A stretch of 64,000 bases of DNA from Vulcanimicrobiota bacterium. Lineage in GTDB: Bacteria > Vulcanimicrobiota > Vulcanimicrobiia > Eremiobacterales > Eremiobacteraceae. Shown in pieces: positions 1 through 64,000 of this stretch. Each line of letters opens with the position of its first letter. Positions within the stretch are counted from its first letter, which is position 1. Under the pieces are notes generated by a model. It saw only the letters and a list, made by a program, of their open reading frames with translations. It was not told the DNA's origin and did not search any database. Location: the NCBI GenBank assembly GCA_013290125.1, contig JABCYQ010000002.1, positions 1-64,000 of the forward strand. The letters are read 5' to 3'. The translations under genes and the position numbers were made by a program.

Positions 1-4
1 CGAC

Positions 5-478
5 GTGGCCGGTCAAAATAGTTCGCAACAGGATGTCGTCGTCAACCATATCTTCGACGCTCGACGCGAGCGCGTATTCAAAGCGTGGACAGACCCGAAA
101 CTTGTGCAACGCTGGTGGGGACCGCATGGGTTCACGAGCCCGGTTTGCGAACTCGACGTGCGCCCGGGCGGCGCGTTCCGCATCCACATGCAGGGTCCCG
201 ACGGCACGATCTATCCCATGATCGGCGTCTATCGCGAGATCGTCGAACCGGAGCGCCTTGCGTTCTCGAACACGCCGCTCGATGACAAAGACAATCCGCT
301 GTTCGAGATCTTGACGACGGTGACGTTCGTCGAGCGCGATGGTAAGACGCATGTCAGCGTCCACAACCGTATTCTCATGACTACACCCGGCGCCGAAATG
401 TATCTGCAGGGAATGGAGGAAGGTTGGAGTCAAAGCCTCGAGTGTCTTGAAGAGATCGTCATGGAGAAGATCGCATGA
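5..478 (+). CDS. SRPBCC / AHSA1-type START-like domain protein
   Basis: A 157-residue protein of the AHSA1 (activator of Hsp90 ATPase homologue 1-like) branch of the SRPBCC superfamily. The family opening is clear: HIFDARRERVFKAWTDP near residues 15-31, then RWWGPHGFTSP at about 36-46 and a later GWSQSL helix near the C-terminus. These proteins form a helix-grip fold with a hydrophobic cavity; substrates are usually unknown. The chosen start is a GTG five bases into the window, so the true start could lie upstream of the window edge. The stop overlaps the next ATG by four bases (ATGA), so it is almost certainly cotranscribed with the VOC gene. Family is confident; no specific function can be assigned. 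Confidence 0.85.
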   Translation: MAGQNSSQQDVVVNHIFDARRERVFKAWTDPKLVQRWWGPHGFTSPVCELDVRPGGAFRIHMQGPDGTIYPMIGVYREIVEPERLAFSNTPLDDKDNPLFEILTTVTFVERDGKTHVSVHNRILMTTPGAEMYLQGMEEGWSQSLECLEEIVMEKIA

Positions 479-1248
479 CCGTCAGAAGAAGCTACAAGCC
501 CGGAGAGTTCTGTTGGACCGATCTCGGCACTACGGACGTCGCGAGTGCCAAGAAATTCTACACTGCCGTCTTCGGATGCACGGTGACCGACTTCTCCCCC
601 GGGCCGGGCAAAGATCCGTACTCGGTCTTGAGAGCCAAGGGCAAATCCGTCGGCGCGCTCTATCCAATGACCGCGGCGGACAAAAAGAAGAAGACGAAGC
701 CGGCGTGGATACCATACGTCTCCGTGAAAAGCGTCGCTCGATCGTTTGCAAAGGCGAAGGCTCTCGGCGCAAAGGTCGTCGATTCGCCCGTTAAAATCGA
801 TGACGCTGGCCGCATGGCCTTTCTAAAAGATCCCACCGGCGCGGAGTTCGCTATCTGGCAGCCGGGGTCCACAGCCGGCGCCGAACTCGAAGACGTGCCG
901 GGCTCCGTCAACTGGCACGATCTGAACACGAAGAAAACAAAAACCGCCGGCTCGTTCTATGCGAAATTCCTCGGCTGGAAGATCGTCGAGCAAGATTTCA
1001 GCGGCAACAAATACTTCGCGTTCAGACTTGGCAAGGAGATGGTGTGCGGCATGTGGCCGGAATCATTTAGTAAATTGGGGCCGTGCTGGATCACGCATTG
1101 GAAAGTTGCGGATTGCGCAAGAGCTGTCGCGACGGCGAAGCGGCTCGGAGGACGCGCCCTCATGGGTACGACAGCGGTCAAAGGCATGGGCCACTTCGCG
1201 ATCTTGGCGGATCCTCAGGGCGCGGCGTTCGGGGTCATCGGAAAGTGA
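475..1248 (+). CDS. Two-domain VOC (glyoxalase/bleomycin-resistance fold) protein
   Basis: A 257-residue protein made of two vicinal-oxygen-chelate modules, about residues 1-128 and 130-257. Each module begins with a typical strand-helix (CWTDLGTTDVASAKKFYTAVFG and, in the second half, WHDLNTKKTKTAGSFYAKFLGW split by a linker) and ends with the FLKDPTGAEFAIWQ or ILADPQGAAFGVI strand. VOC proteins bind a divalent metal and act as glyoxalases, dioxygenases or antibiotic-binding proteins; nothing here fixes the substrate. The ATG overlaps the SRPBCC stop, giving a two-gene operon, and a terminator-like hairpin follows 26 bases after the stop. Confidence 0.85.
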   Translation: MTVRRSYKPGEFCWTDLGTTDVASAKKFYTAVFGCTVTDFSPGPGKDPYSVLRAKGKSVGALYPMTAADKKKKTKPAWIPYVSVKSVARSFAKAKALGAKVVDSPVKIDDAGRMAFLKDPTGAEFAIWQPGSTAGAELEDVPGSVNWHDLNTKKTKTAGSFYAKFLGWKIVEQDFSGNKYFAFRLGKEMVCGMWPESFSKLGPCWITHWKVADCARAVATAKRLGGRALMGTTAVKGMGHFAILADPQGAAFGVIGK

Positions 1249-1274
1249 AGCACAGGTAGCCCGGACCATACAAA

Positions 1275-1315
1275 AGAACCCGCGATGCGATACCGTGCCG
1301 CGGGTTCTGAATTTT
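1275..1315 (+). terminator. Rho-independent terminator-like hairpin
   Basis: A perfect 10-bp stem (AGAACCCGCG at 1275-1284 pairing with CGCGGGTTCT at 1299-1308, 14-nt loop) is followed by GAATTTT. It sits between the VOC stop and the metalloprotease start. The AGGAGG ribosome-binding site of the next gene begins two bases after the T run, so readthrough could expose or hide that site. Confidence 0.6.
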
Positions 1316-1327
1316 CAGGAGGCGTCA

Positions 1328-3859
1328 ATGTCTTTTCGTTTTGCGCGCATGGCTGCGCTTGCAATCATAATGTTCGCGTTCTCGAGCGCCGGTCGCGCGC
1401 TTGCGGCTGGCGGCCCGGCGCCCGACGCGTCTGGCTCGGGCGGCGGGGCTGGCCCGCAGCCGTACGATCAGTTCGTCGCGAGCGCGCAAGTGCAGAGCGG
1501 GCTGTTCCCGATCATCACCAAGGATGACAAGGTCTATCTGGCGATCGCGGCGAGCCAGCTCGATCGTCAGTTCATCGAGACGTCCGTGCCTTCCACCGGG
1601 CTTGGCGGCTTCGGGCCTGCGCCGGGTGAGCCGTACGTCGCGCCCGCGCGGATGATCGAGTTCTCGAAAGTGGGCGGCAAGATCATCATCTTCTGGCCCA
1701 ACACGAATTTTCTCGCGCCCGCAGGATCACCGCAATCCGTGTCTATCGACGAATCGTTTCCGACCTCGGTCATTGCGACCGAACCGATCGTCGCGTCGGA
1801 CGCAAGCGGAATGGTCTTGATTTCGGCCAGCGCGTTTCTCGGGGATGTCGGAGACCTTGCCGGCAATTTTCAGCAGGTGGTCGGCGATCCGTCGCACGGC
1901 TACCGGCTCGATCCGACCCGCTCGTTCTTCACAAAGACCGCCGCGTTCCCCGAGAACGATCTTCTCGAAGTCGACCAGACCTGGGCGAGCTCGGATCCAA
2001 ACCTCATCGACAACGTGCCCGATCCGCGCAGCATCGCCGTGCGGATGGAATACAATCTCGTCCAGCCGCCCAGCGACAACTACATGCCGCGCATCGCGGA
2101 CGATCGCGTCGGCTATTTCGAAGCGGGATATCTCGACTTTGGAAACGATCAGACGTATTCGCGCCAGACGTTGTACATCTCGCGCTGGAACTTCGCTCCG
2201 GCCACGCCGGGCAAGCCATCCGTGGCGACGCATCCTTTAGTCTTCACGATCAGCAAGAACATTCCGGTCGAATATCGCCAGACGGTCAAGGACGCGCTTT
2301 TGCAGTGGAACGACGGTTTCCGGCGCGTCGGAATCCTGAACGCCATTCAAGTGCAGGATCAGCCGGATGACCCGACGTGGGATCCCGCCGACATGCGGCA
2401 CAACATGGTGCGCTGGATCGACACGTCGTCGCCGCAATACGGCGCCGAAGCGCTCATCGTCAACGACCCGCGCACCGGCGAGGAGATCAACGCGGGCATC
2501 AACGTCGACGCCGTCGTCGGCACCGGCGACAACACATCGTACACCTATTTTGTCGCGCCGATGCGCGGACTGCCGGATGATCCGAACGCGCGTCGGGCAT
2601 TCGTCCAGCAAGATATCCGCGCAACGGTCTTGCACGAATCCGGTCACGACATGGGGCTGCAGCACAACTTCATGGGCTCGATGGGCTATACTGCCGCGCA
2701 ACTCCAGAGCAAATCGTTCACGGAAAGAAACGGCGTCGCGACGTCCGTGATGGAGTATGCGCCCTTGAACGTCTGGCCGAAGGGCACGCCGCAAGGCGAC
2801 TACAGCCAAGTAGCCCTCGGTCCGTACGACTACCATGCGATCCAGTACGGCTACGGCTACATCGCCGGTGCGGCTACGCCGCACGACGAATTGAGCGCGC
2901 TGCGCCGCATCGCGTCTGCGTGGAACGATCCGCAGTTCCGCTTTGCCTCAGATGAAGACGTCGCCTTCGGCAGCGGACACGCGATCGATCCGCGCAATCA
3001 ACAGTTCGACCTCACGAACGATCCGCTCGAGTGGTGCGGCGTTGAGATGCACGCCGAACACGCGATCATGGACGCGGTGAACAGCCGCTTCCCGTCAGTC
3101 GGTCGACCGAACGATGACGCGCGGGAAGGTTTTCTCGTGCCGCTTCGCCAGTACGGGCGCTGCGCGACGATGGCCGCGCATAACATCGGCGGCGAGTATC
3201 TGTCGCGCAGCCGCGCCGGCGATCCTGGCGGCGCCACGCCGCTCGCGTATGTTCCGCGCACGCAAGAGGTGCGCGCGTGGCAGCAGATGGACCAATATCT
3301 CTTCTCGAATGCGGCTTGGAACTTCAACCCGTCGGTATTGACGAGGCTGACGTACACTGAAGCGAGCATCTTGAATGGCGGCGGGACGTGGGCGTACAAC
3401 CCCACAGATCGTCACGACGTGGCGGTCGTCGAAATCGCGGCGACCGATCAAGACATCGCGCTCAACGAGACGTTCGCGCCGTTGACGCTGCAGCGCATCG
3501 ACGACTTGTCCTTCAAGTACGATCGCGGCCGGACGATGAGTCTGTCCGATCTGTTCGACTGGGCGCAAACGTCGGTGTTCGGCGATATCGCTCGCGGTCG
3601 AGCCGCTTCGGATGGCGTCGTCTTGCGCAATCTCCAATCACGGTACGCGCGGCGTCTCGCGACGCTCTGGGTCAAGCCGATGACCGGCACGCCCGACGAT
3701 GCAAAAGCGCTCGCACGCGCCGAACTGGTTGCGCTGCAGCACGATTGTCGGGTTGCGGCGAGCCATGGCGGGCTGGACGAACTGACGACGGCGCATCTCG
3801 AAGCGCTCGATGCGATCGCGCAGCAAGCGCTATCGGCGCAGACGATGACGGCGCCGTAA
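1328..3859 (+). CDS. Secreted zinc-dependent metalloprotease (DUF5117/DUF4953 metzincin type)
   Basis: An 843-residue exported protease. ATG 1328 is chosen because a perfect AGGAGG lies five bases upstream (1317-1322) and the N-terminus then reads as a signal peptide: basic MSFRFARM, hydrophobic core, cleavage around ALAAGG (residue 27). The catalytic signature HESGHDMGLQH at residues 436-446 is the metzincin HEXXHXXGXXH pattern, with three zinc-binding His and the general-base Glu. A probable Met-turn (SVMEYAP, Met475) follows about 30 residues later. Length and the ordered N- and C-terminal regions match bacterial zinc-dependent metalloproteases with DUF5117-DUF4953 architecture. It would act in the periplasm or outside the cell. 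The reading frame stays open upstream to position 959, but that part has no signal peptide or ribosome site. Confidence 0.9.
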   Translation: MSFRFARMAALAIIMFAFSSAGRALAAGGPAPDASGSGGGAGPQPYDQFVASAQVQSGLFPIITKDDKVYLAIAASQLDRQFIETSVPSTGLGGFGPAPGEPYVAPARMIEFSKVGGKIIIFWPNTNFLAPAGSPQSVSIDESFPTSVIATEPIVASDASGMVLISASAFLGDVGDLAGNFQQVVGDPSHGYRLDPTRSFFTKTAAFPENDLLEVDQTWASSDPNLIDNVPDPRSIAVRMEYNLVQPPSDNYMPRIADDRVGYFEAGYLDFGNDQTYSRQTLYISRWNFAPATPGKPSVATHPLVFTISKNIPVEYRQTVKDALLQWNDGFRRVGILNAIQVQDQPDDPTWDPADMRHNMVRWIDTSSPQYGAEALIVNDPRTGEEINAGINVDAVVGTGDNTSYTYFVAPMRGLPDDPNARRAFVQQDIRATVLHESGHDMGLQHNFMGSMGYTAAQLQSKSFTERNGVATSVMEYAPLNVWPKGTPQGDYSQVALGPYDYHAIQYGYGYIAGAATPHDELSALRRIASAWNDPQFRFASDEDVAFGSGHAIDPRNQQFDLTNDPLEWCGVEMHAEHAIMDAVNSRFPSVGRPNDDAREGFLVPLRQYGRCATMAAHNIGGEYLSRSRAGDPGGATPLAYVPRTQEVRAWQQMDQYLFSNAAWNFNPSVLTRLTYTEASILNGGGTWAYNPTDRHDVAVVEIAATDQDIALNETFAPLTLQRIDDLSFKYDRGRTMSLSDLFDWAQTSVFGDIARGRAASDGVVLRNLQSRYARRLATLWVKPMTGTPDDAKALARAELVALQHDCRVAASHGGLDELTTAHLEALDAIAQQALSAQTMTAP

Positions 3860-3869
3860 GGAACGACTC

Positions 3870-3934
3870 GTCGGGCGGACCATGAAGGTCCGCCCGACAT
3901 AACAACCGTGTAGGGCGGACCTTTATGGTCCGCC
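3870..3934. repeat. Pair of palindromic hairpins (GGCGGACC type)
   Basis: Two adjacent hairpins fill the 90-base gap between the protease and rfbC. The first has a perfect 12-bp stem (3870-3881 with 3887-3898, loop ATGAA). The second has GGCGGACC (3914-3921) pairing with GGTCCGCC (3927-3934), loop TTTAT. The loops are near complements of each other, so the copies are in opposite orientation. The layout matches the family A palindromes elsewhere, with different stem bases. They could also terminate transcription. Confidence 0.7.
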
Positions 3935-3949
3935 GCATAGAAGGGTCCC

Positions 3950-4459
3950 ATGCTCACGACGCAACCCACCGATTTTGCGGAAGCCAAGATCATCGTGCCC
4001 GACGTCTATCGGGATCAGCGCGGATTTTTCAAAGAGACGTACTCCAAGCGAAAGTACGCAGCGATCGGTGTGACCGATGAGTGGCTGCAAGACGGGGTAT
4101 CGCTATCCGGCAAAAACGTGTTGCGCGGCATGCACTATCAACCCGGTATGGCCAAGCTCGTCAATGCGCTGGCCGGTGAGATCTTCGATGTGATCGTGGA
4201 CGTACGAGAAGGGTCGCCGACCTACAAGAAATGGCAAGGCTTTCACCTCTCGGCCGACAACCATCTGCAGTTGTACGTGCCCGACGGCTTTGCTCACGGC
4301 TTTCTCGCACTCACCGACGGTGTTGTTCTTCATTATAAGATGAGCGCGCATCACGATCCGGCCACCGAGAAGATCTTGAGCTGGCACGATGCGACGGTCG
4401 GAATCCGCTGGCCGCTCGACGGTTCGCCGGTCATGTCCGCCAAAGACGCGCAAGCCTGA
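3950..4459 (+). CDS. rfbC: dTDP-4-dehydrorhamnose 3,5-epimerase family protein
   Basis: A 169-residue RmlC-type cupin. It would epimerise C3 and C5 of dTDP-4-keto-6-deoxyglucose in deoxysugar synthesis for cell-surface polysaccharides. Family landmarks are present in order: FKETYSKRKY near residue 24, QDGVSLSGKNVLRGMHYQP with the catalytic His at residue 62, the GEIFDVIVDVREGSPTY strand, QLYVPDGFAHGF with His116 around residue 116, and a closing GIRWPL. Length is slightly below the usual 180-190 residues. No other rfb/rml genes are nearby, so this copy is isolated; other dTDP-sugar 3- or 5-epimerases share the fold and cannot be excluded. Confidence 0.88.
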   Translation: MLTTQPTDFAEAKIIVPDVYRDQRGFFKETYSKRKYAAIGVTDEWLQDGVSLSGKNVLRGMHYQPGMAKLVNALAGEIFDVIVDVREGSPTYKKWQGFHLSADNHLQLYVPDGFAHGFLALTDGVVLHYKMSAHHDPATEKILSWHDATVGIRWPLDGSPVMSAKDAQA

Positions 4460-4584
4460 TCGCGCAAGCCTGATACGGAAGGCCGAAACATTCACTTCGC
4501 AGAAACCTCGCCGCAACACCGGGCCGGTGGAATGTCACTGGCCCGCTCGCGTATCACCTCGCCGCGATAGAGGTCGCAATATAG

Positions 4585-6063
4585 ATGGCCACCGTCCCTA
4601 AGACGACGACCGGACTCTTCATTACCCGCTCGATTGACGACCTCAACGTCGAAGTCGAACAGAAGGGGCCAAAGCTCAAGCGCGAACTCGGACCATGGAT
4701 GCTCATCGCGCTCGGCTTGGGCAACATGGTTGGCGCGGGCATCTTCGCGACGGTCGGCACCGGCATCCACAACTATGCCGGACCGGCCATTTTGATCTCT
4801 TTCGCCATCTGCGCGGTGGCGTCGGCATGCGCCGGCCTCTGCTACGCGGAGTTCTCTTCGATGGTTCCCGTCGCCGGCAGCGCGTATACGTACACGTATG
4901 CCACGCTCGGCGAATTCTTGGCGTGGATCATCGGCTGGAATCTCATCCTCGAATATGGCATGTCGGCCGCGCCGGTCGCGACAACGTTTTCGGGCAATAT
5001 CCAGCTGGTGCTGGTGCAATATCTCCATGTCGTGCTGCCGCAATGGGCCACGGGCCACTACGATCCCGTGCACGGCACGTATTTCGACGTCATCGCTTTT
5101 TTCTGCGTGCTTGGTTTTGCGATCTTACTGACGGTCGGTGTAAAAGAATCGGCCGGCGCGAATACGATCATCGTCATCATCAAAATGGGCGTGCTCGCAT
5201 TTTTCGTGCTGGTTGCGCTCCCGCACTTCGTCGGCGCGCACTTCACGCCGTTCATCCCCAACGGCTGGTACAAGCCAGGCCCGAGCAGCGACTTCCCGGT
5301 GGTGGGTATCATCCCGGGCGCATTCTTCGCGTTCTTCGCGTTCATCGGATTTGATTCTGTGACCGTCGCCGCCGAGGAGGCAAAAAAGCCGCAACGTGAC
5401 GTGCCCATCGGCGTGCTCGGTTCGCTGATCCTCGGCACGATTTTCTACACCGCGGTGGCGATCGCGCTCATCGGCTTGCAGCCGGCGTCGAAGGTCGATC
5501 CTATCACCCCGCTGCCGACAGCGCTTGCGGCGGTCGGACTTGGCGGCTACGCGTGGGTCGCAGTCCTGGGCGCGGTGCTCGGAACTTCGTCGGTCGTGCT
5601 CACCTCGATCTACGGTCAGAGCCGCATCTTCATGGTGATGGCGCGCGACGGACTGCTGCCGAAAGGCATCGCGAAGATCCATCCCAAGTTCCGCACGCCT
5701 GCGAACATGACGCTGATAATGGGATTGGTCGTCGGCATCATGGCGGGAACGTTCTCGCTTGACACGTTGCTCAGTTTCGTCAACACCGGCACGCTCAGCG
5801 CGTTTCTGCTCGTCTGCCTCGGCGTGCTTGTCTTGCGCTACACGCAACCCGATCGGGCGCGCGGCTTCCGCACTCCGTGGGTGCCGCTCATCCCCGCCAT
5901 CGGCGCACTGCTTTCGCTCGGCCTCATGGTGTGGGGGACCAACGTCTTCATCTGGACGCGCTTCGGCATCTGGATGGTCGTCGGACTGCTGGTCTACTTC
6001 CTGTACGGTTACTCGCACAGCGAAGCGCGCAAAGCGGCGCTAAAGCGACTTGGGGACGGCTGA
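4585..6063 (+). CDS. APC-superfamily amino-acid permease (cationic amino acid transporter-like)
   Basis: A 492-residue integral inner-membrane transporter with about 12 predicted hydrophobic helices. The first helix carries the substrate and cation-binding hallmark GLGNMVGAGIFATVGTG at about residues 48-64, and the second block CYAEFSSMVPVAGSAYTYTY at about 88-107 is typical of the YfnA/CAT subgroup of the amino acid-polyamine-organocation family. Probable role is proton-coupled uptake of amino acids. ATG 4585 has only a weak upstream AGAGG. The 3' end overlaps the convergent gene at 6040-6942 by 24 bases. Confidence 0.9.
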   Translation: MATVPKTTTGLFITRSIDDLNVEVEQKGPKLKRELGPWMLIALGLGNMVGAGIFATVGTGIHNYAGPAILISFAICAVASACAGLCYAEFSSMVPVAGSAYTYTYATLGEFLAWIIGWNLILEYGMSAAPVATTFSGNIQLVLVQYLHVVLPQWATGHYDPVHGTYFDVIAFFCVLGFAILLTVGVKESAGANTIIVIIKMGVLAFFVLVALPHFVGAHFTPFIPNGWYKPGPSSDFPVVGIIPGAFFAFFAFIGFDSVTVAAEEAKKPQRDVPIGVLGSLILGTIFYTAVAIALIGLQPASKVDPITPLPTALAAVGLGGYAWVAVLGAVLGTSSVVLTSIYGQSRIFMVMARDGLLPKGIAKIHPKFRTPANMTLIMGLVVGIMAGTFSLDTLLSFVNTGTLSAFLLVCLGVLVLRYTQPDRARGFRTPWVPLIPAIGALLSLGLMVWGTNVFIWTRFGIWMVVGLLVYFLYGYSHSEARKAALKRLGDG

Positions 6064-6942
6064 CGCTGAGATAGAGCCCGCGTCGAGCGCGACTAAGTAT
6101 CGCTGCGTGTCCACGATGCTGCCGTGCGCGGATTTGCCGGCGCCCAACATTGTCAGCGTATCGCGCACATTGAGATCGAGCGCGACGACGCGAGCGTTCG
6201 CCCGATCGTAGTCGAAGCGCAGATCGAGTTTCGCGGTGCCGCTCGCATAGCCGAGCATCTCGCCGGTATTTGTGACCACGGGCTCGCGCATCGGTACGGT
6301 TCCCGTCGCTTCGATCGAGTAGACGCTCTGACCCAAGACGTAGCGCATGCCGGTCACGGAGAACGACAAGTCCGGGCGCGCGGTCATGCCGTAGAGTTTC
6401 GTGCCGAGCTTGCCGTTCCACGAATCGCCGATGGCGAGCACTGCGCCGCCCTTCACCGCTCGCTCGCCGAGAAAACCGAGCGGGAGCAGAAAGAGACCGC
6501 CGAGCGTTCCGTGATCCCGTACGACGACGCCATCCGTGTTCACGAGCGTCCAGCCGGTGCCTGGCTTGCTAACCGGACGCCCCGCGACCGTGGCGGTGAT
6601 CGCGCCGGATCGATGCAGCGTCAGTCCGTCCGAAGCCGCTTGCTTGATCGCGACGCGCTCTCTGCCGTTGAGCGTCGTGGGCATCGCGCGCTGATCGACT
6701 TTGCGGCCGAGCGCATCGCTGCCGGTGATGCTCTGACCGACCTCGCCGTGCAGACTATAGTCGTAGACCTGGCCGACCCGGTGCGCCGCGATCGCGGTCG
6801 ACGTCGGCGTGGGAGATGGGAGAACGGGAACAGCTTTGACCGGACCGCTCGGCGGGTCCGCCGATGCGAGCGTTGCGGCCGCGATGGTCGCGGCCGCAAA
6901 GGCGGCGAACGCGCAAGCGGCGGTGGAGAGTTTGCGAGTCAA
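6040..6942 (-). CDS. Secreted protein of unknown function
   Basis: A 300-residue protein with an N-terminal signal peptide (MTRKLSTAACAFAAFAAAT, cleavage near ASADPP at about residue 28), then a Pro/Thr-rich spacer and a mature domain rich in short beta-type segments such as GHY-free alternation YDYSLHGEVGQSITG and LDLRFDYDRANARVVALDL. I recognise no catalytic motif. The C-terminal half resembles proteins that report threshold or lipid-binding beta-sheets, but that is only an impression. It has its own promoter candidate at 6995-7022 and a convergent 24-base overlap with the permease gene. Confidence 0.75.
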   Translation of the reverse strand: MTRKLSTAACAFAAFAAATIAAATLASADPPSGPVKAVPVLPSPTPTSTAIAAHRVGQVYDYSLHGEVGQSITGSDALGRKVDQRAMPTTLNGRERVAIKQAASDGLTLHRSGAITATVAGRPVSKPGTGWTLVNTDGVVVRDHGTLGGLFLLPLGFLGERAVKGGAVLAIGDSWNGKLGTKLYGMTARPDLSFSVTGMRYVLGQSVYSIEATGTVPMREPVVTNTGEMLGYASGTAKLDLRFDYDRANARVVALDLNVRDTLTMLGAGKSAHGSIVDTQRYLVALDAGSISASAVPKSL

Positions 6943-6994
6943 ATCTGTCTTTCAGCGGAATTCTGGAAGTCGGGCACACGGAATTCGAGGGGTG

Positions 6995-7022
6995 ATGATA
7001 ATCGCCGCCCGCCCTGTGGCAA
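6995..7022 (-). promoter_or_regulatory. Sigma-70-like promoter for the 6040-6942 gene
   Basis: On the minus strand TTGCCA (7022-7017) and TATCAT (7000-6995) are separated by 16 bases, about 50 bases upstream of the start codon. Two direct copies of CGGAATTC lie between this promoter and the gene (about 6958-6987), which could be an operator or chance. Confidence 0.45.
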
Positions 7023-7043
7023 AAATTTGGCGTTTCAGCAGTG

Positions 7044-7060
7044 AATAACCTGTGGTTATT
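7044..7060. promoter_or_regulatory. Perfect palindrome AATAACC-TGT-GGTTATT
   Basis: A 17-base perfect dyad (seven-base arms, three-base centre) in the 173-base gap between the divergent genes at 6040-6942 and 7116-7505. Its AT-rich arms stand out in GC-rich DNA. It may be an operator for the lipoprotein gene; no binding protein can be named. Confidence 0.35.
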
Positions 7061-7115
7061 TGTTCGAATGGGACACACGCATGAGGCGCGCTGTCGCGGC
7101 GCGAATTGCGCCGAC

Positions 7116-7505
7116 GTGACGAAGATCATGGTCTGCACGATCGCTGCGATCGTTTTGTTCGCAGCGAGCGGGTGCAGGCACATCACACCTTCGTCTGCGC
7201 CCGCGACGCCGACGCCTGCGCCATACGCGACCGGAGATTATCCCGAGTACGGCTACGCACCGGATCTCTCGTGGGTCGCGGGCAAACTCTTCATCGGTCT
7301 GCGTGTTCCGCTGTGCACGTACGTGTTGTTCTCAAACGGGCGCGGCGCCGCATGGGGCGGAACATTCGCGTTGTCAGCGGCGCCCGGCATCTTGGACGGC
7401 TTGCATCCGGGCGATCACGTCGTCGTGCACGGTACGCTTTCGCCGGCGACGAAGAGCGGATGCGACGCGCGACAGTTCAATGTGACTCGCGCGGAGCGCC
7501 ACTAG
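7116..7505 (+). CDS. Small lipoprotein of unknown function
   Basis: A protein of about 129 residues. GTG 7116 is chosen because it gives a short lipoprotein signal (MTKIMVCTIAAIVLFAASGC) with lipobox AASGC at residues 16-20, so Cys20 would be lipidated. A Pro/Thr linker follows, then a domain with GKLFIGLRVPLCTYVLFSNG and HPGDHVVVHGTL, which looks like a small OB- or SH3-like beta barrel. The frame is open from GTG 7041, but that start would bury the signal peptide. It is followed 22 bases later by a membrane-protein gene and may be cotranscribed. Function unknown. Confidence 0.65.
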   Translation: MTKIMVCTIAAIVLFAASGCRHITPSSAPATPTPAPYATGDYPEYGYAPDLSWVAGKLFIGLRVPLCTYVLFSNGRGAAWGGTFALSAAPGILDGLHPGDHVVVHGTLSPATKSGCDARQFNVTRAERH

Positions 7506-7527
7506 AGACGGATTGGATCGTACAAAC

Positions 7528-7842
7528 GTGACGCAAAACTCCGACATCTTGCTCTTTGCATACGCGCTGATCGTGGTCGGGCTGACCATCGGGCTGCAGA
7601 TGCTCTACGTCGGCACGCGCGATCGGTCGATGTATTTCGCGGGTCGCGAAAAGCCGCCCGTGCTGCCCAAGCAACTGCGCGTAGCGGGAATCGTCTTCTC
7701 GATGTTCGGCGTCGCGATGCTCGCGGTCATGGCGGTGGAGGTTTTATCAGGCGCGGCCGGCACGAATATCGTGGCCTTCATCATCGCGACGGTAACGATC
7801 CCGCCGCTCGTCGCGTGGTACAACTCGCGTTTGATCGGTTAG
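7528..7842 (+). CDS. Small integral membrane protein, unknown
   Basis: A protein of about 104 residues with three likely transmembrane helices: LLFAYALIVVGLTIGLQMLY near residues 7-26, VAGIVFSMFGVAMLAVMAVE near 53-72 and IVAFIIATVTIPPLVAWY near 81-98. No family recognised. GTG 7528 gives a compact N-terminus (MTQNSDILL); a TTG at 7513 in the same frame is an alternative. It ends before the large palindrome at 7880-7948 that separates it from the convergent nuo operon. Confidence 0.65.
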   Translation: MTQNSDILLFAYALIVVGLTIGLQMLYVGTRDRSMYFAGREKPPVLPKQLRVAGIVFSMFGVAMLAVMAVEVLSGAAGTNIVAFIIATVTIPPLVAWYNSRLIG

Positions 7843-7879
7843 ACTTTTTTCGCACGAACCGACGTAACGAACCGACGAG

Positions 7880-7948
7880 CTGAAGGGGCCGACTTTATGT
7901 CGGCTCACGTTATATAAGCCAGGGCCGACATAAAGTCGGCCCCTTCAG
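7880..7948. repeat. Large nested palindrome, family A (two hairpins forming a 25-bp inverted repeat)
   Basis: Arms 7880-7904 and 7924-7948 are perfect reverse complements over 25 bases with a 19-base spacer. Each arm is itself a hairpin (GGCCGAC-TTTAT-GTCGGC and its complement). It lies between two convergent transcription units and could serve as a bidirectional terminator as well as being a repeat copy. Confidence 0.8.
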
Positions 7949-7979
7949 CCAGCCCCATCAGCGCGTCCGCGTATTCATC

Positions 7980-9398
7980 TTACAAATGGGCGAGGAGCAG
8001 CTGCGGCACGATGCCCAGCAGCAGAACGCCCACTGCGCCGGCGGCGACCGCGACCCACGACACCGCAGCGTTTCCGTCCGACGCGACCGCTTCCGCATCC
8101 GCCGGCGCGAACATCTGCCATATCACCTGGAAGTAGACGTAGAACGAGACCAGCGTGCCCACGATGAGCGCTACAGCCATCGCAACGCCCCAGGGACCCG
8201 CGCCCATCGCCTGGCCGAGCAGCAAGACTTTCCCGATGAAACCGGCCGTCGCCGGAATGCCGGCAAGCGATAGGAAGAAAAGCATCATGAGCGCTGCGAC
8301 CATCGGCCGGCGAAACGCGAGACCACGATATGCACTGAGGTCGGCGTGCAGCTCGTCCCCGTTGCCGATCAGCGCGATGACCGCAAACGCTCCAAGATTC
8401 ATAAATGCGTACGCCGCCAGATAGAAGACGAGCGTTGCGACCCCGCCGCGGCCCACTCCCGCAAGTGCAAGCACGAGATAACCCGCCTGCGCGATGCCCG
8501 AAAACGCCAGCAGACGCTTGAGATTCGTCTGCCTAATGGCGCCGACGTTGCCGACGATCATCGAGAGGATCGCGAGGATCCACAGCGGCACGAGCGCCGA
8601 TGCATCGTGGCCGAATACGACATACGCGAAGCGCGCGAGCACGGCGAACATCGCCGCCTTCACGGCGACGGCCATGAACGCGGTGACCGCGAGCGGCGAT
8701 CCTTCGTAGACGTCGGGCGTCCAGAGATGGAAGGGCGCAAGCGCGAGTTTGAACGCGACCCCAACGAGGAAGAGCGCGAAACCGCCGATGAAGAGCGGCC
8801 CGCCCGCATACGCGGCGTGCGACATCGCGGCTAGCGAGATACTGCCGGCACTGCCGTAGAGCAGCGCCATTCCGAAGATCAGAAACCCAGATGCGAGCGA
8901 ACCGAGCAGCACGTACTTGAGCGCGGCTTCCTGTGATGAACGGCGCGGATAGCCGGTGCCGGCGAGCACGTAGAGCGCGAGCGAGAGCTCTTCGAGACCT
9001 AAGAAGATGCCGATGAGCGTCGTCGCTCCGGCGAGAATCAGACCGCCGATCGTGCAGAAGATCAGCAATGCCGCGTATGCACCGGGATTTGCGCCGTCTT
9101 CAGCCTTGCCGAGACACGAAAGCGCCAGCGAAATAGTAAGCGTGAGCAGCAGCAAGACGTCGAACGGCCACGAGAACGAATCGCTCGCGAACGCGCCGCC
9201 GAACGTGGTGAGTTCCTGACCGCGCAACGGCAGCATGGCGGCAAACGCGGCCAGCGAACCGACGATGCCGATGCCGTAAAGCAGCTGGCGCGGAGCGCTG
9301 CGGCTGAGAAGATCCACGACCAGCACGAGTAGCCCCGTCGCGACGAGCACGACGACGGGCGCGATCACATTCCAATCGATGGCGACGCTTTGGATCAC
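7980..9398 (-). CDS. nuoN: NADH-quinone oxidoreductase subunit N
   Basis: A 472-residue membrane subunit of complex I, one of three antiporter-like proton-pumping subunits. About 14 hydrophobic helices are visible. The core reads GLEELSLALYVLAG near residue 130, then KLALAPFHLWTPDVYEGSP near 220, which carries the conserved lysine and the family PFHLWTPDVYEG block. Start is GTG 9398, whose last bases overlap the nuoM stop (GTGA), giving translational coupling. It is the last gene of the 14-gene operon; stop TAA is 32 bases from the family A palindrome. Confidence 0.95.
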   Translation of the reverse strand: MIQSVAIDWNVIAPVVVLVATGLLVLVVDLLSRSAPRQLLYGIGIVGSLAAFAAMLPLRGQELTTFGGAFASDSFSWPFDVLLLLTLTISLALSCLGKAEDGANPGAYAALLIFCTIGGLILAGATTLIGIFLGLEELSLALYVLAGTGYPRRSSQEAALKYVLLGSLASGFLIFGMALLYGSAGSISLAAMSHAAYAGGPLFIGGFALFLVGVAFKLALAPFHLWTPDVYEGSPLAVTAFMAVAVKAAMFAVLARFAYVVFGHDASALVPLWILAILSMIVGNVGAIRQTNLKRLLAFSGIAQAGYLVLALAGVGRGGVATLVFYLAAYAFMNLGAFAVIALIGNGDELHADLSAYRGLAFRRPMVAALMMLFFLSLAGIPATAGFIGKVLLLGQAMGAGPWGVAMAVALIVGTLVSFYVYFQVIWQMFAPADAEAVASDGNAAVSWVAVAAGAVGVLLLGIVPQLLLAHL

Positions 9399-10864
9399 GC
9401 GTGCGGCCTCTGTCCGTGCAGCGCAACCGTGTGCGCCGGCGTCGCGCCTGTGAGCGAACCGCCGCCCGGTAACAGAACGCCTGGCCAGATGCCGAACAAG
9501 AAGATGCCGGCGATCAGCGGCGCTAATATCCAGATCTCGCGTGCGCGAAGATCGCCGTAAGTCCGTCCGCCAGGGACACTCTCAGGTCCGTGCATCGCTG
9601 CCTGGAACATCTTCAACACGTAAGCGCTTGCGACGACGATCGCGATCAGCGAGATGGCGGTATAGACGGGCTGCGTCTGCCACGCGCCGATCAAGATGAG
9701 GAATTCGCCGGCGAAGCCGGAGAGGCCGGGCAGTCCGAGCGCGGCCATCGCAGCGACGAGCATGAGCGCTTGCAGCCGCGGCGCGTGCGCGGCGAGCCCG
9801 CCGAACGCTCCGATCTCGCGCGAACCGGTCCGCTCTTCCACGAACCCGAGCAACAGGAAAAGCGCAGCCGAGATCAATCCGTGGCTCACGATCATGACGA
9901 TACTGCCTGGTACGCTCGTCAGATCGAAAGCGAATAGCGCGAGCACGACGAGCCCTAGGTGCGAGAGCGACGAGAACGCCACAAGCGTCTTCATATCGCG
10001 CTGGCCGAGCGCTGCGAATGCCCCGTAGACGATGCTCGCGACGGCGAGCACGAGCAGCACGGGTGCCCACGTGTGCGCTGCGACCGGGAAAAGCGGCAAC
10101 GCGAAAACGAGGAATCCGAAAAGGCCTGCCTTGCTCTGCACGCCGGAGACCATCGCGACGAGCGGCGGCGGCGAATTCGTGTACGTCGGCGGCATCCACG
10201 CATGGAACGGGAACGAAGGCGTCTTGATGAGGAATGCCAGCGCGAACGCTGCGAATAGCCAGTTCTCGAGCGTGCCGAACGAATACGTCTGTCCGAGCAC
10301 TTCAAACGTGCCGGTGTGCAGCACGACGCCGACGACGCCGAGCAGCAGAACCAATCCGCCCGCGCCGTTGTAGAGGAGATAGCTCCACGCGGCCGAGCGC
10401 GCTTCCGCCGAACCCGAGTAACCGACTAGTAATAGGAAGACCGGGATCAGCATGAGATCCCAATAGACGTAGAAGAGCAGCAGATCGGCGGCTGTGAACA
10501 ACCCGAGCAGCGTCGTCTCGAACAACAGCAGCAGCGCGAGGAAGCCGCGCAGTTTGCCTGCGTCAGAGTACGAGAACGCGCCCCAGATCGCTGCGACGGA
10601 GACGAGGGTTGTGAGCAAGACGAAGTAGACGCTTAGCCCGCCGACGTGGACATGATACGCCGCGGTCCACGTTCCCGAGATCCACGGAATCCGCTGATCG
10701 AATTCATTGCCGAATCCGCCGGTGATGAAGCCAAGACTCAGAACAAAGGTCGCTAAGGCACCGATGAGCGCCACGCCTCTGAGCGCGCGTTGCGCATCGC
10801 GAGGGATGCAGAGCAGCGCGATGGCCGCGATCGCCGGCAAGAAGATGACGAGATCGATCATCAT
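9395..10864 (-). CDS. nuoM: NADH-quinone oxidoreductase subunit M
   Basis: A 489-residue antiporter-like subunit of complex I in the distal membrane arm. Visible motifs include ETTLLGLFTAADLLLFYVYWDLMLIP with the conserved Glu before the helix-5 region, FLIKTPSFPFHAWMPPTYTNSPPP with the key lysine, and VAFSSLSHLGLVVLALFAF. The ATG at 10864 overlaps the nuoL stop (ATGA); the frame is open farther upstream but that is out-of-frame nuoL sequence. An alternative ATG lies one codon downstream. Confidence 0.95.
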   Translation of the reverse strand: MMIDLVIFLPAIAAIALLCIPRDAQRALRGVALIGALATFVLSLGFITGGFGNEFDQRIPWISGTWTAAYHVHVGGLSVYFVLLTTLVSVAAIWGAFSYSDAGKLRGFLALLLLFETTLLGLFTAADLLLFYVYWDLMLIPVFLLLVGYSGSAEARSAAWSYLLYNGAGGLVLLLGVVGVVLHTGTFEVLGQTYSFGTLENWLFAAFALAFLIKTPSFPFHAWMPPTYTNSPPPLVAMVSGVQSKAGLFGFLVFALPLFPVAAHTWAPVLLVLAVASIVYGAFAALGQRDMKTLVAFSSLSHLGLVVLALFAFDLTSVPGSIVMIVSHGLISAALFLLLGFVEERTGSREIGAFGGLAAHAPRLQALMLVAAMAALGLPGLSGFAGEFLILIGAWQTQPVYTAISLIAIVVASAYVLKMFQAAMHGPESVPGGRTYGDLRAREIWILAPLIAGIFLFGIWPGVLLPGGGSLTGATPAHTVALHGQRPHA

Positions 10865-12777
10865 TGCGGCAACACGCCTTGCGACGCCGCCGCGTACGCG
10901 GTGATCACGTACCACGCGAGCAAGAGCACGACGCCGACGGCGATCGTGAGACCGTAGCGCCGCAGCTGACCCGATTCCCAAGCGCGCGCGAAGCCGCCGA
11001 GGGCAGCGGCAGTGGCGCTTGCCGCAAGCGGGATCGCGCGGATGATGAACGTTTCGAAGAATCCGGCGGCGGCATCAGCGATGGCATACGCGGGGACTTC
11101 GACGAGCCAATGGTATACCGTGTCCAGATAGTAGGCGTTCATCACGAGCTGGCGTGGGCCCGCGAGCGCGCGAATGAGCGACTCGCGCAGCTGCGGCCGC
11201 ACTTGATACAGCGCGTACGCCGTCGCGATACCGGCGACGACCAATAAGAAAGCGCCGGCCGCAACCGGCCAATTGATCGTGGCGATGTCTTGGTCATGCA
11301 GCGCGCCGACGAACGTCAAGCGCAACGCCGCTCCAAGCGGCGCGGCCAGAAATCCGCCGACGGTGGCGAGAATCGCAAGTACAACCACGGGCACGTTCAT
11401 GGAGACCATAGGATGATCGTGCGGCGCGCCGTCGCCACGATACGCGCCGCTGAAGAACGTGAGGAACAGCAGCCGGAACATGTAGAACGCGGTGAGGAAC
11501 GCAGCGATGATCAAGAACGCGCCGAGCACCGGATGGTGCAATGCGATTGCCGCATCGATAACCGCGTCCTTGGAGAAAAATCCGGCGAACGGCGGAACGC
11601 CCGCGATGGCGACCGTGCCGATGAGAAACGTCCAAAACGCGAGCGGCATCTTGCCGGCGAGACCGCCCATCTTTCGGATATCTTGTTCGCCGCCGAGATT
11701 CTGGATCACGATGCCCGCCGCCATGAAGAGCAGCGCTTTGAAGAACGCATGTGTGAGAAAGTGGAAGGCGCCGGCGGTATACGCGCCCGCTCCCACCGCG
11801 AACATCATGTAGCCGATCTGGCTCATCGTGGAGTACGCGAGCACGCGTTTGATATCGTACTGTACGCAGCCGATCGTGGCCGCGAAGAGTGCTGACGTCG
11901 CGCCGACTACAGCCACAACCTCCGCGGCCACGGGCGCATGATCGTAGATCGGGTAACAGCGCGCGATCAAGTACACGCCGGCCGTGACCATGGTCGCGGC
12001 GTGGATAAGCGCGCTGACAGGAGTCGGACCTTCCATCGCATCCGGCAGCCAGGTGTGCAGCGGCAATTGCGCAGACTTAGCGACGGCGCCGAGCAGCAGC
12101 CAGAGGCCGATCGCGGTGAGCGCCGGCGCGCCGACGCTAGCGACGCGGGCGAAGACGTCACTGTATGCCGCGCTGCCGAGGTGCGCATATATGAGAAAGA
12201 TCGCGATCATGATGCCGACGTCGCCGATGACGTTCATGATCAGCGCTTTGCGCGCCGCGAGAACCGCCGACACTCGGTCGTAGTAGAAGCCGATGAGCAA
12301 GTAGGAGGCCAGGCCGACGCCGCCCCACCCGACGAGCAGCCACAAGAAGTTATCCGACATCACGAGCAGCAGCATCGTGAAGACGAACAGATTCATGTAG
12401 GCGAAAAACGTGCGGTAGTTCCGGTCGCTTGCCATATAGCCGACCGAATACAGGTGTATCAAGAAGCCGACCCCGGTGATGATCAGCATCCACGTAAGCG
12501 CGAGCGGATCAATCAAAAGGCCGAACGAGATCTTGAGCGGCGGGATCAGCGCCCACGTGCCATAGGCGAAGTGTTGTGGGATCGTTTGTCCGGACGAAGT
12601 CGCCTGCCAACCTGTGAGCGCGACGATGCCGGTCATAAGGAATGCAACAAGCAAGGTGCCGTTCGCGATCACAGCGGCAGCGACGCGCGGGAGATACGGC
12701 CCGGCAAATGAGATCAGCACCGCGCCGGCGAGCGGCAGCAAGAGAATGACGAGCACGAGGGCCGCGAACTTATCCAT
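10861..12777 (-). CDS. nuoL: NADH-quinone oxidoreductase subunit L
   Basis: A 638-residue distal proton-pumping subunit, with the long amphipathic lateral helix expected at the C-terminus. Diagnostic blocks are MLIITGVGFLIHLYSVGYM at about residues 98-116, WGGVGLASYLLIGFYY near 150, KSAQLPLHTWLPDAMEGPTPVSALIHAATMV near 223-253 and the STMSQIGYM segment near 320. Start ATG overlaps the nuoK stop by three bases. Length fits the family (about 610-650). Confidence 0.96.
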   Translation of the reverse strand: MDKFAALVLVILLLPLAGAVLISFAGPYLPRVAAAVIANGTLLVAFLMTGIVALTGWQATSSGQTIPQHFAYGTWALIPPLKISFGLLIDPLALTWMLIITGVGFLIHLYSVGYMASDRNYRTFFAYMNLFVFTMLLLVMSDNFLWLLVGWGGVGLASYLLIGFYYDRVSAVLAARKALIMNVIGDVGIMIAIFLIYAHLGSAAYSDVFARVASVGAPALTAIGLWLLLGAVAKSAQLPLHTWLPDAMEGPTPVSALIHAATMVTAGVYLIARCYPIYDHAPVAAEVVAVVGATSALFAATIGCVQYDIKRVLAYSTMSQIGYMMFAVGAGAYTAGAFHFLTHAFFKALLFMAAGIVIQNLGGEQDIRKMGGLAGKMPLAFWTFLIGTVAIAGVPPFAGFFSKDAVIDAAIALHHPVLGAFLIIAAFLTAFYMFRLLFLTFFSGAYRGDGAPHDHPMVSMNVPVVVLAILATVGGFLAAPLGAALRLTFVGALHDQDIATINWPVAAGAFLLVVAGIATAYALYQVRPQLRESLIRALAGPRQLVMNAYYLDTVYHWLVEVPAYAIADAAAGFFETFIIRAIPLAASATAAALGGFARAWESGQLRRYGLTIAVGVVLLLAWYVITAYAAASQGVLPQ

Positions 12778-13085
12778 CAGCCTCTCATCACCGAGATGTC
12801 ATCCACGTCGACGTCTTCGCGGTGGCGGAAGACCATGACCACGATCGCAAGCGAGATGGCGGCTTCAGCCGCCGCCACCGTTATGACGATGAAGACGAAG
12901 ACTTGCCCGGTCATGTCGCCGAAATTCCGCGCAAATGCCGCAAACACAAGATTGCCCGCGTTCCACATGAGTTCGATGGCCATGAGCATCGTGATGGGAT
13001 TGCGGCGCACGAGAAAACCGACAAGACCGATCACGAAGAGAACGGTCGCGAGGATGAGATAGTCGGCCAGCGGTACTTGCGGCAT
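12777..13085 (-). CDS. nuoK: NADH-quinone oxidoreductase subunit K
   Basis: A 102-residue three-helix membrane subunit of complex I. It shows LFVIGLVGFLVRRNPITMLMAIELMWNAGNL, containing the conserved membrane Glu (here in MAIELMWN) of the proton pathway, and the C-terminal AAAEAAISLAIVV helix with a second Glu. Size is exactly that of the family. Two bases separate it from nuoJ and it overlaps nuoL. Confidence 0.96.
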   Translation of the reverse strand: MPQVPLADYLILATVLFVIGLVGFLVRRNPITMLMAIELMWNAGNLVFAAFARNFGDMTGQVFVFIVITVAAAEAAISLAIVVMVFRHREDVDVDDISVMRG

Positions 13086-13087
13086 CG

Positions 13088-13594
13088 CTAGAAACGTATC
13101 TCCTTGCGGCCGGCCATGAGGACGACGCCGATGATCGCGACCAGCAGCACAAAGGCGGTCGCCTCAAATGCGAAGACGTGCGTCGTGAGCAGCGCGGTGC
13201 CGAAAGCCGGCACGGTGCCGAGGTCTGCCGGCGGCGACGCGGCGCTTTGCGACCACGCGGTTCGCACGCCGAAGGCGATCAAGCCGAGCGCGGCCACGCC
13301 CGCGGCGATGGCGGGCACTGTCTGGTGGGCAAGGCGACCTTCGCCCGTCTCGATCGGCTGGTTGCCGACGGTCAGCAGCGCGATGACGAACAGGAACAGG
13401 ACTAAGATCGCGCCGGCGTAGATGATGATCTGCATCATCGCCAAGAACTCCGCCGAAAGCGTGAGGAACAGCACCGCGAGCGCCGAGAAATTCACGATCA
13501 AGCCCACTACCGAATGGACCGGCTGACGGCTTCCGACCACGGCGATGGCCGTGCCCACGAGCACGATGGCGCAGACCCAGAAAAGAACGACCAT
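13088..13594 (-). CDS. nuoJ: NADH-quinone oxidoreductase subunit J
   Basis: A 168-residue membrane subunit with about five helices. The family stretch MQIIIYAGAILVLFLFVIALL at residues 54-74 forms the broken helix that moves during coupling. Start ATG overlaps the nuoI stop (ATGA). It lies in the canonical I-J-K order. Confidence 0.95.
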   Translation of the reverse strand: MVVLFWVCAIVLVGTAIAVVGSRQPVHSVVGLIVNFSALAVLFLTLSAEFLAMMQIIIYAGAILVLFLFVIALLTVGNQPIETGEGRLAHQTVPAIAAGVAALGLIAFGVRTAWSQSAASPPADLGTVPAFGTALLTTHVFAFEATAFVLLVAIIGVVLMAGRKEIRF

Positions 13595-14088
13595 CAGATG
13601 ACGCCCGGTTCCGTCTGGGCCGCCGATTCCGTATTGGCGAGATGTTGCTTGAACGGGTCGGTGACGACGAGGCGATCCTTACCGTACACTAGACGCTCGC
13701 GCGTGTAGTCGGCGATGTCGAATTTAGGAGTGAGGACGATGGCATCGGTCGGGCACGCCTCTTCGCACCAGCCGCAGAAGATGCAGCGCAGCATATCGAT
13801 CTCGTAGCGGTAGCCGTAACGCTGGCCGGGAGAGGTCGGCGCAGCGGGGTCGTTTTCCGCGCCGATCACCGTGATCGCATTGGCCGGGCACGCGACCGCG
13901 CAGAGCTCGCAGCCGATGCAGCGTTCGAGCCCATCATCGTACTTGCGCAGTTCGTGCACGCCGCGGAAGCGCTCCGGATGCGGATACGGAACGCGAGGGT
14001 AATCGATCGTGGACTTGCGTTTGAAAAGATACTTGAGCGTGACCATATGTCCGGTCACGATTCCCCAAGCGGCGCGCAACACGTTCAT
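13594..14088 (-). CDS. nuoI: NADH-quinone oxidoreductase subunit I, two [4Fe-4S] ferredoxin-like
   Basis: A 164-residue peripheral-arm subunit holding clusters N6a and N6b that pass electrons to NuoB. Both ferredoxin motifs are intact: CIGCELCAVACP at about residues 55-66 and CIFCGWCEEACP at about 101-112. ATG 14088 (MNVLRAAWGIVTGH) is chosen because it lies two bases from the nuoH stop and gives the normal length; the open frame upstream is nuoH read out of frame. Confidence 0.96.
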   Translation of the reverse strand: MNVLRAAWGIVTGHMVTLKYLFKRKSTIDYPRVPYPHPERFRGVHELRKYDDGLERCIGCELCAVACPANAITVIGAENDPAAPTSPGQRYGYRYEIDMLRCIFCGWCEEACPTDAIVLTPKFDIADYTRERLVYGKDRLVVTDPFKQHLANTESAAQTEPGVI

Positions 14089-14090
14089 GG

Positions 14091-15110
14091 CTATGCCTTC
14101 ACGAGAGCGACGATCGCGGCCGTCACGAGCAGATTGAGCACGGCGACCGGCAGCAGCACCTTCCAGCCGAACGCCATCAGGCGATCGTAGCGCAGGCGCG
14201 GCAATGTCGCACGCATCCATATCAGGACGAACAAGAAGACCATGACTTTCAAGACGAACCAGGCGACCGAGAGCAGCGGTAAGGTGGCGAGAAACGGACC
14301 GTCTCCGCCGCCCAGGAACAGCAGCGTCGCCACGCATGACACCGTTATCATATTGATGTATTCCGCCACGAAGAACGTGCCGAAGCGTAGGCTCGAGTAT
14401 TCGGTGTGGAAGCCGGCGACGAGCTCGGTTTCGGCTTCAGGCAGATCGAACGGCGCGCGATTCGTCTCGGCCGTGGCGGTGATGAAGTAGATGAGGAAAC
14501 CGACGAACTGCGGCAAGATGTACCAGACGTGATGCGCCGACTGCGCGGCGGTGATGCCGCTCAAATTCGTGGTGCCGGCTAACAGCAGCACGCCGATGAT
14601 CGACAATCCCATGGCGAGCTCGTACGAGATCATCTGCGCGGTGGAGCGGATGGCGCCGAGCAGCGGCCATTTCGATTGGCTCGACCAGCCGCCGAGCGCG
14701 ATGCCGTACACGCCGAGCGATCCCGCAGCGAGGATGTACAAGATGCCGACGTTGAGATTCGCGATCGCGACGGGGCTGCCGTCGGGGAACGTGCCGAATG
14801 GGATCGCGGCGTATGCGAGCACGGACGTGAGCACTGCGATCGCCGGCGCGAAGCGATAGATCAGCGGATCGGCGTCGCGCGGTGTGAGATCTTCCTTCAG
14901 TACGAGCTTCACCGCGTCCGCCGCCGGCTGCAGCAACCCCCACGGCCCGCACCAGATCGGCCCGAGCCGCAGCTGGAACCACGCAAGGATCTTGCGCTCG
15001 AAGAGCATGAGGTACGCGAACGACGTGATCACGATGAAGATCAACACGCCGGACTTGATCGCGACGACGAGGATGAAGCGCAGCCACGGATCGGCGAGCA
15101 GGTGGTTCAT
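14091..15110 (-). CDS. nuoH: NADH-quinone oxidoreductase subunit H
   Basis: A 339-residue eight-helix membrane subunit that forms the quinone chamber with NuoB and NuoD. Typical segments are FERKILAWFQLRLGPIWCGPWGLLQPAADAVKL at about residues 33-65 and RAPFDLPEAETELVAGFHTEYS at about 218-239 with the acidic residues of the E channel. The ATG overlaps the nuoG stop by four bases. Confidence 0.97.
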   Translation of the reverse strand: MNHLLADPWLRFILVVAIKSGVLIFIVITSFAYLMLFERKILAWFQLRLGPIWCGPWGLLQPAADAVKLVLKEDLTPRDADPLIYRFAPAIAVLTSVLAYAAIPFGTFPDGSPVAIANLNVGILYILAAGSLGVYGIALGGWSSQSKWPLLGAIRSTAQMISYELAMGLSIIGVLLLAGTTNLSGITAAQSAHHVWYILPQFVGFLIYFITATAETNRAPFDLPEAETELVAGFHTEYSSLRFGTFFVAEYINMITVSCVATLLFLGGGDGPFLATLPLLSVAWFVLKVMVFLFVLIWMRATLPRLRYDRLMAFGWKVLLPVAVLNLLVTAAIVALVKA

Positions 15111-17497
15111 CCCGCGGCCTCCGCTGCCCCGGCGATGACTTCAACGTTCGCCCAGCCGCCGCCCGATGCGTCGAGCAGCAGGTTGTGCGGCGCTTCCGGC
15201 ATCTCCGCGAGGACGAGCACGCTTCCGTCGGGCACCTGCTGCGCGATCCGCGCAGAGACCTCGATGCTGCCGCTGGCCCCGCTGAGCTTGACACGCGCGC
15301 CTTCGTCCAACGACAAGCGCCGCGCGTCGGACGGACTGAATACAGCGTATGGCTCCGGGCGCATCGGTTTGGTCCCTGGATCGTGGGCAGCTGCGCCGCC
15401 GCCCGCATACAGATGCGGTATCGGGATGACCGTGAGCGCGCCATCGGGGACGGCGATGGGCGCGCTAGCTCCTGTGACTACTGGACGAGCGAGCGCACCG
15501 CCGCCGGTCTTCGCGCGAGGGGCCGATTCCGCGGCATTCAGTTCTGCGAAAAGTGTGGTGGGGTCGTCGCCTATCGATCCGCGCCGCGTCGCCAACGTAA
15601 GCGCGCCGATGATCTGTGCGTCGGTACGGACTTCGAGCGGCGACTCGACGGCTGCAGCAAACGCCTGGCGAATACCCTCGAGATTGGTCGTATGGCCGCG
15701 TTTTTCGGCGAACGATGCCGCCGCGAAGACTATGTGCGCATACGACGCGGTCTCGGTCATGACTTGATCGGCGACGGCGAGGAAAGGGACGCGTTTGAGC
15801 GCGCGCCGAGCGAGCGCGCCGTCTGGGAACGTCAGCGCCGGGTTCGCGCCGATCACGAAGAGCGCGTCCAGGCGGCCGTCGGCGGCCGCAGCCAACATCT
15901 GATCGGTGGTCATCCCCGGCTCGCCCGACACCGGCGCATAGCCAGGGCCAAGATTCGGCACGCAGCCCGCCGCTTCTGCGCCGCGCGCGTTGCCGGTCGC
16001 GCCCACGACCAGGATTCCCGCATCGCGGCCGCTCTGCTGGAGCGTCTCCACTAGGCGCTCGATCGCGTCGGCGCTCGGCGCGTCCTCGCCCGAATGGATC
16101 GCGACGATCTTCTTCGCCGCTGCAATGTCGGATGCGATCGTCGCCACATCGCTGCCGCCGGGCTGACCGGCGCCGCGCCGCACGGCGTCGCCGAGATCGT
16201 CAAGCTCCTTCGGCAGCGTACCCCGTTGGAGTTTGACATAACGCGTCTCGATCGTAAACGCCGGCCGATATGGTCCCATGTAGACAAATTTCGCGTGGCC
16301 GCGTGCGACCGCGCGGCGGATCCGCAGATCGAGGATCGGCGCCAGCTCCGGCGTGACCGCCCCGAAGGCGAGGATGACCGATGCATCGTCGATGTCGGTC
16401 AGGCGAGCGCCGAAGCGCGACGGCGACGCGTAGACCTGCGCATGCGTACGATAGTCGATGTTGTTCGTGCCGAGAACTTCGCGCGCAAAGCGTTGCAGCG
16501 CGTACGCCTCTTCGTCTGAGAGCCGGCCGCCGCCGATCACGCCCACGCGTCCACGCGCGGCGGCTTCTGCGAGTTTCGATCCGGCGAGCACAGCCGCTTC
16601 GGCGAACGTGACGTCCACTCGGCCGCCGTCGCGTTTTATAGACGGCGCACGGAGGCGCTCCGGCGCGTAGAGATAGTTGAACGTGTAGCGGCCGCGGTCA
16701 CATATCCAGCCGTCGTCCACCGCGGGGTTCTCGCGCGTGAACGTGCGCATGACGCGGCCAAAACGCGTGTCGACGCGATAGTTGCAGCCGACCGAGCACT
16801 GTGTGCAGACAGAATCGGTGTGATTGAGGTCCCATGGCCGCGAGCGGAAGCGATACGCCTTGCTCGTGAGCGCGCCGACCGGACAGATCTCAGTCGTGTT
16901 ACCGGAGAAGTAGGATGCGTAAGCGCCGCCGTTGCGGGTGGAGATGAGGCTCTTGAAGCCGCGATCTTCGACGATCAGCGTGCGTTCTTGCGCGATCTCA
17001 TCGTCGAATCTCGTGCAGCGTCGGCAGAGGATGCAGCGCTCTTCGTCGAGCACGATGGTCGGGCCGAGGTCAACGAGCTTCGGCTTGTGCAGCTTCGGCT
17101 CGGTCAGACGGCTCTCGCCCGGTCCGTACGACATCGTGAAGTCCTGCAGTTCGCACTCGCCGCCCTTGTCGCACACGGGGCAATCCAGCGGGTGGTTGAG
17201 CAGCAAAAATTCCAGCACGCCGCGCCGCGCCTCGGCGACTTTCGCCGACGACGTGTGCACGACCATGCCGTCTGCGACGCGCGTCGCGCACGCGATCTGC
17301 AGCTTCGGCATCTTCTCGATCTCGACGAGACAGATGCGGCACAGGCCCGCCGGTTCGAGTTTCGGGTGATAGCAGTAGACGGGGATCTGCGTGCCGAGAT
17401 GCTTCGCGGCTTCCACGACCAGCGTGCCTTCCGGCACGGCGAACGTGTTGCCGTCGATCGTCACCGAGACTTCGCGCACAGCTTTTTCTGGGCTCAC
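15107..17497 (-). CDS. nuoG: NADH-quinone oxidoreductase subunit G
   Basis: A 796-residue iron-sulfur subunit. The N-terminal 2Fe-2S domain shows PVYCYHPKLEPAGLCRIC near residues 38-55; then HPLDCPVCDKGGECELQ (His-Cys cluster), CILCRRC...EICPVGAL, and CTQCSVGCN with a distant ICDRGRY cysteine, the pattern of the optional N7 cluster. The rest is the degenerate molybdopterin-oxidoreductase-like domain. GTG 17497 is chosen since it overlaps the nuoF stop (GTGA) and yields the normal N-terminus; the frame runs on upstream without meaning. The C-terminal 300 residues are rich in Ala/Gly and less conserved, as usual. Confidence 0.95.
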   Translation of the reverse strand: MSPEKAVREVSVTIDGNTFAVPEGTLVVEAAKHLGTQIPVYCYHPKLEPAGLCRICLVEIEKMPKLQIACATRVADGMVVHTSSAKVAEARRGVLEFLLLNHPLDCPVCDKGGECELQDFTMSYGPGESRLTEPKLHKPKLVDLGPTIVLDEERCILCRRCTRFDDEIAQERTLIVEDRGFKSLISTRNGGAYASYFSGNTTEICPVGALTSKAYRFRSRPWDLNHTDSVCTQCSVGCNYRVDTRFGRVMRTFTRENPAVDDGWICDRGRYTFNYLYAPERLRAPSIKRDGGRVDVTFAEAAVLAGSKLAEAAARGRVGVIGGGRLSDEEAYALQRFAREVLGTNNIDYRTHAQVYASPSRFGARLTDIDDASVILAFGAVTPELAPILDLRIRRAVARGHAKFVYMGPYRPAFTIETRYVKLQRGTLPKELDDLGDAVRRGAGQPGGSDVATIASDIAAAKKIVAIHSGEDAPSADAIERLVETLQQSGRDAGILVVGATGNARGAEAAGCVPNLGPGYAPVSGEPGMTTDQMLAAAADGRLDALFVIGANPALTFPDGALARRALKRVPFLAVADQVMTETASYAHIVFAAASFAEKRGHTTNLEGIRQAFAAAVESPLEVRTDAQIIGALTLATRRGSIGDDPTTLFAELNAAESAPRAKTGGGALARPVVTGASAPIAVPDGALTVIPIPHLYAGGGAAAHDPGTKPMRPEPYAVFSPSDARRLSLDEGARVKLSGASGSIEVSARIAQQVPDGSVLVLAEMPEAPHNLLLDASGGGWANVEVIAGAAEAAG

Positions 17498-18780
17498 GCG
17501 GCGCTCTCCGAGCGTGCGTGCAGCGGACAGCCGGCGAGCCGCACGTGATCGTGGAACTCTTCGGGGAAGTGCTTGTATACCGATGACAGAAACGGCATGA
17601 TCGAGTCGCCGAGCACGCACAAGTTCGTGCCGGTGATCGTGCGGTTGATCGTGGTGAGGATCTTCAGATCGGATTCGGATCCTTCGCCGGCCTCAAGGCG
17701 AGCGACCATGCGATGCACCCACTGACCGCCTTCGCGACATGGCGTGCACTGTCCGCAAGACTCGGTTTCGAAAAATCTGTTGATGGTCAACGCGCAGCGC
17801 ACCATGCACGCGGTATCGTCCATGACCGTTACAGCGCCTGAGCCGAGCATCGTGCCCTTCGCGGCGAGCGAATCGAAATCGCACGCCACGTCGAGATCTT
17901 CTTCGAAGATCGCCGCGGACGAACCGCCGCCGGGCTGGATCGCTTTCACGCGCCGGCCAGGGCGCAAGCCGCCGGCAAGCTCCATCACGAGTTCGCGCAT
18001 CGGGATTCCAAGCGGGACTTCGTAATTTCCCGGGCGCATGACGTGACCGCTCACCGAGATCACTTTCGGGCCAGGTGATTTTTCGGCCCCGATCGACGCG
18101 AACCACTTCGCGCCGCGCTCGATGATGTGCGGCACGTACATGAGCGTCTCGACGTTGTTGACGACGGTGGGCATGCCGTAGAGGCCGGCGTTGGCGGGGA
18201 ACGGCGGCTTGAGCCGCGGTTCGCCGCGCTTGCCTTCGAGCGAATTGAGCTGCGCTGTCTCTTCGCCGCAGATGTACGCGCCGGCGCCCCGGTGCGGCAC
18301 GATTTCAACGGAATATCCGCTGCCCAAGATGTCGGCTCCGACCAATCCTGCATCGTACGCCTGCGCGAGCGCTTTTTGGAAAATGCGATAACCCGCAAGA
18401 AATTCGCCGCGTATATAGATGAAGACGCGCTTTGCGTTCACAGCATACGCCGAGATCACGAGTCCTTCGATCAGATTGAAGGGAGAGTTCTCGAGCAACA
18501 TCCGATCCTTGAACGTTCCGGCTTCGGCCTCGTCGCTGTTGCAGACCAGATACCGTGGCCGGCCATCCTTCGGAAGGAAACTCCACTTCTTGCCGGTGGG
18601 AAAACCTGCGCCGCCACGGCCGCGAAGATTCGAAGCCATCACTTCGGCCACGACGCCGTCCGGCGTCATCTCGCGCAGCGCCTTGGTCAGCGCCGCGAAA
18701 CCGCCCACCGATCGATAGACGGCGAGATCGGTCAAGTCGAGCGAGCCGAAGCCCTTGGTCAGCACCGGTTCAATCGGCAT
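17494..18780 (-). CDS. nuoF: NADH-quinone oxidoreductase subunit F (NADH- and FMN-binding)
   Basis: A 428-residue flavoprotein where NADH is oxidised. Motifs: GRGGAGFPTGKKWSF at about residues 53-67 (NADH/FMN glycine loop), GAGAYICGEETAQLNSLEGK near 165-184, and ESCGQCTPCREG near 339-350 with a later Cys in TNLCVLGDS for cluster N3. ATG 18780 is three bases after a GTG that is also in frame; either is possible. It follows nuoE with a gap of three bases. Confidence 0.97.
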   Translation of the reverse strand: MPIEPVLTKGFGSLDLTDLAVYRSVGGFAALTKALREMTPDGVVAEVMASNLRGRGGAGFPTGKKWSFLPKDGRPRYLVCNSDEAEAGTFKDRMLLENSPFNLIEGLVISAYAVNAKRVFIYIRGEFLAGYRIFQKALAQAYDAGLVGADILGSGYSVEIVPHRGAGAYICGEETAQLNSLEGKRGEPRLKPPFPANAGLYGMPTVVNNVETLMYVPHIIERGAKWFASIGAEKSPGPKVISVSGHVMRPGNYEVPLGIPMRELVMELAGGLRPGRRVKAIQPGGGSSAAIFEEDLDVACDFDSLAAKGTMLGSGAVTVMDDTACMVRCALTINRFFETESCGQCTPCREGGQWVHRMVARLEAGEGSESDLKILTTINRTITGTNLCVLGDSIMPFLSSVYKHFPEEFHDHVRLAGCPLHARSESAA

Positions 18781-18783
18781 CAC

Positions 18784-19278
18784 TCACTCCGCCGGCAGTG
18801 CCGCGGCCGGACTCTCGCGCCGCCAAGTCTCGAGCAGCGAGTCGAACTTCTCCGGCGTGACGTTGTAGACGAATTCGAGATTGTGCTGCAGCACGGGCGC
18901 CCTGTCGCACGCCGCGAGGCATTCAACTTCTTCGTACGTGATCGCACCGTCCGCGGTGGTCTCGAGATTCTCCACGCCGAGGCGCGTGCGGATGTGCTCG
19001 CGCAATTCGTCCGCGCCGCCGAGCATGCATCCGAGCGTCCTGCAGACTTGGATCACGTGCTTGCCGATCGGGTGGCGGAAGAGCAGCGAATAAAAGGAAG
19101 CGGTGGATTCCACTTCAGCGGGAGTTATGCCGACGAGTTCCGCGGCATCTGCGATCGCCTGATCGGTGACGTAGCCGTCTTCCGCTTGGCAGTATTGCAG
19201 GAACGGAACTAGTGCCGAGCGAGCTTCAGGGTATTTCGCCACGAGTTCGGCGCCGCGCCGCTCGCGTTGCGGCGTCAT
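18784..19278 (-). CDS. nuoE: NADH-quinone oxidoreductase subunit E (2Fe-2S)
   Basis: A 164-residue thioredoxin-fold subunit with cluster N1a. Ligands are seen in CRTLGC and ECLAAC (about residues 80-85 and 119-124). The start is ATG 19278, overlapping the nuoD stop (ATGA); the longer open frame toward 19992 is nuoD in another frame. A Pro/Ala-rich C-terminal tail of about 15 residues exceeds the core domain. Confidence 0.95.
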   Translation of the reverse strand: MTPQRERRGAELVAKYPEARSALVPFLQYCQAEDGYVTDQAIADAAELVGITPAEVESTASFYSLLFRHPIGKHVIQVCRTLGCMLGGADELREHIRTRLGVENLETTADGAITYEEVECLAACDRAPVLQHNLEFVYNVTPEKFDSLLETWRRESPAAALPAE

Positions 19279-20510
19279 CGGTCCACCTCGCCAAAAACCG
19301 GATCTAGGCTGCCGATGATCGCGACGAGGTCGGCGATGAGGTTGCCGGGTGCGAGCGCACCGAGCGCCTGCAGATTGTAAAACGACGGCGGCCGCCACCG
19401 CACGCGCCACGGCTTGTTGCCGCCGGCGCTCACCACATACATGCCCAGTTCGCCGCGCGGCGACTCCACCGACTGATAAATGCGCCCCTCGGGTACGTTG
19501 AATCCCGACGAGACGAGTTTGAAGTGATGGATGAGCGCTTCCATCGAATGCTGGATGACCGTCTTGGCCGGCGGCACGATCTTCGGATCGTCGATCACCA
19601 CCGGGCCGCCGGGGAACCGGTCGCGACCCTGCTTGATGATGCGCCAAGCCTGATACATCTCGTTGAGCCGGACGACGAAGCGGCTGTAGCAGTCGCCACC
19701 GTCGTGCACGCAGATGTCGAAGTCGTAATTCTCGTAACCGCTGTTCGGCAACGCTTTGCGCACGTCGTACGCGACGCCGCTGCCACGCAGGTTCGGGCCG
19801 GTCAAACCCCATGCGATCGCATCCGCGGCCGAGATCCGACCGACACCGATCAGGCGGTCCATGATGATGACGTTCTTCTCGAGGATCGCGCGCATGTCGC
19901 TGAGGCGTTCGGGAAACGACTCGATGAATTTGTCCAGCAGGGCGATGAAGCCGACCGGCACATCCAGCGCAAGACCGCCGACGCGGAACCACGACTGATG
20001 CATGCGCGCGCCCGTCACGAACTCCATGATGCGCAGGATCTGCTCGCGCATCTCGAACGCGTACATGAAGATGGATTGTGCGCCCAAGTCCATGGCGTGC
20101 GTGCCGAGCTGGACCAAGTGGCTCGCGATGCGCGTCAACTCGGTGAAGATCACGCGCAGCACTTGCGCGCGGACGGGGATCTGCGCGTCGATGCCCAGCA
20201 GTTTTTCAACCGCGAGCACGTAGCAGAGACTGTTGGAAAGCGGCGCCAAGTAGTCCGCCCGGTCGACGACCGTGACCGCCTGCTGCCAGAAAAGATTCTC
20301 GGCCTGCTTCTCGATGCCGGTGTGGAGGTAGCCGATCTCGGACTCGGACGTGATCACCGTTTCGCCGTCCAGTTTGAGCATGACGCGCAGCACGCCGTGC
20401 GTGCTTGGATGTTGCGGACCCATGCTGATGACGAGCGAGTCTTTGTCGTCGCCTTGCGAGATCAGGAGATCGGGGCTGCTCTCCAGTTTGGATAGATCGA
20501 GCGTGCTCAT
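19275..20510 (-). CDS. nuoD: NADH-quinone oxidoreductase subunit D
   Basis: A 411-residue hydrogenase-derived subunit (49 kDa homologue) forming the quinone site with NuoB. Recognised by SMGPQHPSTHGVLRVMLKLDGE at about residues 30-51 (split motif GPQHPSTHG), GYLHTGIEKQAEN, RVIFTELTRIASHL and the closing IGSLDPVFGEVDR. Start ATG 20510 is one base after the nuoC stop. Confidence 0.97.
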   Translation of the reverse strand: MSTLDLSKLESSPDLLISQGDDKDSLVISMGPQHPSTHGVLRVMLKLDGETVITSESEIGYLHTGIEKQAENLFWQQAVTVVDRADYLAPLSNSLCYVLAVEKLLGIDAQIPVRAQVLRVIFTELTRIASHLVQLGTHAMDLGAQSIFMYAFEMREQILRIMEFVTGARMHQSWFRVGGLALDVPVGFIALLDKFIESFPERLSDMRAILEKNVIIMDRLIGVGRISAADAIAWGLTGPNLRGSGVAYDVRKALPNSGYENYDFDICVHDGGDCYSRFVVRLNEMYQAWRIIKQGRDRFPGGPVVIDDPKIVPPAKTVIQHSMEALIHHFKLVSSGFNVPEGRIYQSVESPRGELGMYVVSAGGNKPWRVRWRPPSFYNLQALGALAPGNLIADLVAIIGSLDPVFGEVDR

Positions 20511-20511
20511 G

Positions 20512-21066
20512 TCACGGATTCACCGGGGGAACGGTGCCTTGACGGCCGCCCGCGACGAAATCGCGATCGGTTCCGCGCAGCGGGTAGTCTTTGCGCAAGG
20601 GATAGCCGACCCAATCATCCGGCATCAAGATGCGCTTGAGATTCAGGTGCCCGTCGAAGCGTATTCCGAAGAGATCGAACGCTTCACGTTCGGCCCAATT
20701 CGAGTTCGGCCAGACCGACACGAGCGACGGCACGACGGGTTCCGCATCATCTGGAAAAACTCGAAGCCGAAACCGCACGGGCACGACTGGTTTGGCGGCC
20801 GCATCGATCGCCTGGATGTGATACGCCACTTCAAAGCGCGGTGAGAGCGGGTGGTGATCGACCACGCCGATGTCGGCGAGCATGTTGAAGCCGGCGCTGC
20901 GCAACACGTCCACGGCGTGCAGCAACGCGCTGGGAACGATTGCGGCCTCGTCCATATCGGCCGCAGAGACCGCTTCGAGGAGATCATCGCCGAGAGCCGC
21001 GCGCAGGCTGTCGAGCAGTGCCGCGGTGCGAGTGCGTTCGGCTCCAACGGGCGGCTGTTCAGGCAT
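20512..21066 (-). CDS. nuoC: NADH-quinone oxidoreductase subunit C
   Basis: A 184-residue peripheral subunit (30 kDa homologue). The signature [18 protein letters not shown] and [18 protein letters not shown] at about residues 124-165 is complete. The start overlaps the nuoB 3' end by eight bases. C and D are separate genes, unlike the fused nuoCD of enterobacteria. Confidence 0.96.
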
Positions 21067-21544
21067 TCTTCGCGAGCACCATCGCCTTGCCGCCGGCTTC
21101 GATCTGTTTGCGCAACTGCATGATCGCGAAGATCACCGCATCGGGACTTGGCGGACACCCGGGCACGTAGACGTCTACCGGAAGAATGCGGTCGACGCCC
21201 GGCAAGACCGCGTAATTATCGAAGATGCCGCCGGACGATGCACACGCCCCCATCGAGATGACCCATTTCGGATCGGGCATCTGATCGAAGAGCTGCCTCA
21301 GGATCGGGGCCATTTTGTTCGAGACGCGACCGGAGACGATCATCAGATCGCTCTGACGCGGCGACGAGCGGAAAACTTCGGCGCCGAAGCGCGACGTGTC
21401 GTAGCGCGGCGAGACGATCGACATCATCTCGATCGCACAGCACGCTAGGCCCATCGTCATCGGCCAGATCGCGGACGTCCGCGCCCAATTCGCGAACTCG
21501 TCGAGCTTGGTCGTGATGTATGGCTGGTGCGGGCTCATCTCCAT
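21059..21544 (-). CDS. nuoB: NADH-quinone oxidoreductase subunit B (N2 cluster)
   Basis: A 161-residue subunit holding the terminal cluster N2. Cysteine ligands are present in [10 protein letters not shown] (adjacent Cys pair), GACASSGG and VPGCPP. Two ATG codons compete: 21544 (MEMSPHQ) and 21538, the latter overlapping the nuoA stop; the first is annotated. The frame is open farther upstream within nuoA but not conserved. Confidence 0.96.
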
Positions 21545-21894
21545 GAGAAGCCGCCTTTCTTCCATACATACGCGTAGCCGACGCCCAGCACGACGATGAA
21601 CGTCACCATTTCCATGAGCCCGAAAGCACCGAGATCGCGCAGCCGGACGGCCCACGGATAGAACGAAGCCGCTTCGACGTCAAAGATGACGAACAGCATC
21701 GCGACCAGGTAGAAGCGGACGGGGAACCGGCCGATCATGGCGGACGTGGGCGGAACGCCGCATTCGTATGCTTCGCTCTTCGCTCGATTCGGCCGCTTGC
21801 TCGTGAAAATGCCGGGCACCGCGGAGATGAGCAGCGCGACGACGACCGCTACGACAAAGAAGATGGCGACGGTCGCCCAAGGCGAGAAAAGCAC
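21535..21894 (-). CDS. nuoA: NADH-quinone oxidoreductase subunit A
   Basis: A 119-residue three-helix membrane subunit, first gene of the operon. The loop [12 protein letters not shown] and [27 protein letters not shown] are diagnostic. Start codon is GTG 21894 with GGGAG about 11 bases upstream. The 108 bases separating it from the cysteine synthase gene hold two direct copies of CGGTCGGATC (21971-21980, 21995-22004) but no convincing promoter; readthrough from the upstream gene is possible. Confidence 0.95.
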
Positions 21895-22002
21895 GTGAAA
21901 TGGACGCTCCCGACGACTTTGTGAAATTTATCCCAAAGTCCCGAGTTCGCCCCGACGCCCGGAAAACCTACGGTCGGATCGCCGTATCCGCAGGCGGTCG
22001 GA

Positions 22003-22992
22003 TCAAAGAAAGGAGAGGTCCTTGCAGACCGGTTGCAGGTCGTTCTCTGCGAGCCACGCGGGGTTGTATAGTCGCGACATGTAGCGGGCACCACCGTCGC
22101 AGAGCACCGTCGCGACGACGCTCCCTTGCGGCAGGTCCCGGCTCACTCGCGCCGCCGCGGCGACGTTGAGCGCTGCCGAGCCGCCGAGCAGCAGACCTTC
22201 CGCTCGAACGAGATAGTGCGCCATCTCGATCATCGTCCGGTCATCGATCCTGCATGCGTCGTCTGGTACAGCCGCCTTGAAGTTGTCCGTGATCCGCTTG
22301 ATGCCGATGCCCTCGCTGACGGAATCGCCTACGACTTCCAATGTGCCGCAGCGTATGTGAGAATATAACGCAGATCCCATCGGATCCGCGACCACAGTCC
22401 GGATCGACGGGTCTTTCTCTTTCAGGAACTTCGAAACACCCGCGAACGTGCCGCCGGTTCCGCAGGCGCACACAAAAGCTTGGATGCGCCCGCCGGTCTC
22501 CTCGTAGATCTCGGGCGCGGTGGTGGAATAGTGCCCGCGCCAGTTCGCCGTGTTGTTGAACTGGTCAGCCCAGACGGCGCCGGGGATCGCTTCCGCGGCG
22601 CGCCGCGCGACGTGATAGTAGTTGGCGTCGTCCGTGAACGGCGCGGACGGTACGACGCGCACGTCTGCGCCGAGGGCGCGCAGCAGGTCGATCTTTTCGT
22701 GCGATTGGTCGTCTGGAATCACGATGACCGTGCGGTAACCGCGCGAATTGCCGAGGAGCGCGAGCGCGATGCCCGTGTTGCCGGCCGTTCCCTCAACGAT
22801 CGTGCCCCCCGGCTTGAGCCGGCCGCTGCGCTCGGCATCTTCGATGATAGCCTTTGCCGCTCGGTCCTTAACGGATCCGCCGGGATTCAAGAACTCCGCC
22901 TTGCCGAGAATCGTCCGGCCTAAAGCGTTTGAGAGCGAGGTGAGCCGCACGAGCGGCGTGCCGCCGACGGTTTCGAACAAATCGTTGCGCAT
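22003..22992 (-). CDS. cysK: Cysteine synthase / O-acetylserine sulfhydrylase family (PLP)
   Basis: A 329-residue fold-type II PLP enzyme. It most likely makes cysteine from O-acetylserine and sulfide. Visible features: ETVGGTPLVRL at residues 7-17, the PLP lysine in NPGGSVKDR (Lys42), EGTAGNTGIALA (substrate loop), and CGTGGTFAGV for phosphate binding. There is no C-terminal CBS or Met gamma-synthase extension. Cystathionine beta-synthase-type activity cannot be excluded, because the two groups overlap in sequence. ATG 22992 gives the family N-terminus. It is divergent from trxB, with 46 bases between start codons. Confidence 0.88.
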   Translation of the reverse strand: MRNDLFETVGGTPLVRLTSLSNALGRTILGKAEFLNPGGSVKDRAAKAIIEDAERSGRLKPGGTIVEGTAGNTGIALALLGNSRGYRTVIVIPDDQSHEKIDLLRALGADVRVVPSAPFTDDANYYHVARRAAEAIPGAVWADQFNNTANWRGHYSTTAPEIYEETGGRIQAFVCACGTGGTFAGVSKFLKEKDPSIRTVVADPMGSALYSHIRCGTLEVVGDSVSEGIGIKRITDNFKAAVPDDACRIDDRTMIEMAHYLVRAEGLLLGGSAALNVAAAARVSRDLPQGSVVATVLCDGGARYMSRLYNPAWLAENDLQPVCKDLSFL

Positions 22993-23038
22993 GGCTTGTC
23001 GAAAGGCTACACTTCCAAACCGGGGAATACCTGGCCGC

Positions 23039-23986
23039 GTGTCCGACGAGATCAGAAAAGTCATCATCATCGGGTCCGGTCCGGCTGGCTTGACCGCGGC
23101 GATTTATGCCGCACGTGCTGAATTGTCGCCGCTTGTCTTCGCTGGAGGACTGTACGGCGGCCAGTTGATGCTAACGACCGACGTCGAGAACTATCCGGGC
23201 TTCCCCGAAGGCATACAGGGCCCTGAACTCATGGAGCGATTCCGCGCGCAGGCCGAACGCTTCGGAGCCGAGATCCGCAACGAGGACGTCGTCTCGGTCG
23301 ACTTCAAGCACGACATCAAACGCGTCTCTATCGACGGCGGCGAATTCCGCGCTTCGACGGTCATCGTCGCGACGGGCGCCTCCGCGCTCTGGCTCGGACT
23401 CGAGAGCGAAACACGCCTGCGCGGCAAGGGAGTTTCCACGTGCGCGACCTGCGACGGCGCGTTTTTCAAAGAGAAGGACATCACGGTCGTCGGCGGCGGC
23501 GACACCGCGCTTGAAGAGGCGCTCTTCTTGACGCGCTTCGGCAGCCGCGTGACCATCGTGCACCGGCGCGACCACCTTCGCGCATCCAAGATCATGCAAG
23601 CGCGCGCCCACGCTCATCCGAAAATACACTTCCTCTGGAATGCTCGAGTCCGCGAGATCGTCGGCGATCGACACGTCGAAGGCGTGATAGTGGAAGACAC
23701 GCGGACCGGAGCGTTGATGGAACGCCCAACCGACGCAGTTTTTGTGGCGATCGGCCACCACCCCAATACGTCCGTCTTTGCGGGACAACTGATTCTCGAT
23801 TCGCGCGGCTATATCGAGTCGCCGGACGGGGTTTCCACGAGTTCTGCGGGCGTATTCGTCGGCGGCGACGTCCAGGATCGGCACTACCGCCAGGCGGTGA
23901 CCGCTGCGGGCCTCGGTTGTCGTGCCGCTATGCGCGCCGAGCAATACCTGGAGGCCCTGGATGCCAAGGAGGCGGCCGTTCGCTGA
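23039..23986 (+). CDS. trxB: Thioredoxin reductase
   Basis: A 315-residue low-molecular-weight thioredoxin reductase that uses NADPH and FAD to reduce thioredoxin. Seen: FAD Rossmann motif IIGSGPAGLTAAIYAARA near residues 8-25, redox-active CATC at 135-138, NADPH Rossmann motif VVGGGDTALEEALFLTRFG near 154-172, and the C-terminal GVFVGGDVQDRHYRQAVTA block. GTG 23039 places the FAD motif at its normal position; the frame is open upstream but runs into the divergent cysteine synthase gene. Cysteine biosynthesis and thiol reduction genes side by side suggest a sulfur and redox neighbourhood. Confidence 0.93.
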   Translation: MSDEIRKVIIIGSGPAGLTAAIYAARAELSPLVFAGGLYGGQLMLTTDVENYPGFPEGIQGPELMERFRAQAERFGAEIRNEDVVSVDFKHDIKRVSIDGGEFRASTVIVATGASALWLGLESETRLRGKGVSTCATCDGAFFKEKDITVVGGGDTALEEALFLTRFGSRVTIVHRRDHLRASKIMQARAHAHPKIHFLWNARVREIVGDRHVEGVIVEDTRTGALMERPTDAVFVAIGHHPNTSVFAGQLILDSRGYIESPDGVSTSSAGVFVGGDVQDRHYRQAVTAAGLGCRAAMRAEQYLEALDAKEAAVR

Positions 23987-24114
23987 GAACTCTGCGCTCC
24001 CGAAGAAAAACGCCGATATTTTGAAGTAGGAAGCGCATAGCCGCACGCGATCGGCAACCGCCGTGGACGCGCGTTAGATTTACGTTCAGCCCGTGAAGGA
24101 CGTTCGCTATAACC

Positions 24115-26400
24115 ATGGATTCAAAACAGAACGATCAGGAACTCGCGAAGCTGCGCGAGGCCGCCGGCGACGGCGCTACGGATCCGGCGGATCGAATGGC
24201 CGCGGCCGAACTTCTGGCCGAGGCTGGATCTACCGCAGAGGCGGTTCCGGCGTTCTTGAACGCGGGCCGCGACTTCATGGACGCGGGCGACGTCGAGAAC
24301 GCGCGCGCGTGTTTCGTTCGAGCCGCCGCGCTCGAACCAAAGAATTACGACGCGCTGTTCGAGATCGGCCGTGCGGATCTCGCCAACGGTAAACGCGACG
24401 ATGCGCTGGCCAAGTTCGTGGAGGTGCTCCGCAAAACGAGCCTTCGGCATATGCCGGCGCTTTTCGAGACCGGCTGCCTCTACGAATCACTCGGCAAATA
24501 CGATGAAGCGATCCTCGCGTTCAAGCGCATCGTGGAGCGCGACAAGACGCACGTCGATGGTCTGGACCATCTCGGCCGCGTCCATCAAGCGAAGAACTTG
24601 AAAGCCGAAGCCGTCTCGTACTACAACTTGGCAGCTGACGCGGCGTTCGCAGCCGGACGGACTGCCGACGCGCGCCGTTGTGCGAACGCGAGCCTTGCGC
24701 TTGAACCCGATAATGCAAAGGCGAAAGGCATGATCGCGTCGATCAAAGCCGCGCCGGCACCGGAGCCCGCGCCGGGTCCGAAACCGCAACCGAAGCCGGC
24801 CGCTGCGACGCCGGTTGCCGCGCCTGTGCAATCGGTCGCCGCGCCTGCTCAGTCGCTCGCGGCCCAACCCCCGCCTGCTGCGCCGCAGGCTACCGCGCCG
24901 GCAGCACCGCAGGCCGCCGCGCCGGCACAACCCGTTGCGGCCGCGCCTGTTCAACCAAGTACACCCGCGCCGGCTGCCGCTGCTCCCGCGAGACCAGCGG
25001 ACGATAGCCCGGTCTTGAGTTCGGCGCTTCCCGCGGAAGTGTTTCTCCTCGAGCAGCAATCCGAAGCGATGTCGCGACTTGCGCAGGCGAAATCGGAAGT
25101 CGCGCAGGCCTTCAAAAAGCGCATGGCCGTCGAAGAAGAGATCAAGGCGGCTAAGGCCGCTCTCGAGGCACTCGAGCGCGAACGCACCACTGTCGAAGGC
25201 CGCCTTGGCCAATTGAAGGGCGAAGTCGACTCGGCTGCGCAGGCCAAAGCCGCCGAGGACGCCTCGCTCGTCAAACTCGCCGCCGACGTGAAAAAGGTCC
25301 GCGACGAGCTTGCCGCTCTGGCCTCTTTGCCGAACGACGTGGCGGCCATCCGCGCGAAGGTAGAAGCGGTTGCCGGCCAAGTAAGCAAAGCAAATGAGGC
25401 GCTTGCGGCATCGCAAGCCCGCGCCGAACAGGTCATGGCCGAGACGGGCGCCGTCGAGACAAACGTCAACGACTTGCAGAACAAGTTCGCGGCGGCGCGC
25501 CAAGGCGCGGACGCGGTGGAGAAGCAACTCGTCGGACTTTTAGAGCAGACCCGCGGCGTCCATGCAACCGCGAAGAGCGCCGCCGACCAAGTCACGGCGA
25601 TCCGGGCGGACGTAACCGCGCTGAAGGCGATGGCTGCCGAGCTTTCCACGTCGCGATCGCGTCTCGAGGCCGATGCGAAATCGGTCGAAGTAAAGCACGC
25701 CGAGGCGGTCGCCGCGCTGAAGCGCGTTGACGAGATCCGCGCCGCCCGCTTGGGAGAATCGGCCACTATTGATCCGGCGCCGGCACGTCCAACTCAACCG
25801 GCGGCCGCGAAACCCGCAACAGCGGCCGCTGCCCCGGCACCTGCGGATACGGCGAAGAAAACAAACGGCACGTCGAGCGCGGCGTCGGTCGCCGGTCCGG
25901 GCACGCTCGCATCCGAAGCCGATGCACTGCGCGCCGCTCGCAATTTCGCGGCCGCGGTCGAGAAATACAAGAGCGCGCTCGCGCTCGACGCGTCGAACGT
26001 GAGCGCGCGCTACGGCATGGGTCTTGCGCTGAACGGATTGGGTAAACCCGTCGACGCCATCGCCGCGCTCCGTCCGCTCGAGAACGACAAATCGTACGGC
26101 GTGCTCGCGCGCACGGCGCTCGCCAACGCGATGCGCGCGGGCGGCGACCTCGACGGCGCCGAGGCTTGCCTCTCGCAGGCCCTCGAACTGACAGGCTACC
26201 CCGAAGAACACTATCGTCAGGCGCTCTATGCGCTCGCCGCACTGCACGAGAGCAAAGGCGATCCCGATTCGCTCGGTCTTGCTCTGTGGTCGTACGAAGA
26301 GATCGTCTCGGGAGATCCGGGCTTTGCAGATGCGGCCGCGCGCGTAGAGAAGATCAAGGCCGTGCTCGCCGCGCCGGAAGGCCGCAACGGAGCGAAATGA
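24115..26400 (+). CDS. TPR - coiled-coil - TPR protein
   Basis: A 761-residue, probably cytoplasmic, scaffold-like protein. Residues about 20-210 contain tetratricopeptide-type helices (ARACFVRAAALEPKNYDALFEIG, then repeats with GKYDEAILAFKRIVERD). Residues about 213-300 are a Pro/Ala-rich linker. Residues about 310-550 form a long heptad-rich coiled coil (QAKSEVAQAFKKRMAVEEE, then alternating Ala/Glu/Lys/Val). After a second Pro/Ala linker, residues about 600-755 are again TPRs. No signal peptide. It is followed by another TPR gene four bases downstream, so the pair is cotranscribed and may form one assembly. Function unknown. Confidence 0.8.
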   Translation: MDSKQNDQELAKLREAAGDGATDPADRMAAAELLAEAGSTAEAVPAFLNAGRDFMDAGDVENARACFVRAAALEPKNYDALFEIGRADLANGKRDDALAKFVEVLRKTSLRHMPALFETGCLYESLGKYDEAILAFKRIVERDKTHVDGLDHLGRVHQAKNLKAEAVSYYNLAADAAFAAGRTADARRCANASLALEPDNAKAKGMIASIKAAPAPEPAPGPKPQPKPAAATPVAAPVQSVAAPAQSLAAQPPPAAPQATAPAAPQAAAPAQPVAAAPVQPSTPAPAAAAPARPADDSPVLSSALPAEVFLLEQQSEAMSRLAQAKSEVAQAFKKRMAVEEEIKAAKAALEALERERTTVEGRLGQLKGEVDSAAQAKAAEDASLVKLAADVKKVRDELAALASLPNDVAAIRAKVEAVAGQVSKANEALAASQARAEQVMAETGAVETNVNDLQNKFAAARQGADAVEKQLVGLLEQTRGVHATAKSAADQVTAIRADVTALKAMAAELSTSRSRLEADAKSVEVKHAEAVAALKRVDEIRAARLGESATIDPAPARPTQPAAAKPATAAAAPAPADTAKKTNGTSSAASVAGPGTLASEADALRAARNFAAAVEKYKSALALDASNVSARYGMGLALNGLGKPVDAIAALRPLENDKSYGVLARTALANAMRAGGDLDGAEACLSQALELTGYPEEHYRQALYALAALHESKGDPDSLGLALWSYEEIVSGDPGFADAAARVEKIKAVLAAPEGRNGAK

Positions 26401-26404
26401 ACTA

Positions 26405-27766
26405 GTGCAAAACGCCGACCAGCTTCTGACGACGGCGCAGGAAACAGGCGCGCGCGACGGATTGCGCAACGCGGTGCCGGCGTACATCGCGGCGATCGAC
26501 GCGCTTATCGCGGACAAACGCGTGGCGAACGCGATAACGGTGATGATCGATCTTCTCAAGGCGCAGGAGAAGAAAAAAGGCCTGTTCGCGCGCACTGAAA
26601 AGAACCCGCTCGGTCCGGAGCGGCTCACGGTAGGACTGAAGTTCGCGGAACTCACCAAAATCGCGCCGCCGACCGAAGAGGCGCTCGACCAGCTCGGCTA
26701 TCTCGCGCTGGATTTCCCTGACGAGATCGTCATCAGACGCGCGAATGCCGATGCGCTGCGTCAGGTCGGATATGCCGCCGATGCGATCGACGAGTACCGC
26801 TATTGCGCGGCGCACACCGACGACGCAGAAGTCAACCAGCGCATCGCGGATCTCTACGGCGCGGTCGGGCGCCCAGACGACGCGGCCGTCTACCTGCTTC
26901 GCTCTCTCGTGCTGTACGCCAAAGAAGGCGCTTTCTCCGAACTGGCCGCGCACGCGGAAACGTTTCTTGAACTTCGACCGGCCGCGATCGGCGACCTGAT
27001 CGAACTGCTCTCGCCGGCGCCGGGAGATGCTCTGGTCGGCCGCGCGTTTCTCTTGGACGAGTTGTCGCATCGCGTCGAACACGCCGGCGTGATGGACTTC
27101 CGGCAGACCGAGACGGCTCGCGAGCAATTGATAGCTTTGTACGAACGGCTCGTTCACATCGATCGTACTGACGAGACCGCCGCTCGTGGACTCGCGCAGC
27201 TTCAAGCGATCGGTGGCATCGGCGCGCCTCAAGCAGCGCCCGTGCCGGCGTCAATATTCGTATCAACGGCTCCAACAGTCATCGAGCAGCCAGTTGTAAG
27301 CGCGCCCGCGCCTATCGCGGCAGAAGCTCCAGCGGCACCCCAAGCACTTCAAGAAGCGATCCCGGTCGCGGCGACTCCGACAACCCCTGAACCCAAGCCG
27401 GCGGCACCTGCTCGGACCACTCCCGCGTCGAACGCGCTGGCCGCCTTTACGCGTCGCAAGGCGAAGGAGCTCAGTGCAAACGGCGACCATCAGGGCGCGG
27501 TGCTCTGTTACGAGCGGCTGTTGCGCACCGGATCTGACATCGAATCGCTCGAAGGCGCGCTCGATTGCTACTTCGCGTTGGATCGCGTTCAGGATGCGCT
27601 GCGCATCGGCGTGGAGTTGGTCAACGAGAAAGCGGACGCCGGAGATTTGGAAGGCGCGCTTGCGGTGATCGATCGCATGAGACTTGCAGCGCCGGAATCG
27701 AACTTCAGCGAGCGGCGCAGCGAGCTTCTTGTGGCGCTGGGCCGCCCGGAGTCGGTCGGCCGCTGA
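26405..27766 (+). CDS. TPR protein, partner of the upstream gene
   Basis: A 453-residue protein that starts at GTG 26405, four bases after the previous stop. N-terminal two thirds are helical repeats of TPR type (AVPAYIAAIDALIADKRVANAI; YAADAIDEYRYCAAHTDD; VGRPDDAAVYLLRSLVLYA). Residues about 280-345 are a Pro/Ala-rich linker, and the last 100 residues return to TPR-like helices (RKAKELSANGDHQGAVLCYERLL). No enzymatic motif or membrane segment. The alternation of TPR blocks and Pro/Ala linkers mirrors its neighbour, which suggests joint function or origin by duplication of modules. Confidence 0.78.
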   Translation: MQNADQLLTTAQETGARDGLRNAVPAYIAAIDALIADKRVANAITVMIDLLKAQEKKKGLFARTEKNPLGPERLTVGLKFAELTKIAPPTEEALDQLGYLALDFPDEIVIRRANADALRQVGYAADAIDEYRYCAAHTDDAEVNQRIADLYGAVGRPDDAAVYLLRSLVLYAKEGAFSELAAHAETFLELRPAAIGDLIELLSPAPGDALVGRAFLLDELSHRVEHAGVMDFRQTETAREQLIALYERLVHIDRTDETAARGLAQLQAIGGIGAPQAAPVPASIFVSTAPTVIEQPVVSAPAPIAAEAPAAPQALQEAIPVAATPTTPEPKPAAPARTTPASNALAAFTRRKAKELSANGDHQGAVLCYERLLRTGSDIESLEGALDCYFALDRVQDALRIGVELVNEKADAGDLEGALAVIDRMRLAAPESNFSERRSELLVALGRPESVGR

Positions 27767-27790
27767 TTCTCTCATCAAAACAAATCAATC

Positions 27791-27824
27791 AAAACAAAAG
27801 GGGCCGACATAAAGTCGGCCCCTT
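27791..27824 (-). terminator. Terminator formed by a family A palindrome
   Basis: An 11-bp perfect stem (27798-27808 with 27814-27824, loop ATAAA). Read on the minus strand it is followed by a T-rich run complementary to the A-rich stretch at 27777-27799, as expected for a rho-independent terminator of the TonB-like gene. The same hairpin also ends the plus-strand TPR operon region. It carries the family A stem GGGGCCGAC. Confidence 0.65.
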
Positions 27825-27857
27825 CAATTAGGCCCCTTCGATTAGGAAATAAGAACG

Positions 27858-28691
27858 CTAATTGTTCAGCGCGAAGGTGTAGACGATCCGATACGTCTCG
27901 GTCGCCGGGTGGCCGTCCACTTCAGGCGCTTGGAACCTGCTTGCACGGGCGGCGTCGAGCGCCGCTGCGTCGAGCAGTCTGTTGCCAGTGGATTGTCCGA
28001 CCGACTCATCGATGATGTTGCCGTGCGGGCCGACCGTCGCGAGGATGATCGCCGTTCCCTGAATGCCCTGCTGCTTGGCTATCTCGGGATAGATCGGCTG
28101 TATCTGGCTGATGAAGCGCGCTTCCACAACAACCGCCGGTTCGTAGATCGGCGTGGCTTCCGGCGTCGGTGTTGGAGTAGGCGCCGAAGCTGTCGCCGGC
28201 GGCAATGTGGCGGGCACGGTATTCGAAACCGGGGTGATCGAAGATGATTGCGTCGCCGCGTTCGGATCGAATGCGAGCGTGCTGGACGACACCGGCTTCA
28301 CGTGGTGGAGGTGTTTCGCCGCGATCTTCTGCGTAAGCGGGCTCGTCGTCGCCGCGGTCGTCGGAGTTGCTGCAGGCGTCGGAGTCGCGCCCGGGGTGGC
28401 GGTGGCCGTCGGCGTCGCGCCGTGTTTGACGGGTTTCTTCGGCTTGACAGGGTGTGTGACAGCGCTCACATCGTTCAACGAAGCCGACAACGGCTGGTAT
28501 GCGATCGACGTCGCCAGCGGCGCAGGCGCCGCGGATCCGTGATGGTTGACGGTTACCGCATAGGCTATTCCGCCGCCGACTAAGACCACGCCGGCGATCG
28601 TCGCGAGCAATGCCAGCGGCGCGCCCGGACCGCCGCCGTCACGCGGTTTCAGCGTTCTTCGCAAAGGTTGCTGGGGATTGATCGTGCTCAC
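27858..28691 (-). CDS. TonB-like energy transducer with C-terminal TonB domain
   Basis: A 277-residue protein anchored by one N-terminal membrane helix (about residues 27-46, ALLATIAGVVLVGGGIAYAV). A long Pro/Thr/Ala-rich linker spans about residues 70-190, long enough to reach across a periplasm. Residues about 195-277 form a TonB C-terminal domain: QPIYPEIAKQQGIQGTAIIL, then LLDAAALDAARASRFQAP and YRIVYTF. TonB proteins transmit proton-motive force to outer-membrane receptors. No exbB, exbD or receptor is adjacent, so it may serve a distant receptor or be one of several TonB paralogues. Start is GTG 28691. Confidence 0.85.
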   Translation of the reverse strand: MSTINPQQPLRRTLKPRDGGGPGAPLALLATIAGVVLVGGGIAYAVTVNHHGSAAPAPLATSIAYQPLSASLNDVSAVTHPVKPKKPVKHGATPTATATPGATPTPAATPTTAATTSPLTQKIAAKHLHHVKPVSSSTLAFDPNAATQSSSITPVSNTVPATLPPATASAPTPTPTPEATPIYEPAVVVEARFISQIQPIYPEIAKQQGIQGTAIILATVGPHGNIIDESVGQSTGNRLLDAAALDAARASRFQAPEVDGHPATETYRIVYTFALNN

Positions 28692-28797
28692 GTACGGGCG
28701 GCCCTCCGGATTGATAGACGCTCGGCGAAGCCGTTTGTGACAGCCGACCGAATCACGCTATCTATAGGAGAGTTATCGTCGTCGCGCGCCGCCGGGA

Positions 28798-29964
28798 TTA
28801 GAGGTCGGCGGGCAGCCTGTGGGCCAGGGCACGGAACAGATGTACCCCCACGGGCAGCGCGCTCTCGTCCAACCGGAACTCGGCGGAATGCAGCATGGGA
28901 GGATTGGCCTCACCGGGCTGCGCCACTCCAAGGCGGATCATGCATCCGGGAGCTTCCTGCGTATAATACGAGAAGTCTTCGGCGCCCATCGTCGGACGGT
29001 CGAGATCCACGACGGCCGGAACGCCGTCAGTGGAGCGGGCGATCGCCGCTATCCGATCCGCGAGCGCCGGATCGTTGTGGACCGACGGATAACCGTGAAG
29101 GATCGTGACCGTTCCGGTCGCGCGATGCGCTTCGCAGACACCGCGCGTGATGCGTTCGATTCTCTCCGGCACACCCTCGCGCACTTTCTCGTTCAGGCAG
29201 CGCACGGTGCCCGCGATGCGCGTCGTGTCGGCGATGACGTTGCGACGATAGCCGCCGTCGATTCTTCCGATGGCGACGACGATCGAATCCAGCGGATCGA
29301 TCTCGCGGCTGGCGATGCGCTGAAGCGCGCCGACGAGCTCCGCCGCGATCGGTATCGTGTCGACCGCGGTATGCGGATAGCCGCCGTGACCGCCGCGTCC
29401 GCGGATCTCGATGTCGAAATCGTCGCACGACGCCATCGCAGGACCGCGGCGAATGCCGATCGTGCCGGCCGGAAGCGTCGGCCAGACATGGATCATCGCC
29501 ACAGCGTCGACGCCGCGCATCGCGCCCGCTTCGATCAGCGGGAGCGCACCGCCCGGACCTTCCTCGGCCGGTTGAAAGAAGAACTTGACCGTGCCGCGCA
29601 GTGCGGCGCGCTCGCGCGCGAGCGCCACCGCGGCGCCGAGCAGCATCGCCGAGTGGCCATCGTGCCCACACGCGTGCATCTTACCGGGAACTTCGGATTC
29701 AAAAGTTTCGCCGCTGCGTTCTTGGATCGGCAGCGCGTCCATGTCGGCTCGCAGCGCGATGGTCTTGCCCGGCCACTCGCCTCGCAGCGTCGCGATGATC
29801 CCTGTCTTGGCGACCCTGACGGCCTCCACACCGGCGCGCGCCAATTCCGCCTCGATCAGCGCGGCCGTGCGTTCTTCTTCGAAACCAAGCTCTGGGTGAC
29901 GGTGGATCGCGCGGCGCCAACGCACGACATCGCTCAGGATGTCCGCTGGGACTGCACCGTTCAC
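28798..29964 (-). CDS. M20-family amidohydrolase / N-acyl-amino-acid hydrolase
   Basis: A 388-residue di-metal peptidase of the M20D type (hippurate hydrolase, IAA-amino acid hydrolase). Motifs: RRAIHRHPELGFEEERT at about residues 16-32, ADMDALPIQE, HACGHDGHSAMLLGAA with metal ligands, FFFQPAEEGPGG with the catalytic Glu pair, and a C-terminal MLHSAEFRLDESAL His ligand. It would cleave N-acyl or N-aroyl amino acids in the cytoplasm. GTG 29964 overlaps the stop of the upstream aminopeptidase (GTGA), so the two peptidases form one operon, plausibly for peptide and conjugate turnover. Confidence 0.9.
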   Translation of the reverse strand: MNGAVPADILSDVVRWRRAIHRHPELGFEEERTAALIEAELARAGVEAVRVAKTGIIATLRGEWPGKTIALRADMDALPIQERSGETFESEVPGKMHACGHDGHSAMLLGAAVALARERAALRGTVKFFFQPAEEGPGGALPLIEAGAMRGVDAVAMIHVWPTLPAGTIGIRRGPAMASCDDFDIEIRGRGGHGGYPHTAVDTIPIAAELVGALQRIASREIDPLDSIVVAIGRIDGGYRRNVIADTTRIAGTVRCLNEKVREGVPERIERITRGVCEAHRATGTVTILHGYPSVHNDPALADRIAAIARSTDGVPAVVDLDRPTMGAEDFSYYTQEAPGCMIRLGVAQPGEANPPMLHSAEFRLDESALPVGVHLFRALAHRLPADL

Positions 29965-31289
29965 GCGAAGAGCGGTTCGCGCGTCGCTCTGCCCTCCGCG
30001 ATGACGGATTCGATCTCAGCGGCGGATTTCGGTACCTCTTCGGAGAGATTTGTGCAGCCGTCCTTGCGGATCAAGATGTCATCTTCGATGCGGACCCCGA
30101 TACCGCGAAAACGCGGATCGACATCGGCGTCGGCCGCGAAGTAGAGCCCCGGCTCGATCGTCACCACCATGCCGGGGGCGAGCTCGCGCCAATCCCCTTC
30201 GATTTTATAAAAGCCGACGTCGTGCGTGTCGAGCCCGAGATAGTGGCCCGTCCGGTGCATGTAGAATTGTTTGTAATTCTCGTTGGTGAGATTTTCGTCG
30301 AGCGAGCCCTTTAGGATGCCGAGATCGATCATCCCGGCCACGAGAATCTTGACGGTCTCGTCGTGCACGTCGGTGTTGTAACGCACGCCGGGCCGGCACA
30401 TGCCGATCGCCTTCTCGTTCGCGGCGAGGACGATGTCGTACACGGCGCGCTGCTCGGGCGAGAAGCGGCCCGACATGGGCCATGTGCGCGTGATGTCGCC
30501 GTTGTAATAGTCGACTTCCGCGCCTGCATCGATGAGCACGAGCGCGTCGTCGGGAACGCGATCGCGATTTGACGTGTAGTGCAAGACGGTCGCGTTCGCG
30601 CCGCCGGCCACGATTGAAGGATAGGCTGGAAATTGAGCGCCGCGGCTGAGGAAGATGAACTCGATGATCGCTTCGATCTCATACTCGTGCATGCCCGACC
30701 GCGCGTAGCGCATGGCGGCGACGTGCCCTTCGCCGGATATGCGCACCGCGCGCTCCATGCCCTCGATGTCGTACGGGGTCTTGATCGTGCGCAGCTCGTG
30801 CAAGATCAGCGCCGGATTCTTGACGATCATCCCGCCCTTGTCGGAGCGCCGGCGCGCTGTGGACATGCGTTTGAGTTCCTCTGTGACCAGCGCGTTCGCC
30901 CGATCGTTGGCGCCGAACGCGTAGTAGAGCGTGTCAGACGTCTCGAGATACGCCGGAAGGCGCGTCGCCAGTTCATCGATGGAATAGGAAGCATCGACAT
31001 GGTACATCGCAGCGGCGCGTTCCGGTCCGCACCGATAACCATTCCAGGTCTCTTTCGCGCGGTCGCGCGGCCGCACGAACAACACGCTCTTCTCGGTCGG
31101 GTGACCCGGCGCGATGACCAGCACGCTTTCCGGTTCTTCGAATCCTGAGAGATAGTATAGGTCGCTATCCTGGCGGTATTCGAAGTTCAGGTCGTTGGTC
31201 CGGTACGCGGCCGGCGCGCCGAAGAACACGGCGACCCCGTCGCCCATGGATTGCGTGAAGGCCTGCCGCCGCTTTTCAAATTCTGTCAT
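29961..31289 (-). CDS. pepP: Xaa-Pro aminopeptidase (M24B)
   Basis: A 442-residue aminopeptidase P that removes an N-terminal residue preceding proline. The N-terminal creatinase-like domain includes NFEYRQDSDLYYLSGFEEPE at about residues 34-53. The pita-bread catalytic domain has its five metal ligands: Asp in LIDAGAEVDYYNGDITRTWP (two), His in TGHYLGLDTHD, Glu in VVTIEPGLYF and Glu in RIEDDILI. Length and start (ATG 31289) match the family. It is the first gene of a two-gene operon with the M20 hydrolase. Confidence 0.95.
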   Translation of the reverse strand: MTEFEKRRQAFTQSMGDGVAVFFGAPAAYRTNDLNFEYRQDSDLYYLSGFEEPESVLVIAPGHPTEKSVLFVRPRDRAKETWNGYRCGPERAAAMYHVDASYSIDELATRLPAYLETSDTLYYAFGANDRANALVTEELKRMSTARRRSDKGGMIVKNPALILHELRTIKTPYDIEGMERAVRISGEGHVAAMRYARSGMHEYEIEAIIEFIFLSRGAQFPAYPSIVAGGANATVLHYTSNRDRVPDDALVLIDAGAEVDYYNGDITRTWPMSGRFSPEQRAVYDIVLAANEKAIGMCRPGVRYNTDVHDETVKILVAGMIDLGILKGSLDENLTNENYKQFYMHRTGHYLGLDTHDVGFYKIEGDWRELAPGMVVTIEPGLYFAADADVDPRFRGIGVRIEDDILIRKDGCTNLSEEVPKSAAEIESVIAEGRATREPLFA

Positions 31290-31377
31290 AGCATGCGGCT
31301 TCGCTGCCTGCTGCTTCTACCACTTCCGGCGCCGGGCACGCAGGGACTCAGCCGGCCGCAAGGCCAATCGTCGGACT

Positions 31378-31677
31378 ATGAATGCGAAGCATCTTTTCGG
31401 CTCGTACGGTCAGTTCATCGCGTTTGTCGACCGTTGGAACGTCTTCGCCGCAAACGGTTCGTACATCGGATTCGTGCGCGAAGATCGCGTCTATCGCCCG
31501 GACGGGAGCTACCTCGCGACAATTGTCAACGACCGGCTGCTGCTCGAGCCCGCGCCGCCGAAGCACCGCGTCGATTACCGGCCGCTGCCGCCGCATTCCG
31601 CCGCGCCCATCCCTGTCGATCCGTTCGGGCGCGCACCAATCGTTCTTCCGGCAGGCTTTTCCGACGTTCGCCTGTAG
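31378..31677 (+). CDS. Small repeat protein, 4-fold beta-flower-like
   Basis: A 99-residue protein. Its first 60 residues contain about three degenerate units of the form YGQFIAFVDRWNVFAANGSYIGFV, RVYRPDGSYLATIV and NDRLLLEP-type turns, each a short strand pair with a G-x-Y/F core. This resembles the 4-fold beta-flower domain family of small bacterial proteins; the resemblance is my recognition of the pattern, not a search. The tail is Pro-rich. ATG 31378 is chosen because the repeat begins immediately after it; the frame is open farther upstream. Its TAG stop lies inside a family B repeat copy. Function unknown. Confidence 0.6.
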   Translation: MNAKHLFGSYGQFIAFVDRWNVFAANGSYIGFVREDRVYRPDGSYLATIVNDRLLLEPAPPKHRVDYRPLPPHSAAPIPVDPFGRAPIVLPAGFSDVRL

Positions 31678-31698
31678 TAGGACAAACATCGCTTGCCC
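31674..31698 (+). repeat. Family B repeat copy (degenerate left arm)
   Basis: GTAGTAGGACAAACATCGCT followed by TGCCC. It differs from the copy at 52639-52663 at two bases, both in the left arm, so the hairpin is broken here while the right arm is intact. Confidence 0.65.
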
Positions 31699-31922
31699 TT
31701 TCGAATCGTTGATTCCATATGGTGTTCGACGGCGACACGTCCCGCTCGAACATCCTGTTTGGGTAGTTTGTCCTGCGAGCGCGGATGCGCTTCCCGGCCC
31801 AAGAGGTCGCTCGGCTCACGAAGCAAAGGTCCGTTTTCGCTAAAGTAGTCCTACACGACAAAGTCACGATGACATAGTCGCCATGACTTTCGGCGACCAC
31901 GACTCCCGGACGGAAGACAAGC
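31678..31922. other. 245-base intergenic region with inverted repeats
   Basis: Contains a family B copy at its left edge, a spaced inverted repeat AGGACAAAC (31679-31687) with GTTTGTCCT (31766-31774), and a dyad AAAGTCA (31861-31867) with TGACTTT (31885-31891) 32 bases before the diguanylate cyclase start. No coding signal and no clear promoter hexamers were seen. Confidence 0.4.
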
Positions 31923-34376
31923 ATGCGGGTGACTCCCGACAACGGCGACGGCGGAGCGTTAGCAGACGTCGAAGCCGGGCTTTTGAAGCTCATCCACGTC
32001 GCCGCGCGCTCGGCCGACGAGAACGGCATATTGCGCACCGCCGCCGAGGGAGTGGCGGCGCTGCTGCGTACCACGTGCGTCATGATCGTCGCGCCGCCCG
32101 GCGGCGAAGGCCTTCGCATCGTCGCATGCGCAGGACCGCGGACGCTTCCGGCGGACGCGATAGGCGCGGAATGGCCGGAACTTTCCGCCGATCCGATGCT
32201 GCGTAGCGCGATCGACGGCGCGTCGGTCGTCGTCGAACGCGAACCCGGCTTCGGCAGCCCCGATGCTATGTTGCGCTTGCTGAGCGATTGGGAATCAGTG
32301 CGCAGCGCCGCGGCCGTGCCGCTGATGGCCGGAGCGGAGACGATCGGCGCACTCGTATTGTATAGCGACGAACTATCAGCGTTCGATATCCGACAGACCG
32401 ATGCGATGCAGTGGTTCGCACGATCCGTGGCCTCTGAAGTCGCTCGGCGTCGAGAGTTGTCGGCTGCTCGCGCCGAACGCCGGCGCCCCGACTCGCCGCG
32501 GATCTCTCGAAGTCTCGACCCGCGAGAGGTCGCGCGCAGCATCGCACAGGCGACGGGCGAGTTCGCCGGAGCAGCATTCGCGATCGCGTTCACGCTGGAG
32601 CGCGACACCCTAACCGCCGTCGGCGGCTGGAAGGAGCCGGGCGAACTGGGTTCGGCGAGCTACAGCATGACGGACCCGTCAGTGAATATGTATCCGCCGG
32701 TTTGGGCGGCGCGCGAGCAGCGAGTCGTGCGCGATGCCGATGTCGTGAACGATCCCGTCTGGTTGCGGCACGGTTGGGAACGCCAAGCTCTCGCCCACGG
32801 CTTTACCGAAGTCGTCGCGATTCCGCTCGTAGCCGGCGCGACGACCGTCGGCGCGGTCGCGATGTTCTTCGGGATCCCGCCGGAAGCCGAAGCAGACGAC
32901 GACGTGTTGCTGCGGCTCGGCTTTCAAGGCGCTGAGGCGCTCATGGCGGCGCGCCGCTACGGTCGCACGGCGCTTGCAGCCGGCGTGCTCGAACGCCTTC
33001 TCGGCGTCACCTCCGACGCCGTCGTCGAATCGGATGACCGCGGCATCATCACGCGCTGGAACGAAGGCGCCGAGCGGATGTTCGGCGTGACCGCGGGGAA
33101 CGCGATCGGCACGCCGGTCGTCGACTCGACACTCGTGCCTGACGATCGGCGCGAAGATGTCCGCGAGATGCTATCGCGCCTGTCGCGCGGCGAAAGCACG
33201 CGCTCGATCGAGATCAAAGGGCGCAATCGCGACGGTCAACCCATAGAGTTGCTCTTCACGCCGATTCCGTCCGGCGATTCGCGCGGCGACGGATTCGGAC
33301 TGGTCGCGTTCGGACGCGATGCGCCCGCGTCGCGCCTCACCGTCGAGCACCTTCGGCGCCAGAATCATGCACTTGGCGTGATGCGCGATGTCGCGCGAAC
33401 TTTTGCCCGCGAAGTCGGCCTTGCGGCGATCGTCCACAAAGGTCTGGACAAAGTCCTCGAAGTGCTGGGCTTCGAAGCCGGCCGAGTCTACCTCTACGCA
33501 CCGGAAGAACGGCAACTCGTTCCGCTCGCCTCCCGGGGCTTTGTGGACGGATCGGCTGCGCCGATCGCCGTGCCCGCCTCGCCAACAGGTGAAGAGGGAG
33601 CGGCTGCATTCAGCGTGATCTATCGCCAGACGGTCATTCTAGGACAGAAAGATCTGCGGCGGATCGAAGCGCCGAATTTCGAACAGCACGACGTGGACGA
33701 GCTCTCCGTTGCGCTTTCCAAGCCGCTGCTCGTCGGCGACACGGTCGTCGGTGCGATCCAAGTCTTTGGGTTCGGCGGGCGCGTCGCCGATTTCGAAGAA
33801 CAGAGCATGTTCCATGCCGTTGCGGACGAGCTCGGGTTCGCGATCCATAACGCACAGCTGCTCGAAGAGGCATCGCGCCTTGCGATCACCGATCCGCTCA
33901 CGGGTCTGTACAATTACCGCTTCACCCAAGACTTCTTGAAGAAACGGCTGCATGAAGCGCGCCGTCGCAAGCGCCCATTCTCGATCATCATGGCGGACGT
34001 GGATCGCCTGCAGTCGGTCAACGAGCGGCTTGGCCGGAGCATCGGCGACGAAGTGCTCCGTCAAATCGCGAACAGCCTAGCCGCAAGCGTGCGCGGATCG
34101 GATGTCGTCGCCCGCTACGGCGGCGACGAGTTCGTCGTGGTCCTTCCGGAGACGCAGCTCGGCGAGGCGCTTATGCTCGCCGACCGGCTTGCCGTGGCGA
34201 TCGCCGACGCCGAATGGCCGGAGCAACTCGGGGAAGAGCCTGTCACCGTCTCGATGGGCTGCGCATCATTTCCGGAGGCAGGCTCGCAGGTCAACATGCT
34301 CCTGCGCGCCGCCGACGCGGCGCTCTTCCAAGCGAAGCGGAGCGGAACGAGCAGCATCCATCCCCGCTTCGACTAG
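31923..34376 (+). CDS. GAF-GAF-PAS-GAF-GGDEF diguanylate cyclase
   Basis: An 817-residue soluble signalling enzyme making cyclic di-GMP. Order: GAF-like domains at about residues 20-165 and 195-345, a PAS domain at about 350-470 (VTSDAVVESDDRGIITRWNEGAERMFGV), a third GAF at about 485-640, then GGDEF at about 650-817 starting with ITDPLTGLYNYRF. The active-site motif GGDEF is intact at 733-737 and an inhibitory I-site RGSD lies at 724-727, five residues upstream, so product feedback is expected. No membrane helix; the sensors would read intracellular ligands or redox state. ATG 31923 is assumed; a nearby GTG is possible. Confidence 0.9.
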   Translation: MRVTPDNGDGGALADVEAGLLKLIHVAARSADENGILRTAAEGVAALLRTTCVMIVAPPGGEGLRIVACAGPRTLPADAIGAEWPELSADPMLRSAIDGASVVVEREPGFGSPDAMLRLLSDWESVRSAAAVPLMAGAETIGALVLYSDELSAFDIRQTDAMQWFARSVASEVARRRELSAARAERRRPDSPRISRSLDPREVARSIAQATGEFAGAAFAIAFTLERDTLTAVGGWKEPGELGSASYSMTDPSVNMYPPVWAAREQRVVRDADVVNDPVWLRHGWERQALAHGFTEVVAIPLVAGATTVGAVAMFFGIPPEAEADDDVLLRLGFQGAEALMAARRYGRTALAAGVLERLLGVTSDAVVESDDRGIITRWNEGAERMFGVTAGNAIGTPVVDSTLVPDDRREDVREMLSRLSRGESTRSIEIKGRNRDGQPIELLFTPIPSGDSRGDGFGLVAFGRDAPASRLTVEHLRRQNHALGVMRDVARTFAREVGLAAIVHKGLDKVLEVLGFEAGRVYLYAPEERQLVPLASRGFVDGSAAPIAVPASPTGEEGAAAFSVIYRQTVILGQKDLRRIEAPNFEQHDVDELSVALSKPLLVGDTVVGAIQVFGFGGRVADFEEQSMFHAVADELGFAIHNAQLLEEASRLAITDPLTGLYNYRFTQDFLKKRLHEARRRKRPFSIIMADVDRLQSVNERLGRSIGDEVLRQIANSLAASVRGSDVVARYGGDEFVVVLPETQLGEALMLADRLAVAIADAEWPEQLGEEPVTVSMGCASFPEAGSQVNMLLRAADAALFQAKRSGTSSIHPRFD

Positions 34377-34427
34377 TCCACTCTTCACCAAGGTCGGCCC
34401 CTACCGGCGACGCGAACATCGCAGCGC

Positions 34428-35579
34428 ATGAAGACCGCTTTAGATCCGCTGCTCGCGAAACGCGCGGATTTTCCGATCCTCTCCACGTGCACGTATCTCG
34501 TCTCGAATTCGCTTGGAGCGATGCCCGCCGGTGTGCGCGAGCGCGTCGCAGAATTCGCCGACGACTGGGCGACCCAAGGCGTCGTTGCCTGGGAGAAGTG
34601 GTTGCCGCTGGTCACGCAGGTCGGCGACGTCGTGGCGCGGATCATCAACGCGCCCGCCGGCAGCATCACGATGCTGCAAAACGTCTCGATCGCCGAAAGC
34701 GTGATCATCTCGTGCCTCGACTTCTCGGGGACGCGCAATAAAGTCGTCTACTCGGATCTGAACTTCCCGACGGTGCACTACAATTGGATGGCGCAGCGCG
34801 CGCGCGGCGCGGAAATCTGTCTGGTCAAAAGCGACGGCGTGACGATCGATACGCAAGCCATGTGCGATGCGATCGACGAGCGCACGCTGGCAGTACCCAT
34901 CTCGCATGTGATCTTCAAATCGGCCTATATCCAAGATGCCGCGGCGATCATCGAGAAGGCGCACCGCGTCGGAGCGCTGGTCATATTGGACGCGTATCAG
35001 TCCGCGGGCACGGTGCCGATCGATGCGCTGGGCTGGAATGTGGACGTGGTGGTCGGCGGCGGCGTCAAATGGCTGTGCGGCGGGCCCGGAGCTGCGTACC
35101 TCTACGTGCGCTCCGATCTCTTGCAGCGCCTGACGCCCACGGTCGTCGGCTGGTTCGGCCAGCGCCGCCCGTTTGATTTCTCGATGGAGCCGGACCTCGC
35201 CGACGACATCTGGCGCTACGCGGGCGGCACGCCGAACCCCGCCGCGCTATATGCCGCCCTCACCGGCTACTCGATGATCGCCGACCTCGGCGTGTCCGCG
35301 ATACGTGCGCGCAGCATGGGACTGACGGCGCACGCCGTCGCGCGTGCGCAAGAAGCGGGCTTGCGCGTCAATTCGCCGCTTGATCCTGCGAGACGCGGCG
35401 GCCACGTCACGGTTGATTTCAAAGGCGCGGAGGCCGCGTGCGCAGAGCTGATCCGCCGAAAGTTCATCGTCGATTTCCGGCCGGGCGCGGGCATCCGCAT
35501 CGGTCCGCACTTCTACAACACGATCGAGGAAGTCGACGCGGTGATCGCCGAGATCGTCGCGATCCGTGATGGCGGCTGA
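34428..35579 (+). CDS. Class V aminotransferase-fold PLP enzyme, kynureninase-like
   Basis: A 383-residue fold-type I PLP enzyme. The N-terminus CTYLVSNSLGAMP resembles the kynureninase YL-x-x-NSLG motif, and the PLP lysine lies in GGGVKWLCGGPGAAYLY at about residues 203-219, which resembles kynureninase more than cysteine desulfurase. Kynureninases split kynurenine into anthranilate and alanine; cysteine desulfurase- or epimerase-type reactions remain possible. No other tryptophan-catabolic gene is near. It is 17 bases upstream of a flavoprotein gene on the same strand, and the junction contains a 28-base tandem duplication. Confidence 0.75.
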   Translation: MKTALDPLLAKRADFPILSTCTYLVSNSLGAMPAGVRERVAEFADDWATQGVVAWEKWLPLVTQVGDVVARIINAPAGSITMLQNVSIAESVIISCLDFSGTRNKVVYSDLNFPTVHYNWMAQRARGAEICLVKSDGVTIDTQAMCDAIDERTLAVPISHVIFKSAYIQDAAAIIEKAHRVGALVILDAYQSAGTVPIDALGWNVDVVVGGGVKWLCGGPGAAYLYVRSDLLQRLTPTVVGWFGQRRPFDFSMEPDLADDIWRYAGGTPNPAALYAALTGYSMIADLGVSAIRARSMGLTAHAVARAQEAGLRVNSPLDPARRGGHVTVDFKGAEAACAELIRRKFIVDFRPGAGIRIGPHFYNTIEEVDAVIAEIVAIRDGG

Positions 35580-35609
35580 CGTCGTCGCGATCCGCGATGA
35601 CCGCTGACG
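35554..35609 (+). repeat. 28-base tandem duplication spanning a gene junction
   Basis: Units 35554-35581 and 35582-35609 match at 25 of 28 positions. Each unit contains the 3' end and stop of the aminotransferase frame (GCTGA) and an ATG. The first ATG (35569) is out of frame with the flavoprotein by 28 bases; the second (35597) is the functional start. Confidence 0.8.
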
Positions 35610-36829
35610 TCATCGTAGTCGGCGCAGGGCCGGCTGGTTCTGCGGCGGCGTACGCGCTCGCGACGGCGGGCGCCGACGTGCTCATGCTGGACCGTTGCCG
35701 TTTTCCGCGCGATAAATCGTGCGGCGACGGCGTCGCCCCGCACGCCGTCGACATGCTGCGCGAGATGGGCGTCTCTTTCGATCATTTTGCGGGGCCGGCG
35801 CGCAAGACGTACGGCGGATTGATCTCGGGACCTGACGGGCGATCGTTTCGCGCCGATCCGCCGCGCGGGCCAGATGGCGCGCGTCTAGAGTCGTGGATCG
35901 TTCCGCGCGCGGAGCTCGACGCGCGTGTCGCGCGCGCGGCCGTTCGCGCAGGCGCTATACTTCGCGAAGGCGTGACCGTTACCGGGCTTCTTCGCGAGCG
36001 CGGCCGCGTGAGCGGAGTTGAAATCCAGGACGGCGCCGGCACGTCGCGGGTGCGAGCGCGCGTGGTCATCGGCGCGGACGGCGCGCACTCTGTGATAGCG
36101 AAGTCGCTCGGGTTGCGCGAAAATGGCCCGCGCCACATCGGCTATGCGCTGCGCGGCTACTTCGACGGAGTAGATGATCTGCGCGACGACATGGAGATCC
36201 ATTATTTCGATCGAGAACTGTTGCCGGGATATGGTTGGGTCTTTCCCACTGGCGAGCGATCGGCCAACGTCGGGGTAGGAGTTTATTTCGGGGAGCTTCG
36301 CCGAAGCGGGCGCAAATTGCGTGATATCTTAAACGATTTCATCTCGTCGGCGCCCGCGGTTGCGGCGCGTTTTCGTCAAGCAAGGCCGACGAGTCGCGCG
36401 ATCGGCTGGCCGCTACCGGTGTCGAGCGCGCGCAGGCAAACGGTTTTCGACGGCGTCATGCTCGCGGGCGATGCGGCCTCGCTTGTGGATCCGCTCACTG
36501 GAGAGGGTATATACACTGCGCTCGTCTCGGGGCGGAGCGCCGCGCGAGCGGCGATGGCCGGCATTCGAGCCGACGATGTATCGGCGGCCGCGCTGCGCGG
36601 CCACGAACACGAATGGCGCGAGACTGTCGGCGGTTACCTTGGCGCTGGACGCGTGCTGAAGAATCTCGCCAAGAGCGCTTGGCTGTTCAACGTCGTCGTG
36701 CGTCGCGCGGGCGAAAATCCGCAGCACGCCAGTCGCGCGATCGGTTACGGCATCGGCACGATCGATCGCGCCGTTGCGCTGCGCGGCGTGATGCGGCGCG
36801 TGTTCTTGCAACCGTCATTCTTCCGCTGA
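35597..36829 (+). CDS. Geranylgeranyl-reductase-family FAD oxidoreductase
   Basis: A 410-residue flavoprotein of the GG-reductase group within the p-hydroxybenzoate-hydroxylase-like fold. FAD-binding motif VIVVGAGPAGSAAAYAL is at residues 5-21, the family CxGxG-type KSCGDGVAPHA at about 40-50, and the second FAD motif MLAGDAASLVDPLTGEGIYTAL at about 286-307. Homologues saturate isoprenoid chains of membrane lipids, quinones or pigments; others in the group are halogenases or hydroxylases. Cotranscribed with the kynureninase-like gene; whether they share a pathway is unknown. Confidence 0.82.
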   Translation: MTADVIVVGAGPAGSAAAYALATAGADVLMLDRCRFPRDKSCGDGVAPHAVDMLREMGVSFDHFAGPARKTYGGLISGPDGRSFRADPPRGPDGARLESWIVPRAELDARVARAAVRAGAILREGVTVTGLLRERGRVSGVEIQDGAGTSRVRARVVIGADGAHSVIAKSLGLRENGPRHIGYALRGYFDGVDDLRDDMEIHYFDRELLPGYGWVFPTGERSANVGVGVYFGELRRSGRKLRDILNDFISSAPAVAARFRQARPTSRAIGWPLPVSSARRQTVFDGVMLAGDAASLVDPLTGEGIYTALVSGRSAARAAMAGIRADDVSAAALRGHEHEWRETVGGYLGAGRVLKNLAKSAWLFNVVVRRAGENPQHASRAIGYGIGTIDRAVALRGVMRRVFLQPSFFR

Positions 36830-36855
36830 CGTTAACTCGCCGGCCGATCCAATCC

Positions 36856-36928
36856 GTCTGAAGGGGCCGACTTTATGTCGGCCCACGTTACGTTTGCCAG
36901 GGCCGACATAAAGTCGGCCCCTTCAGAC
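36856..36928. repeat. Large nested palindrome, family A (29-bp inverted repeat)
   Basis: Arms 36856-36884 and 36900-36928 are perfect reverse complements over 29 bases with a 15-base spacer; each arm is itself a GGGCCGAC-TTTAT-GTCGGCCC hairpin. It closely matches the copy at 7880-7948. It lies between two convergent genes and can double as their terminator. Confidence 0.8.
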
Positions 36929-36935
36929 AAGCCCT

Positions 36936-37643
36936 TCATTTCAGGAATTTCTTCGCGCTGGGGCAGAGCGCAAGCAGCGGGCAACGCACGCATTCGGGAT
37001 TGCGCGCGTGGCAGATCTCGCGCCCGTGGTGGATCAGCCAATGATGCGCGTTCGACCAATCGCTCTCGGGAATCACGCGCATCAACTGCTTCTCAGCCTG
37101 CGCCGGAGTCCGCGCCCGCGTGAGGCCGAGCCTATTCGCGACGCGGAACACATGCGTATCGACCGCGATCGCCGGCGTTGCGAAAGCTACGGAGAGCACG
37201 ACGTTTGCCGTCTTCCGCCCAACTCCCGGAAGATCGATCAGTTCTTCCATTGCGTTCGGCACGCGGCCGCCGTGACGCTCCATGAGCAGGCGGCTCGCGG
37301 CGATGATATTCTTCGCCTTCGATTTGAATAAGCCGCACGTCATGATGAGCGGCTCGATATCGGATGGATCGAGCGCAGCCATGGCCTCGGCATTCGGATA
37401 GAGCTCGAACAGCTTCGGCGTCACCATGTTCACGCGCGCGTCCGTGCACTGCGCCGACAGCATGACCGAGACGAGCAGCTGGAAATCCGTTCGATAAAGT
37501 AAAGCCGTTCGCGCATCGGCATAGGTCGAGCGTAGAACGTCTAGGATTGCCGCGCGTCGGTCGGCAAGCGAACGTGCGCCCGGTTTGCGTCCAACGCCAC
37601 GAGCCCGTCGCGCTCGAGTTCCGCTAACAAGTCGCGCAGCCAC
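36936..37643 (-). CDS. nth: Endonuclease III (DNA glycosylase/AP lyase)
   Basis: A HhH-GPD base-excision enzyme removing oxidised pyrimidines. Seen: LLVSVMLSAQCTDARVN, the helix-hairpin-helix LPGVGRKTANVVLS with catalytic Lys, AVDTHVFRVANRLGL with catalytic Asp, and the FeS motif CHARNPECVRCPLLALC (Cys-X6-Cys-X2-Cys-X5-Cys). The start is problematic. GTG 37643 is the nearest canonical start upstream of the conserved region, giving about 235 residues with an Arg-rich, unconserved first 30, and it lies 103 bases inside the 3' end of mutY in another frame. Between it and Met of SVMLSAQ no ATG, GTG or TTG exists. A nonstandard start near the mutY stop is an alternative. Confidence 0.88.
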   Translation of the reverse strand: MAARLVSGTRARRARGVGRKPGARSLADRRAAILDVLRSTYADARTALLYRTDFQLLVSVMLSAQCTDARVNMVTPKLFELYPNAEAMAALDPSDIEPLIMTCGLFKSKAKNIIAASRLLMERHGGRVPNAMEELIDLPGVGRKTANVVLSVAFATPAIAVDTHVFRVANRLGLTRARTPAQAEKQLMRVIPESDWSNAHHWLIHHGREICHARNPECVRCPLLALCPSAKKFLK

Positions 37644-38440
37644 GCGACATCGGTTGCCGCAAAATCTTCCTTCACCTGCTCGCCTAGCGCGAGCAAGCTC
37701 AAGCGCGGCGCGCAAGTCAGCGCGCGCACGACCCGTCCGCGATAATAGCGTCGCGAGCCTAGAAAGGGAGCCTTCGCCGAAAGCGCACGACCGCGACGAG
37801 CGCCGGTCTTTCGCTCAGGCTTTCCGGACGTAGAGAACACGCAATTGCGCCGAGCCGGGCACCCGGCGCAGTCGGGGTTTGGTCTGCAGAACAAGGCACC
37901 GACATCCATAAGCGCGTGGTTCCACATACTCGCGCGTCCGCGCGGCACAACGCGTGCCGCCAGCTCCCATATCGCCGAGCCAGTTATGCGATCTTTTCCT
38001 AACAGCGCGCGCGATAGTACGCGGCCCACATTCACATCCACAGCCGCCTCGTCCGCGCCGTACGCAAACGAGGCGACTGCGCCCGCGGTGTATCGGCCGA
38101 CGCCGGGAAGCGTCCGCAGGTCGTCGATAGCGTGCGGCACTTGTCCGTTGAAATCGCGAAGTACGGTCCGCGCTGTTTCGTGCAGCCGCTTCGCGCGCGA
38201 GTTATAGCCGAGTCCAGACCACATCCGCAACACATCGGCGAGCGGCGCGCATGCGAGCGATGCTATCGTCGGAAATGCGGCGAGGAATTTCTCGAACTTC
38301 GGGATGACGCGCGCGACTTGCGTCTGCTGCAGCATCGTCTCCGAAACGAGTACCGAGTACGGGTCGGAGCGCCGCCGCCACGGGAGGTCGCGGGCGTTTC
38401 GCCGATACCAACGGATGATCGCGGCGTGAAAAGCGGGCAC
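37541..38440 (-). CDS. mutY: A/G-specific adenine DNA glycosylase
   Basis: A 299-residue HhH-GPD glycosylase that removes adenine mispaired with 8-oxoguanine. Catalytic Glu in VSETMLQQTQVARVIPKFEK, HhH LPGVGRYTAGAVASFAYG with Tyr in place of the Nth lysine, and catalytic Asp in AAVDVNVGRVLSR. The FeS motif is CRPNPDCAGCPARRNC, with five rather than the usual six residues between the first two Cys. The C-terminal part after it is short compared with E. coli MutY and lacks an obvious complete MutT-like 8-oxoG domain. GTG 38440 avoids overlap with the divergent DUF72 gene; GTG 38464 would overlap it by 17 bases. Downstream nth overlaps its 3' end. Confidence 0.9.
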   Translation of the reverse strand: MPAFHAAIIRWYRRNARDLPWRRRSDPYSVLVSETMLQQTQVARVIPKFEKFLAAFPTIASLACAPLADVLRMWSGLGYNSRAKRLHETARTVLRDFNGQVPHAIDDLRTLPGVGRYTAGAVASFAYGADEAAVDVNVGRVLSRALLGKDRITGSAIWELAARVVPRGRASMWNHALMDVGALFCRPNPDCAGCPARRNCVFSTSGKPERKTGARRGRALSAKAPFLGSRRYYRGRVVRALTCAPRLSLLALGEQVKEDFAATDVAWLRDLLAELERDGLVALDANRAHVRLPTDARQS

Positions 38441-38447
38441 GCGATCC

Positions 38448-39323
38448 GTGGACTTGACCTTCACGCCGGAAGCGATTCAACGCGGCGGCGCGAATCCCAG
38501 CCGCGTGGACGCGCGCGTCTGGCTCGGAACCCAGGGTTGGCACTACAAGGACTGGGTCGGTAATTTCTATCCGTTCGGTACGCAGTCGCGAGACATGCTG
38601 ACCGAATACGGCCGCGCGCTCTCCACGACCGAGGTGGATTCGACCTACTATGCGACGCCCCCGGCGCGCTCGGTGGAAGGCTGGCGCAGGCGAACGCCCG
38701 CGGCGTTCAAGTTCGGACTGAAGACGCCATCCGAGATCACACACGTCCGCAGGTTTCGCGACGCAGACGCCCAGTTCGACGAATTCGTCGATCGCGCGCG
38801 CCTGCTCGGAGACAAACTCGGTGCTATCCTCGTCCAATGTCCGCCCGATTTCGACCCGACGCCTGAGAATCGCGACGCGCTCTTCCATTTCATGGCGCAT
38901 CGGCTTCCGAAAGATTGCCCGATCGCGCTCGAACTTCGCGATGGCCGCTGGTACGACGACGATCTCTTCGCGCTGGCGCGTCGCCACGGCTTTACGATTG
39001 CAGCAACGGAGGGCAAGTACGCCCCGCTATCGCTTGCCAACCAGATCGCGGACGAACTCGTGCGCGATCCGCCAGCGCCGTTCGCCTACTTGCGTTGGCT
39101 CGGCGACCGCACGCTCACGGTCTTCGATCGCGTGCAGATCGAACGCGCCGAATCGCTCGATGTATGGGAGCGGCTCATCAAACAATTGCGGCGATCTGTT
39201 CGCGACATCTACGGCTACGTCAACAACCACTATCAGGGTCATTCGCCGGCGACGATACGAGCGCTCGCGGCGCGACTCGGCGAAGAAATCCCGCCTGAAT
39301 CCACGGCGCCGCGGCTTTTCTAA
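38448..39323 (+). CDS. DUF72 (YecE-type) protein
   Basis: A 291-residue TIM-barrel-like protein of the DUF72 family. Diagnostic parts: LGTQGWHYKDWVGNFYP at about residues 26-42, FNTVEVNSTFY-equivalent STTEVDSTYYATP at about 60-72, FKFGLKTPSEITH at about 86-98, and the C-terminal YVNNHYQGHSPATI. The biochemical role of this widespread family is not settled. Start ATG 38448 lies seven bases from the preferred mutY start on the other strand, so the promoters of each gene must sit inside the neighbour. The 3' end overlaps the next convergent gene by four bases. Confidence 0.88.
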   Translation: MDLTFTPEAIQRGGANPSRVDARVWLGTQGWHYKDWVGNFYPFGTQSRDMLTEYGRALSTTEVDSTYYATPPARSVEGWRRRTPAAFKFGLKTPSEITHVRRFRDADAQFDEFVDRARLLGDKLGAILVQCPPDFDPTPENRDALFHFMAHRLPKDCPIALELRDGRWYDDDLFALARRHGFTIAATEGKYAPLSLANQIADELVRDPPAPFAYLRWLGDRTLTVFDRVQIERAESLDVWERLIKQLRRSVRDIYGYVNNHYQGHSPATIRALAARLGEEIPPESTAPRLF

Positions 39324-40276
39324 GGCTGCGGACTCGGGGTAGCGCTGGCGGACGGCAGCACTTGATCGGTCGGCGGCATTTGATTGGTCGGCGCTCCTGC
39401 GTCTGAGGTCTGCGTGCACGACTTCACGACGCGCGTCGCCGCTGTGACGGCGCGCGTTTCGGCCGCGCGGATGATGCTCTGCTGGCGGGAGAATTGCATC
39501 ACGTCTTGTACCGTCGTCTGCGAAGACCGCGGTCCGCTGCTCGTGATGATGCCGCCTTCGCCGGGTTGCGGCACAGGATCATCGCCCGGATCGCCGTTGA
39601 ACGTCTCGCCCAAAGGCAACGTCGCGCCGATCCGTGTCGCAAGCGTGTCTTCGGAGCCATGCTTGTCCATGAGCACGTGCACGACGCTCGACAGATCGTT
39701 TGCAAGCGCGCGCTGCCGGTCGATAGATTTCTGCAGCTGCGATGCGCTTTCTTGAAGCGCCTTTTGCCGAGTGGGATCCGTGGTCTGTTTGGCCTGCGCC
39801 AACATGTCGTTGACCGCGCCTTGTTCGACCGGAATCGAGTCGAGCATCTTCTGGACGTAGCCGATCAACTGCACGCGATGATCGTACGCCGTCAGCGCGC
39901 CGTCTCGCCTATAGTAGTCGTTCTGAACATCGTTGAGCGATACGTTCGAAGAACTGATGCGGTCGTCGTTTGCGGCGATCGTCACCACCGCGACATTGTA
40001 ATGCTCGACGAACCGCGTGCACGCGGCGCTCGCCGTGACTTTGCCGAGAAGGCGCGGATAAGGCCCGGTGGATTGCGGATCGGGTGTGGAATCAAGACTA
40101 ACCGGAGCAAGTGGGCTCGTCGAGGTCGGAATCGGTGTGGGCTCCGGCGTGCGCGACTGAGAGGGAGACGGCGACGGTGACGCTGTTCCGGGATCGCGGC
40201 CCAACGCGGGAGCGACAAGCGTCGCCGCGAATGCGATAATGCAGCCAAGCAGAGCGAGCGGCGGTCGAACGCGCAT
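39320..40276 (-). CDS. Secreted protein of unknown function with helical core
   Basis: A 318-residue protein with a signal peptide (MRVRPPLALLGCIIAFAATL, cleavage near ALGRDP), a Pro/Ser/Thr-rich spacer to about residue 75, then a mostly helical segment (DNHR-free region ALTAYDHRVQLIGYVQKMLD to QKSIDRQRALANDLSSVVHVLMDKHG) and a Gly/Pro-rich tail. Two cysteines (about residues 86 and 290) could pair. No family recognised. Confidence 0.7.
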   Translation of the reverse strand: MRVRPPLALLGCIIAFAATLVAPALGRDPGTASPSPSPSQSRTPEPTPIPTSTSPLAPVSLDSTPDPQSTGPYPRLLGKVTASAACTRFVEHYNVAVVTIAANDDRISSSNVSLNDVQNDYYRRDGALTAYDHRVQLIGYVQKMLDSIPVEQGAVNDMLAQAKQTTDPTRQKALQESASQLQKSIDRQRALANDLSSVVHVLMDKHGSEDTLATRIGATLPLGETFNGDPGDDPVPQPGEGGIITSSGPRSSQTTVQDVMQFSRQQSIIRAAETRAVTAATRVVKSCTQTSDAGAPTNQMPPTDQVLPSASATPSPQP

Positions 40277-40339
40277 GGTAACGGCAACATTTTGTAGCTC
40301 GCGCTCCGTGCACCTGTGGTCCTCATGAAGGTCTCATAT

Positions 40340-40894
40340 ATGGAAGAATTCGACGTGGTGATCGTGGGCGGCGGCATGGCCGGCCTCTCCGCAGGCGTGT
40401 TCCTGGGACGAGCCGGGGTGCACACTTGCCTGCTCGACGGGACCGAGTCGAGCCTGCGACGGGTCGAGCGCGTGAACAACTATATCGGATTTCCCGATGG
40501 CGTAGGCGGCACGGAACTCCTAGAGCGCAGCCGCGAACAGGCCGCGCGCTTCGGCGTCCGCGTCAGTGACGAGAGCGTCTCGTCAATCGCGCCTGAAGCG
40601 CCGGGCTTCGTCGTAAAAACCGGAACGAGTGCATTCGGTTGCCGGTTCGTCATATTAGCTTCGAATAAACGAACCGATCTCGCGACCGGACTTGGCCTAT
40701 CGTTAGGCGGCCACGGCGGGCGCTTCGTGGCTGTGGATGCGGACGGTCAAACGGCTGTTCCGGGCTGCTTCGCGACCGGGCGGATCACGGGCATTCCGAG
40801 TCAAGCGGTCATCGCGGCGGGCGATGGCGCTCGCGTGGCGATCGCGATCATCCAGCAGATACGCGGCGGATACTACGTGGACCACGACACGTAG
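40340..40894 (+). CDS. Thioredoxin-reductase-like protein with FAD domain only
   Basis: A 184-residue flavoprotein-like protein. It has the FAD motif VVIVGGGMAGLSAGVFLGRAG at residues 6-26 region, the TrxB-type VNNYIGFPDGVGGTELLERSREQAARFG, and a C-terminal PGCFATGRITGIPSQAVIAAGDGARVA block that normally closes the FAD domain. The whole central NADPH-binding domain and the CxxC active site of thioredoxin reductase are missing, and the join is clean, with no frameshift visible. It may reduce FAD by another partner, bind FAD as a sensor, or be a relic. ATG 40340 follows GAAGGT by seven bases. Confidence 0.75.
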   Translation: MEEFDVVIVGGGMAGLSAGVFLGRAGVHTCLLDGTESSLRRVERVNNYIGFPDGVGGTELLERSREQAARFGVRVSDESVSSIAPEAPGFVVKTGTSAFGCRFVILASNKRTDLATGLGLSLGGHGGRFVAVDADGQTAVPGCFATGRITGIPSQAVIAAGDGARVAIAIIQQIRGGYYVDHDT

Positions 40895-40935
40895 GGCGTC
40901 GCGCGAGCGGTACTGAACGTGCGGCCCTGCATCAG

Positions 40936-43332
40936 ATGAGTAGCGGAACTCGACGGCGCTGGTCGCGGACCATTCGCATCGCAGCGACGATTGCGGCCGC
41001 GTCGCTCGCGGCCTTGATAGTTGTCGCCCTCGTCGCTTTTGCGTGGATCGTCCGCGCTCCCATTCCGAAAGTCGACGGTTCCATCGCCGTCGCGGGGATC
41101 TCAGGCCCGGTCACGATCCGCCGCGACGACCGCGGCATACCGCACGTGGTCGCGCAGACCGAAACTGATCTCTTCTTCGGAGACGGCTATGCGTGCGCTC
41201 AGGACCGGCTCTGGCAGATGGACATCCTGCGCCGGGAGTCCGAAGGCCGGCTCTCGCAGATATTCGGCTCGGTCGCACTTCCGCTCGACCGCTACTATTT
41301 GGCGTTGGGGATAGGGGCGAAGGCGTCGTCGGATGCGGCGCATCTCGACGCGCGGACTCGCGCAGACTTCGACGCCTATGCCGCGGGCGTGAACGCATAT
41401 GCAGCGGCCAGCGAGCCGGCGTTAGAATTCCGGCTGCTCGGCTACCGGCCGGCGCCTTGGACTGCGGTCGATAGCCTCGCGATCGTAAAGCTGATGGAGC
41501 AGCGGCTCGACGACGAAGCCGACACGATCGCGGTCCGCGCCAAACTTGCTAGCGTCATCGGCGATTCCGCGATGCGCGCGCTGACGACGGACAGCGTGCC
41601 TGCACTCGAGCATCCGGTTCCAGGTTACGGATCCACCGGCCGTCGCGCTTCCTTGGTGAACGGTGCGACGTCACACGATGTCACCGGATGGGCGCTTGCA
41701 TTTTCCGCGCCGGCCGGCGCCGAGCGCGTGCCCGATTCGGGTTCGAACGGATGGACCGTCTCGGGGCGGCGGACAACCACAGGTTTGCCCGTCCTCTCGA
41801 ACGACACGCATCTCGAACATTCCGTGCCAAGCACCTGGTGGGTGGTCCAGCTCAAAGGCGCTGGCTTCGACGTGGAAGGTTTCACGATTCCGGGTCTGCC
41901 CGGCGTGACGCTCGGCCACAACGAGCGGATCGCATTCGGCGTGACGAGCGCCTACGGTGCCGCGCAAGATCTCTTCGCCGAACGATTCCGCGATGCACGT
42001 TCCGATGAGTATCGTTATGGAACGTCGTGGCTGCGCGCGCATCACCGCATCGAGAGCATACCGATCAAGGGCAAACTGGATGCGACGCTCGATGTGCTGG
42101 AGACGATCCATGGCCCCGTCGTGATACGCGAGGGTGCGAAAGCGTATGCGCTTTCTTGGACCGCGCTGCGCGATCCGGACCCGTCGCGAGGACAAGGTGA
42201 TCTGGACCGAGCGTCGGATTGGGCGCAATTCCGAGCGGCCGTCTCGGAACTCGTCGGGCCGAATCTCAATTTCGTCTATGCCGACGTCGATGGACACATC
42301 GGCTATCAGGACGCGGGTCGACTGCCGGTGCGGCAAGGCTTCGACGGATGGCTGCCGGCCGATGGATCCAATCCGCGACTTCGCTGGACGGGCGACGTGC
42401 CGTTCGCAAAGTTGCCGCACGCCTTTGACCCGCCGGCCGGTTTTCTTGCAAGCGCGAACAATCAGTTGACCTCGCCCGGATACTCGCCGCAGCTCTCGAC
42501 CGCGCTATACGCGCCGCCGTATCGCATTCAAGAGATCACGCGCCTTATGGGCATGACGTCATTCCGAAAACCGAGCGACTACGGAGCGATGCAATCGAAT
42601 CCGACTGACATTCCCGACGCTGAGCTCGCAGCGGCGACGGTTCTGGCGCTCCAGGATACGCAAGACGCGATGCTTTCACGCATTCGGGGCGATCTCGCCG
42701 GGTGGAACGGAAACGCGGAGATCTGGGATCGAACCCCAACGTTTATCGCGGTCGAGCGCGACGACTTGACGCGCGATCTCCTCGAACCGAAACTCGGATC
42801 GCTGTACGCGCAATACAAAGCCCACTTCCATCCGATTACAATCGTCGATCGAGCGCTGCGCGGCGATCGGTCGCTAGCGTCGCTCGGGGTGACTCGGACG
42901 AGCGTCATCGCAACCATCTCACGAGCCGTCCGCGAAGCCGTCGCCGATCTCAAGATGAGGCCCGACCAGGGAATCGACTCACTTCGTCCGTGGGGTGAGG
43001 TCGATGCAGCCGTCTTCGACCATCCGCTCGGCGTGGTGTGGCCGCTGAATACGTTGCTGAATTTCAAACCGTTGCCGCAGCCCGGCGATCCGTATACGAT
43101 ATTTCAGGCCAAGCCCGATTTCGGTCCCTCAATGCGTCTCGTCGCCGATACGCATGACTGGGATGACTCCTCGATGGTATTGACGCTCGGCGAATCCGGC
43201 CACTTCAGCGACGAGCACTACGACGATCAGATGCAGGACTGGGTCAACAACCGCTACCGGCCCACGCCATTCTCGGACGACGCCGTGGCCCGCGCGACAA
43301 GACACATACTCGTCCTCGAACCCAAACCCTAG
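40936..43332 (+). CDS. Penicillin acylase family (S45 Ntn-hydrolase)
   Basis: A 798-residue precursor with an N-terminal membrane helix (about residues 12-36). Residues 60-110 carry RDDRGIPHVVAQTETDLFFGDGYACAQDRLWQMD, the A-chain opening. The autocatalytic cleavage site is GSNGWTVSG, with the nucleophile Ser270 that becomes the N-terminus of the B chain; NDTHLEHSVPSTWW follows. S45 enzymes hydrolyse amides such as penicillins, acyl-homoserine lactones or cyclic peptides in the periplasm. Quorum-signal or antibiotic degradation are both plausible and not separable here. Downstream are two hairpins, so this is probably its own transcription unit. Confidence 0.93.
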   Translation: MSSGTRRRWSRTIRIAATIAAASLAALIVVALVAFAWIVRAPIPKVDGSIAVAGISGPVTIRRDDRGIPHVVAQTETDLFFGDGYACAQDRLWQMDILRRESEGRLSQIFGSVALPLDRYYLALGIGAKASSDAAHLDARTRADFDAYAAGVNAYAAASEPALEFRLLGYRPAPWTAVDSLAIVKLMEQRLDDEADTIAVRAKLASVIGDSAMRALTTDSVPALEHPVPGYGSTGRRASLVNGATSHDVTGWALAFSAPAGAERVPDSGSNGWTVSGRRTTTGLPVLSNDTHLEHSVPSTWWVVQLKGAGFDVEGFTIPGLPGVTLGHNERIAFGVTSAYGAAQDLFAERFRDARSDEYRYGTSWLRAHHRIESIPIKGKLDATLDVLETIHGPVVIREGAKAYALSWTALRDPDPSRGQGDLDRASDWAQFRAAVSELVGPNLNFVYADVDGHIGYQDAGRLPVRQGFDGWLPADGSNPRLRWTGDVPFAKLPHAFDPPAGFLASANNQLTSPGYSPQLSTALYAPPYRIQEITRLMGMTSFRKPSDYGAMQSNPTDIPDAELAAATVLALQDTQDAMLSRIRGDLAGWNGNAEIWDRTPTFIAVERDDLTRDLLEPKLGSLYAQYKAHFHPITIVDRALRGDRSLASLGVTRTSVIATISRAVREAVADLKMRPDQGIDSLRPWGEVDAAVFDHPLGVVWPLNTLLNFKPLPQPGDPYTIFQAKPDFGPSMRLVADTHDWDDSSMVLTLGESGHFSDEHYDDQMQDWVNNRYRPTPFSDDAVARATRHILVLEPKP

Positions 43333-43337
43333 CTTGC

Positions 43338-43385
43338 GGTAGGTAAGCAACCCTACCCATGGGCGAGCGATGCTCGCCCTACTAC
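43338..43385. repeat. Tandem hairpins, the second a family B repeat on the minus strand
   Basis: GGTAGG (43338-43343) can pair with CCTACC (43352-43357), and GGGCGAGC-GAT-GCTCGCCC (43361-43379) is a perfect 8-bp hairpin followed by TACTAC. Read on the minus strand, 43385-43361 begins GTAGTAGGGCGAGCATCGCT, the family B unit. Position just after the penicillin acylase stop also suits a terminator. Confidence 0.65.
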
Positions 43386-43448
43386 ATTGGGGCCGCGCAC
43401 GCTGCTCGCACGTTCCTCTGCTACCGTTTGGGCGAACGGAGAAATATC

Positions 43449-44813
43449 ATGCAGAGTTGGAAAGTGCGCGCCGCTCTATGCCTGACTGCCGCGCTTGCGG
43501 TTACGGCCGCGATCGTGTCAGTCGGCCCGGCTAGGGCAGAAGTCCTGGCCATTCTTTCATGCGGCGGTTCGTCGCCGTGCCTGGAATGGGTGAACAGCAA
43601 GAATGGCGACGCGATCAAAGGCGTCTCCACCAACGGCGTCGCGCTCGAAGGCCGGACCCAGTTCAACAGCAGCGGCAAAACTCTCGGCAAGTCCGGCGTG
43701 CTTGGGGCAGATGCGAGCGCAAGCGGAGCGCTCGATAGCGGCGTCACCGGAACGTCGGTCAACGGCACCGGCGTCACAGGCACCGCAACCGGATCCGCCG
43801 GACAAAATGGCGTGGCAGGCTTCTCGGCGAGCACCTTCGGGAGCGGTGTCTATGGCCAGAATAGCTCGACCGGTTTCGGCGTCGCCGGTCGCAACACGTC
43901 GACCGGGCACAACAATGGAGCGGCCGGGGTACTTGCGGATGGCGGCCCGGCGAACGACGGTTTGCACGTAACCTCGGCGGCCGCCAACGGAGTCTATGCG
44001 TTCGCGCAGACCGGAACCGCGCTGTTTGCCAATCAAGGCCCGAACACATTGGCACCTGAGTTATATCTGCAAGACACATCAAGTTCGAACAACAAAATCA
44101 TTCAGGCGGTCGGGCCGTCCGGAAACGTCTTCGAGCTTGACACCCACGGCAATGTCACTATCGCCAGCAATCTTCTCGCTGCCAGCGCTAATCTTGGTTC
44201 GGCAACGCTCGGCAGCACCAGTCTGAGCGGAAATCTCGATATTTCGGGGACCGGCAGCAAAATCGTCAATACGACCAGCTCGAACGATGCGCTTACGCTC
44301 TATGGCGGCGGCGTCGGCACGGGCAGTGAGGTGTTCTCCGTCAGAGATAGCAACGCTGACGAGGAGCTTGTGGTCGATGACAAAGGCGACACGTATATCA
44401 GCGGGTTTCTCATCGTGTACGGCGGCTGTCAAACCGGCTGCGTCGCGGGAGGCAAACGCGTCAACGCCGTCACCGAGTATGCGCCGCTCGAATCCGAGCC
44501 GACCATCGAAGACAACGGCGAAGCGACTCTTTTCGGTGGATTTGCATACGTGCCCCTCGATCCGAAGTTCGCGAACGTCATGGATAAGAACGCATCGTAT
44601 CTCGTGTCCGTGACGCCCGAAGGCGACTGCAACGGACTCTACGTCGCGCAGCGAACCCCGAGCGGTTTCGCCGTGCGCGAGCTCCGAAACGGGCGGGAAT
44701 CACTGGGCTTTGAGTATCGCATCGTGGCAAAGCGCTACGGCGAGCGTGCAGCCCGCCTGCCGATGACCGGCATCATTTCGCGACCGCCGCCGCGGCGTTT
44801 ACCGCGCGCCTGA
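43449..44813 (+). CDS. Secreted Gly/Val-repeat protein with conserved C-terminal beta domain
   Basis: A 454-residue exported protein. ATG 43449 has GGAGA seven bases upstream and a signal peptide (MQSWKVRAALCLTAALAVTA, cleavage at ARAEV). Residues about 75-175 are low-complexity repeats built on GVxGTS, GVAGFS, GVYGQN and GVAGRN, as in phage-tail or surface-fibre proteins. Residues about 220-330 keep tail-fibre-like features (GNVFELDTHGNVTIASNLL, TLGSTSLSGNLDISG). The C-terminal 130 residues (YVPLDPKFANVMDKNASYLV, then GFEYRIVAKRYG) form a compact unit with three Cys. It precedes the multicopper oxidase genes by 22 bases and may be cotranscribed. Likely a cell-surface or fibre protein. Confidence 0.78.
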   Translation: MQSWKVRAALCLTAALAVTAAIVSVGPARAEVLAILSCGGSSPCLEWVNSKNGDAIKGVSTNGVALEGRTQFNSSGKTLGKSGVLGADASASGALDSGVTGTSVNGTGVTGTATGSAGQNGVAGFSASTFGSGVYGQNSSTGFGVAGRNTSTGHNNGAAGVLADGGPANDGLHVTSAAANGVYAFAQTGTALFANQGPNTLAPELYLQDTSSSNNKIIQAVGPSGNVFELDTHGNVTIASNLLAASANLGSATLGSTSLSGNLDISGTGSKIVNTTSSNDALTLYGGGVGTGSEVFSVRDSNADEELVVDDKGDTYISGFLIVYGGCQTGCVAGGKRVNAVTEYAPLESEPTIEDNGEATLFGGFAYVPLDPKFANVMDKNASYLVSVTPEGDCNGLYVAQRTPSGFAVRELRNGRESLGFEYRIVAKRYGERAARLPMTGIISRPPPRRLPRA

Positions 44814-44835
44814 TTTCACAGAAATGGAGAAAAGA

Positions 44836-45924
44836 ATGTTGAAGTTGAGCAGGGTCGCCGCGTTCGTCGCGATGGTCGGAAGCGTTGTTCTGCTCGCGTG
44901 GGCCGCCCCGTCGCAGGCGCGCACGCGCACATATTATATAGCGGCGGATGAGGTGATCTGGAATTACGCTCCGAGCGGAGAAGATCTCATCGCGCAAAGA
45001 CCGCTTCCGCCGCTGGCGCCGATGCAGCTGGGCTGGTCTTATCACAAAGCGATCTACAGGGAATATCTCGACAGCACATTCCGCAAACTAAAACCGCGGT
45101 CTCCGGAAGATGCGTACCTCGGTATACTCGGACCCGTCATCCATGCAGAAGTCGGCGATACCGTCGTCGTCGTGTTTCGAAACAATGCCAGATTTCCGTT
45201 GACGGTGCACGCGCACGGTCTGTTCTACACCAAGTCTTCTGAAGGGGCGCCGTATCAGGACGGCGTTTCCGCCTGGAACAAGAATGGCGACAGCGTGCCG
45301 CAAGGTCAGACGTTCACATATACGTGGCAAGTGCCGGAGCGCGCGGGGCCGGCCCCAGGTGATGGTAGCTCGGTCGTGTGGATGTACCACTCGCACCAAG
45401 ACGAAGTGGGCGATGTCAACACCGGACCGATCGGGCCGATCGTGGTGACCGCGAAGGGCATGGCGAAGGCCGACGGATCACCGAAGGACGTCGATCGCGA
45501 GATTTTCGCCATGTTCGCGCAGTTCGACGAAAGTTCCAGCCGCTATTTCCAGGCCAACATCAGCGACCCGCGTATCAATCCGCGTCACGTCAAACCGGTC
45601 GGGAACTTCTCCACCACCGATGACGACATCTGGACGATCAACGGGTATTCGTTCGGCAACATGCCGGTTCCGAGCATGCGCGTCGGTCAACGCGTGCGCT
45701 GGTATCTCCTTTCGACCATGAGCGACTTCGATTTTCACGCGCCGCACTGGCACGGGAATACCGTCGTGGTGAACGGCATGCGCACGGATCTTGCGCAGCT
45801 GGGGCCGATGGCGATGACCGTCGCCGACATGATTCCAGACGACGCAGGCACGTGGCTTTTCCACTGTCACGTCAACGTTCATCTCGCCGGCGGCATGGAA
45901 GCGCGTTACCGAGTGCTGCCATGA
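44836..45924 (+). CDS. Two-domain multicopper oxidase (laccase-like), all ligands present
   Basis: A 362-residue exported oxidase. ATG 44836 has GGAG with six-base spacing and starts a signal peptide (MLKLSRVAAFVAMVGSVVLL, cleavage near SQARTR). Copper ligands are complete: HAH at 125-127, HSH at 185-187, HAPHWHG at 301-307 and HCHVNVH at 343-349 with the axial Met354. The size fits two-domain laccases or ceruloplasmin-like oxidases, which oxidise phenols or metals and reduce oxygen to water, often as trimers. It forms an operon with the degenerate paralogue immediately downstream (4-base ATGA overlap). Confidence 0.93.
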   Translation: MLKLSRVAAFVAMVGSVVLLAWAAPSQARTRTYYIAADEVIWNYAPSGEDLIAQRPLPPLAPMQLGWSYHKAIYREYLDSTFRKLKPRSPEDAYLGILGPVIHAEVGDTVVVVFRNNARFPLTVHAHGLFYTKSSEGAPYQDGVSAWNKNGDSVPQGQTFTYTWQVPERAGPAPGDGSSVVWMYHSHQDEVGDVNTGPIGPIVVTAKGMAKADGSPKDVDREIFAMFAQFDESSSRYFQANISDPRINPRHVKPVGNFSTTDDDIWTINGYSFGNMPVPSMRVGQRVRWYLLSTMSDFDFHAPHWHGNTVVVNGMRTDLAQLGPMAMTVADMIPDDAGTWLFHCHVNVHLAGGMEARYRVLP

Positions 45925-46946
45925 AGAGCGTCGTCGCTTTGGTCGTCGTCACCATCGCCGGCATGCTTTGTTTCGTCGCGCCGGCCGCGGCGCGTGACCG
46001 CGTCCACTTCATCGCAGCAGACGAGGTTGTTTGGAACTACGCTCCGCAAAATAGAAATATCATCTCGGGCAAGCCGTTGCGCGCACTTCGCCCAGCCCAG
46101 CTCGGTTGGGTCTATCGCAAGGCCCTGTATCGAGAATACACCGACGCGACGTTCAAAACACTCTTGCCGATTCCACCGGGCGAACGCTACCGCGGTCTCG
46201 CCGGCCCGACGGTCCACGCGGAAGTCGGTGATACCGTTATCATCGTCTTTCGGAATCGAACCACGCTGCCTCTCGACATCGCGCCGACCGGCGTGGTTTC
46301 CAAGCCCATGCCGACTGCGGTCAGACCGGGAACGACGGTCACGTATCGTTGGCCCGTCACGGCGGCCGCTGGCCCCGCATCGGCGGATACGAGCTCCCTC
46401 GTATGGGCGTATATCTCCGACGTCCGGCAAGGAACGGTCGATAGCGCCGGGCTCATCGGTCCGTTGATCGTGACGCGTCGCGGCGAAGCTCGCGCCGATG
46501 GCTCGCCCGCCGATGTCGACCAAGAGATCGTCACGCTGTTCTCGTCGCAACTTGAAGATCAGAGTCCGCTCGTCGCTGAGAATCTGCAGGATCGCTCGAT
46601 AAATACGCGGGGGATCAACGGACATGCCGGGTCGTTTTCCCCCGATAACGCGTTTCCGTCGATCAATGGATACGTCTACGGCAACATGCCGATGCCGGCG
46701 CTGCGTGAGCATAGCCGGGTGAGGTGGTATCTGCTCACGACGATGAACGGTTTCGACGGTCACACGCCGACGTTTAGCGGTCAAACGGTTGTCACTCAAG
46801 GCAATCGCGCTGACGCGGTCAATTTGGTGTTCCGTCAAGCCGTCGTGGACATGGTGCCGGATGATCCCGGTATCTGGCTCTTGACGTGCAGCAATGACAT
46901 CCACCTCGCGCTGGGAATGGAGGCACGCTACGAAGTGCTGCCGTGA
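45921..46946 (+). CDS. Multicopper-oxidase paralogue lacking most copper ligands
   Basis: A 341-residue exported protein clearly homologous end to end to the preceding oxidase (shared IAADEVVWNYAP, QLGWVYRKALYREY, INGYVYGNMPMPALR and GMEARYEVLP). The copper sites are gone: HAH is replaced by APT (121-123), the HSH motif by ISD in AYISDVRQ, HAPHWHG by HTPTFSG, and HCHVNVH by TCSNDIH. Only single His/Cys/Met remain. The frame is intact with a good signal peptide (MKSVVALVVVTIAGMLCF), so it is not a pseudogene. It may be a structural partner, as cupredoxin domains in factor V/VIII, or a ligand-binding protein. Confidence 0.88.
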   Translation: MKSVVALVVVTIAGMLCFVAPAAARDRVHFIAADEVVWNYAPQNRNIISGKPLRALRPAQLGWVYRKALYREYTDATFKTLLPIPPGERYRGLAGPTVHAEVGDTVIIVFRNRTTLPLDIAPTGVVSKPMPTAVRPGTTVTYRWPVTAAAGPASADTSSLVWAYISDVRQGTVDSAGLIGPLIVTRRGEARADGSPADVDQEIVTLFSSQLEDQSPLVAENLQDRSINTRGINGHAGSFSPDNAFPSINGYVYGNMPMPALREHSRVRWYLLTTMNGFDGHTPTFSGQTVVTQGNRADAVNLVFRQAVVDMVPDDPGIWLLTCSNDIHLALGMEARYEVLP

Positions 46947-47009
46947 GAGGCGCGCGTTAGCAGACGGAGGCGACGAGGTTCGACTTCGGGCCTGATTGAA
47001 CACGTCGCG

Positions 47010-50000
47010 ATGCCTTCAGGATCGCAATTAGACGTGATCCTCTTCGGTCAGCCGCGTGTGCTCGCCGGCGACCGCGTTCTGAAATTCTCGAAACATCAAC
47101 TGTCGCTCTCGCTCTTGGCCTACTTGGTCATGCACAAGGGCGAAGCGATATCTCGGCCTTTTCTCGCGTTCACTCTTTTTCCCGACGAGCCTGAGGAAAC
47201 GGCCCTAGCCGAATTACGGCGCTACCTTTCTTTGTTGAACAAAGCGCTTCCGAAGCCGGCGGATGGTGCGTCTTGGATCATGTCGGACGCGGACAGCGTG
47301 AGTTGGAACGCCGCTGCCGAATGTTTTGTCGACGTCGCGGAGTTCGAACGGCTCGCCGGGGAGTCGGATTCGCTCGCGCGGGCCGTGGAGCTCTATCGTG
47401 GAGATTTCCTGGAAGATGCGTACGATGATTGGGTCGTCACAGTTCGGGAGCGGCTTCGCTCCGCGTACATCGCAGCGCTGGGACGACTAGTTCTCCTACA
47501 CCGAAGCCGGCGTGAATTCGCGAGCGCTATCGGTTACGCGCAACGCCTGCTCGCAGCCGAGCCGTGGCGCGAGGATGCCCTCCGCCAACTCATGGCTGCT
47601 CGATATGGCTCTGCGGACGCGGCAGGCGCGCTCGCCGAGTACGCTCGCTTTGCCGATAAGCTTCGAGCCGAAATGCGAGTCGAGCCGATGCCGGAGACGG
47701 TGGCCGTGCGCGACGCCATCCTCCGCAATGCTGCCCTGCCCGGCGCCTTGGATGCCCCTGCGCCGCGTGAGTCAAACCACAGACCGGCGGCTCGCGGCCT
47801 TCCGTTCGTCGGGCGGGCGAACCAACTCGCCCACTTGCGGATGATGTGGAGCCGCGCGGCACGCGGAGCGGGTTCGGTCGTATTCGTCGGCGGCGAGGCC
47901 GGAATCGGAAAAACGCGCCTGCTCTCCGAATTCGCGCTCGCCGTCGAATCGGAAGGCGGACGGGTGGCCGTCGGGTCGACATCCTATCCCGAAGCCGCGC
48001 CGTATCAATGCATCGTCGACGCTCTGCGCGCCGCAATGCCTGCGTTGAAGTTGGACCAACCCGACCGTTCGTCGCTCGCGGTCCTGGCGCAAATACTGCC
48101 TGAACTGGGCGCGCTGTATCCGGACATCGGCCCGCCACCCGCCTTGCCACTCGAGCGTGAAGCGACGCGCTTACTCGATGCACTTGCTCGCTACGCGGTC
48201 GAGTTCGCCCGAGTCCGGCCAGCGATGTTCGGGTTGGAAGATCTTCACTGGGCCGGAAACTCCACGATCGATGCATTGTCGGCTATTGCCCGCCGCGCAT
48301 CGCGGTCACCCTTGCTCGTCGTCGCCACATTCCGAGACGAAGATACCGAGCGCGGGCATCCGTTGCGCGCGGCGATCCGAGATCTCACGAGTCAGCGCTT
48401 GGCGAGCCATCTCACTCTCGGCAGACTGGGCCGCGACGAAATTCGGCTCTTGCTCGAGACGATGCCGGCCGCCGCGTTCGGGAGATCCGAGGAAAGCACG
48501 GACCAGCTTTACGGCGCAAGCGAGGGCAATCCGTTCTTCTTGAACGAGGCAATCGCGGAACTCGCAGAGCGCGATGCAAGTGACGATGAGGCGACGCGAA
48601 AAGGACCCTCGTCGAGCGCGGCGATCGTCGCTTCGCGTATCGCCCGGCTTTCCGCCGGCGCCCGCGCCGTCGCTGAGATCGCCGCAGTGGCCGGGCAGGC
48701 GTTCAACATCGAGGTCGTGCGTCAAGTCAGCGGGCTAGACCCGACGCAAGTCGGCGACGGCATAAACGAGCTTATCGACCGTGCGATCATCCGTGACGCG
48801 GGGTCGCGAAGCCGGTTCGACTACGCGTTTTCCCATCATCTTATCGCCGACGCGGTCTATCAGTCGATCGACGTGCAAGCGCGCACGCGCCGCCATGCTC
48901 GGGCGGCACACGTGCTTGAACAACTCGTGGGGGATCGTACCGACGAGATCGCGCGCGATCTAGCGTTCCATTACGAGTTGGGCGGCCTTTCAGCGCCGGC
49001 GACGGCGTGGTATGCAGTCGCGGCGCGCAGGTCCGCCCGCCTCTATGCAAACGAAGAGGCGCTGGAGTTCGCCGAAAAGGCGATTTCGGGTACCAGCGAT
49101 CCCGCGGCGCGCATCCCGCTCGTCCAGCTCTCGGAAGATCTACGGAGCCGGCGCGGCGATCGGGAAGGCCAACGCCGGGATATCGATCTCCTAGCGCGAC
49201 TTGTCGACGAAAGCGGCAGCGATGCCCGATCGGCCGCGACGCTGCGCGCGGACGTCCTGCGACGGCGCATCAAACTTGCGCGAAGTCTTGGTGCGGCGGA
49301 CGAAGAGACATCGCTCATCGACGAACTATGCGTCTTGGCAAAAAAATCCGGGGATGCTGCCGCGCGCGCCGATGCTGCATTGCAGCAAGCGACACACCTG
49401 CTCTTGCAAAGCCGGTCGCGCGAGTCCCAACCGCATGCGCGACGCGCGCTGAAACTCTACGAAACAAGCGGTCACTTCGCCAAGCAGATCGAGTGCCTAT
49501 GGCTGCTGGTCGACGCGGCGACCAATCTCGGCGACTTCCGTGCGTCTCAATCGTACTTGGATCTCTTGCGAAAACGTGCCGCGGAGTCCGGCGATCGAGC
49601 GGCTCAGGCGCGCGCGCTTTCGGTCATCGCCACTGAAGCGCTGCTGCACCAGCGCTACCGGGAATGCTATGACAGAACGTACGAGGCGTTGGCGCTCAAT
49701 CTCGAACTCGGCGACCGCGAGGCGGAAGCCGCATCGCGTTCGCGGATCGCTGTCGCCGCGGCGTGGCTCGGGATGTTCGACGAGGCCCTCGCCGAGTTCT
49801 CCGCTGCCCTCGATACCTACGAATCGATCGGCCATCGGCGCGGTCTTGCGACAACGCTGACCAACAAGACGGTCTTGACGATGCGGCTCGGGCTGTTTGG
49901 CGAATCGAAAGATCTCATCGGTCGGTCCGAGGAACTTGTCGCAGTCGTGCGCGAGCGCCGCATGTCGGTGGCCAACGCCGTCAATTTGAGTTTCATCAAT

Positions 50001-50519
50001 CTGCATCTCGGCGACGCGCGCGCGGCGAAGGATTTCGCTGCCGGGGCGCTCGCCGAGGCGCGCGAGATAGATTTCCCTGTCTTTGAGGCGGCGGCTCTCG
50101 CGAACTTGGGCAACGCGGAGCGCGTGCTCGGTGATAACGAAGCGGCGATCTCGCACATGTCCGCCGGCATCGCTATTCGCCGCAAAGTGCAAGAGCCGGG
50201 CGATTTCGCCGACGATTTGTCCGACCTTGCGCTCGCGTATGTTCAGGCCGGGAGGCTGGACGACGCACGACTCGTCGCTGACGAATTGTCGAATATAGCT
50301 TCGAAGCCGCTGGACGGCGCTTTTTGGCCCCAATACATACATTGGGTGATATCACAGGTCTATCGCTCGTGCGGTGATCACCGCCTTGCCGGCGAGTCGG
50401 CAGGCCGTGCGGTTAGCGCGCTCGAGGAATTTGCCGCGAAAATCGGGCAGCCGGCCATGCGCGAGGCGTTCCTGGCAATCGATGTGAACCGAGACATTCT
50501 CGCCGCCGCCCGTACGTGA
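47010..50519 (+). CDS. BTAD-AAA ATPase-TPR giant transcriptional regulator
   Basis: A 1169-residue regulator. Residues about 8-95 look like an OmpR/SARP-type winged helix (LDVILFGQPRVLAGDR, then ELRRYLSLLNKAL), about 100-240 are a bacterial transcriptional activator domain (ELYRGDFLEDAYDDWVV; LLAAEPWREDALRQLM). Residues about 268-560 form a STAND-like ATPase: FVGRANQLAHL, Walker A GGEAGIGKT at 294-302 and a Walker B FGLEDLHW region. The C-terminal half is TPR. ATP- and ligand-dependent activation of adjacent genes is usual for this class. The upstream multicopper pair is the obvious neighbour but is separated by 63 bases with no evident operator. No C-terminal LuxR HTH. Confidence 0.85.
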   Translation: MPSGSQLDVILFGQPRVLAGDRVLKFSKHQLSLSLLAYLVMHKGEAISRPFLAFTLFPDEPEETALAELRRYLSLLNKALPKPADGASWIMSDADSVSWNAAAECFVDVAEFERLAGESDSLARAVELYRGDFLEDAYDDWVVTVRERLRSAYIAALGRLVLLHRSRREFASAIGYAQRLLAAEPWREDALRQLMAARYGSADAAGALAEYARFADKLRAEMRVEPMPETVAVRDAILRNAALPGALDAPAPRESNHRPAARGLPFVGRANQLAHLRMMWSRAARGAGSVVFVGGEAGIGKTRLLSEFALAVESEGGRVAVGSTSYPEAAPYQCIVDALRAAMPALKLDQPDRSSLAVLAQILPELGALYPDIGPPPALPLEREATRLLDALARYAVEFARVRPAMFGLEDLHWAGNSTIDALSAIARRASRSPLLVVATFRDEDTERGHPLRAAIRDLTSQRLASHLTLGRLGRDEIRLLLETMPAAAFGRSEESTDQLYGASEGNPFFLNEAIAELAERDASDDEATRKGPSSSAAIVASRIARLSAGARAVAEIAAVAGQAFNIEVVRQVSGLDPTQVGDGINELIDRAIIRDAGSRSRFDYAFSHHLIADAVYQSIDVQARTRRHARAAHVLEQLVGDRTDEIARDLAFHYELGGLSAPATAWYAVAARRSARLYANEEALEFAEKAISGTSDPAARIPLVQLSEDLRSRRGDREGQRRDIDLLARLVDESGSDARSAATLRADVLRRRIKLARSLGAADEETSLIDELCVLAKKSGDAAARADAALQQATHLLLQSRSRESQPHARRALKLYETSGHFAKQIECLWLLVDAATNLGDFRASQSYLDLLRKRAAESGDRAAQARALSVIATEALLHQRYRECYDRTYEALALNLELGDREAEAASRSRIAVAAAWLGMFDEALAEFSAALDTYESIGHRRGLATTLTNKTVLTMRLGLFGESKDLIGRSEELVAVVRERRMSVANAVNLSFINLHLGDARAAKDFAAGALAEAREIDFPVFEAAALANLGNAERVLGDNEAAISHMSAGIAIRRKVQEPGDFADDLSDLALAYVQAGRLDDARLVADELSNIASKPLDGAFWPQYIHWVISQVYRSCGDHRLAGESAGRAVSALEEFAAKIGQPAMREAFLAIDVNRDILAAART

Positions 50520-50549
50520 GGCGCACGGTTGTCTGGTAGGCTTGGGACC

Positions 50550-50756
50550 ATGGATGACGAGCGGGGCCCGCGCGACCAGGTCTTTCTGGTCCGGATGTGG
50601 CCGGCGCGGCAGGCGAGCGAACGGCATATCTGGCGCGGATCGATTCAGCACGTGCCGTCCGGGCGAAGGCTCTACGTCTCGGGACTTGCAGACGTCCTCG
50701 AGTTCATCACGACCGAGCTATCGGAATCGACGGCCGAAGAACGCGCCGGCTCGTAA
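50550..50756 (+). CDS. Small protein with conserved-looking RGSIQHVPSG core
   Basis: A 68-residue protein starting at ATG 50550. The core VFLVRMWPARQ, then HIWRGSIQHVPSGRRLYVS and LADVLEFITTEL reads as a beta-hairpin followed by one helix. I recall similar short proteins in related genomes but cannot name a family. It lies 30 bases downstream of the giant regulator and may be translated from the same transcript. Confidence 0.55.
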   Translation: MDDERGPRDQVFLVRMWPARQASERHIWRGSIQHVPSGRRLYVSGLADVLEFITTELSESTAEERAGS

Positions 50757-50768
50757 CATTTGGTCTTT

Positions 50769-50846
50769 CTGAAGGGGCCGATGCCGAAGGGGCCGACTTT
50801 AGATCGGCCCACGTCATAGGGGCAGACTAGCGTCGACCCCTTTCAG
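50769..50846. repeat. Family A palindrome, diverged and internally duplicated
   Basis: Begins CTGAAGGGGCCGA, repeats CGAAGGGGCCGACTTTAG soon after, and ends CGACCCCTTTCAG. The layout matches the copies at 7880 and 36856 but the arms have substitutions, so a long perfect inverted repeat is lost while short stems remain. Confidence 0.6.
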
Positions 50847-50850
50847 GCAG

Positions 50851-51336
50851 TTAGAGCACCTTCAACATGTCGATGCGCACCAGGCCCCTGCCCTGGGAAG
50901 GGTCTGACTGTTCTCCGTCTACTCGGTACCCCAGCCGCTCGTAATATTCGATCAGACCGAGCTCGCGATACGTCTGAAGGTAGACGACTGCCGCGCCCTC
51001 GCCCCGCGCCGTCTCCTCGACTTCGCAAACGAGTCGCTCGCCGATACCACGACGGCGAAACGGTACGACCACGCCAAGCCTGAATAGCTGCACGACCCTG
51101 CCCTCCCGCGCGCTCGATATCGTGCCCACGTCGTTCCCATCGCAGCGTGCGATGAACGACGCGTTGCCGCGCTGTGCGAGAAACGCCAGTACTTCCGCCG
51201 CCGTCAGCGGCGGAAGCGGAGCTAGCCACGCGGTGGTTTCGTACGCGGCGACCGCGATGCGCACGACCGAGCTAGCATCACGCGCGCGCGCGCGGCGTGT
51301 CGTTATCGCGACCGGGTTGGACCGAGCATGATGCAT
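50851..51336 (-). CDS. GNAT-family N-acetyltransferase
   Basis: A 161-residue acetyl-CoA-dependent acyltransferase. The pattern RLGVVVPFRRRGIGERLVCEVEE at about residues 88-110 is the GNAT acetyl-CoA site (R/Q-x-x-G-x-G/A) and LIEYYERLGYRVDGE at about 133-147 is the closing strand-helix. Substrate unknown. ATG 51336 is chosen; the frame is open upstream but overlaps the oppositely oriented gene. The start codon overlaps the start codon of that gene (CATG), an unusual arrangement. Confidence 0.85.
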   Translation of the reverse strand: MHHARSNPVAITTRRARARDASSVVRIAVAAYETTAWLAPLPPLTAAEVLAFLAQRGNASFIARCDGNDVGTISSAREGRVVQLFRLGVVVPFRRRGIGERLVCEVEETARGEGAAVVYLQTYRELGLIEYYERLGYRVDGEQSDPSQGRGLVRIDMLKVL

Positions 51337-51787
51337 GTCGTGTTCGCTCGAAGAGACGGTGCGGTTGGGCGGCGCCGTTCGCCACGGCGGGGCGCACATC
51401 CTGAAGCCAGAGGAGCGATTTGTCGCGATGCGGGTACGACTGCGGCTGCTGTTCACGAGCTTTAATAAGGCGATCGCCGAATACGTGCTTGCTCGGCTCG
51501 AGCTCTCGCTCGTCAATCCCGAATCGGTGACAGCCCCGCTGGTCGCACGTCTCGGCGCATATCTGCCCCTAGATGAGGGGCTTCGAGACACGTGGCCTCG
51601 CGCCCACGCGCAAGTGCGCGAAGCCCAGGCTTACGTCGGCGCGGTGGAGCGCGGCGAGCTTAGCGTTCGACGCGACGAAGTTTGGGAGCGCTTCGCCTTC
51701 TCGGTGCGCCAGATGGCGCAGTACGCGAGCGGCATAGACTGGCTGCAGACGAGCATTCGCTCAAAGCGCGACGACGTCTCGCCGTGA
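51335..51787 (+). CDS. Hypothetical protein upstream of 3-hydroxyacyl-CoA dehydrogenase
   Basis: Up to 150 residues, all helical in style (RLRLLFTSFNKAIAEYVLARLEL; EVWERFAFSVRQMAQYASGID). No family recognised. ATG 51335 shares bases with the divergent GNAT start, so the true start may be GTG 51359 or ATG 51428, the latter giving 119 residues. The stop overlaps the next GTG (GTGA), so it is coupled to the dehydrogenase gene. Confidence 0.6.
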   Translation: MSCSLEETVRLGGAVRHGGAHILKPEERFVAMRVRLRLLFTSFNKAIAEYVLARLELSLVNPESVTAPLVARLGAYLPLDEGLRDTWPRAHAQVREAQAYVGAVERGELSVRRDEVWERFAFSVRQMAQYASGIDWLQTSIRSKRDDVSP

Positions 51788-52629
51788 TCAAGACGTGCGC
51801 CGTGCTGGGCGCCGGCGTCATGGGGAATGGAATCGCGCATAGTCTTGCCGTGGGCGGATTTCGCGTTCATCTTATCGATGCGTCGCCGGATGCCGTCGCA
51901 GCCGGCCTAGCCAAAATCGACGAAAATCTTGCGACTGGCATATCGCGCGGCAAGACGACAGAGGCGGACGCGCGCGCGATCCGGGCGCGCATAACGACAT
52001 CGAGTGCGCTGCACGACGCGGCGCCGGCGGAACTCGTGATCGAGGCAGTTCCCGAAGTGATGGAACTGAAGCATGCGGTCATGCGCGAGATCGAGGCGGC
52101 GTGCGCGCCCGATGCGATCTTCGCCACCAATACTTCCGCGCTCTCGGTGACCGAGATCGCCGCAGCACTGGCCGATCCATCGCGCGTCATAGGCATGCAC
52201 TACTTCAACCCCGCGCACATCATGAAACTCGTGGAGATCGTGCGCGGCCTTGAGACGTCCGACCGGGCCTACGAAGTCGCAGTCGAAGTCGCCGCTGCCT
52301 GCGGTAAAGAAACCGTGCTGATGAACGAAGCGCCCGGTTTTGCCACGAGCCGCATCAACGCCCTCATCGGCAACGAGGCGTTCTATATGTTGATGGAAGG
52401 CGTCGCATCGGCGCGCGACATCGACAAGGCGCTGAAGCTCGGGCTCAACCATCCAATGGGACCGTTCGAACTAGTCGATCTTGTCGGCCTCGACACGCGC
52501 TTGAGGATCCTCGAATATCTGCATGGCGCACTCGGCGATCGATTCCGTCCGTGCCCGCTGCTCGTGAAATACGTGAAAGCCGGCCGCCTCGGCCGCAAAG
52601 TCGGCCGCGGCGTGTACGACTACCCGTAA
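51784..52629 (+). CDS. 3-hydroxyacyl-CoA dehydrogenase (3-hydroxybutyryl-CoA dehydrogenase type)
   Basis: A 281-residue NAD-dependent dehydrogenase. Rossmann start AVLGAGVMGNGIAHSLAVGGF at residues 5-25; catalytic region NTSALSVTEIAA, His and Glu in GMHYFNPAHIMKLVEIVRG; C-terminal NHPMGPFELVDLVGLDT and VGRGVYDYP. It oxidises L-3-hydroxyacyl-CoA esters in beta-oxidation-like routes. Size equals single-function Hbd/PaaH proteins. It lies beside the CoA-ester locus at 52.7-58.4 kb and could provide its dehydrogenation step. GTG 51784 overlaps the previous stop. Confidence 0.93.
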   Translation: MIKTCAVLGAGVMGNGIAHSLAVGGFRVHLIDASPDAVAAGLAKIDENLATGISRGKTTEADARAIRARITTSSALHDAAPAELVIEAVPEVMELKHAVMREIEAACAPDAIFATNTSALSVTEIAAALADPSRVIGMHYFNPAHIMKLVEIVRGLETSDRAYEVAVEVAAACGKETVLMNEAPGFATSRINALIGNEAFYMLMEGVASARDIDKALKLGLNHPMGPFELVDLVGLDTRLRILEYLHGALGDRFRPCPLLVKYVKAGRLGRKVGRGVYDYP

Positions 52630-52638
52630 TTCATTTTC

Positions 52639-52663
52639 GTAGTAGGGCAAGCATCGCTTGCCC
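52639..52663 (+). repeat. Family B repeat copy (perfect hairpin)
   Basis: GTAGTA followed by GGGCAAGC-ATC-GCTTGCCC, an 8-bp hairpin with a 3-base loop. Compared with 43361-43385 it differs by A/G and T/C changes at paired positions, keeping the stem. Confidence 0.7.
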
Positions 52664-52678
52664 ACACAAACAAGACGT

Positions 52679-52704
52679 GGGCCGATTAGCGTCGGCCCCT
52701 TCAG
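52679..52704. repeat. Family A half-copy
   Basis: GGGCCGAT-TAGC-GTCGGCCC followed by CTTCAG, with one T-G wobble in the stem. Only one half of the larger palindrome is present, in the gap between the convergent dehydrogenase and metallo-hydrolase genes. Confidence 0.6.
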
Positions 52705-52718
52705 ATAGATAGGCAGTA

Positions 52719-53696
52719 TCAGGTCGAGTTGTAGCGGTGAACCGCGCCGGCGGATTCGCGGGATAACGCACCCCGCAGACGTAGATATTCCAAGTGCGCC
52801 GCGATTTCTACGATCGCAAAGCGGACTTCGTGCGGAGAGAGTTTGTCGCCCCAGAAGTGCCGTAAGACGTCGAACGACGTAACTCCGCCCGAGCCGCCCG
52901 CGACAACGCGCTCTCGTACGCCGGCGAGCCGCTCGTCATGGTGCGCTTTGAGCTGCCCTATCCGGACAGGCAGTTCATCGTACGGCTCGCCGTGCGCGGG
53001 CAGCACGCGATACTTCGCCTCGTCGCCGAAACTGCCGAGCGACTCGAGATAGTCACCGAGCGGATCGGGTCTGCATTCCGGGTAGAGTCCGATGTTGGGC
53101 GTGATCGTCGGAAGAAGATGATCACCGGCGAAGATCAGTTTTGCAGCGTCGTCGACGAGCATATAGTGGTAGTCGCTATGGCCGGGCGTCCAGACGACGC
53201 GCGCTGAGCGGTCACCGACGGGGACGATATCGCCGTCAGCGAGATATTCGAACATAGGCGGCAGCGTGACGCAGGCACGCAGATCAGCCGCAGCACCGGT
53301 CGCACCGGCCGCGGCGGCGTCGGGCATGCCGTGGCTTTGCAGATATTCGGCCCACTCGAGCGGGGCATTCCCCCACACGTAGCGCGCGCGGCGCTCTTCA
53401 TCCGGCATGATGAACGCGCGTGCCCCGGATTGAGCGTGCCGGCCCGACATGCCGATGTGATCTGGGTGCATGTGAGTCACATACAGCCGCGTGATCTGCG
53501 AAGGCTGAACCCCGAGCTGCTGCAACGCGTCAGCAAACGCCGCGCGAGCGGTCGGCGTATCCAAACCTGCGTCGATGAGCGAGTAGCCATCCGCGCCGCG
53601 AACGAGATACAGATGCACGGCACGCAACCGGAATGGAAGCGGCAGCGTGATGCGCCAGATGTCCGGCGCGATCTGCACCGTTGATTCAATCGCCAT
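52719..53696 (-). CDS. Metallo-beta-lactamase-fold hydrolase
   Basis: A 325-residue dinuclear-metal hydrolase. Metal motif THMHPDHIG (HxHxDH) at about residues 74-82, later GHSDYH, FAGDHLL and LPAHGEPY complete the site. A C-terminal helical extension of about 90 residues follows the core, as in thioesterase- or glyoxalase-like members. It shares an operon with paaX (11-base overlap), so a role in CoA-thioester hydrolysis or detoxification of a pathway intermediate is likely but unproven. ATG 53696 is chosen; the open frame upstream is paaX in another frame. Confidence 0.85.
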   Translation of the reverse strand: MAIESTVQIAPDIWRITLPLPFRLRAVHLYLVRGADGYSLIDAGLDTPTARAAFADALQQLGVQPSQITRLYVTHMHPDHIGMSGRHAQSGARAFIMPDEERRARYVWGNAPLEWAEYLQSHGMPDAAAAGATGAAADLRACVTLPPMFEYLADGDIVPVGDRSARVVWTPGHSDYHYMLVDDAAKLIFAGDHLLPTITPNIGLYPECRPDPLGDYLESLGSFGDEAKYRVLPAHGEPYDELPVRIGQLKAHHDERLAGVRERVVAGGSGGVTSFDVLRHFWGDKLSPHEVRFAIVEIAAHLEYLRLRGALSRESAGAVHRYNST

Positions 53697-54549
53697 CAGC
53701 GACCGATCCGAAGTAGCGCCACGCCCCATCGGTGAGGAGCGCGTGATAGCGTTCGAAAAGCGAGCGCGCTCGAAAACCCGGCCAACCGCGCGGCACGAGT
53801 TCTCTTGGTAGGTCCGGGTCGATAAAGGGAAACCGCCGGAAGTCGTGCGTGAGCGCGAAGCGCACGACGAACGCGTCGGCATCCGGCAATTGACCCGCGC
53901 GAAGCCGGCGCTTGTCGCGAGCGAACAGAGGCGCGTAATGCGTTTCGAATGCGCGATAGCGGCGTCCGATCGACGCAAGGTCCCAGCAAGCGCGGACGAG
54001 ATCGACGTCGGAACCCGGACTACCGCGCAACTCCGCGCGAAATATCCTGGCGAACGGTTCGACACCGTGCGTGCGCAACAGATCCTGCGCTTCGTCAGAC
54101 ACAGCCCGCGGGCTCGCGTATGCACCGCCGCCCATCGCGCCGAACCCGAGCCATGCGAGTTGGCGTCGCATCCGATCGCGCAGCGACCGCCTCGACTCCG
54201 GAATAGAATAGGTCAACAGACACCACGATCCGGTCCATTTCGTCGAAGAAGGCCGGTAGATGCGCTGGGTTCCTTCGTCTATTAGACGGCGGCCGGCATC
54301 CGTGAGCCCGTAAAGCGCGCGGCGGCCATGTTTCTCGGCGTGAAGCCAGCCTTGGCGCGCGAGCCGAGCGATGGCCGAGCGCACGGCGACCTCGCCAATC
54401 CCGAGGCGCGCAGCCATGGCGACGATGGCCCGCAAGCCGATCGCCCGCCCGCTCGGATAGGCGTAGTCGCCGTAGAGAGTAAAGAGCATGGACCGCGGCC
54501 GCAGGGGTGCGAGCGCGGGTCGCTTTCGACCGCCGGCGCCTTGCGTCAC
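53686..54549 (-). CDS. PaaX-family transcriptional regulator
   Basis: A 287-residue repressor-type protein. PaaX repressors sense phenylacetyl-CoA. The N-terminal winged-helix part reads PRSMLFTLYGDYAY, then LGIGEVAVRSAIARLARQGWLHAE (HTH) at about residues 47-70; the middle has the PaaX core (WTGSWCLLTYSIPESRRSLRDR; LAWLGFGAMGGGAYASPR) and the C-terminal PGDP-free helical part ends in DDGAWRYF-like sequence. GTG 54549 gives the family N-terminus. Its gene is divergent from the BoxB-like operon, and a palindrome lies between the promoters. The ligand may be a CoA ester made by the locus. Confidence 0.88.
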   Translation of the reverse strand: MTQGAGGRKRPALAPLRPRSMLFTLYGDYAYPSGRAIGLRAIVAMAARLGIGEVAVRSAIARLARQGWLHAEKHGRRALYGLTDAGRRLIDEGTQRIYRPSSTKWTGSWCLLTYSIPESRRSLRDRMRRQLAWLGFGAMGGGAYASPRAVSDEAQDLLRTHGVEPFARIFRAELRGSPGSDVDLVRACWDLASIGRRYRAFETHYAPLFARDKRRLRAGQLPDADAFVVRFALTHDFRRFPFIDPDLPRELVPRGWPGFRARSLFERYHALLTDGAWRYFGSVADGD

Positions 54550-54569
54550 TTGGCCAGACCTGCTACAAT
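54541..54569 (+). promoter_or_regulatory. Promoter candidate for the BoxB-like operon
   Basis: TTGCGT (54541-54546) and TACAAT (54564-54569) are separated by 17 bases on the plus strand. Expected start of transcription is near 54576, about 57 bases before the epoxidase ATG. The -35 box overlaps the 5' end of paaX on the other strand. Confidence 0.5.
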
Positions 54570-54583
54570 CAAGTACGTCAAAT

Positions 54584-54601
54584 TTTGCACGACCGTGCGA
54601 A
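54584..54601. promoter_or_regulatory. Imperfect palindrome, candidate PaaX operator
   Basis: TTTGCACGACCGTGCGAA is an 18-base dyad with a GCACG-AC-CGTGC core. It lies just downstream of the plus-strand promoter start and covers the expected start of the minus-strand promoter, the right place for autoregulated repression of both directions. Confidence 0.5.
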
Positions 54602-54629
54602 TTATAGCACAAAACGGCGGAGGCTCCAA
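54601..54629 (-). promoter_or_regulatory. Promoter candidate for paaX and the metallo-hydrolase
   Basis: On the minus strand TTGGAG (54629-54624), a 17-base spacer and a perfect TATAAT (54606-54601) preceded by TGC, an extended -10. Expected start near 54594, about 45 bases upstream of the paaX GTG. This is the best sigma-70-type promoter seen in the window. Confidence 0.65.
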
Positions 54630-54632
54630 GCG

Positions 54633-55745
54633 ATGGCACGCATCAAGACGTTCGACGATTGGGTCGAGGTCATGCGCGAGTGGCAGAAAGGGATCGATGT
54701 CGATCCCGAGATCTTCAAACGCGTGCTGGGCGGATACGAACTCGAAGCCAAGTACGGCGATCTGAAATCCGACGAGATCCAATTCGGCGAATTCGCCGGC
54801 CAGCGCAAGTGGGAGAAGGTCCTCGAGATCCCCGACCAGCGCATGCGCGACGCCGTGCTCAATATGATCATCTATCAAGGCGACACCGAGTTCGCTTCCA
54901 ACGAACAGCAGAAGCTGCTGTTGGGGAATGCTCCGTCGGAGTACGACCTCTATTCGATCTGCCGCGTCTTCATAGAAGAGACGCGCCACGGCTACCAGAT
55001 GTGCCACCTGCTCGTGAACCACTTCGGCAACGACGGACGCATCGAGGCGGAGAAAATGCTCTCACGCCGCGCCGATCAGGGCACGCGCCTGCTCAACGCT
55101 TTCAACAACACCGTGAAGAGCTGGCTGGACCTCTACGCGTATCAGAACTACATGGACCGCGACGGGAAGTACCAGCTGCAGATGCTCTCGCACTCCGGCT
55201 TCGCGCCGCTCTCGCGAAGCATGGGCCCGATGCTGCGCGAAGAATCGTTCCATCTGGGCACGGGCGTCACTGGGCTGCGACGCGTCGCCAAAGCGGGCGT
55301 GATTCCGGTCTGGCTGCAGCAGAAGTATCATAACAAGTGGTTTTCGGGTTCGCTCGACCTCTTCGGCAACGATCACTCATCCAGCGCGGTCTGGGCGTAC
55401 ATCTGGGGCATCAAAGGGCGCCCGCTCGAGGATAAGGAGCTGGGCGAGCCGGATAAGGAACGGCTCAACGTCTACGCGCGCGAACTGTACTACGACGAGT
55501 GCAAGAAGATCATCGAACAGATCAACGTGATCATCCCAGGCGATGAGAAACTCTACGTACCCGACATCCGCTTCAACCGGCAGATCGGCGAATACGCCGG
55601 TAAGCATTACTCGGTCGACGGCCGCGTGCTCGACAGCGATCAGTACCTCGAGCATCTGCGCGAGACGCTCCCCACCGAGGAAGACGAAAAGCTCGTGATG
55701 GAGTATTGCAAGCGCGACGACTGGGTCGCACCGAAAGCGGCGTGA
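54633..55745 (+). CDS. BoxB-like / PaaA-like diiron CoA-ester epoxidase
   Basis: A 370-residue ferritin-like diiron monooxygenase of the phenylacetate-CoA/benzoyl-CoA epoxidase group. It resembles benzoyl-CoA 2,3-epoxidase BoxB more than PaaA: YQGDTEFASNEQQ (Glu86), IEETRHGYQMCHLL (Glu116, His119), HFGNDGRIEAEKML, MDRDGKYQLQMLSHSGFAPLSR, MLREESFHLGTGVTGLRRV (Glu and His ligands), SLDLFGNDHSSSA and RFNRQIGEYAGKHYSVDG. BoxB from memory is about 470 residues, so this form is about 100 shorter, mainly at the N-terminus. ATG 54633 follows GGAGG (54619-54623). No BoxA-type reductase or BoxC is adjacent; electrons must come from elsewhere. Exact substrate unknown. Confidence 0.82.
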   Translation: MARIKTFDDWVEVMREWQKGIDVDPEIFKRVLGGYELEAKYGDLKSDEIQFGEFAGQRKWEKVLEIPDQRMRDAVLNMIIYQGDTEFASNEQQKLLLGNAPSEYDLYSICRVFIEETRHGYQMCHLLVNHFGNDGRIEAEKMLSRRADQGTRLLNAFNNTVKSWLDLYAYQNYMDRDGKYQLQMLSHSGFAPLSRSMGPMLREESFHLGTGVTGLRRVAKAGVIPVWLQQKYHNKWFSGSLDLFGNDHSSSAVWAYIWGIKGRPLEDKELGEPDKERLNVYARELYYDECKKIIEQINVIIPGDEKLYVPDIRFNRQIGEYAGKHYSVDGRVLDSDQYLEHLRETLPTEEDEKLVMEYCKRDDWVAPKAA

Positions 55746-55787
55746 GCCGCACCTAACGCGGCGAGATCCGCACCCAAAGGAGAATCC

Positions 55788-56600
55788 ATGGCAACCGCTG
55801 TCGAGACAAAGACCCTCGTCGAGTACCGAGTAGAAGCCGGCCACGTCGCCGTCATCACGCTCGTCGACCCGCCCGCGAACACCTACACGCACGAGATGAT
55901 GCGTCAGTTGGACGATGCGATCCTCAAGGCGCGCTTCGACAAAGACGTCCAAGTCATCGTGCTCACGGGCTCGGGTGAGAAGTTCTTCTGCGCAGGCGCG
56001 AACATCGGCATGCTGCAGACCGTCGACCCCACTTTCAAGTACTATTTCTGCCTGCACGCCAACGAGACGCTGACACGATTCGAACAGACACCGAAGCTCG
56101 TCATCGCGGCGCTCAACGGGCACACGGTCGGCGGCGGCCTCGAGATCGCGATGGCCTGCGACATCCGCGTCGCGCGGCGCAGCGCCGGCAAGATCGGCTT
56201 GCCTGAGGTGGCGCTGGGTGTGCTGCCGGGGACTGGCGGAACGCAGCGGCTCGCGCGCATGGTCGGCAAGGCGAAGGCAATCGAGCTCATGGTCACCGGC
56301 CGCACGTTCTCGTTCGAGGAAGCCCAGGAGATGGGCATCGTCAACGAGATCTACGACGGCGACGGAGCGTCGTTCATGAACGACGTCCTCACGTACGCCA
56401 AGCAGTTCTGCACGCCGAACAAAGCCGCCAAAGCCGTCGGCAACATCAAGCGATCCGTCCAGTCGGGTGCGGAAGTGCCGTTCTCTGAGGCGCTCGCGAT
56501 CGAACGCGAACTGCAGCAGTTGCTCTTCCAGAGCAAGGACGCGAAAGAGGGCCTCAACGCGTACGTTGAAAAACGCATGGCGAAATTCACCGCCGAATAG
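55788..56600 (+). CDS. Enoyl-CoA hydratase/isomerase
   Basis: A 270-residue crotonase-fold protein. Oxyanion-hole segments CAGANIGML and NGHTVGGGLEIAMACDIRVA are present. Both hydratase glutamates are visible, one in GGGLEIA and one in LPEVALGVLPGTGGTQRLARMVG, so water addition to a double bond is likely rather than a different crotonase reaction. ATG 55788 follows AGGAG with five-base spacing. Forty-two bases after the epoxidase stop, it should be cotranscribed and act on its product or on a ring-opened CoA intermediate. Confidence 0.92.
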   Translation: MATAVETKTLVEYRVEAGHVAVITLVDPPANTYTHEMMRQLDDAILKARFDKDVQVIVLTGSGEKFFCAGANIGMLQTVDPTFKYYFCLHANETLTRFEQTPKLVIAALNGHTVGGGLEIAMACDIRVARRSAGKIGLPEVALGVLPGTGGTQRLARMVGKAKAIELMVTGRTFSFEEAQEMGIVNEIYDGDGASFMNDVLTYAKQFCTPNKAAKAVGNIKRSVQSGAEVPFSEALAIERELQQLLFQSKDAKEGLNAYVEKRMAKFTAE

Positions 56601-56622
56601 ATCGGTGAGCGCCTTTGGATGC

Positions 56623-56643
56623 GGGCCGGCGTAACGCCGGCCC
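56623..56643. terminator. Short GC hairpin between hydratase and CoA-transferase genes
   Basis: GGGCCGGCG-TAA-CGCCGGCCC, a perfect 9-bp stem with a 3-base loop, followed by TT. It lies 22 bases after the hydratase stop and ten bases before the next ATG. It may attenuate transcription or be another short palindromic repeat. Confidence 0.5.
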
Positions 56644-56653
56644 TTCCGATATC

Positions 56654-57580
56654 ATGCAGTCCAAATTGATGACGATGCCCGATGCCATCGGGCGATACGT
56701 GCCCGATGGATCGTCGGTCGCACTCGGTCTCGGGCTCGAAGCGCTGATCCCATTTGCCGCCGGCCACGAGATCGTACGGCAACACCGCCGCGACCTGACG
56801 CTGATCGGGCCGATCTCCGACATCCTCTTCGATCAGCTCATCGGCGCGGGGTGCGCCGCACGCGTCACCGCCGCCTGGGCGGGCAACGTAAGCGCTGGGC
56901 TCGGGCATTGTTATCGCCGCGCGGCCGAATCAAGCGTGCCCCGCGCGATTGAAATCGCGGATCATTCAAATTTCAGCATCGCACTCGCGTTGCTCGGCGG
57001 CGCGCTCGGCGCGCCGTTCATCCCCACGCGCACGCTTCTGGGATCGGACATCGCCGCGCGCGCGGATGGCTCGCATCTCACGATCGGCCGCTCGCCCCTT
57101 ACCGACGAACCCCTCGTGTTCGTGCCGGCTCTGGTGCCGGACGTCGCGATCGTCCACGTGCAGCGCGCGGACGAATACGGCGGCTGTCACGCCTGGGGCA
57201 ATCTCGGCGTGATGGAGGAAGGAGCGCTGGCCGCGCGCAGCGTCATCGCCGTCGCAGAAGAAATCGTGCCTCAATCCGTTATCGAGAGCGATCCGAATCG
57301 AGTCCTAGCGCCGCCACACAAAGTCTCGGCGGTGGTGCACGAACGCGGCGGAGCTCATCCGTCTCCGGTCCAAGGCTGCTGGCTGCGCGATCACGAGTTC
57401 TTTCTCGAGTATCACGACGCGACGCGCACACGCGAGGGCTTCGAACAATGGCGCACCCGGTGGATCGACGGCGTGCCCGATCGAGCGTCCTACTTAACGC
57501 AGCTCGGCGCGGCCCGTGTCGAGAACCTGACGGTCAAACTGACGAATCCAGCCGCGCCCGTGAATTACAGCGCGTCGTGA
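56654..57580 (+). CDS. CoA-transferase family I, subunit A
   Basis: A 308-residue NagB/RPIA/CoA-transferase-fold subunit. Seen: IGRYVPDGSSVALGLGLEALIPFAAGHEI at about residues 10-38, the LTLIGPISDILFDQLIGAGC segment, VPDVAIVHVQRADEYGG with GNLGVM, and SPVQGCWLRDHEFFLEYHDATRTREGF near the C-terminus. It is of the glutaconate-CoA-transferase / IpdA size class. Some family members open a ring CoA ester hydrolytically (IpdAB) rather than transfer CoA, so either function is possible here. GTGA overlap couples it to subunit B. ATG 56654 is preferred over 56669. Confidence 0.87.
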   Translation: MQSKLMTMPDAIGRYVPDGSSVALGLGLEALIPFAAGHEIVRQHRRDLTLIGPISDILFDQLIGAGCAARVTAAWAGNVSAGLGHCYRRAAESSVPRAIEIADHSNFSIALALLGGALGAPFIPTRTLLGSDIAARADGSHLTIGRSPLTDEPLVFVPALVPDVAIVHVQRADEYGGCHAWGNLGVMEEGALAARSVIAVAEEIVPQSVIESDPNRVLAPPHKVSAVVHERGGAHPSPVQGCWLRDHEFFLEYHDATRTREGFEQWRTRWIDGVPDRASYLTQLGAARVENLTVKLTNPAAPVNYSAS

Positions 57581-58356
57581 CCCTTGCGCCCACGCCCGCC
57601 GAGGTCATGATCGCCGCGGCGGCGCGCGAGATCCGCGACGGCGAAGTTGTCTTCGTGGGTATGCGGCTGCCGCTGCTCGCGTTCGCGCTCGCCAAACGCA
57701 CGCACGCACCGCGGGCGGTCGGCTTGTTCGAAAACGGCATCATCCGCGAGACGCCGTCGAGCGCCATGCTGCACACGATGGGTGACCCGCCGAATATCGA
57801 AGGCGCGCGCATGTGTTGCCGGATGACGACAGTCATGGGGCTTTTGCAGCGCGGCGACGTCGATCTCGGATTTCTCGGTGGCGCAGAAGTCGACCGATTC
57901 GGGAACATCAATACGTCGTACATCGGCGACCCGAAGCGGCCCGAGGTCAAACTGCCCGGCAGCGGCGGCGCCGCAGACATCGCGTCGCTCGCCAAACGCT
58001 ACGTCGTCGTGATCGACCACGCGCCCCGGCGGCTGCCGCGCCGCGTCGGATATGTGACGTCGCCAGGCAACGGCGATGGGCCGGGCTGGCGTTCGCGCGT
58101 CGGACTGCCGCGCGGCGGACCGAGCGCGATCATCACCGATCGAGCGACGCTTCGATTTTATCCATCATCCGGCGAAGCGTATCTCGCCTCCGTGCACGAC
58201 GGATTCACCGCGGAGGACGTAGTGGCGCAGACGGGCTGGGAGTTGAAGATCGGATCAGATTGCGCAGCGACGATCGCGCCGACGACAGAAGAGCTGCGCA
58301 TCGTGCGCGAGTGCGACCCGCAAGGCTTCTGGACAGGTCGCCGGGAGTCGCGTTGA
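57577..58356 (+). CDS. CoA-transferase family I, subunit B
   Basis: A 259-residue partner subunit. It has VFVGMRLPLLAFALAKRTHAP, then GLFENGIIRETPSS with a Glu in the ENG motif at the position of the covalent Glu of CoA-transferases, GFLGGAEVDRFGNINTSYIGDPKRPEVKLPGSGGAADIASLA, and VIDHAPRRLPRRVGYVTSPG. The start GTG 57577 overlaps subunit A. With subunit A it should form an A2B2 complex. Together with the upstream hydratase this gene order (hydratase, A, B) resembles the echA20-ipdA-ipdB arrangement of steroid-degrading actinobacteria, from memory. Confidence 0.88.
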   Translation: MTLAPTPAEVMIAAAAREIRDGEVVFVGMRLPLLAFALAKRTHAPRAVGLFENGIIRETPSSAMLHTMGDPPNIEGARMCCRMTTVMGLLQRGDVDLGFLGGAEVDRFGNINTSYIGDPKRPEVKLPGSGGAADIASLAKRYVVVIDHAPRRLPRRVGYVTSPGNGDGPGWRSRVGLPRGGPSAIITDRATLRFYPSSGEAYLASVHDGFTAEDVVAQTGWELKIGSDCAATIAPTTEELRIVRECDPQGFWTGRRESR

Positions 58357-58357
58357 C

Positions 58358-58681
58358 TTACGAGCGCTGCGCCAGCAGCCCGAGATAGAACGCGCCGGCG
58401 GCGCTCGCGAGCGCCAGCAGCGATAGGATCATCGCCGCCGCCCTGCGTTCCCGTCTGCCGGCGAAGATCGCGGCCTGCGTGGAGAGAGCCGCGAGCAGCC
58501 AGAGCGCGGGATGCCACGGGCTCACGCGGTATCCGATGTAGATCAGCCAGAGCCCGACGAGCAATTGCAGGCCGAGCGACCAGATCGCAACGCGACGGCC
58601 CACCGGCGTGATCACAGCGACGATGAGCGCCGCCACGACGATGAGCGCCACGACGAAATGGACGAAGATCGGATTGATCAC
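58358..58681 (-). CDS. Small membrane protein, unknown
   Basis: A 107-residue protein with about three or four hydrophobic helices (FVHFVVALIVVAALIVAVI; LGLQLLVGLWLIYIGY; MILSLLALASAAGAFYLG). Resembles small DUF2231-style membrane proteins only in general topology. Start is GTG 58681, ten bases from the marC stop, so it is probably cotranscribed after marC. It ends two bases after the convergent CoA-transferase gene. Confidence 0.65.
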   Translation of the reverse strand: MINPIFVHFVVALIVVAALIVAVITPVGRRVAIWSLGLQLLVGLWLIYIGYRVSPWHPALWLLAALSTQAAIFAGRRERRAAAMILSLLALASAAGAFYLGLLAQRS

Positions 58682-58690
58682 GCGATCACC

Positions 58691-59335
58691 TTATGCCGGT
58701 TTGACAGCGTGGAAGAGCGGTGATTGGAGAAGTCCGTTGATCATGAATTGCACCGCGAGGGCCGACAAGATGATGCCGAGCACGCGCGTGACGACTTGAA
58801 TGCCCGTGCGGCCGGCGAAGCGTAGCAGCTTGTCGGCGCCGCGCATGCATGCCCATGTCACCAAAAGTGCCAGACCGTAAGCCCCGTACACGATGGCGAG
58901 CTTTTTTGGATCGCCGTTTGCCAGCGAGACGAGGAGCAGCACTGTCGCGATGGTTCCGGGGCCCGAGATCATCGGGATCGCTAGCGGGAACACAGCGACG
59001 TTCTCGTGCTCGCGGATATCGCGGTCATCGTCCGGCGATTTTTTCGCCGCAGGCGGGCGGGCGAAGAGCATGTCGATCGAGACGAGCAAGAGCAGAATTC
59101 CGCCGGCTATCGAGAACGCAGGCAGCGTGATGCCGAGATAGCCAAGAAGCTGACGACCCACAGCCGCCATGAATACGATGATGCAGGCCGCCACCAAGAC
59201 TGCGCGGTCGATGACCTTCGGGCGGATAGCCGCCGGCATATTTGACGTCATCGACAGGGCAAGGGGTGCCATGCCAAACGGATCGATGATCGTGAACGCG
59301 GTAGCCAGCGCCTCGACCGCGAAGTGCATGTCCAT
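58691..59335 (-). CDS. MarC family integral membrane protein
   Basis: A 214-residue six-helix inner-membrane protein of the MarC/UPF0056 family. Family landmarks IIDPFGMAPLALSMT at about residues 16-30, a GILLLLVSIDMLFAR helix and AVFPLAIPMISGPGTIATVLLL are present. The family's transport role is not established and the old link with multiple antibiotic resistance was not upheld. ATG 59335 is used; a second ATG two codons downstream is possible. Confidence 0.9.
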   Translation of the reverse strand: MDMHFAVEALATAFTIIDPFGMAPLALSMTSNMPAAIRPKVIDRAVLVAACIIVFMAAVGRQLLGYLGITLPAFSIAGGILLLLVSIDMLFARPPAAKKSPDDDRDIREHENVAVFPLAIPMISGPGTIATVLLLVSLANGDPKKLAIVYGAYGLALLVTWACMRGADKLLRFAGRTGIQVVTRVLGIILSALAVQFMINGLLQSPLFHAVKPA

Positions 59336-59421
59336 GTGCTAATCTTTGCGAGGCGGGCCTGTTGGGCCTAGGCGTGCCGAATCGCCACGCGATTGCGTTA
59401 ACGATCCACTGGAGGCGTGTC

Positions 59422-59793
59422 GTGATCAGCATTCAAGACAACCACATCCGTGTGCGCGGCGCCGCCGCACTTGCGCTTGCCGCGGTACTGCTCGCCTTGA
59501 ACGGCTGCGGCGGGCGGACAGAGCCCGGGCCCAACACCGCCGCAGGCACGGTGACCGGCGTCGTCACAGCGCAGAGCGGACCTGTCTCCGGCGCTGCCGT
59601 CACTATCGTCTCTGGAGACGGATCTCAGTGGACCGCCACATCCGGATCAGACGGTTATTTCGAGCTCGACAAAGTTGCGGCGGGCTCCGCTCAGCTGACC
59701 GTCTCGCGTGATGGTTACGGTCAATGGAGCGGCCAGGTGCTCGTCTTGCCTAACAGCACCACTACCCAGAACGTTCATCTGAATGCCATATAA
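59422..59793 (+). CDS. Small lipoprotein with carboxypeptidase-regulatory-like domain
   Basis: A 123-residue exported lipoprotein. GTG 59422 follows GGAGG by six bases, and the signal ends in the lipobox ALNGC (Cys29). The mature part (AGTVTGVVTAQSGPVSGAAV, then SGSDGYFELDKVAAGSAQLTV) matches the transthyretin-like carboxypeptidase-regulatory (CarboxypepD_reg-type) beta-sandwich. Such domains decorate cell-surface proteins. Function unknown; divergent from marC. Confidence 0.78.
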   Translation: MISIQDNHIRVRGAAALALAAVLLALNGCGGRTEPGPNTAAGTVTGVVTAQSGPVSGAAVTIVSGDGSQWTATSGSDGYFELDKVAAGSAQLTVSRDGYGQWSGQVLVLPNSTTTQNVHLNAI

Positions 59794-59917
59794 CGTCGCG
59801 AGGGCCGCACCAGCGTGCTTCATATCACTTTCCTCGCGTGCCGCGGCACGGGATACAGTCGTCGACCGACCGCTTGACCGATAACTCAATTGGGGAGAAT
59901 TATACCAAGGCACTCAG

Positions 59918-60268
59918 ATGGAGATCCAGTTGCAGACGCTCGTTGACACGTATAATCAGGCAGCCGACCGCTTCAATTTGGCGCGGCTCGATTATGCTTT
60001 CTCGTATGCTGCGCCCGCTCCACCGCCTGCGCTTCGTCTGCCGTCCGACGTCGGTTCTTGGGATGCGGATCAGCGCCCTGTGACCGCGGCCGTGCAAAGC
60101 GTGCGTGAGTATTTCGAATTAGTTGTCGAAGGCGAATTGCACGCACCGGGTGACGCAGCCGCGTTCGAGCGCATGCGCGCTGCGGCGCTCGATCTCACGA
60201 AACGCTTCTTCCAAGTATCGCTCACGCAGCTCGGTATCTCTTGTGATGGGATCATCGAGTCCGACTGA
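59918..60268 (+). CDS. Hypothetical protein, 116 residues
   Basis: A soluble helical protein with no recognised family. It has a helical start (MEIQLQTLVDTYNQAADRFN), a Pro/Ala-rich stretch at about 31-42 and helices in the second half (AFERMRAAALDLTKRFFQVSL). ATG 59918 has AAGG about ten bases upstream. The 124 bases before it contain a GTGCCGCGGCAC palindrome and TTGACC, but no convincing complete promoter. Confidence 0.55.
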   Translation: MEIQLQTLVDTYNQAADRFNLARLDYAFSYAAPAPPPALRLPSDVGSWDADQRPVTAAVQSVREYFELVVEGELHAPGDAAAFERMRAAALDLTKRFFQVSLTQLGISCDGIIESD

Positions 60269-60299
60269 TTCGTCGCATTCCGCGCGAACATCCAATTCA

Positions 60300-60325
60300 C
60301 TGAAGGGCCGATTTTATATCGGCCC
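60300..60325. repeat. Family A half-copy flanking the structured element (left)
   Basis: CTGAA followed by GGGCCGAT-TTTAT-ATCGGCCC. The stem base pair C-G of other copies is T-A here, a paired change. It lies 17 bases left of the structured element. Confidence 0.7.
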
Positions 60326-60341
60326 ACGTCATATCGCGCTC

Positions 60342-60464
60342 GCATCACCGGTTGATGTCGATAGCCGGGGCGTCTGAGGCGGCGAGAGCCGCCGAAGTCG
60401 AGCGGCGGAGCTCGATTATCCCGTCTCCCGCCGCGTCCCCGGCGCAGACATCGACCGGTGATGC
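60342..60464. ncRNA. Unrecognised 123-base multi-branch structured element
   Basis: An outer 18-bp stem (60342-60359 with 60447-60464, one T-G wobble) encloses an internal loop, then a second stem GCCGGGGCG (60364-60372) with CGTCCCCGGC (60434-60443, one bulged T). Inside are two hairpins: GGCGGC-GAGA-GCCGCC (60378-60393), which has a GNRA-type tetraloop, and CGAGC-GGCGGA-GCTCG (60399-60414). A 19-base single strand follows. No open reading frame is supported. It could be a structured RNA or a small palindromic mobile element; strand is unknown. I do not match it to a known RNA class. Confidence 0.45.
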
Positions 60465-60481
60465 TGCGGGCGCAAAAAGGC

Positions 60482-60506
60482 GGGCCGACTAGCGTCGGCC
60501 CTTCAG
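60482..60506. repeat. Family A half-copy flanking the structured element (right)
   Basis: GGGCCGAC-TAGC-GTCGGCCC followed by TTCAG, in the inverse orientation to 60300-60325, so the pair brackets the structured element as the arms bracket the short spacer elsewhere. Confidence 0.7.
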
Positions 60507-60531
60507 GTAAAATGTATCGCAATCAAAAAGT

Positions 60532-60557
60532 GGGCCGATATAAAATCGGCCCCTTCA
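60532..60557. repeat. Family A half-copy near the GGDEF-HD-GYP stop
   Basis: GGGCCGAT-ATAAA-ATCGGCCC then CTTCA. It lies six bases from the stop of the minus-strand gene. Read on that strand it is preceded by no T run, so it is a repeat more than a canonical terminator, though it may still slow transcription. Confidence 0.65.
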
Positions 60558-60562
60558 AAACG

Positions 60563-63127
60563 TCAAGAAACTAGAGACGCGAATTGCTCCACCATCACCG
60601 GATCGAACTGTTGCCCTGCGTGCTTGCGCAGTTCGGCAAGGGCGGCTTGCCTGTCCATCCCCTTGTGATACGGCCGGTCATCGGTCATCGCCGAAAACGC
60701 GTCGATGATGCTGACCGCTCGCGATAGCGCCGGGATCTCTTCGCCGGCTAGTCCGCGCGGATAGCCGCGTCCGTCAAAACGTTCGTGATGATGCAGCACG
60801 GCCTGCGCGACATCCGCAAAGCCGGGGATGTGTTCCAACAGCATCGCCCCTATCTCCGGATGACGGCGCACGAGTTGCCGCTCTTCCGGAGTGAGACTGG
60901 TCGGCTTACAGAGCACGTGGTTCGGAATCGCGATCTTTCCGACGTCGTGAAGCACGCTCGCGCGAAGCAGCGCTTGCGTCTCGGTGGACGATAACGTGGC
61001 GATCTCCGCGAACCGCGCCGCGAGATGGTTCACCTGTTCGAGATGCGCACGCGTTGACGGGTCGCGTGCCAAAAGCGCCTCGAGCAACTCGTGCACCGGC
61101 GCGAAATCGCCTTGCAGATGGACCGTCCGTCGGGATACGGCGCTGCCGCTGCCGATCGGCACGCCGGCACGCTTGCTCTGATACAGCGCGGCATCAGCGC
61201 GCGCGATAAGGTCGCTTCCGCGCAGGCCGTCGCGCGGATATTCCGCGACGCCGATGGACGCGGTCAGCGGGATGCTCATCCCGCGCAGCTGCAGCACGCG
61301 GCTGTCCAGACCTTCACCGATGCGTTGCGCGGCGCGCAGCGCCTGCGCTTCGTCGCCGTCGGGAAGGATGATGAGGAATTCGTCCCCGCCGTATCGGCCC
61401 ACGATGTCCGATGCCCGACACGTCGCGACGAGCACCGAAGTGAGCGTGCGAAGCGCTTCATCGCCGGCGGGATGTCCGTAGTTATCGTTGACCAATTTGA
61501 AGCGATCGATATCGAGCATGAGTACGCACAGCGTGTTTGCGCCGCGCTCCGCACGCTTGATCTCTTCGTCTAACCGGGTCTTCAAATAGCGATGGTGATA
61601 GATGCCGGTCAGAGGATCGCGGTCGGCGCGGTTCTGCGCTTCGGCGAACATCTGGGCGTTTTGTATCGCAAGCGCCATCTGTTCCGCGATCGCCGACAAG
61701 AGCCGGACGGCGGTCTCATCGTATGCTCGTTCTTGATACGACTGCGCAGAGAGAACCCCCAAGCAACGGTTGCCGAGACGCAGCGGCGCCATAGCGATCG
61801 AGTGGACGAACTTTCCGTCGTAGTGCAGGCGGCGAAACGGTGCGGCATAGATCTCTGGCTGCGTCTGAAGGACGAGCGGTGCGCTCGCGCTCACGACGCG
61901 GAATGCGATGGACTGGGCTAGGGGCATGGGATCCACGGTGAACTCAACATCGCCCTGGACGCAGTACTCCATGGATAACATGACGCCGTCAGCCGATATC
62001 AGCCCGACGAAGAAAACCGTCGCGTCCATCGCGCGCCGGACTTCACGACAAACGGTTTGATAGAGCGAGCGAAGGCTGAGCTGCGCGGAGAGCGCCCGCG
62101 AGACCTCGGCCAGCAACGTGAGCTCGCGGGTCTGCTGTTCGGCGCGCATGAGCTGGTGCGAGTGCTCGACCGCGATGGCGGCTTGCTCCGCGATGGCCAC
62201 GAGGAGCGTGAGGTCGCGGTCGCTGTACGCGTCTTGCATCGCGCTCTGCACGGAGATGACACCGATCAGGCGTTCGCCGATGCGCAAGGGCGCGAAGAGC
62301 GCGGATTCGACCGGCTCGCCTTCACCCATCAGCACGGACGGCATGCTCTGCCAGTCGCCCTCCGTCCGCAGTATGAGTGGGCGTCCTAAACGCAGTGCCG
62401 AACCCGACGCCGAACCATCGATCGGATATTCGCCTGCCTCGACGACCTTGCCGATGTCCACGCAGTACGGTATCGAGACCGTCGCCTTTTCCCAGTCCGC
62501 CAGGGCGATGAAAAACGTCGCGGCATCCATGATGCCGCCGACGAGCCCATGGACGCGCTCGAACAGCCGCTTGAGATCCCGCTCGGACGAAAGCGCACGC
62601 GCGGTGTCGAGGAGCACGCGCAGCTCTTCGTCGCGAGCCGACGCTGCTTCAAACGACGTCGCAGCATTGAGCACAAGCGAGGCGACATCCGCGGCGGCGA
62701 TGACGTCATCGACGCTTGGCCTGTCGAATGGCTGCCGGCCTTGCGCTCCGACGGCGAGAAAGCCGCGGATGCCGGACTCCGTTCGAAGCGGTGCGACGAT
62801 GAACGACGTCGGACCCGAAGTGGCGATATGGAGGTGCGTCAGCGTCCGGTGATCGGGCGAAGAGATCTGCGCCACGCCGCTCTGCAGCGCGGCGGCGACG
62901 AGCGATTCATCCACCAAGACGTCTTCTGCGCCGCGAGGTGCCGCACTGCGATAGACCGCTTGGCGAGCGCCGTCTGTGTCGACGGCGGTCAGCTCGAAGA
63001 AATCAACCGGCATCCGCTCCGCGAGCGCCGCCTGAAGCGCGGGAAAAAACTCCGCGCGCGGCCTGTCGACCGCCAACGCGAGCAACGACGAGTAGTACGG
63101 GGTGACGCGTGCGGCGTTTGTATCCAC
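60563..63127 (-). CDS. GAF-GGDEF-HD-GYP hybrid cyclic-di-GMP enzyme
   Basis: An 854-residue soluble protein carrying both synthesis and hydrolysis domains. Three GAF-like blocks occupy about residues 20-155, 175-325 and 335-485 (LLDTARALSSERDLKRLFERV; LLAEVSRALSAQLSLRSLYQTV). GGDEF follows at about 497-655 (DPLTGIYHHRYL; GRYGGDEFLIILPDG) with an I-site-like RASD upstream. The HD-GYP domain at about 665-854 is complete: SVLHDVGKIAIP metal His-Asp, RHPEIGAMLL, HHHERFDGRGYP and IIDAFSAMTDDRPY. Which activity dominates cannot be told. Start is GTG 63127. A paralogue lies immediately upstream on the same strand. Confidence 0.9.
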   Translation of the reverse strand: MDTNAARVTPYYSSLLALAVDRPRAEFFPALQAALAERMPVDFFELTAVDTDGARQAVYRSAAPRGAEDVLVDESLVAAALQSGVAQISSPDHRTLTHLHIATSGPTSFIVAPLRTESGIRGFLAVGAQGRQPFDRPSVDDVIAAADVASLVLNAATSFEAASARDEELRVLLDTARALSSERDLKRLFERVHGLVGGIMDAATFFIALADWEKATVSIPYCVDIGKVVEAGEYPIDGSASGSALRLGRPLILRTEGDWQSMPSVLMGEGEPVESALFAPLRIGERLIGVISVQSAMQDAYSDRDLTLLVAIAEQAAIAVEHSHQLMRAEQQTRELTLLAEVSRALSAQLSLRSLYQTVCREVRRAMDATVFFVGLISADGVMLSMEYCVQGDVEFTVDPMPLAQSIAFRVVSASAPLVLQTQPEIYAAPFRRLHYDGKFVHSIAMAPLRLGNRCLGVLSAQSYQERAYDETAVRLLSAIAEQMALAIQNAQMFAEAQNRADRDPLTGIYHHRYLKTRLDEEIKRAERGANTLCVLMLDIDRFKLVNDNYGHPAGDEALRTLTSVLVATCRASDIVGRYGGDEFLIILPDGDEAQALRAAQRIGEGLDSRVLQLRGMSIPLTASIGVAEYPRDGLRGSDLIARADAALYQSKRAGVPIGSGSAVSRRTVHLQGDFAPVHELLEALLARDPSTRAHLEQVNHLAARFAEIATLSSTETQALLRASVLHDVGKIAIPNHVLCKPTSLTPEERQLVRRHPEIGAMLLEHIPGFADVAQAVLHHHERFDGRGYPRGLAGEEIPALSRAVSIIDAFSAMTDDRPYHKGMDRQAALAELRKHAGQQFDPVMVEQFASLVS

Positions 63128-63148
63128 TAGGTCATAGTTATCGGTGCG

Positions 63149-64000
63149 TCAGCGCCGCCCAACCGTCGCGACTCCGATGAACCGCTCGACAAGGTCCGGA
63201 TCGAATTGCGTGCCGGCAGCCCGGCGTACGGCGACCGCGGCTTCGGCCGCGGTGACGCGCGGCATGTGAGGGCGATCACAGGTCATCGCCAAAAACGCGT
63301 CGAGCAGCGCCAGCAGTCGGGCGAGAAGGGGGATGGTTCTGCCCGCGAGGCCTTCGGGGTATCCGCTTCCGTCAAAGCGCTCGTGATGATGCCGGATCGC
63401 GATCGCCACCGCCTCGAACGCGGGAATGTTCTCGACGAGCATGGCGCCTATCGTCGCGTGGCGTTTGACCAGTTCATACTCCGCGGGTGTCAACGGCCCC
63501 GGCTTGCGCAGGACATGTTCGGGAATGGCTATCTTGCCGACGTCGCGCAGGACGCTCGCGAGCAACAGCGCCTCGGCGTCAGACACCGAAAGTGCAAATG
63601 CGGCGGCGACGTCCTTCGCGAGGCGATTCGCGTTTTCGAGGCGCACGCGCGTGTCGGGGTCGCGCGTCAGAAGCGCCGCGAGCAGCTCCGCGACCGGAGA
63701 GAAGTTGCCCTCAAGCCGCAATTCAGTCGTGCCGATCCGCTGCAGCGCGGCGACCGGGCGGCCGTGGCGCTTGCTGTGATACAGCGCAGCGTCGGCCCGC
63801 TGGATGAGGTCCGACGCGGTCGCGCCGTCGGCAGGGTAGGTCGCGATGCCGATGGACGCGCGCAGCGGCACGGCAGCACCGCTCGGAAGTCGGAGCCGAC
63901 GACTGCTCACGGCGTCGCGGATTCGCGCGCCGATGACGTGCGCTCGATCGGCGGTCGTAGCCGGCAAAATGACGAGAAATTCGTCGCCGCCATAGCGGCC
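63149..64000 (-). CDS. GGDEF-HD-GYP paralogue, truncated by the window edge, HD motif altered
   Basis: The 3' part of a gene that runs off the right edge. The frame is open through GRYGGDEFLVILPA at 64000, so the GGDEF motif is intact and the rest of the protein is outside. The HD-GYP part retains RHATIGAML, HHHERFDGSGYP and LLDAFLAMTCDRPH, but the metal motif is SVLRDVGKIAIP, with Arg in place of the first His of HD. The codon is CGC. Hydrolysis may be lost or reduced. It ends 22 bases before the start of the paralogue at 63127 and is likely cotranscribed with it. Confidence 0.85.
   Translation of the reverse strand, partial: GRYGGDEFLVILPATTADRAHVIGARIRDAVSSRRLRLPSGAAVPLRASIGIATYPADGATASDLIQRADAALYHSKRHGRPVAALQRIGTTELRLEGNFSPVAELLAALLTRDPDTRVRLENANRLAKDVAAAFALSVSDAEALLLASVLRDVGKIAIPEHVLRKPGPLTPAEYELVKRHATIGAMLVENIPAFEAVAIAIRHHHERFDGSGYPEGLAGRTIPLLARLLALLDAFLAMTCDRPHMPRVTAAEAAVAVRRAAGTQFDPDLVERFIGVATVGRR

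Follow-up and report, generated by a model that had tools for sequence, protein, structure and literature searches.

Adjacent genes for ceruloplasmin-like two-domain multicopper oxidase units in Vulcanimicrobiota: probable subunits of one heterotrimer

Two adjacent genes, A and B, in the window (the whole 64,000-nt stretch of Vulcanimicrobiota DNA that was analysed) have products that probably assemble, as separate subunits, into a single two-domain multicopper oxidase, a ceruloplasmin-like heterotrimer whose composition is most likely A2B; this is judged from ligand patterns, conservation, selection, gene overlaps and phylogeny. A trinuclear cluster (TNC) common to the products of different genes would represent ceruloplasmin (CP) in separate pieces, and on balance we favor the view that the division of sites known from CP was reached here independently, before gene fusion.

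Copper ligands and selection in the A-B pair

The original prediction held that the two adjacent proteins align end to end, and the alignment bore this out with an identity of approximately 50%, both genes being full-length (Table 1). Both proteins carry a hydrophobic N-terminal segment resembling a signal peptide (judged by eye) and should probably be exported. Among proteins of solved structure, A matched each of the three CP repeats with 208-229 bits (combined E ~1e-193), and the CP repeats were also the best solved relatives of B (combined E ~1e-132); factors VIII and V were the next closest. Small two-domain laccases were far behind for A (SLAC, E 1e-11 to 1e-13) and absent from the matches of B. 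The AlphaFold model of B (pLDDT 89) gave a TM of 0.87 to one CP repeat, compared with about 0.5-0.56 to laccases and 0.63 to nitrite reductase. By sequence for A and B, and for B also by predicted fold, the closest relatives are thus the CP repeats and not the small laccases.

Table 1. Features of the A-B pair and its neighbours, in positions of the window.
Feature	Position	Strand	Remark
Gene A, two-domain multicopper oxidase unit	44824..45924	+	366 aa; 8 TNC His and type-1 site; motifs HAH, HSH, HAPHWHG, HCHVNVHLAGGM
A VHAHG	45205..45219	+	first HxH, N-terminal TNC half-site
A YHSHQ	45385..45399	+	second HxH, N-terminal TNC half-site
A HAPHWHG	45736..45756	+	type-1 His and T2/T3 His of C-terminal half-site
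A HCHVNVHLAGGM	45862..45897	+	type-1 Cys, His, Met and T3 His
ATGA linking A and B	45921..45924	+	4-nt start/stop overlap
Gene B, fold as in A	45921..46946	+	341 aa; type-1 copper ligands present, 0/8 TNC His
B IAPTG	46278..46292	+	VHAHG in A; N-terminal TNC half-site gone
B loop after first HxH position	46290..46337	+	16 aa versus 32 in A; 16 residues of A's loop absent
B YISDV	46410..46424	+	YHSHQ in A; N-terminal TNC half-site gone
B HTPTFSG	46761..46781	+	type-1 His281 retained; T2/T3 His replaced by T and S
B TCSNDIHLALGM	46884..46919	+	type-1 Cys323, His328, Met333 retained; flanking T3 His replaced by T and S
Gly/Ser-rich repeat protein	43359-44813		immediately upstream of A
BTAD-AAA-TPR regulator, large	47010-50519		downstream of the A-B pair

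The four motif replacements listed in the original prediction (HAH to APT, HSH to ISD, HAPHWHG to HTPTFSG, HCHVNVH to TCSNDIH) are really in the sequence. Its statement that the second copy has lost its copper sites does not hold: type-1 ligands survive in two of the four replaced motifs, and the TNC histidines alone are lost (8/8 in A, 0/8 in B). The ligand row of B reads ATID in domain 1 (D1), TSTS in domain 2 (D2) and HCHM at the type-1 (T1, blue) site, which is complete including the axial Met333. As T1 and TNC ligands are interleaved in the motifs and all four T1 ligands are kept, B is by its ligands a T1-only unit rather than a copper-free one. A and B each comprise two cupredoxin domains with the T1 ligands in domain 2, as do two-domain oxidases of type B; the complete 8-His TNC set of a type B protein is found in A, and not in B alone.

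Selection on the two genes was evaluated from NG86 dN/dS values, YN00 being unusable on saturated pairs. Ratios of 0.12-0.20 for B and 0.05-0.10 for A were obtained, and B evolves approximately twice as fast as A. This faster rate could speak for a decaying duplicate, a reading that is barely tenable and already contradicted by ratios of 0.12-0.20 at an NG86 dS of 0.5-1.5 and by eight intact B copies, spread over six species in three genera. B is under purifying selection. Two observations had been named beforehand as speaking against the original prediction, namely a strongly relaxed dN/dS and orthologues retaining the ligands; the ratios computed for B are not strongly relaxed, and no orthologue with TNC ligands was found among the eight B copies, all of which have 0/8 TNC His. 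The host genome contains a second A-B pair on contig 4, and its two B copies are 60% identical.

Split loci and solitary relatives

The wider family was found in Chloroflexota, Actinomycetota, Acidobacteriota, Gemmatimonadota, Pseudomonadota, ammonia-oxidising archaea and Vulcanimicrobiota; its members are almost always solitary genes with all ligands and approximately 37-44% identity to B. Within the phylum Vulcanimicrobiota (Eremiobacterota), split loci occur in the host's family only (seven species, four genera), and searches of 117 class genomes and 149 phylum genomes found none outside this family. In a genome scan, the best 80 hits contributed, beyond further records from that family, just one tandem of full units (L102), and a plasmid search returned one match, which was solitary. 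No single open reading frame (ORF) spanning several units was present in 79 loci, every unit being a separate ORF.

The split loci comprise A-B pairs (two in the host genome, two in G001, one each in G002 and G009), three-gene loci R1-R2-R3 (G007 and G009) and four-gene loci R1-R3-A-B (G004 and G011). Across loci, 14 of the 16 unit-unit junctions are 4-nt [A/G]TGA overlaps, and in A-B pairs, of the host genome and of related Vulcanimicrobiota alike, the start of B invariably overlaps the stop of A by 4 nt. The two exceptions are gaps of approximately 63 nt which, given that they fall between the R1-R3 and the A-B pairs of G004 and G011, fit two coupled modules.

T1 His/Cys/His is present in all 26 tandem units (axial ligand 25 Met, 1 Leu) and in 87/87 other units. 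A purely structural or regulatory, copper-free subunit, as in coagulation factor V, would be consistent with the A domains of factors V and VIII as the next closest solved relatives and with a factor V devoid of copper ligands (PMC3600357); against this conservation of the type-1 site, such a role for B has a poor chance. All eight TNC His were found in 84 of the 87 other units (some of which are duplicate records), the exceptions being one truncated reading frame and two archaeal units with HCS. The latter are copies from Nitrososphaeraceae (L065:6749-8026 and L085:6875-8017) with HCS for HCH, i.e. with one T3 His replaced in solitary units that are otherwise complete. One solitary oxidase copy (L049, G014:C1:1976261-1977310) is broken by an in-frame TAA. 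The L102 tandem pair (L102:5356-8068) has full ligand sets in both units, so that a tandem arrangement alone brings no ligand loss.

The R units carry partial TNC sets. R1 has all four domain-1 TNC His, and its domain-2 positions read T-H-D-S in two loci and D-H-N-D in two others; R2 is without an intact half-site; in R3 the domain-1 half-site is gone (AAYP, AAHP or AAYT) and HHHH remains in domain 2. When upstream units X (A or R1) were paired with downstream units Y (B or R3), the domain-1 half-site was found in X alone in 12/12 pairings and the domain-2 half-site in exactly one of X and Y, likewise in 12/12; the 12 pairings share common descent and amount to only a few independent losses within one bacterial family. 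Given that the half-sites are complementary, any TNC in the R1/R3 loci would have to be made by different gene products together. Outside its three-gene locus, G007 contains an 82-aa remnant and no intact unit with full ligands, and a TNC of this family would therefore be possible there only between R1 and R3. Moreover, R1 and R3 would be dead oxidases if X and Y worked apart, yet their half-sites are kept at NG86 dN/dS of 0.07-0.16, which points to a heteromer. The remnant (L141, G007:C3:63120-63350) is B-like, contains a T1 motif and lies on a different contig from the three-gene locus.

These loci also bear on two further readings of B. As a blue copper protein with T1 sites only, a B homotrimer might act as an electron shuttle, donating to or accepting from an A3 oxidase or a different partner; this could be argued from the T1 site, unchanged in every B copy despite the loss of the TNC, and from the complete ligand set of A. 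Such a role leaves the complementary half TNCs of R1 and R3 unexplained, and with R3 and B forming one lineage a single assembly rule for both is simpler; we consider the shuttle unlikely. A role for B in copper storage, as a chaperone or in substrate binding, beside an ordinary homotrimeric oxidase, would agree with its probable export, its copper ligands and its 4-nt overlap with A. This is very improbable, as no tail that might bind metal was seen in B, type-1 geometry is that of a redox site and not of a loose store, and the complementary half TNCs of the R1/R3 loci would again be left without explanation.

Proposed assembly

Two-domain multicopper oxidases are active only as trimers, and every TNC in them takes two protomers (PMC3738974, PMC13151041); units with partial ligand sets would hence be usable only in mixed rings. 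Each TNC of such a trimer combines domain 1 from one protomer with domain 2 from the adjacent one. We infer for A and B the following co-assembly, stoichiometry, copper occupancy and electron flow. In an A2B ring, the A-A interface would hold one TNC and both interfaces of B none, while blue copper in all three subunits would give three T1 sites and one TNC, equal to CP; the window pair would reach this number only as A2B. B would close the ring as a blue-copper subunit and may accept or relay electrons. By analogy only, electrons would be expected to enter at any of the three T1 sites, with O2 being reduced at the one TNC. The related loci may arrive at the same end by another route, with the domain-1 half-site supplied by R1 alone and the domain-2 half-site by R3 alone, neither of which would make a TNC by itself. 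With its full ligand set, A could also work as an A3 homotrimer apart from B. An AlphaFold model of two linked units (R3-A of G004, one stop read through) reached a pLDDT of 57 and a pTM of 0.49 and was discarded.

A heteromeric oxidase with one inert partner had been suggested in the original prediction. The heteromer stands as the best-supported reading, while the inert partner was abandoned, the blue-copper site of B being intact in every copy; the arrangement of A and B would be that of CP, as separate chains, rather than that of an oxidase with a copper-free partner. The literature searched gave no two-domain oxidase described as heteromeric; if true, this would be, to judge from that literature, the first multicopper oxidase with a TNC from different gene products.

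Type B two-domain oxidases such as SLAC and CjMCO likewise have two cupredoxin domains with T1 in the C-terminal domain, and the TNC order of A is canonical. Those described so far form homotrimers having three TNCs, whereas here partial-ligand units lie within one operon. The solitary bacterial and archaeal CP-like oxidases (87 units, some of them duplicate records) belong to the same family, but essentially all have full ligand sets, none except L102 has a partner unit, and many possess the full CP iron site. The fused six-domain oxidases Fox1 and MnxG of algae and bacteria likewise have a single TNC for three two-domain units; they differ in being single chains with the TNC between domains 2 and 3, MnxG being very distant from CP (PMC3600357).

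Relation to ceruloplasmin

CP is a six-domain multicopper ferroxidase of vertebrate blood, with hephaestin and factors VIII and V as relatives. In CP, T1 coppers reside in domains 2, 4 and 6 and a single TNC lies between domains 1 and 6 (PMC3738974). The D1/D2 ligand rows of rat CP are HHHH/LHSQ for repeat 1, QMYG/YSEL for repeat 2 and HHYT/HHHH for repeat 3; CP sequences were taken from printed alignments, in which rat repeat 3 has three residues X, and human repeat 3 was unused. The row of B resembles that of rat repeat 2, with which it has HCHM in common at the T1 site, and shows the pattern of CP domain 4. R1, R2 and R3 match CP in their intact TNC halves (N-terminal half-site, neither, C-terminal half-site), and the ligand pattern of the three-gene loci of G007 and G009 comprises three T1 sites and one TNC common to units 1 and 3. 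CP and the tandem units thus have a common T1/TNC partition over three units, including the shortened loop of unit 3: the loop after the first HxH is short, 14-17 aa, in every B and R3 and in CP repeat 3, compared with 29-33 aa for R1, R2, full units and CP repeat 1 and 31-36 aa for CP repeat 2. They differ in that CP and hephaestin hold their three repeats in one chain, while the tandem units are encoded by separate genes.

In a tree calculated with the ligand columns removed, the tandem units formed one clade and the CP repeats another, separated with support of 100/97, and R3 and B formed one lineage. Topologies forcing each CP repeat together with the matching bacterial unit were rejected by AU tests for R1 (p 3e-7), R3 (p < 1e-80) and R2 with B (p 4e-4), a rejection that is strong and not absolute, the CP rows having unusual composition and long branches. 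On this basis a unit-by-unit common origin of the tandem units and the CP repeats is rejected, and with the CP repeats in a clade of their own the simplest reading would be that the site partition arose twice, in separate genes and in the ancestry of the fused protein. According to the published scheme for CP, a two-domain oxidase was triplicated and fused to a six-domain ancestor with three TNCs, two of which were then lost (PMC3600357). The operons suggest that TNC loss can already take place in a heterotrimer of as yet unfused chains, with a recurring outcome as to which half-sites and which loop survive. If true, asymmetric site loss can precede fusion. A long-standing question thereby becomes directly testable on small bacterial proteins.

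As to the substrate, the Fe(II) ligands of CP, E272, E935, H940 and D1025 (PMC3738974), are absent as a set from all 26 tandem units, and a ferroxidase role via the CP iron site is unsupported for these. Equivalents of all four ligands were found in solitary two-domain oxidases of bacteria and archaea, including ammonia-oxidising archaea (L057, L062, L067, L068, L070, L074, L077, L085, L088, L089, L094, L105, L126, L130), suggesting that these are ferroxidases of the CP type. The conserved neighbourhood of the split loci gave no substrate clue: only the BTAD-AAA-TPR regulator recurs widely, its relatives lying beside the split loci of G001, G002, G007 and G009 and also beside the solitary gene of G054. 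The Gly/Ser-rich repeat protein is probably secreted, has no Pfam hit, and its placement upstream of the pair is conserved in G001 and G002.

Follow-up and report, generated by a model that had tools for sequence, protein, structure and literature searches.

A dispersed palindromic repeat with a conserved three-way-junction core and variable arms in one family of Vulcanimicrobiota

Rickettsia palindromic elements (RPE) are repeats of about 105-150 bp that form long hairpins, fall into several families and occur both between genes and in frame within conserved protein genes (PMC2229807, PMC10969869). ERIC/RU-1 and other small MITE-like repeats span about 100-200 bp, with transcripts that fold stably and with intragenic fusions (PMC2229807). 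REPINs, which are associated with RAYT, are dispersed extragenic palindromes found as inverted doublets (PMC3116915). At inverted repeats, template switching between short arms homogenises the arms and inverts the spacer (PMC8604942), and it creates apparent compensatory changes in stems (PMC8794818).

Here we describe a repeat from Vulcanimicrobiota, a phylum for which we found no literature on such repeats. By description, the RPE would be its closest kind: the element is a palindromic repeat of about 100-150 bp with many intergenic copies, and it too has in-frame copies in conserved protein genes. Its host belongs to an unrelated phylum, however, its core is a three-way junction where an RPE is one long hairpin, and it has outer arms unconserved in sequence, head-to-head composites and in-place inversion; we would call it a palindromic mobile repeat and do not file it as an RPE. 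ERIC/RU-1 and the small MITE-like repeats match it in size (about 100-200 bp), stable folds and intragenic fusion, but those listed mostly carry short terminal inverted repeats, often with TA or target duplications, none of which could be defined for the element. Dispersed palindromes, inverted doublets and extragenic sites are shared with REPINs, whereas the element is larger, branched and unlinked to RAYT, and the REPs of its genome are a separate repeat.

The analysis centres on one copy in the window, by which we mean the whole stretch of 64,000 nucleotides that was analysed. Its parts and surroundings, together with two loci elsewhere, are:

60342-60464, + strand: whole element, a copy of the three-way-junction palindromic repeat (covariance model R1, fold)
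60342-60359, + strand: 5' arm of P0, the variable outer stem; pairs with 60447-60464, with both-sided changes across copies
60364-60370, + strand: 5' side of the inner stem P1, GCCGGGG; pairs with 60437-60443
60371-60400, + strand: P2 hairpin with a GNRA (GAGA) tetraloop and a tandem G.A internal loop (fold)
60402-60434, + strand: P3 hairpin with a 19-base loop carrying a conserved UCCCGA-type motif (fold)
60437-60443, + strand: 3' side of P1, CCCCGGC; pairs with 60364-60370
60447-60464, + strand: 3' arm of P0; pairs with 60342-60359, with both-sided changes across copies
60301-60325, no strand: REP left of the element, TGAAG-tagged, separate from it (pattern search)
60482-60506, no strand: REP right of the element, in the opposite tag orientation, separate from it (pattern search)
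60532-60558, no strand: further REP, separate from the element (pattern search)
59918-60268, + strand: upstream flanking gene, 116 aa, pointing at the element (ORF, codon score)
60563-63127, - strand: downstream flanking gene, 854 aa, pointing at the element (ORF, codon score)
L053:1642-1765 and about 20 further places in G000: repeat B, almost always in a head-to-head pair with the element
L075 (G000:C26:289-549): RAYT locus, surrounded by REPs

A preliminary description of this DNA had proposed a 123-base branched structure, and most of its anatomy is borne out. The 18-bp outer stem pairs perfectly, the two hairpins both appear in the fold and are mutually compatible, one of them capped by GAGA, and the 19-base single strand is the loop of the second hairpin (60409-60427); the inner stem is present as well, but with 7 bp (GCCGGGG/CCCCGGC) instead of 9. 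Within its 30 positions, P2 of this copy is a 6-bp hairpin below the GAGA cap, and P3 has 7 perfect bp enclosing its loop. The minimum free energy of the element is -85.2 kcal/mol, compared with -52.1 +/- 3.6 kcal/mol for dinucleotide shuffles (z -9.3); none of 200 shuffles was as stable, which rules out a chance fold, so that the element survives the shuffle test that the description had named as a possible refutation. The element also lies far below all 639 other 123-base segments sampled in the stretch (mean -44.6, best -68.6), and the view of it as highly ordered holds. The lack of coding signal is confirmed for this copy, although relatives inside genes occupy open frames.

From 43 copies we built an alignment and, with it, a covariance model (R1). 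The window copy scores 126.9 bits (E 7.7e-29) and is the only clear one in the window; a second match, below threshold and within a coding gene at 32799, looks like chance. Of the 36 matches that a DNA search gave in the host genome, about 27 are near-complete copies (83-100% identity) and the rest fragments; R1 finds 30 there, and the number of copies in the host is put at about 27-30. Across the 14 genomes examined from the host family of Vulcanimicrobiota (Eremiobacterota), R1 has about 95 matches, spread over 10 genomes: 30 in the host, 16 in G004, 12 in G011, 10 each in G001 and G013, and fewer elsewhere. Genera g1, g3, g4 and g5 are positive and genomes G003, G007, G008 and G009 negative, and among 149 genomes of the phylum only one weak further match turned up. 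As far as searched, the element family is confined to this single family of the phylum. For 78 of 80 copies the core has its nearest relative in the genus of the copy itself; the copies form genus-specific subfamilies, and we conclude that they spread after the genera split. Nothing in Rfam matches the element, even at permissive thresholds, and a known RNA family was rejected on that result; the label "undescribed" holds. Plasmid and phage collections lacked the element and viral contigs lacked an exact core match; carriage by any of these was discarded on these empty searches.

Across copies, the constant part is a core of about 85 bases in which P1, P2 and P3 form a three-way junction closed by P0. 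Its joints GAG and GU are nearly invariant, the P2 tetraloop positions are about 96% conserved and the C positions of the P3 loop 88-98%. The P0 arms, by comparison, vary freely in sequence between copies, even within one genome (columns 36-88% conserved), and are unrelated between genera, yet stay complementary; the conserved terminal inverted repeats that define a classical MITE are absent from them. Covariation is strong, and with so many copies the element also survives the other refutation that the description had proposed: 36 of 42 pairs have changed on both sides, including 5 of 7 in P1 (alignment A1), 7 of 10 in P2 and 7 of 8 in P3, and 208 cells stand against 63 in shuffled alignments, with slid controls far lower. 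Covariation beyond shuffles is what a structured non-coding RNA is expected to show. On the + strand G.U exceeds A.C, by 89 to 47 in raw counts and by 56 to 29 in collapsed events (p 0.005), an excess confined to P0 and P3 and lacking in P1 and P2. We take this as moderate evidence for single-stranded folding of the + strand, as RNA or ssDNA. One copy in G011 (L122:2972-3067) lacks the entire P2 hairpin, which its ortholog in G004 (L109) retains.

The description had also noted palindromic repeats on either side of the element, and these are present (60305-60324, 60482-60500, 60532-60551). Its proposal that the element had been inserted into one of them fails: the flanking palindromes are complete REPs whose loops differ between the two sides, and orthologous sister-species sites without the element hold a single REP or none. 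These two results, together with the linkage of the REP to RAYT, rule out insertion into a REP. The window contains nine REPs (7922, 27801, 36864, 36900, 50790, 52679, 60305, 60482, 60532). They belong to a system of TGAAG-tagged GGGCCGA..TCGGCCC palindromes that surround, with four copies upstream and three downstream, the genome's single gene for a REP-associated tyrosine transposase; this gene scores above the cut-off of the NCBI model. Core motifs of the element are absent from the sequence around that locus. The flanking palindromes are ordinary REPs, independent of the element.

Many copies are paired. In genera g3 and g4 two copies often stand head to head, (-)(+), with 6-45 bases between them. 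In the host genome about 18 of 27 complete copies are partnered head to head with repeat B (GCATGCCC..GCGAGGCGTTGAACGAGGAGCGG..GCGTCCTCGCGGGGCATGC); the window copy is solitary. Repeat B matches R1 weakly, resembles the element in its outer stem, inner stem and CGT..GCGT joint, folds with a z of only -2.6, and may be a distant relative. We also observed a near-perfect giant hairpin of two half elements, matching R1 on both strands, at L070:1487-1641 (G001:C23:167790-167925).

The window copy sits in a convergent gap whose downstream gene looks like a GGDEF/HD-GYP protein, to judge by eye from its translation. Such sites are common: by gene calls that we made from codon-usage scoring, independent of curated annotation, 70 intergenic copies occupy 36 convergent, 32 tandem and 2 divergent gaps, and other gaps of at least 50 bases at the same loci divide into 3, 32 and 29. 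Copies favour sites between convergent genes and avoid promoters. In tandem gaps their orientation relative to the co-directional genes is even (14 vs 18, p 0.6). No gene family recurs beside the copies, and a dedicated neighbour gene as mobiliser was discarded on that ground.

Sister species differ in which sites are occupied. The element at three G000 sites (L041, L055, L048) is lacking at the orthologous sites of G001, and at the window site, where the orthologous flanks of both sides are present, G001 has repeat B with A-like remnants instead. The empty sites are too diverged for a target-site duplication to be read, and a comparison that was not systematic showed no constant one. At the G001 site orthologous to L048 (L131, about 7330-7550) lies a tandem array of another palindrome, GGCCCGATGTAGGGCGGACCTTTATGGTCCGCC.

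Where related species share a copy, its orientation often differs. We compared 16 locus pairs with the elements masked to fix flank orientation, and an alignment test of 15 comparisons found the element inverted in 7 and collinear in 8, with clear margins except for one distant collinear pair (L029/L107). In L038/L065 and L036/L065 a match of about 275-310 bp is inverted between collinear flanks. Mutual best-matching copies occupy four inverted sites (L110/L120, L057/L068, L124/L021 and one member of L012/L027), evidence against their having been inserted independently. For the murF pair the best matches are not mutual, and its two copies may have inserted independently or be what is left after loss of alternate members of a pair. 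The inversions are read from draft assemblies, in which palindromes could in principle be misoriented.

Orthologous copies also show how the arms change. In P0, 46 pairs have changed on both sides and are still paired, against 29 one-sided changes; in P3 the counts are 1 and 10. Arm homogenisation and spacer inversion are what template-switch hot spots at inverted repeats display (PMC8604942, PMC8794818), and template switching explains both the behaviour of P0 and the inversions. It leaves the conserved unpaired core unexplained; we take the core to be the part that a mobiliser recognises. Two features set the element apart from the described hot spots: a whole dispersed family appears to evolve in this way, and the segment that would turn is 85-300 bases long, against the very short spacers of the template-switch inversions on record (PMC8604942), a difference that counts against inversion by this route.

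We consider it probable that the element is a non-autonomous palindromic mobile repeat whose core is recognised single-stranded by a factor acting in trans, and that template switching at P0 keeps the arms matched and flips the core. Under this scheme the trans factor would bind the conserved core in single-stranded form and disseminate copies, with P0 serving only as a closing clamp. DNA-polymerase template switching, or else recombination, involving the two P0 arms or those of head-to-head composites, would restore the arm match after mutation and turn the enclosed core around, and repeats would be tolerated where harmless, in convergent gaps and in the flexible linkers of proteins. The search for a mobiliser came up empty, the one Y1 transposase being tied to the REPs, and spread by reverse transcriptase is weakly opposed by the lack of an RVT_1 match in the 14 genomes of the family. 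These negatives, the lack of a recurrent neighbour gene and the failure to establish a target-site duplication count against the reading. More tentatively, and as less likely than not, we propose that a mobilising enzyme recognises the folded core as ssRNA or ssDNA, that the repeat has been inverted repeatedly, even in conserved protein genes, and that template switching rather than selection writes much of the covariation.

The strong covariation and conserved loops, the GNRA loop and tandem G.A that are typical RNA motifs, and the G.U excess on the + strand would all suit a structured RNA with a function, either cis-regulatory or a class of small RNA, that folds in the 3' UTR or in a discrete transcript and binds a protein or another RNA. 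We count the G.U excess against the mobile-repeat reading, as it hints that the folding of one strand matters. Nevertheless we regard such an RNA as unlikely: Rfam has no counterpart, the even orientation beside co-directional genes shows no strand preference, roughly one in two copies inside genes runs antisense to the mRNA, sister species differ by presence, absence and inversion, and template switching can generate P0 covariation without selection. It is the missing strand preference and the in-place inversions that lead us to favour a mobile DNA repeat over a discrete structured RNA. A short, dispersed palindrome with empty sites might also be a MITE that an undetected DDE transposase moves, using P0 as terminal inverted repeats; transposase-bound ends are normally conserved, however, whereas P0 varies even within one genome, and our unsystematic comparison saw no constant target duplication, so this reading seems decidedly unlikely to us.

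Movement by the RAYT transposase, as a REPIN-type element, gains from the presence of RAYT and REPs, the many REP-flanked copies and the head-to-head pairs, which are common as in REPINs (PMC3116915). Yet the palindrome surrounding RAYT is a different one (TGAAGGGGCCGA..TCGGCCC), the element's unit is much larger and branched, and no Y1_Tnp match was found in the three genomes of element-positive genus g4 (G005, G012, G013) despite 6-10 copies in each. On this distribution RAYT was rejected as the mover, and we give a REPIN-type origin very little chance. A dedicated site-specific recombinase that inverts the core as a switch would account for the 7 inversions in 15 comparisons, but the arms have no conserved crossover sequence, no recombinase family adjoins the copies and many sites lie between convergent genes with no obvious switch target; such a switch is about the least probable of the explanations considered.

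With the element, Vulcanimicrobiota gains a repeat family that is large and aligns cleanly, and in which orthologous copies in sister species make the presence, absence and inversion of one repeat unit visible. Searches for new RNAs should take it as a caution: it passes the usual covariation tests as a strong new RNA class, yet its arms often change together at orthologous sites, as DNA template switching would make them do without RNA function.

About 11 copies are in frame inside genes, among them murF, mfd, an error-prone DNA polymerase and an IMS-family (imuB-like) polymerase by Pfam and NCBIfam. In other genera with a readable junction, murF shares its last few bases with the gene that follows (ATGA or GTGA); in genus g4 (L147, L148 and L160, from G005, G012 and G013) the element lies at the junction, and one open frame joins murF to an F420-ligase-like domain. 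The fusion shows concretely how a repeat can make a single open frame out of two genes that overlap. The mfd copy is a less clean case of insertion, because the linker that holds it varies in length in all genomes. The mfd linker of G011 (L180) contains the peptide GERSSPTAI repeated in tandem, which suggests that repeats of other kinds settle there too.
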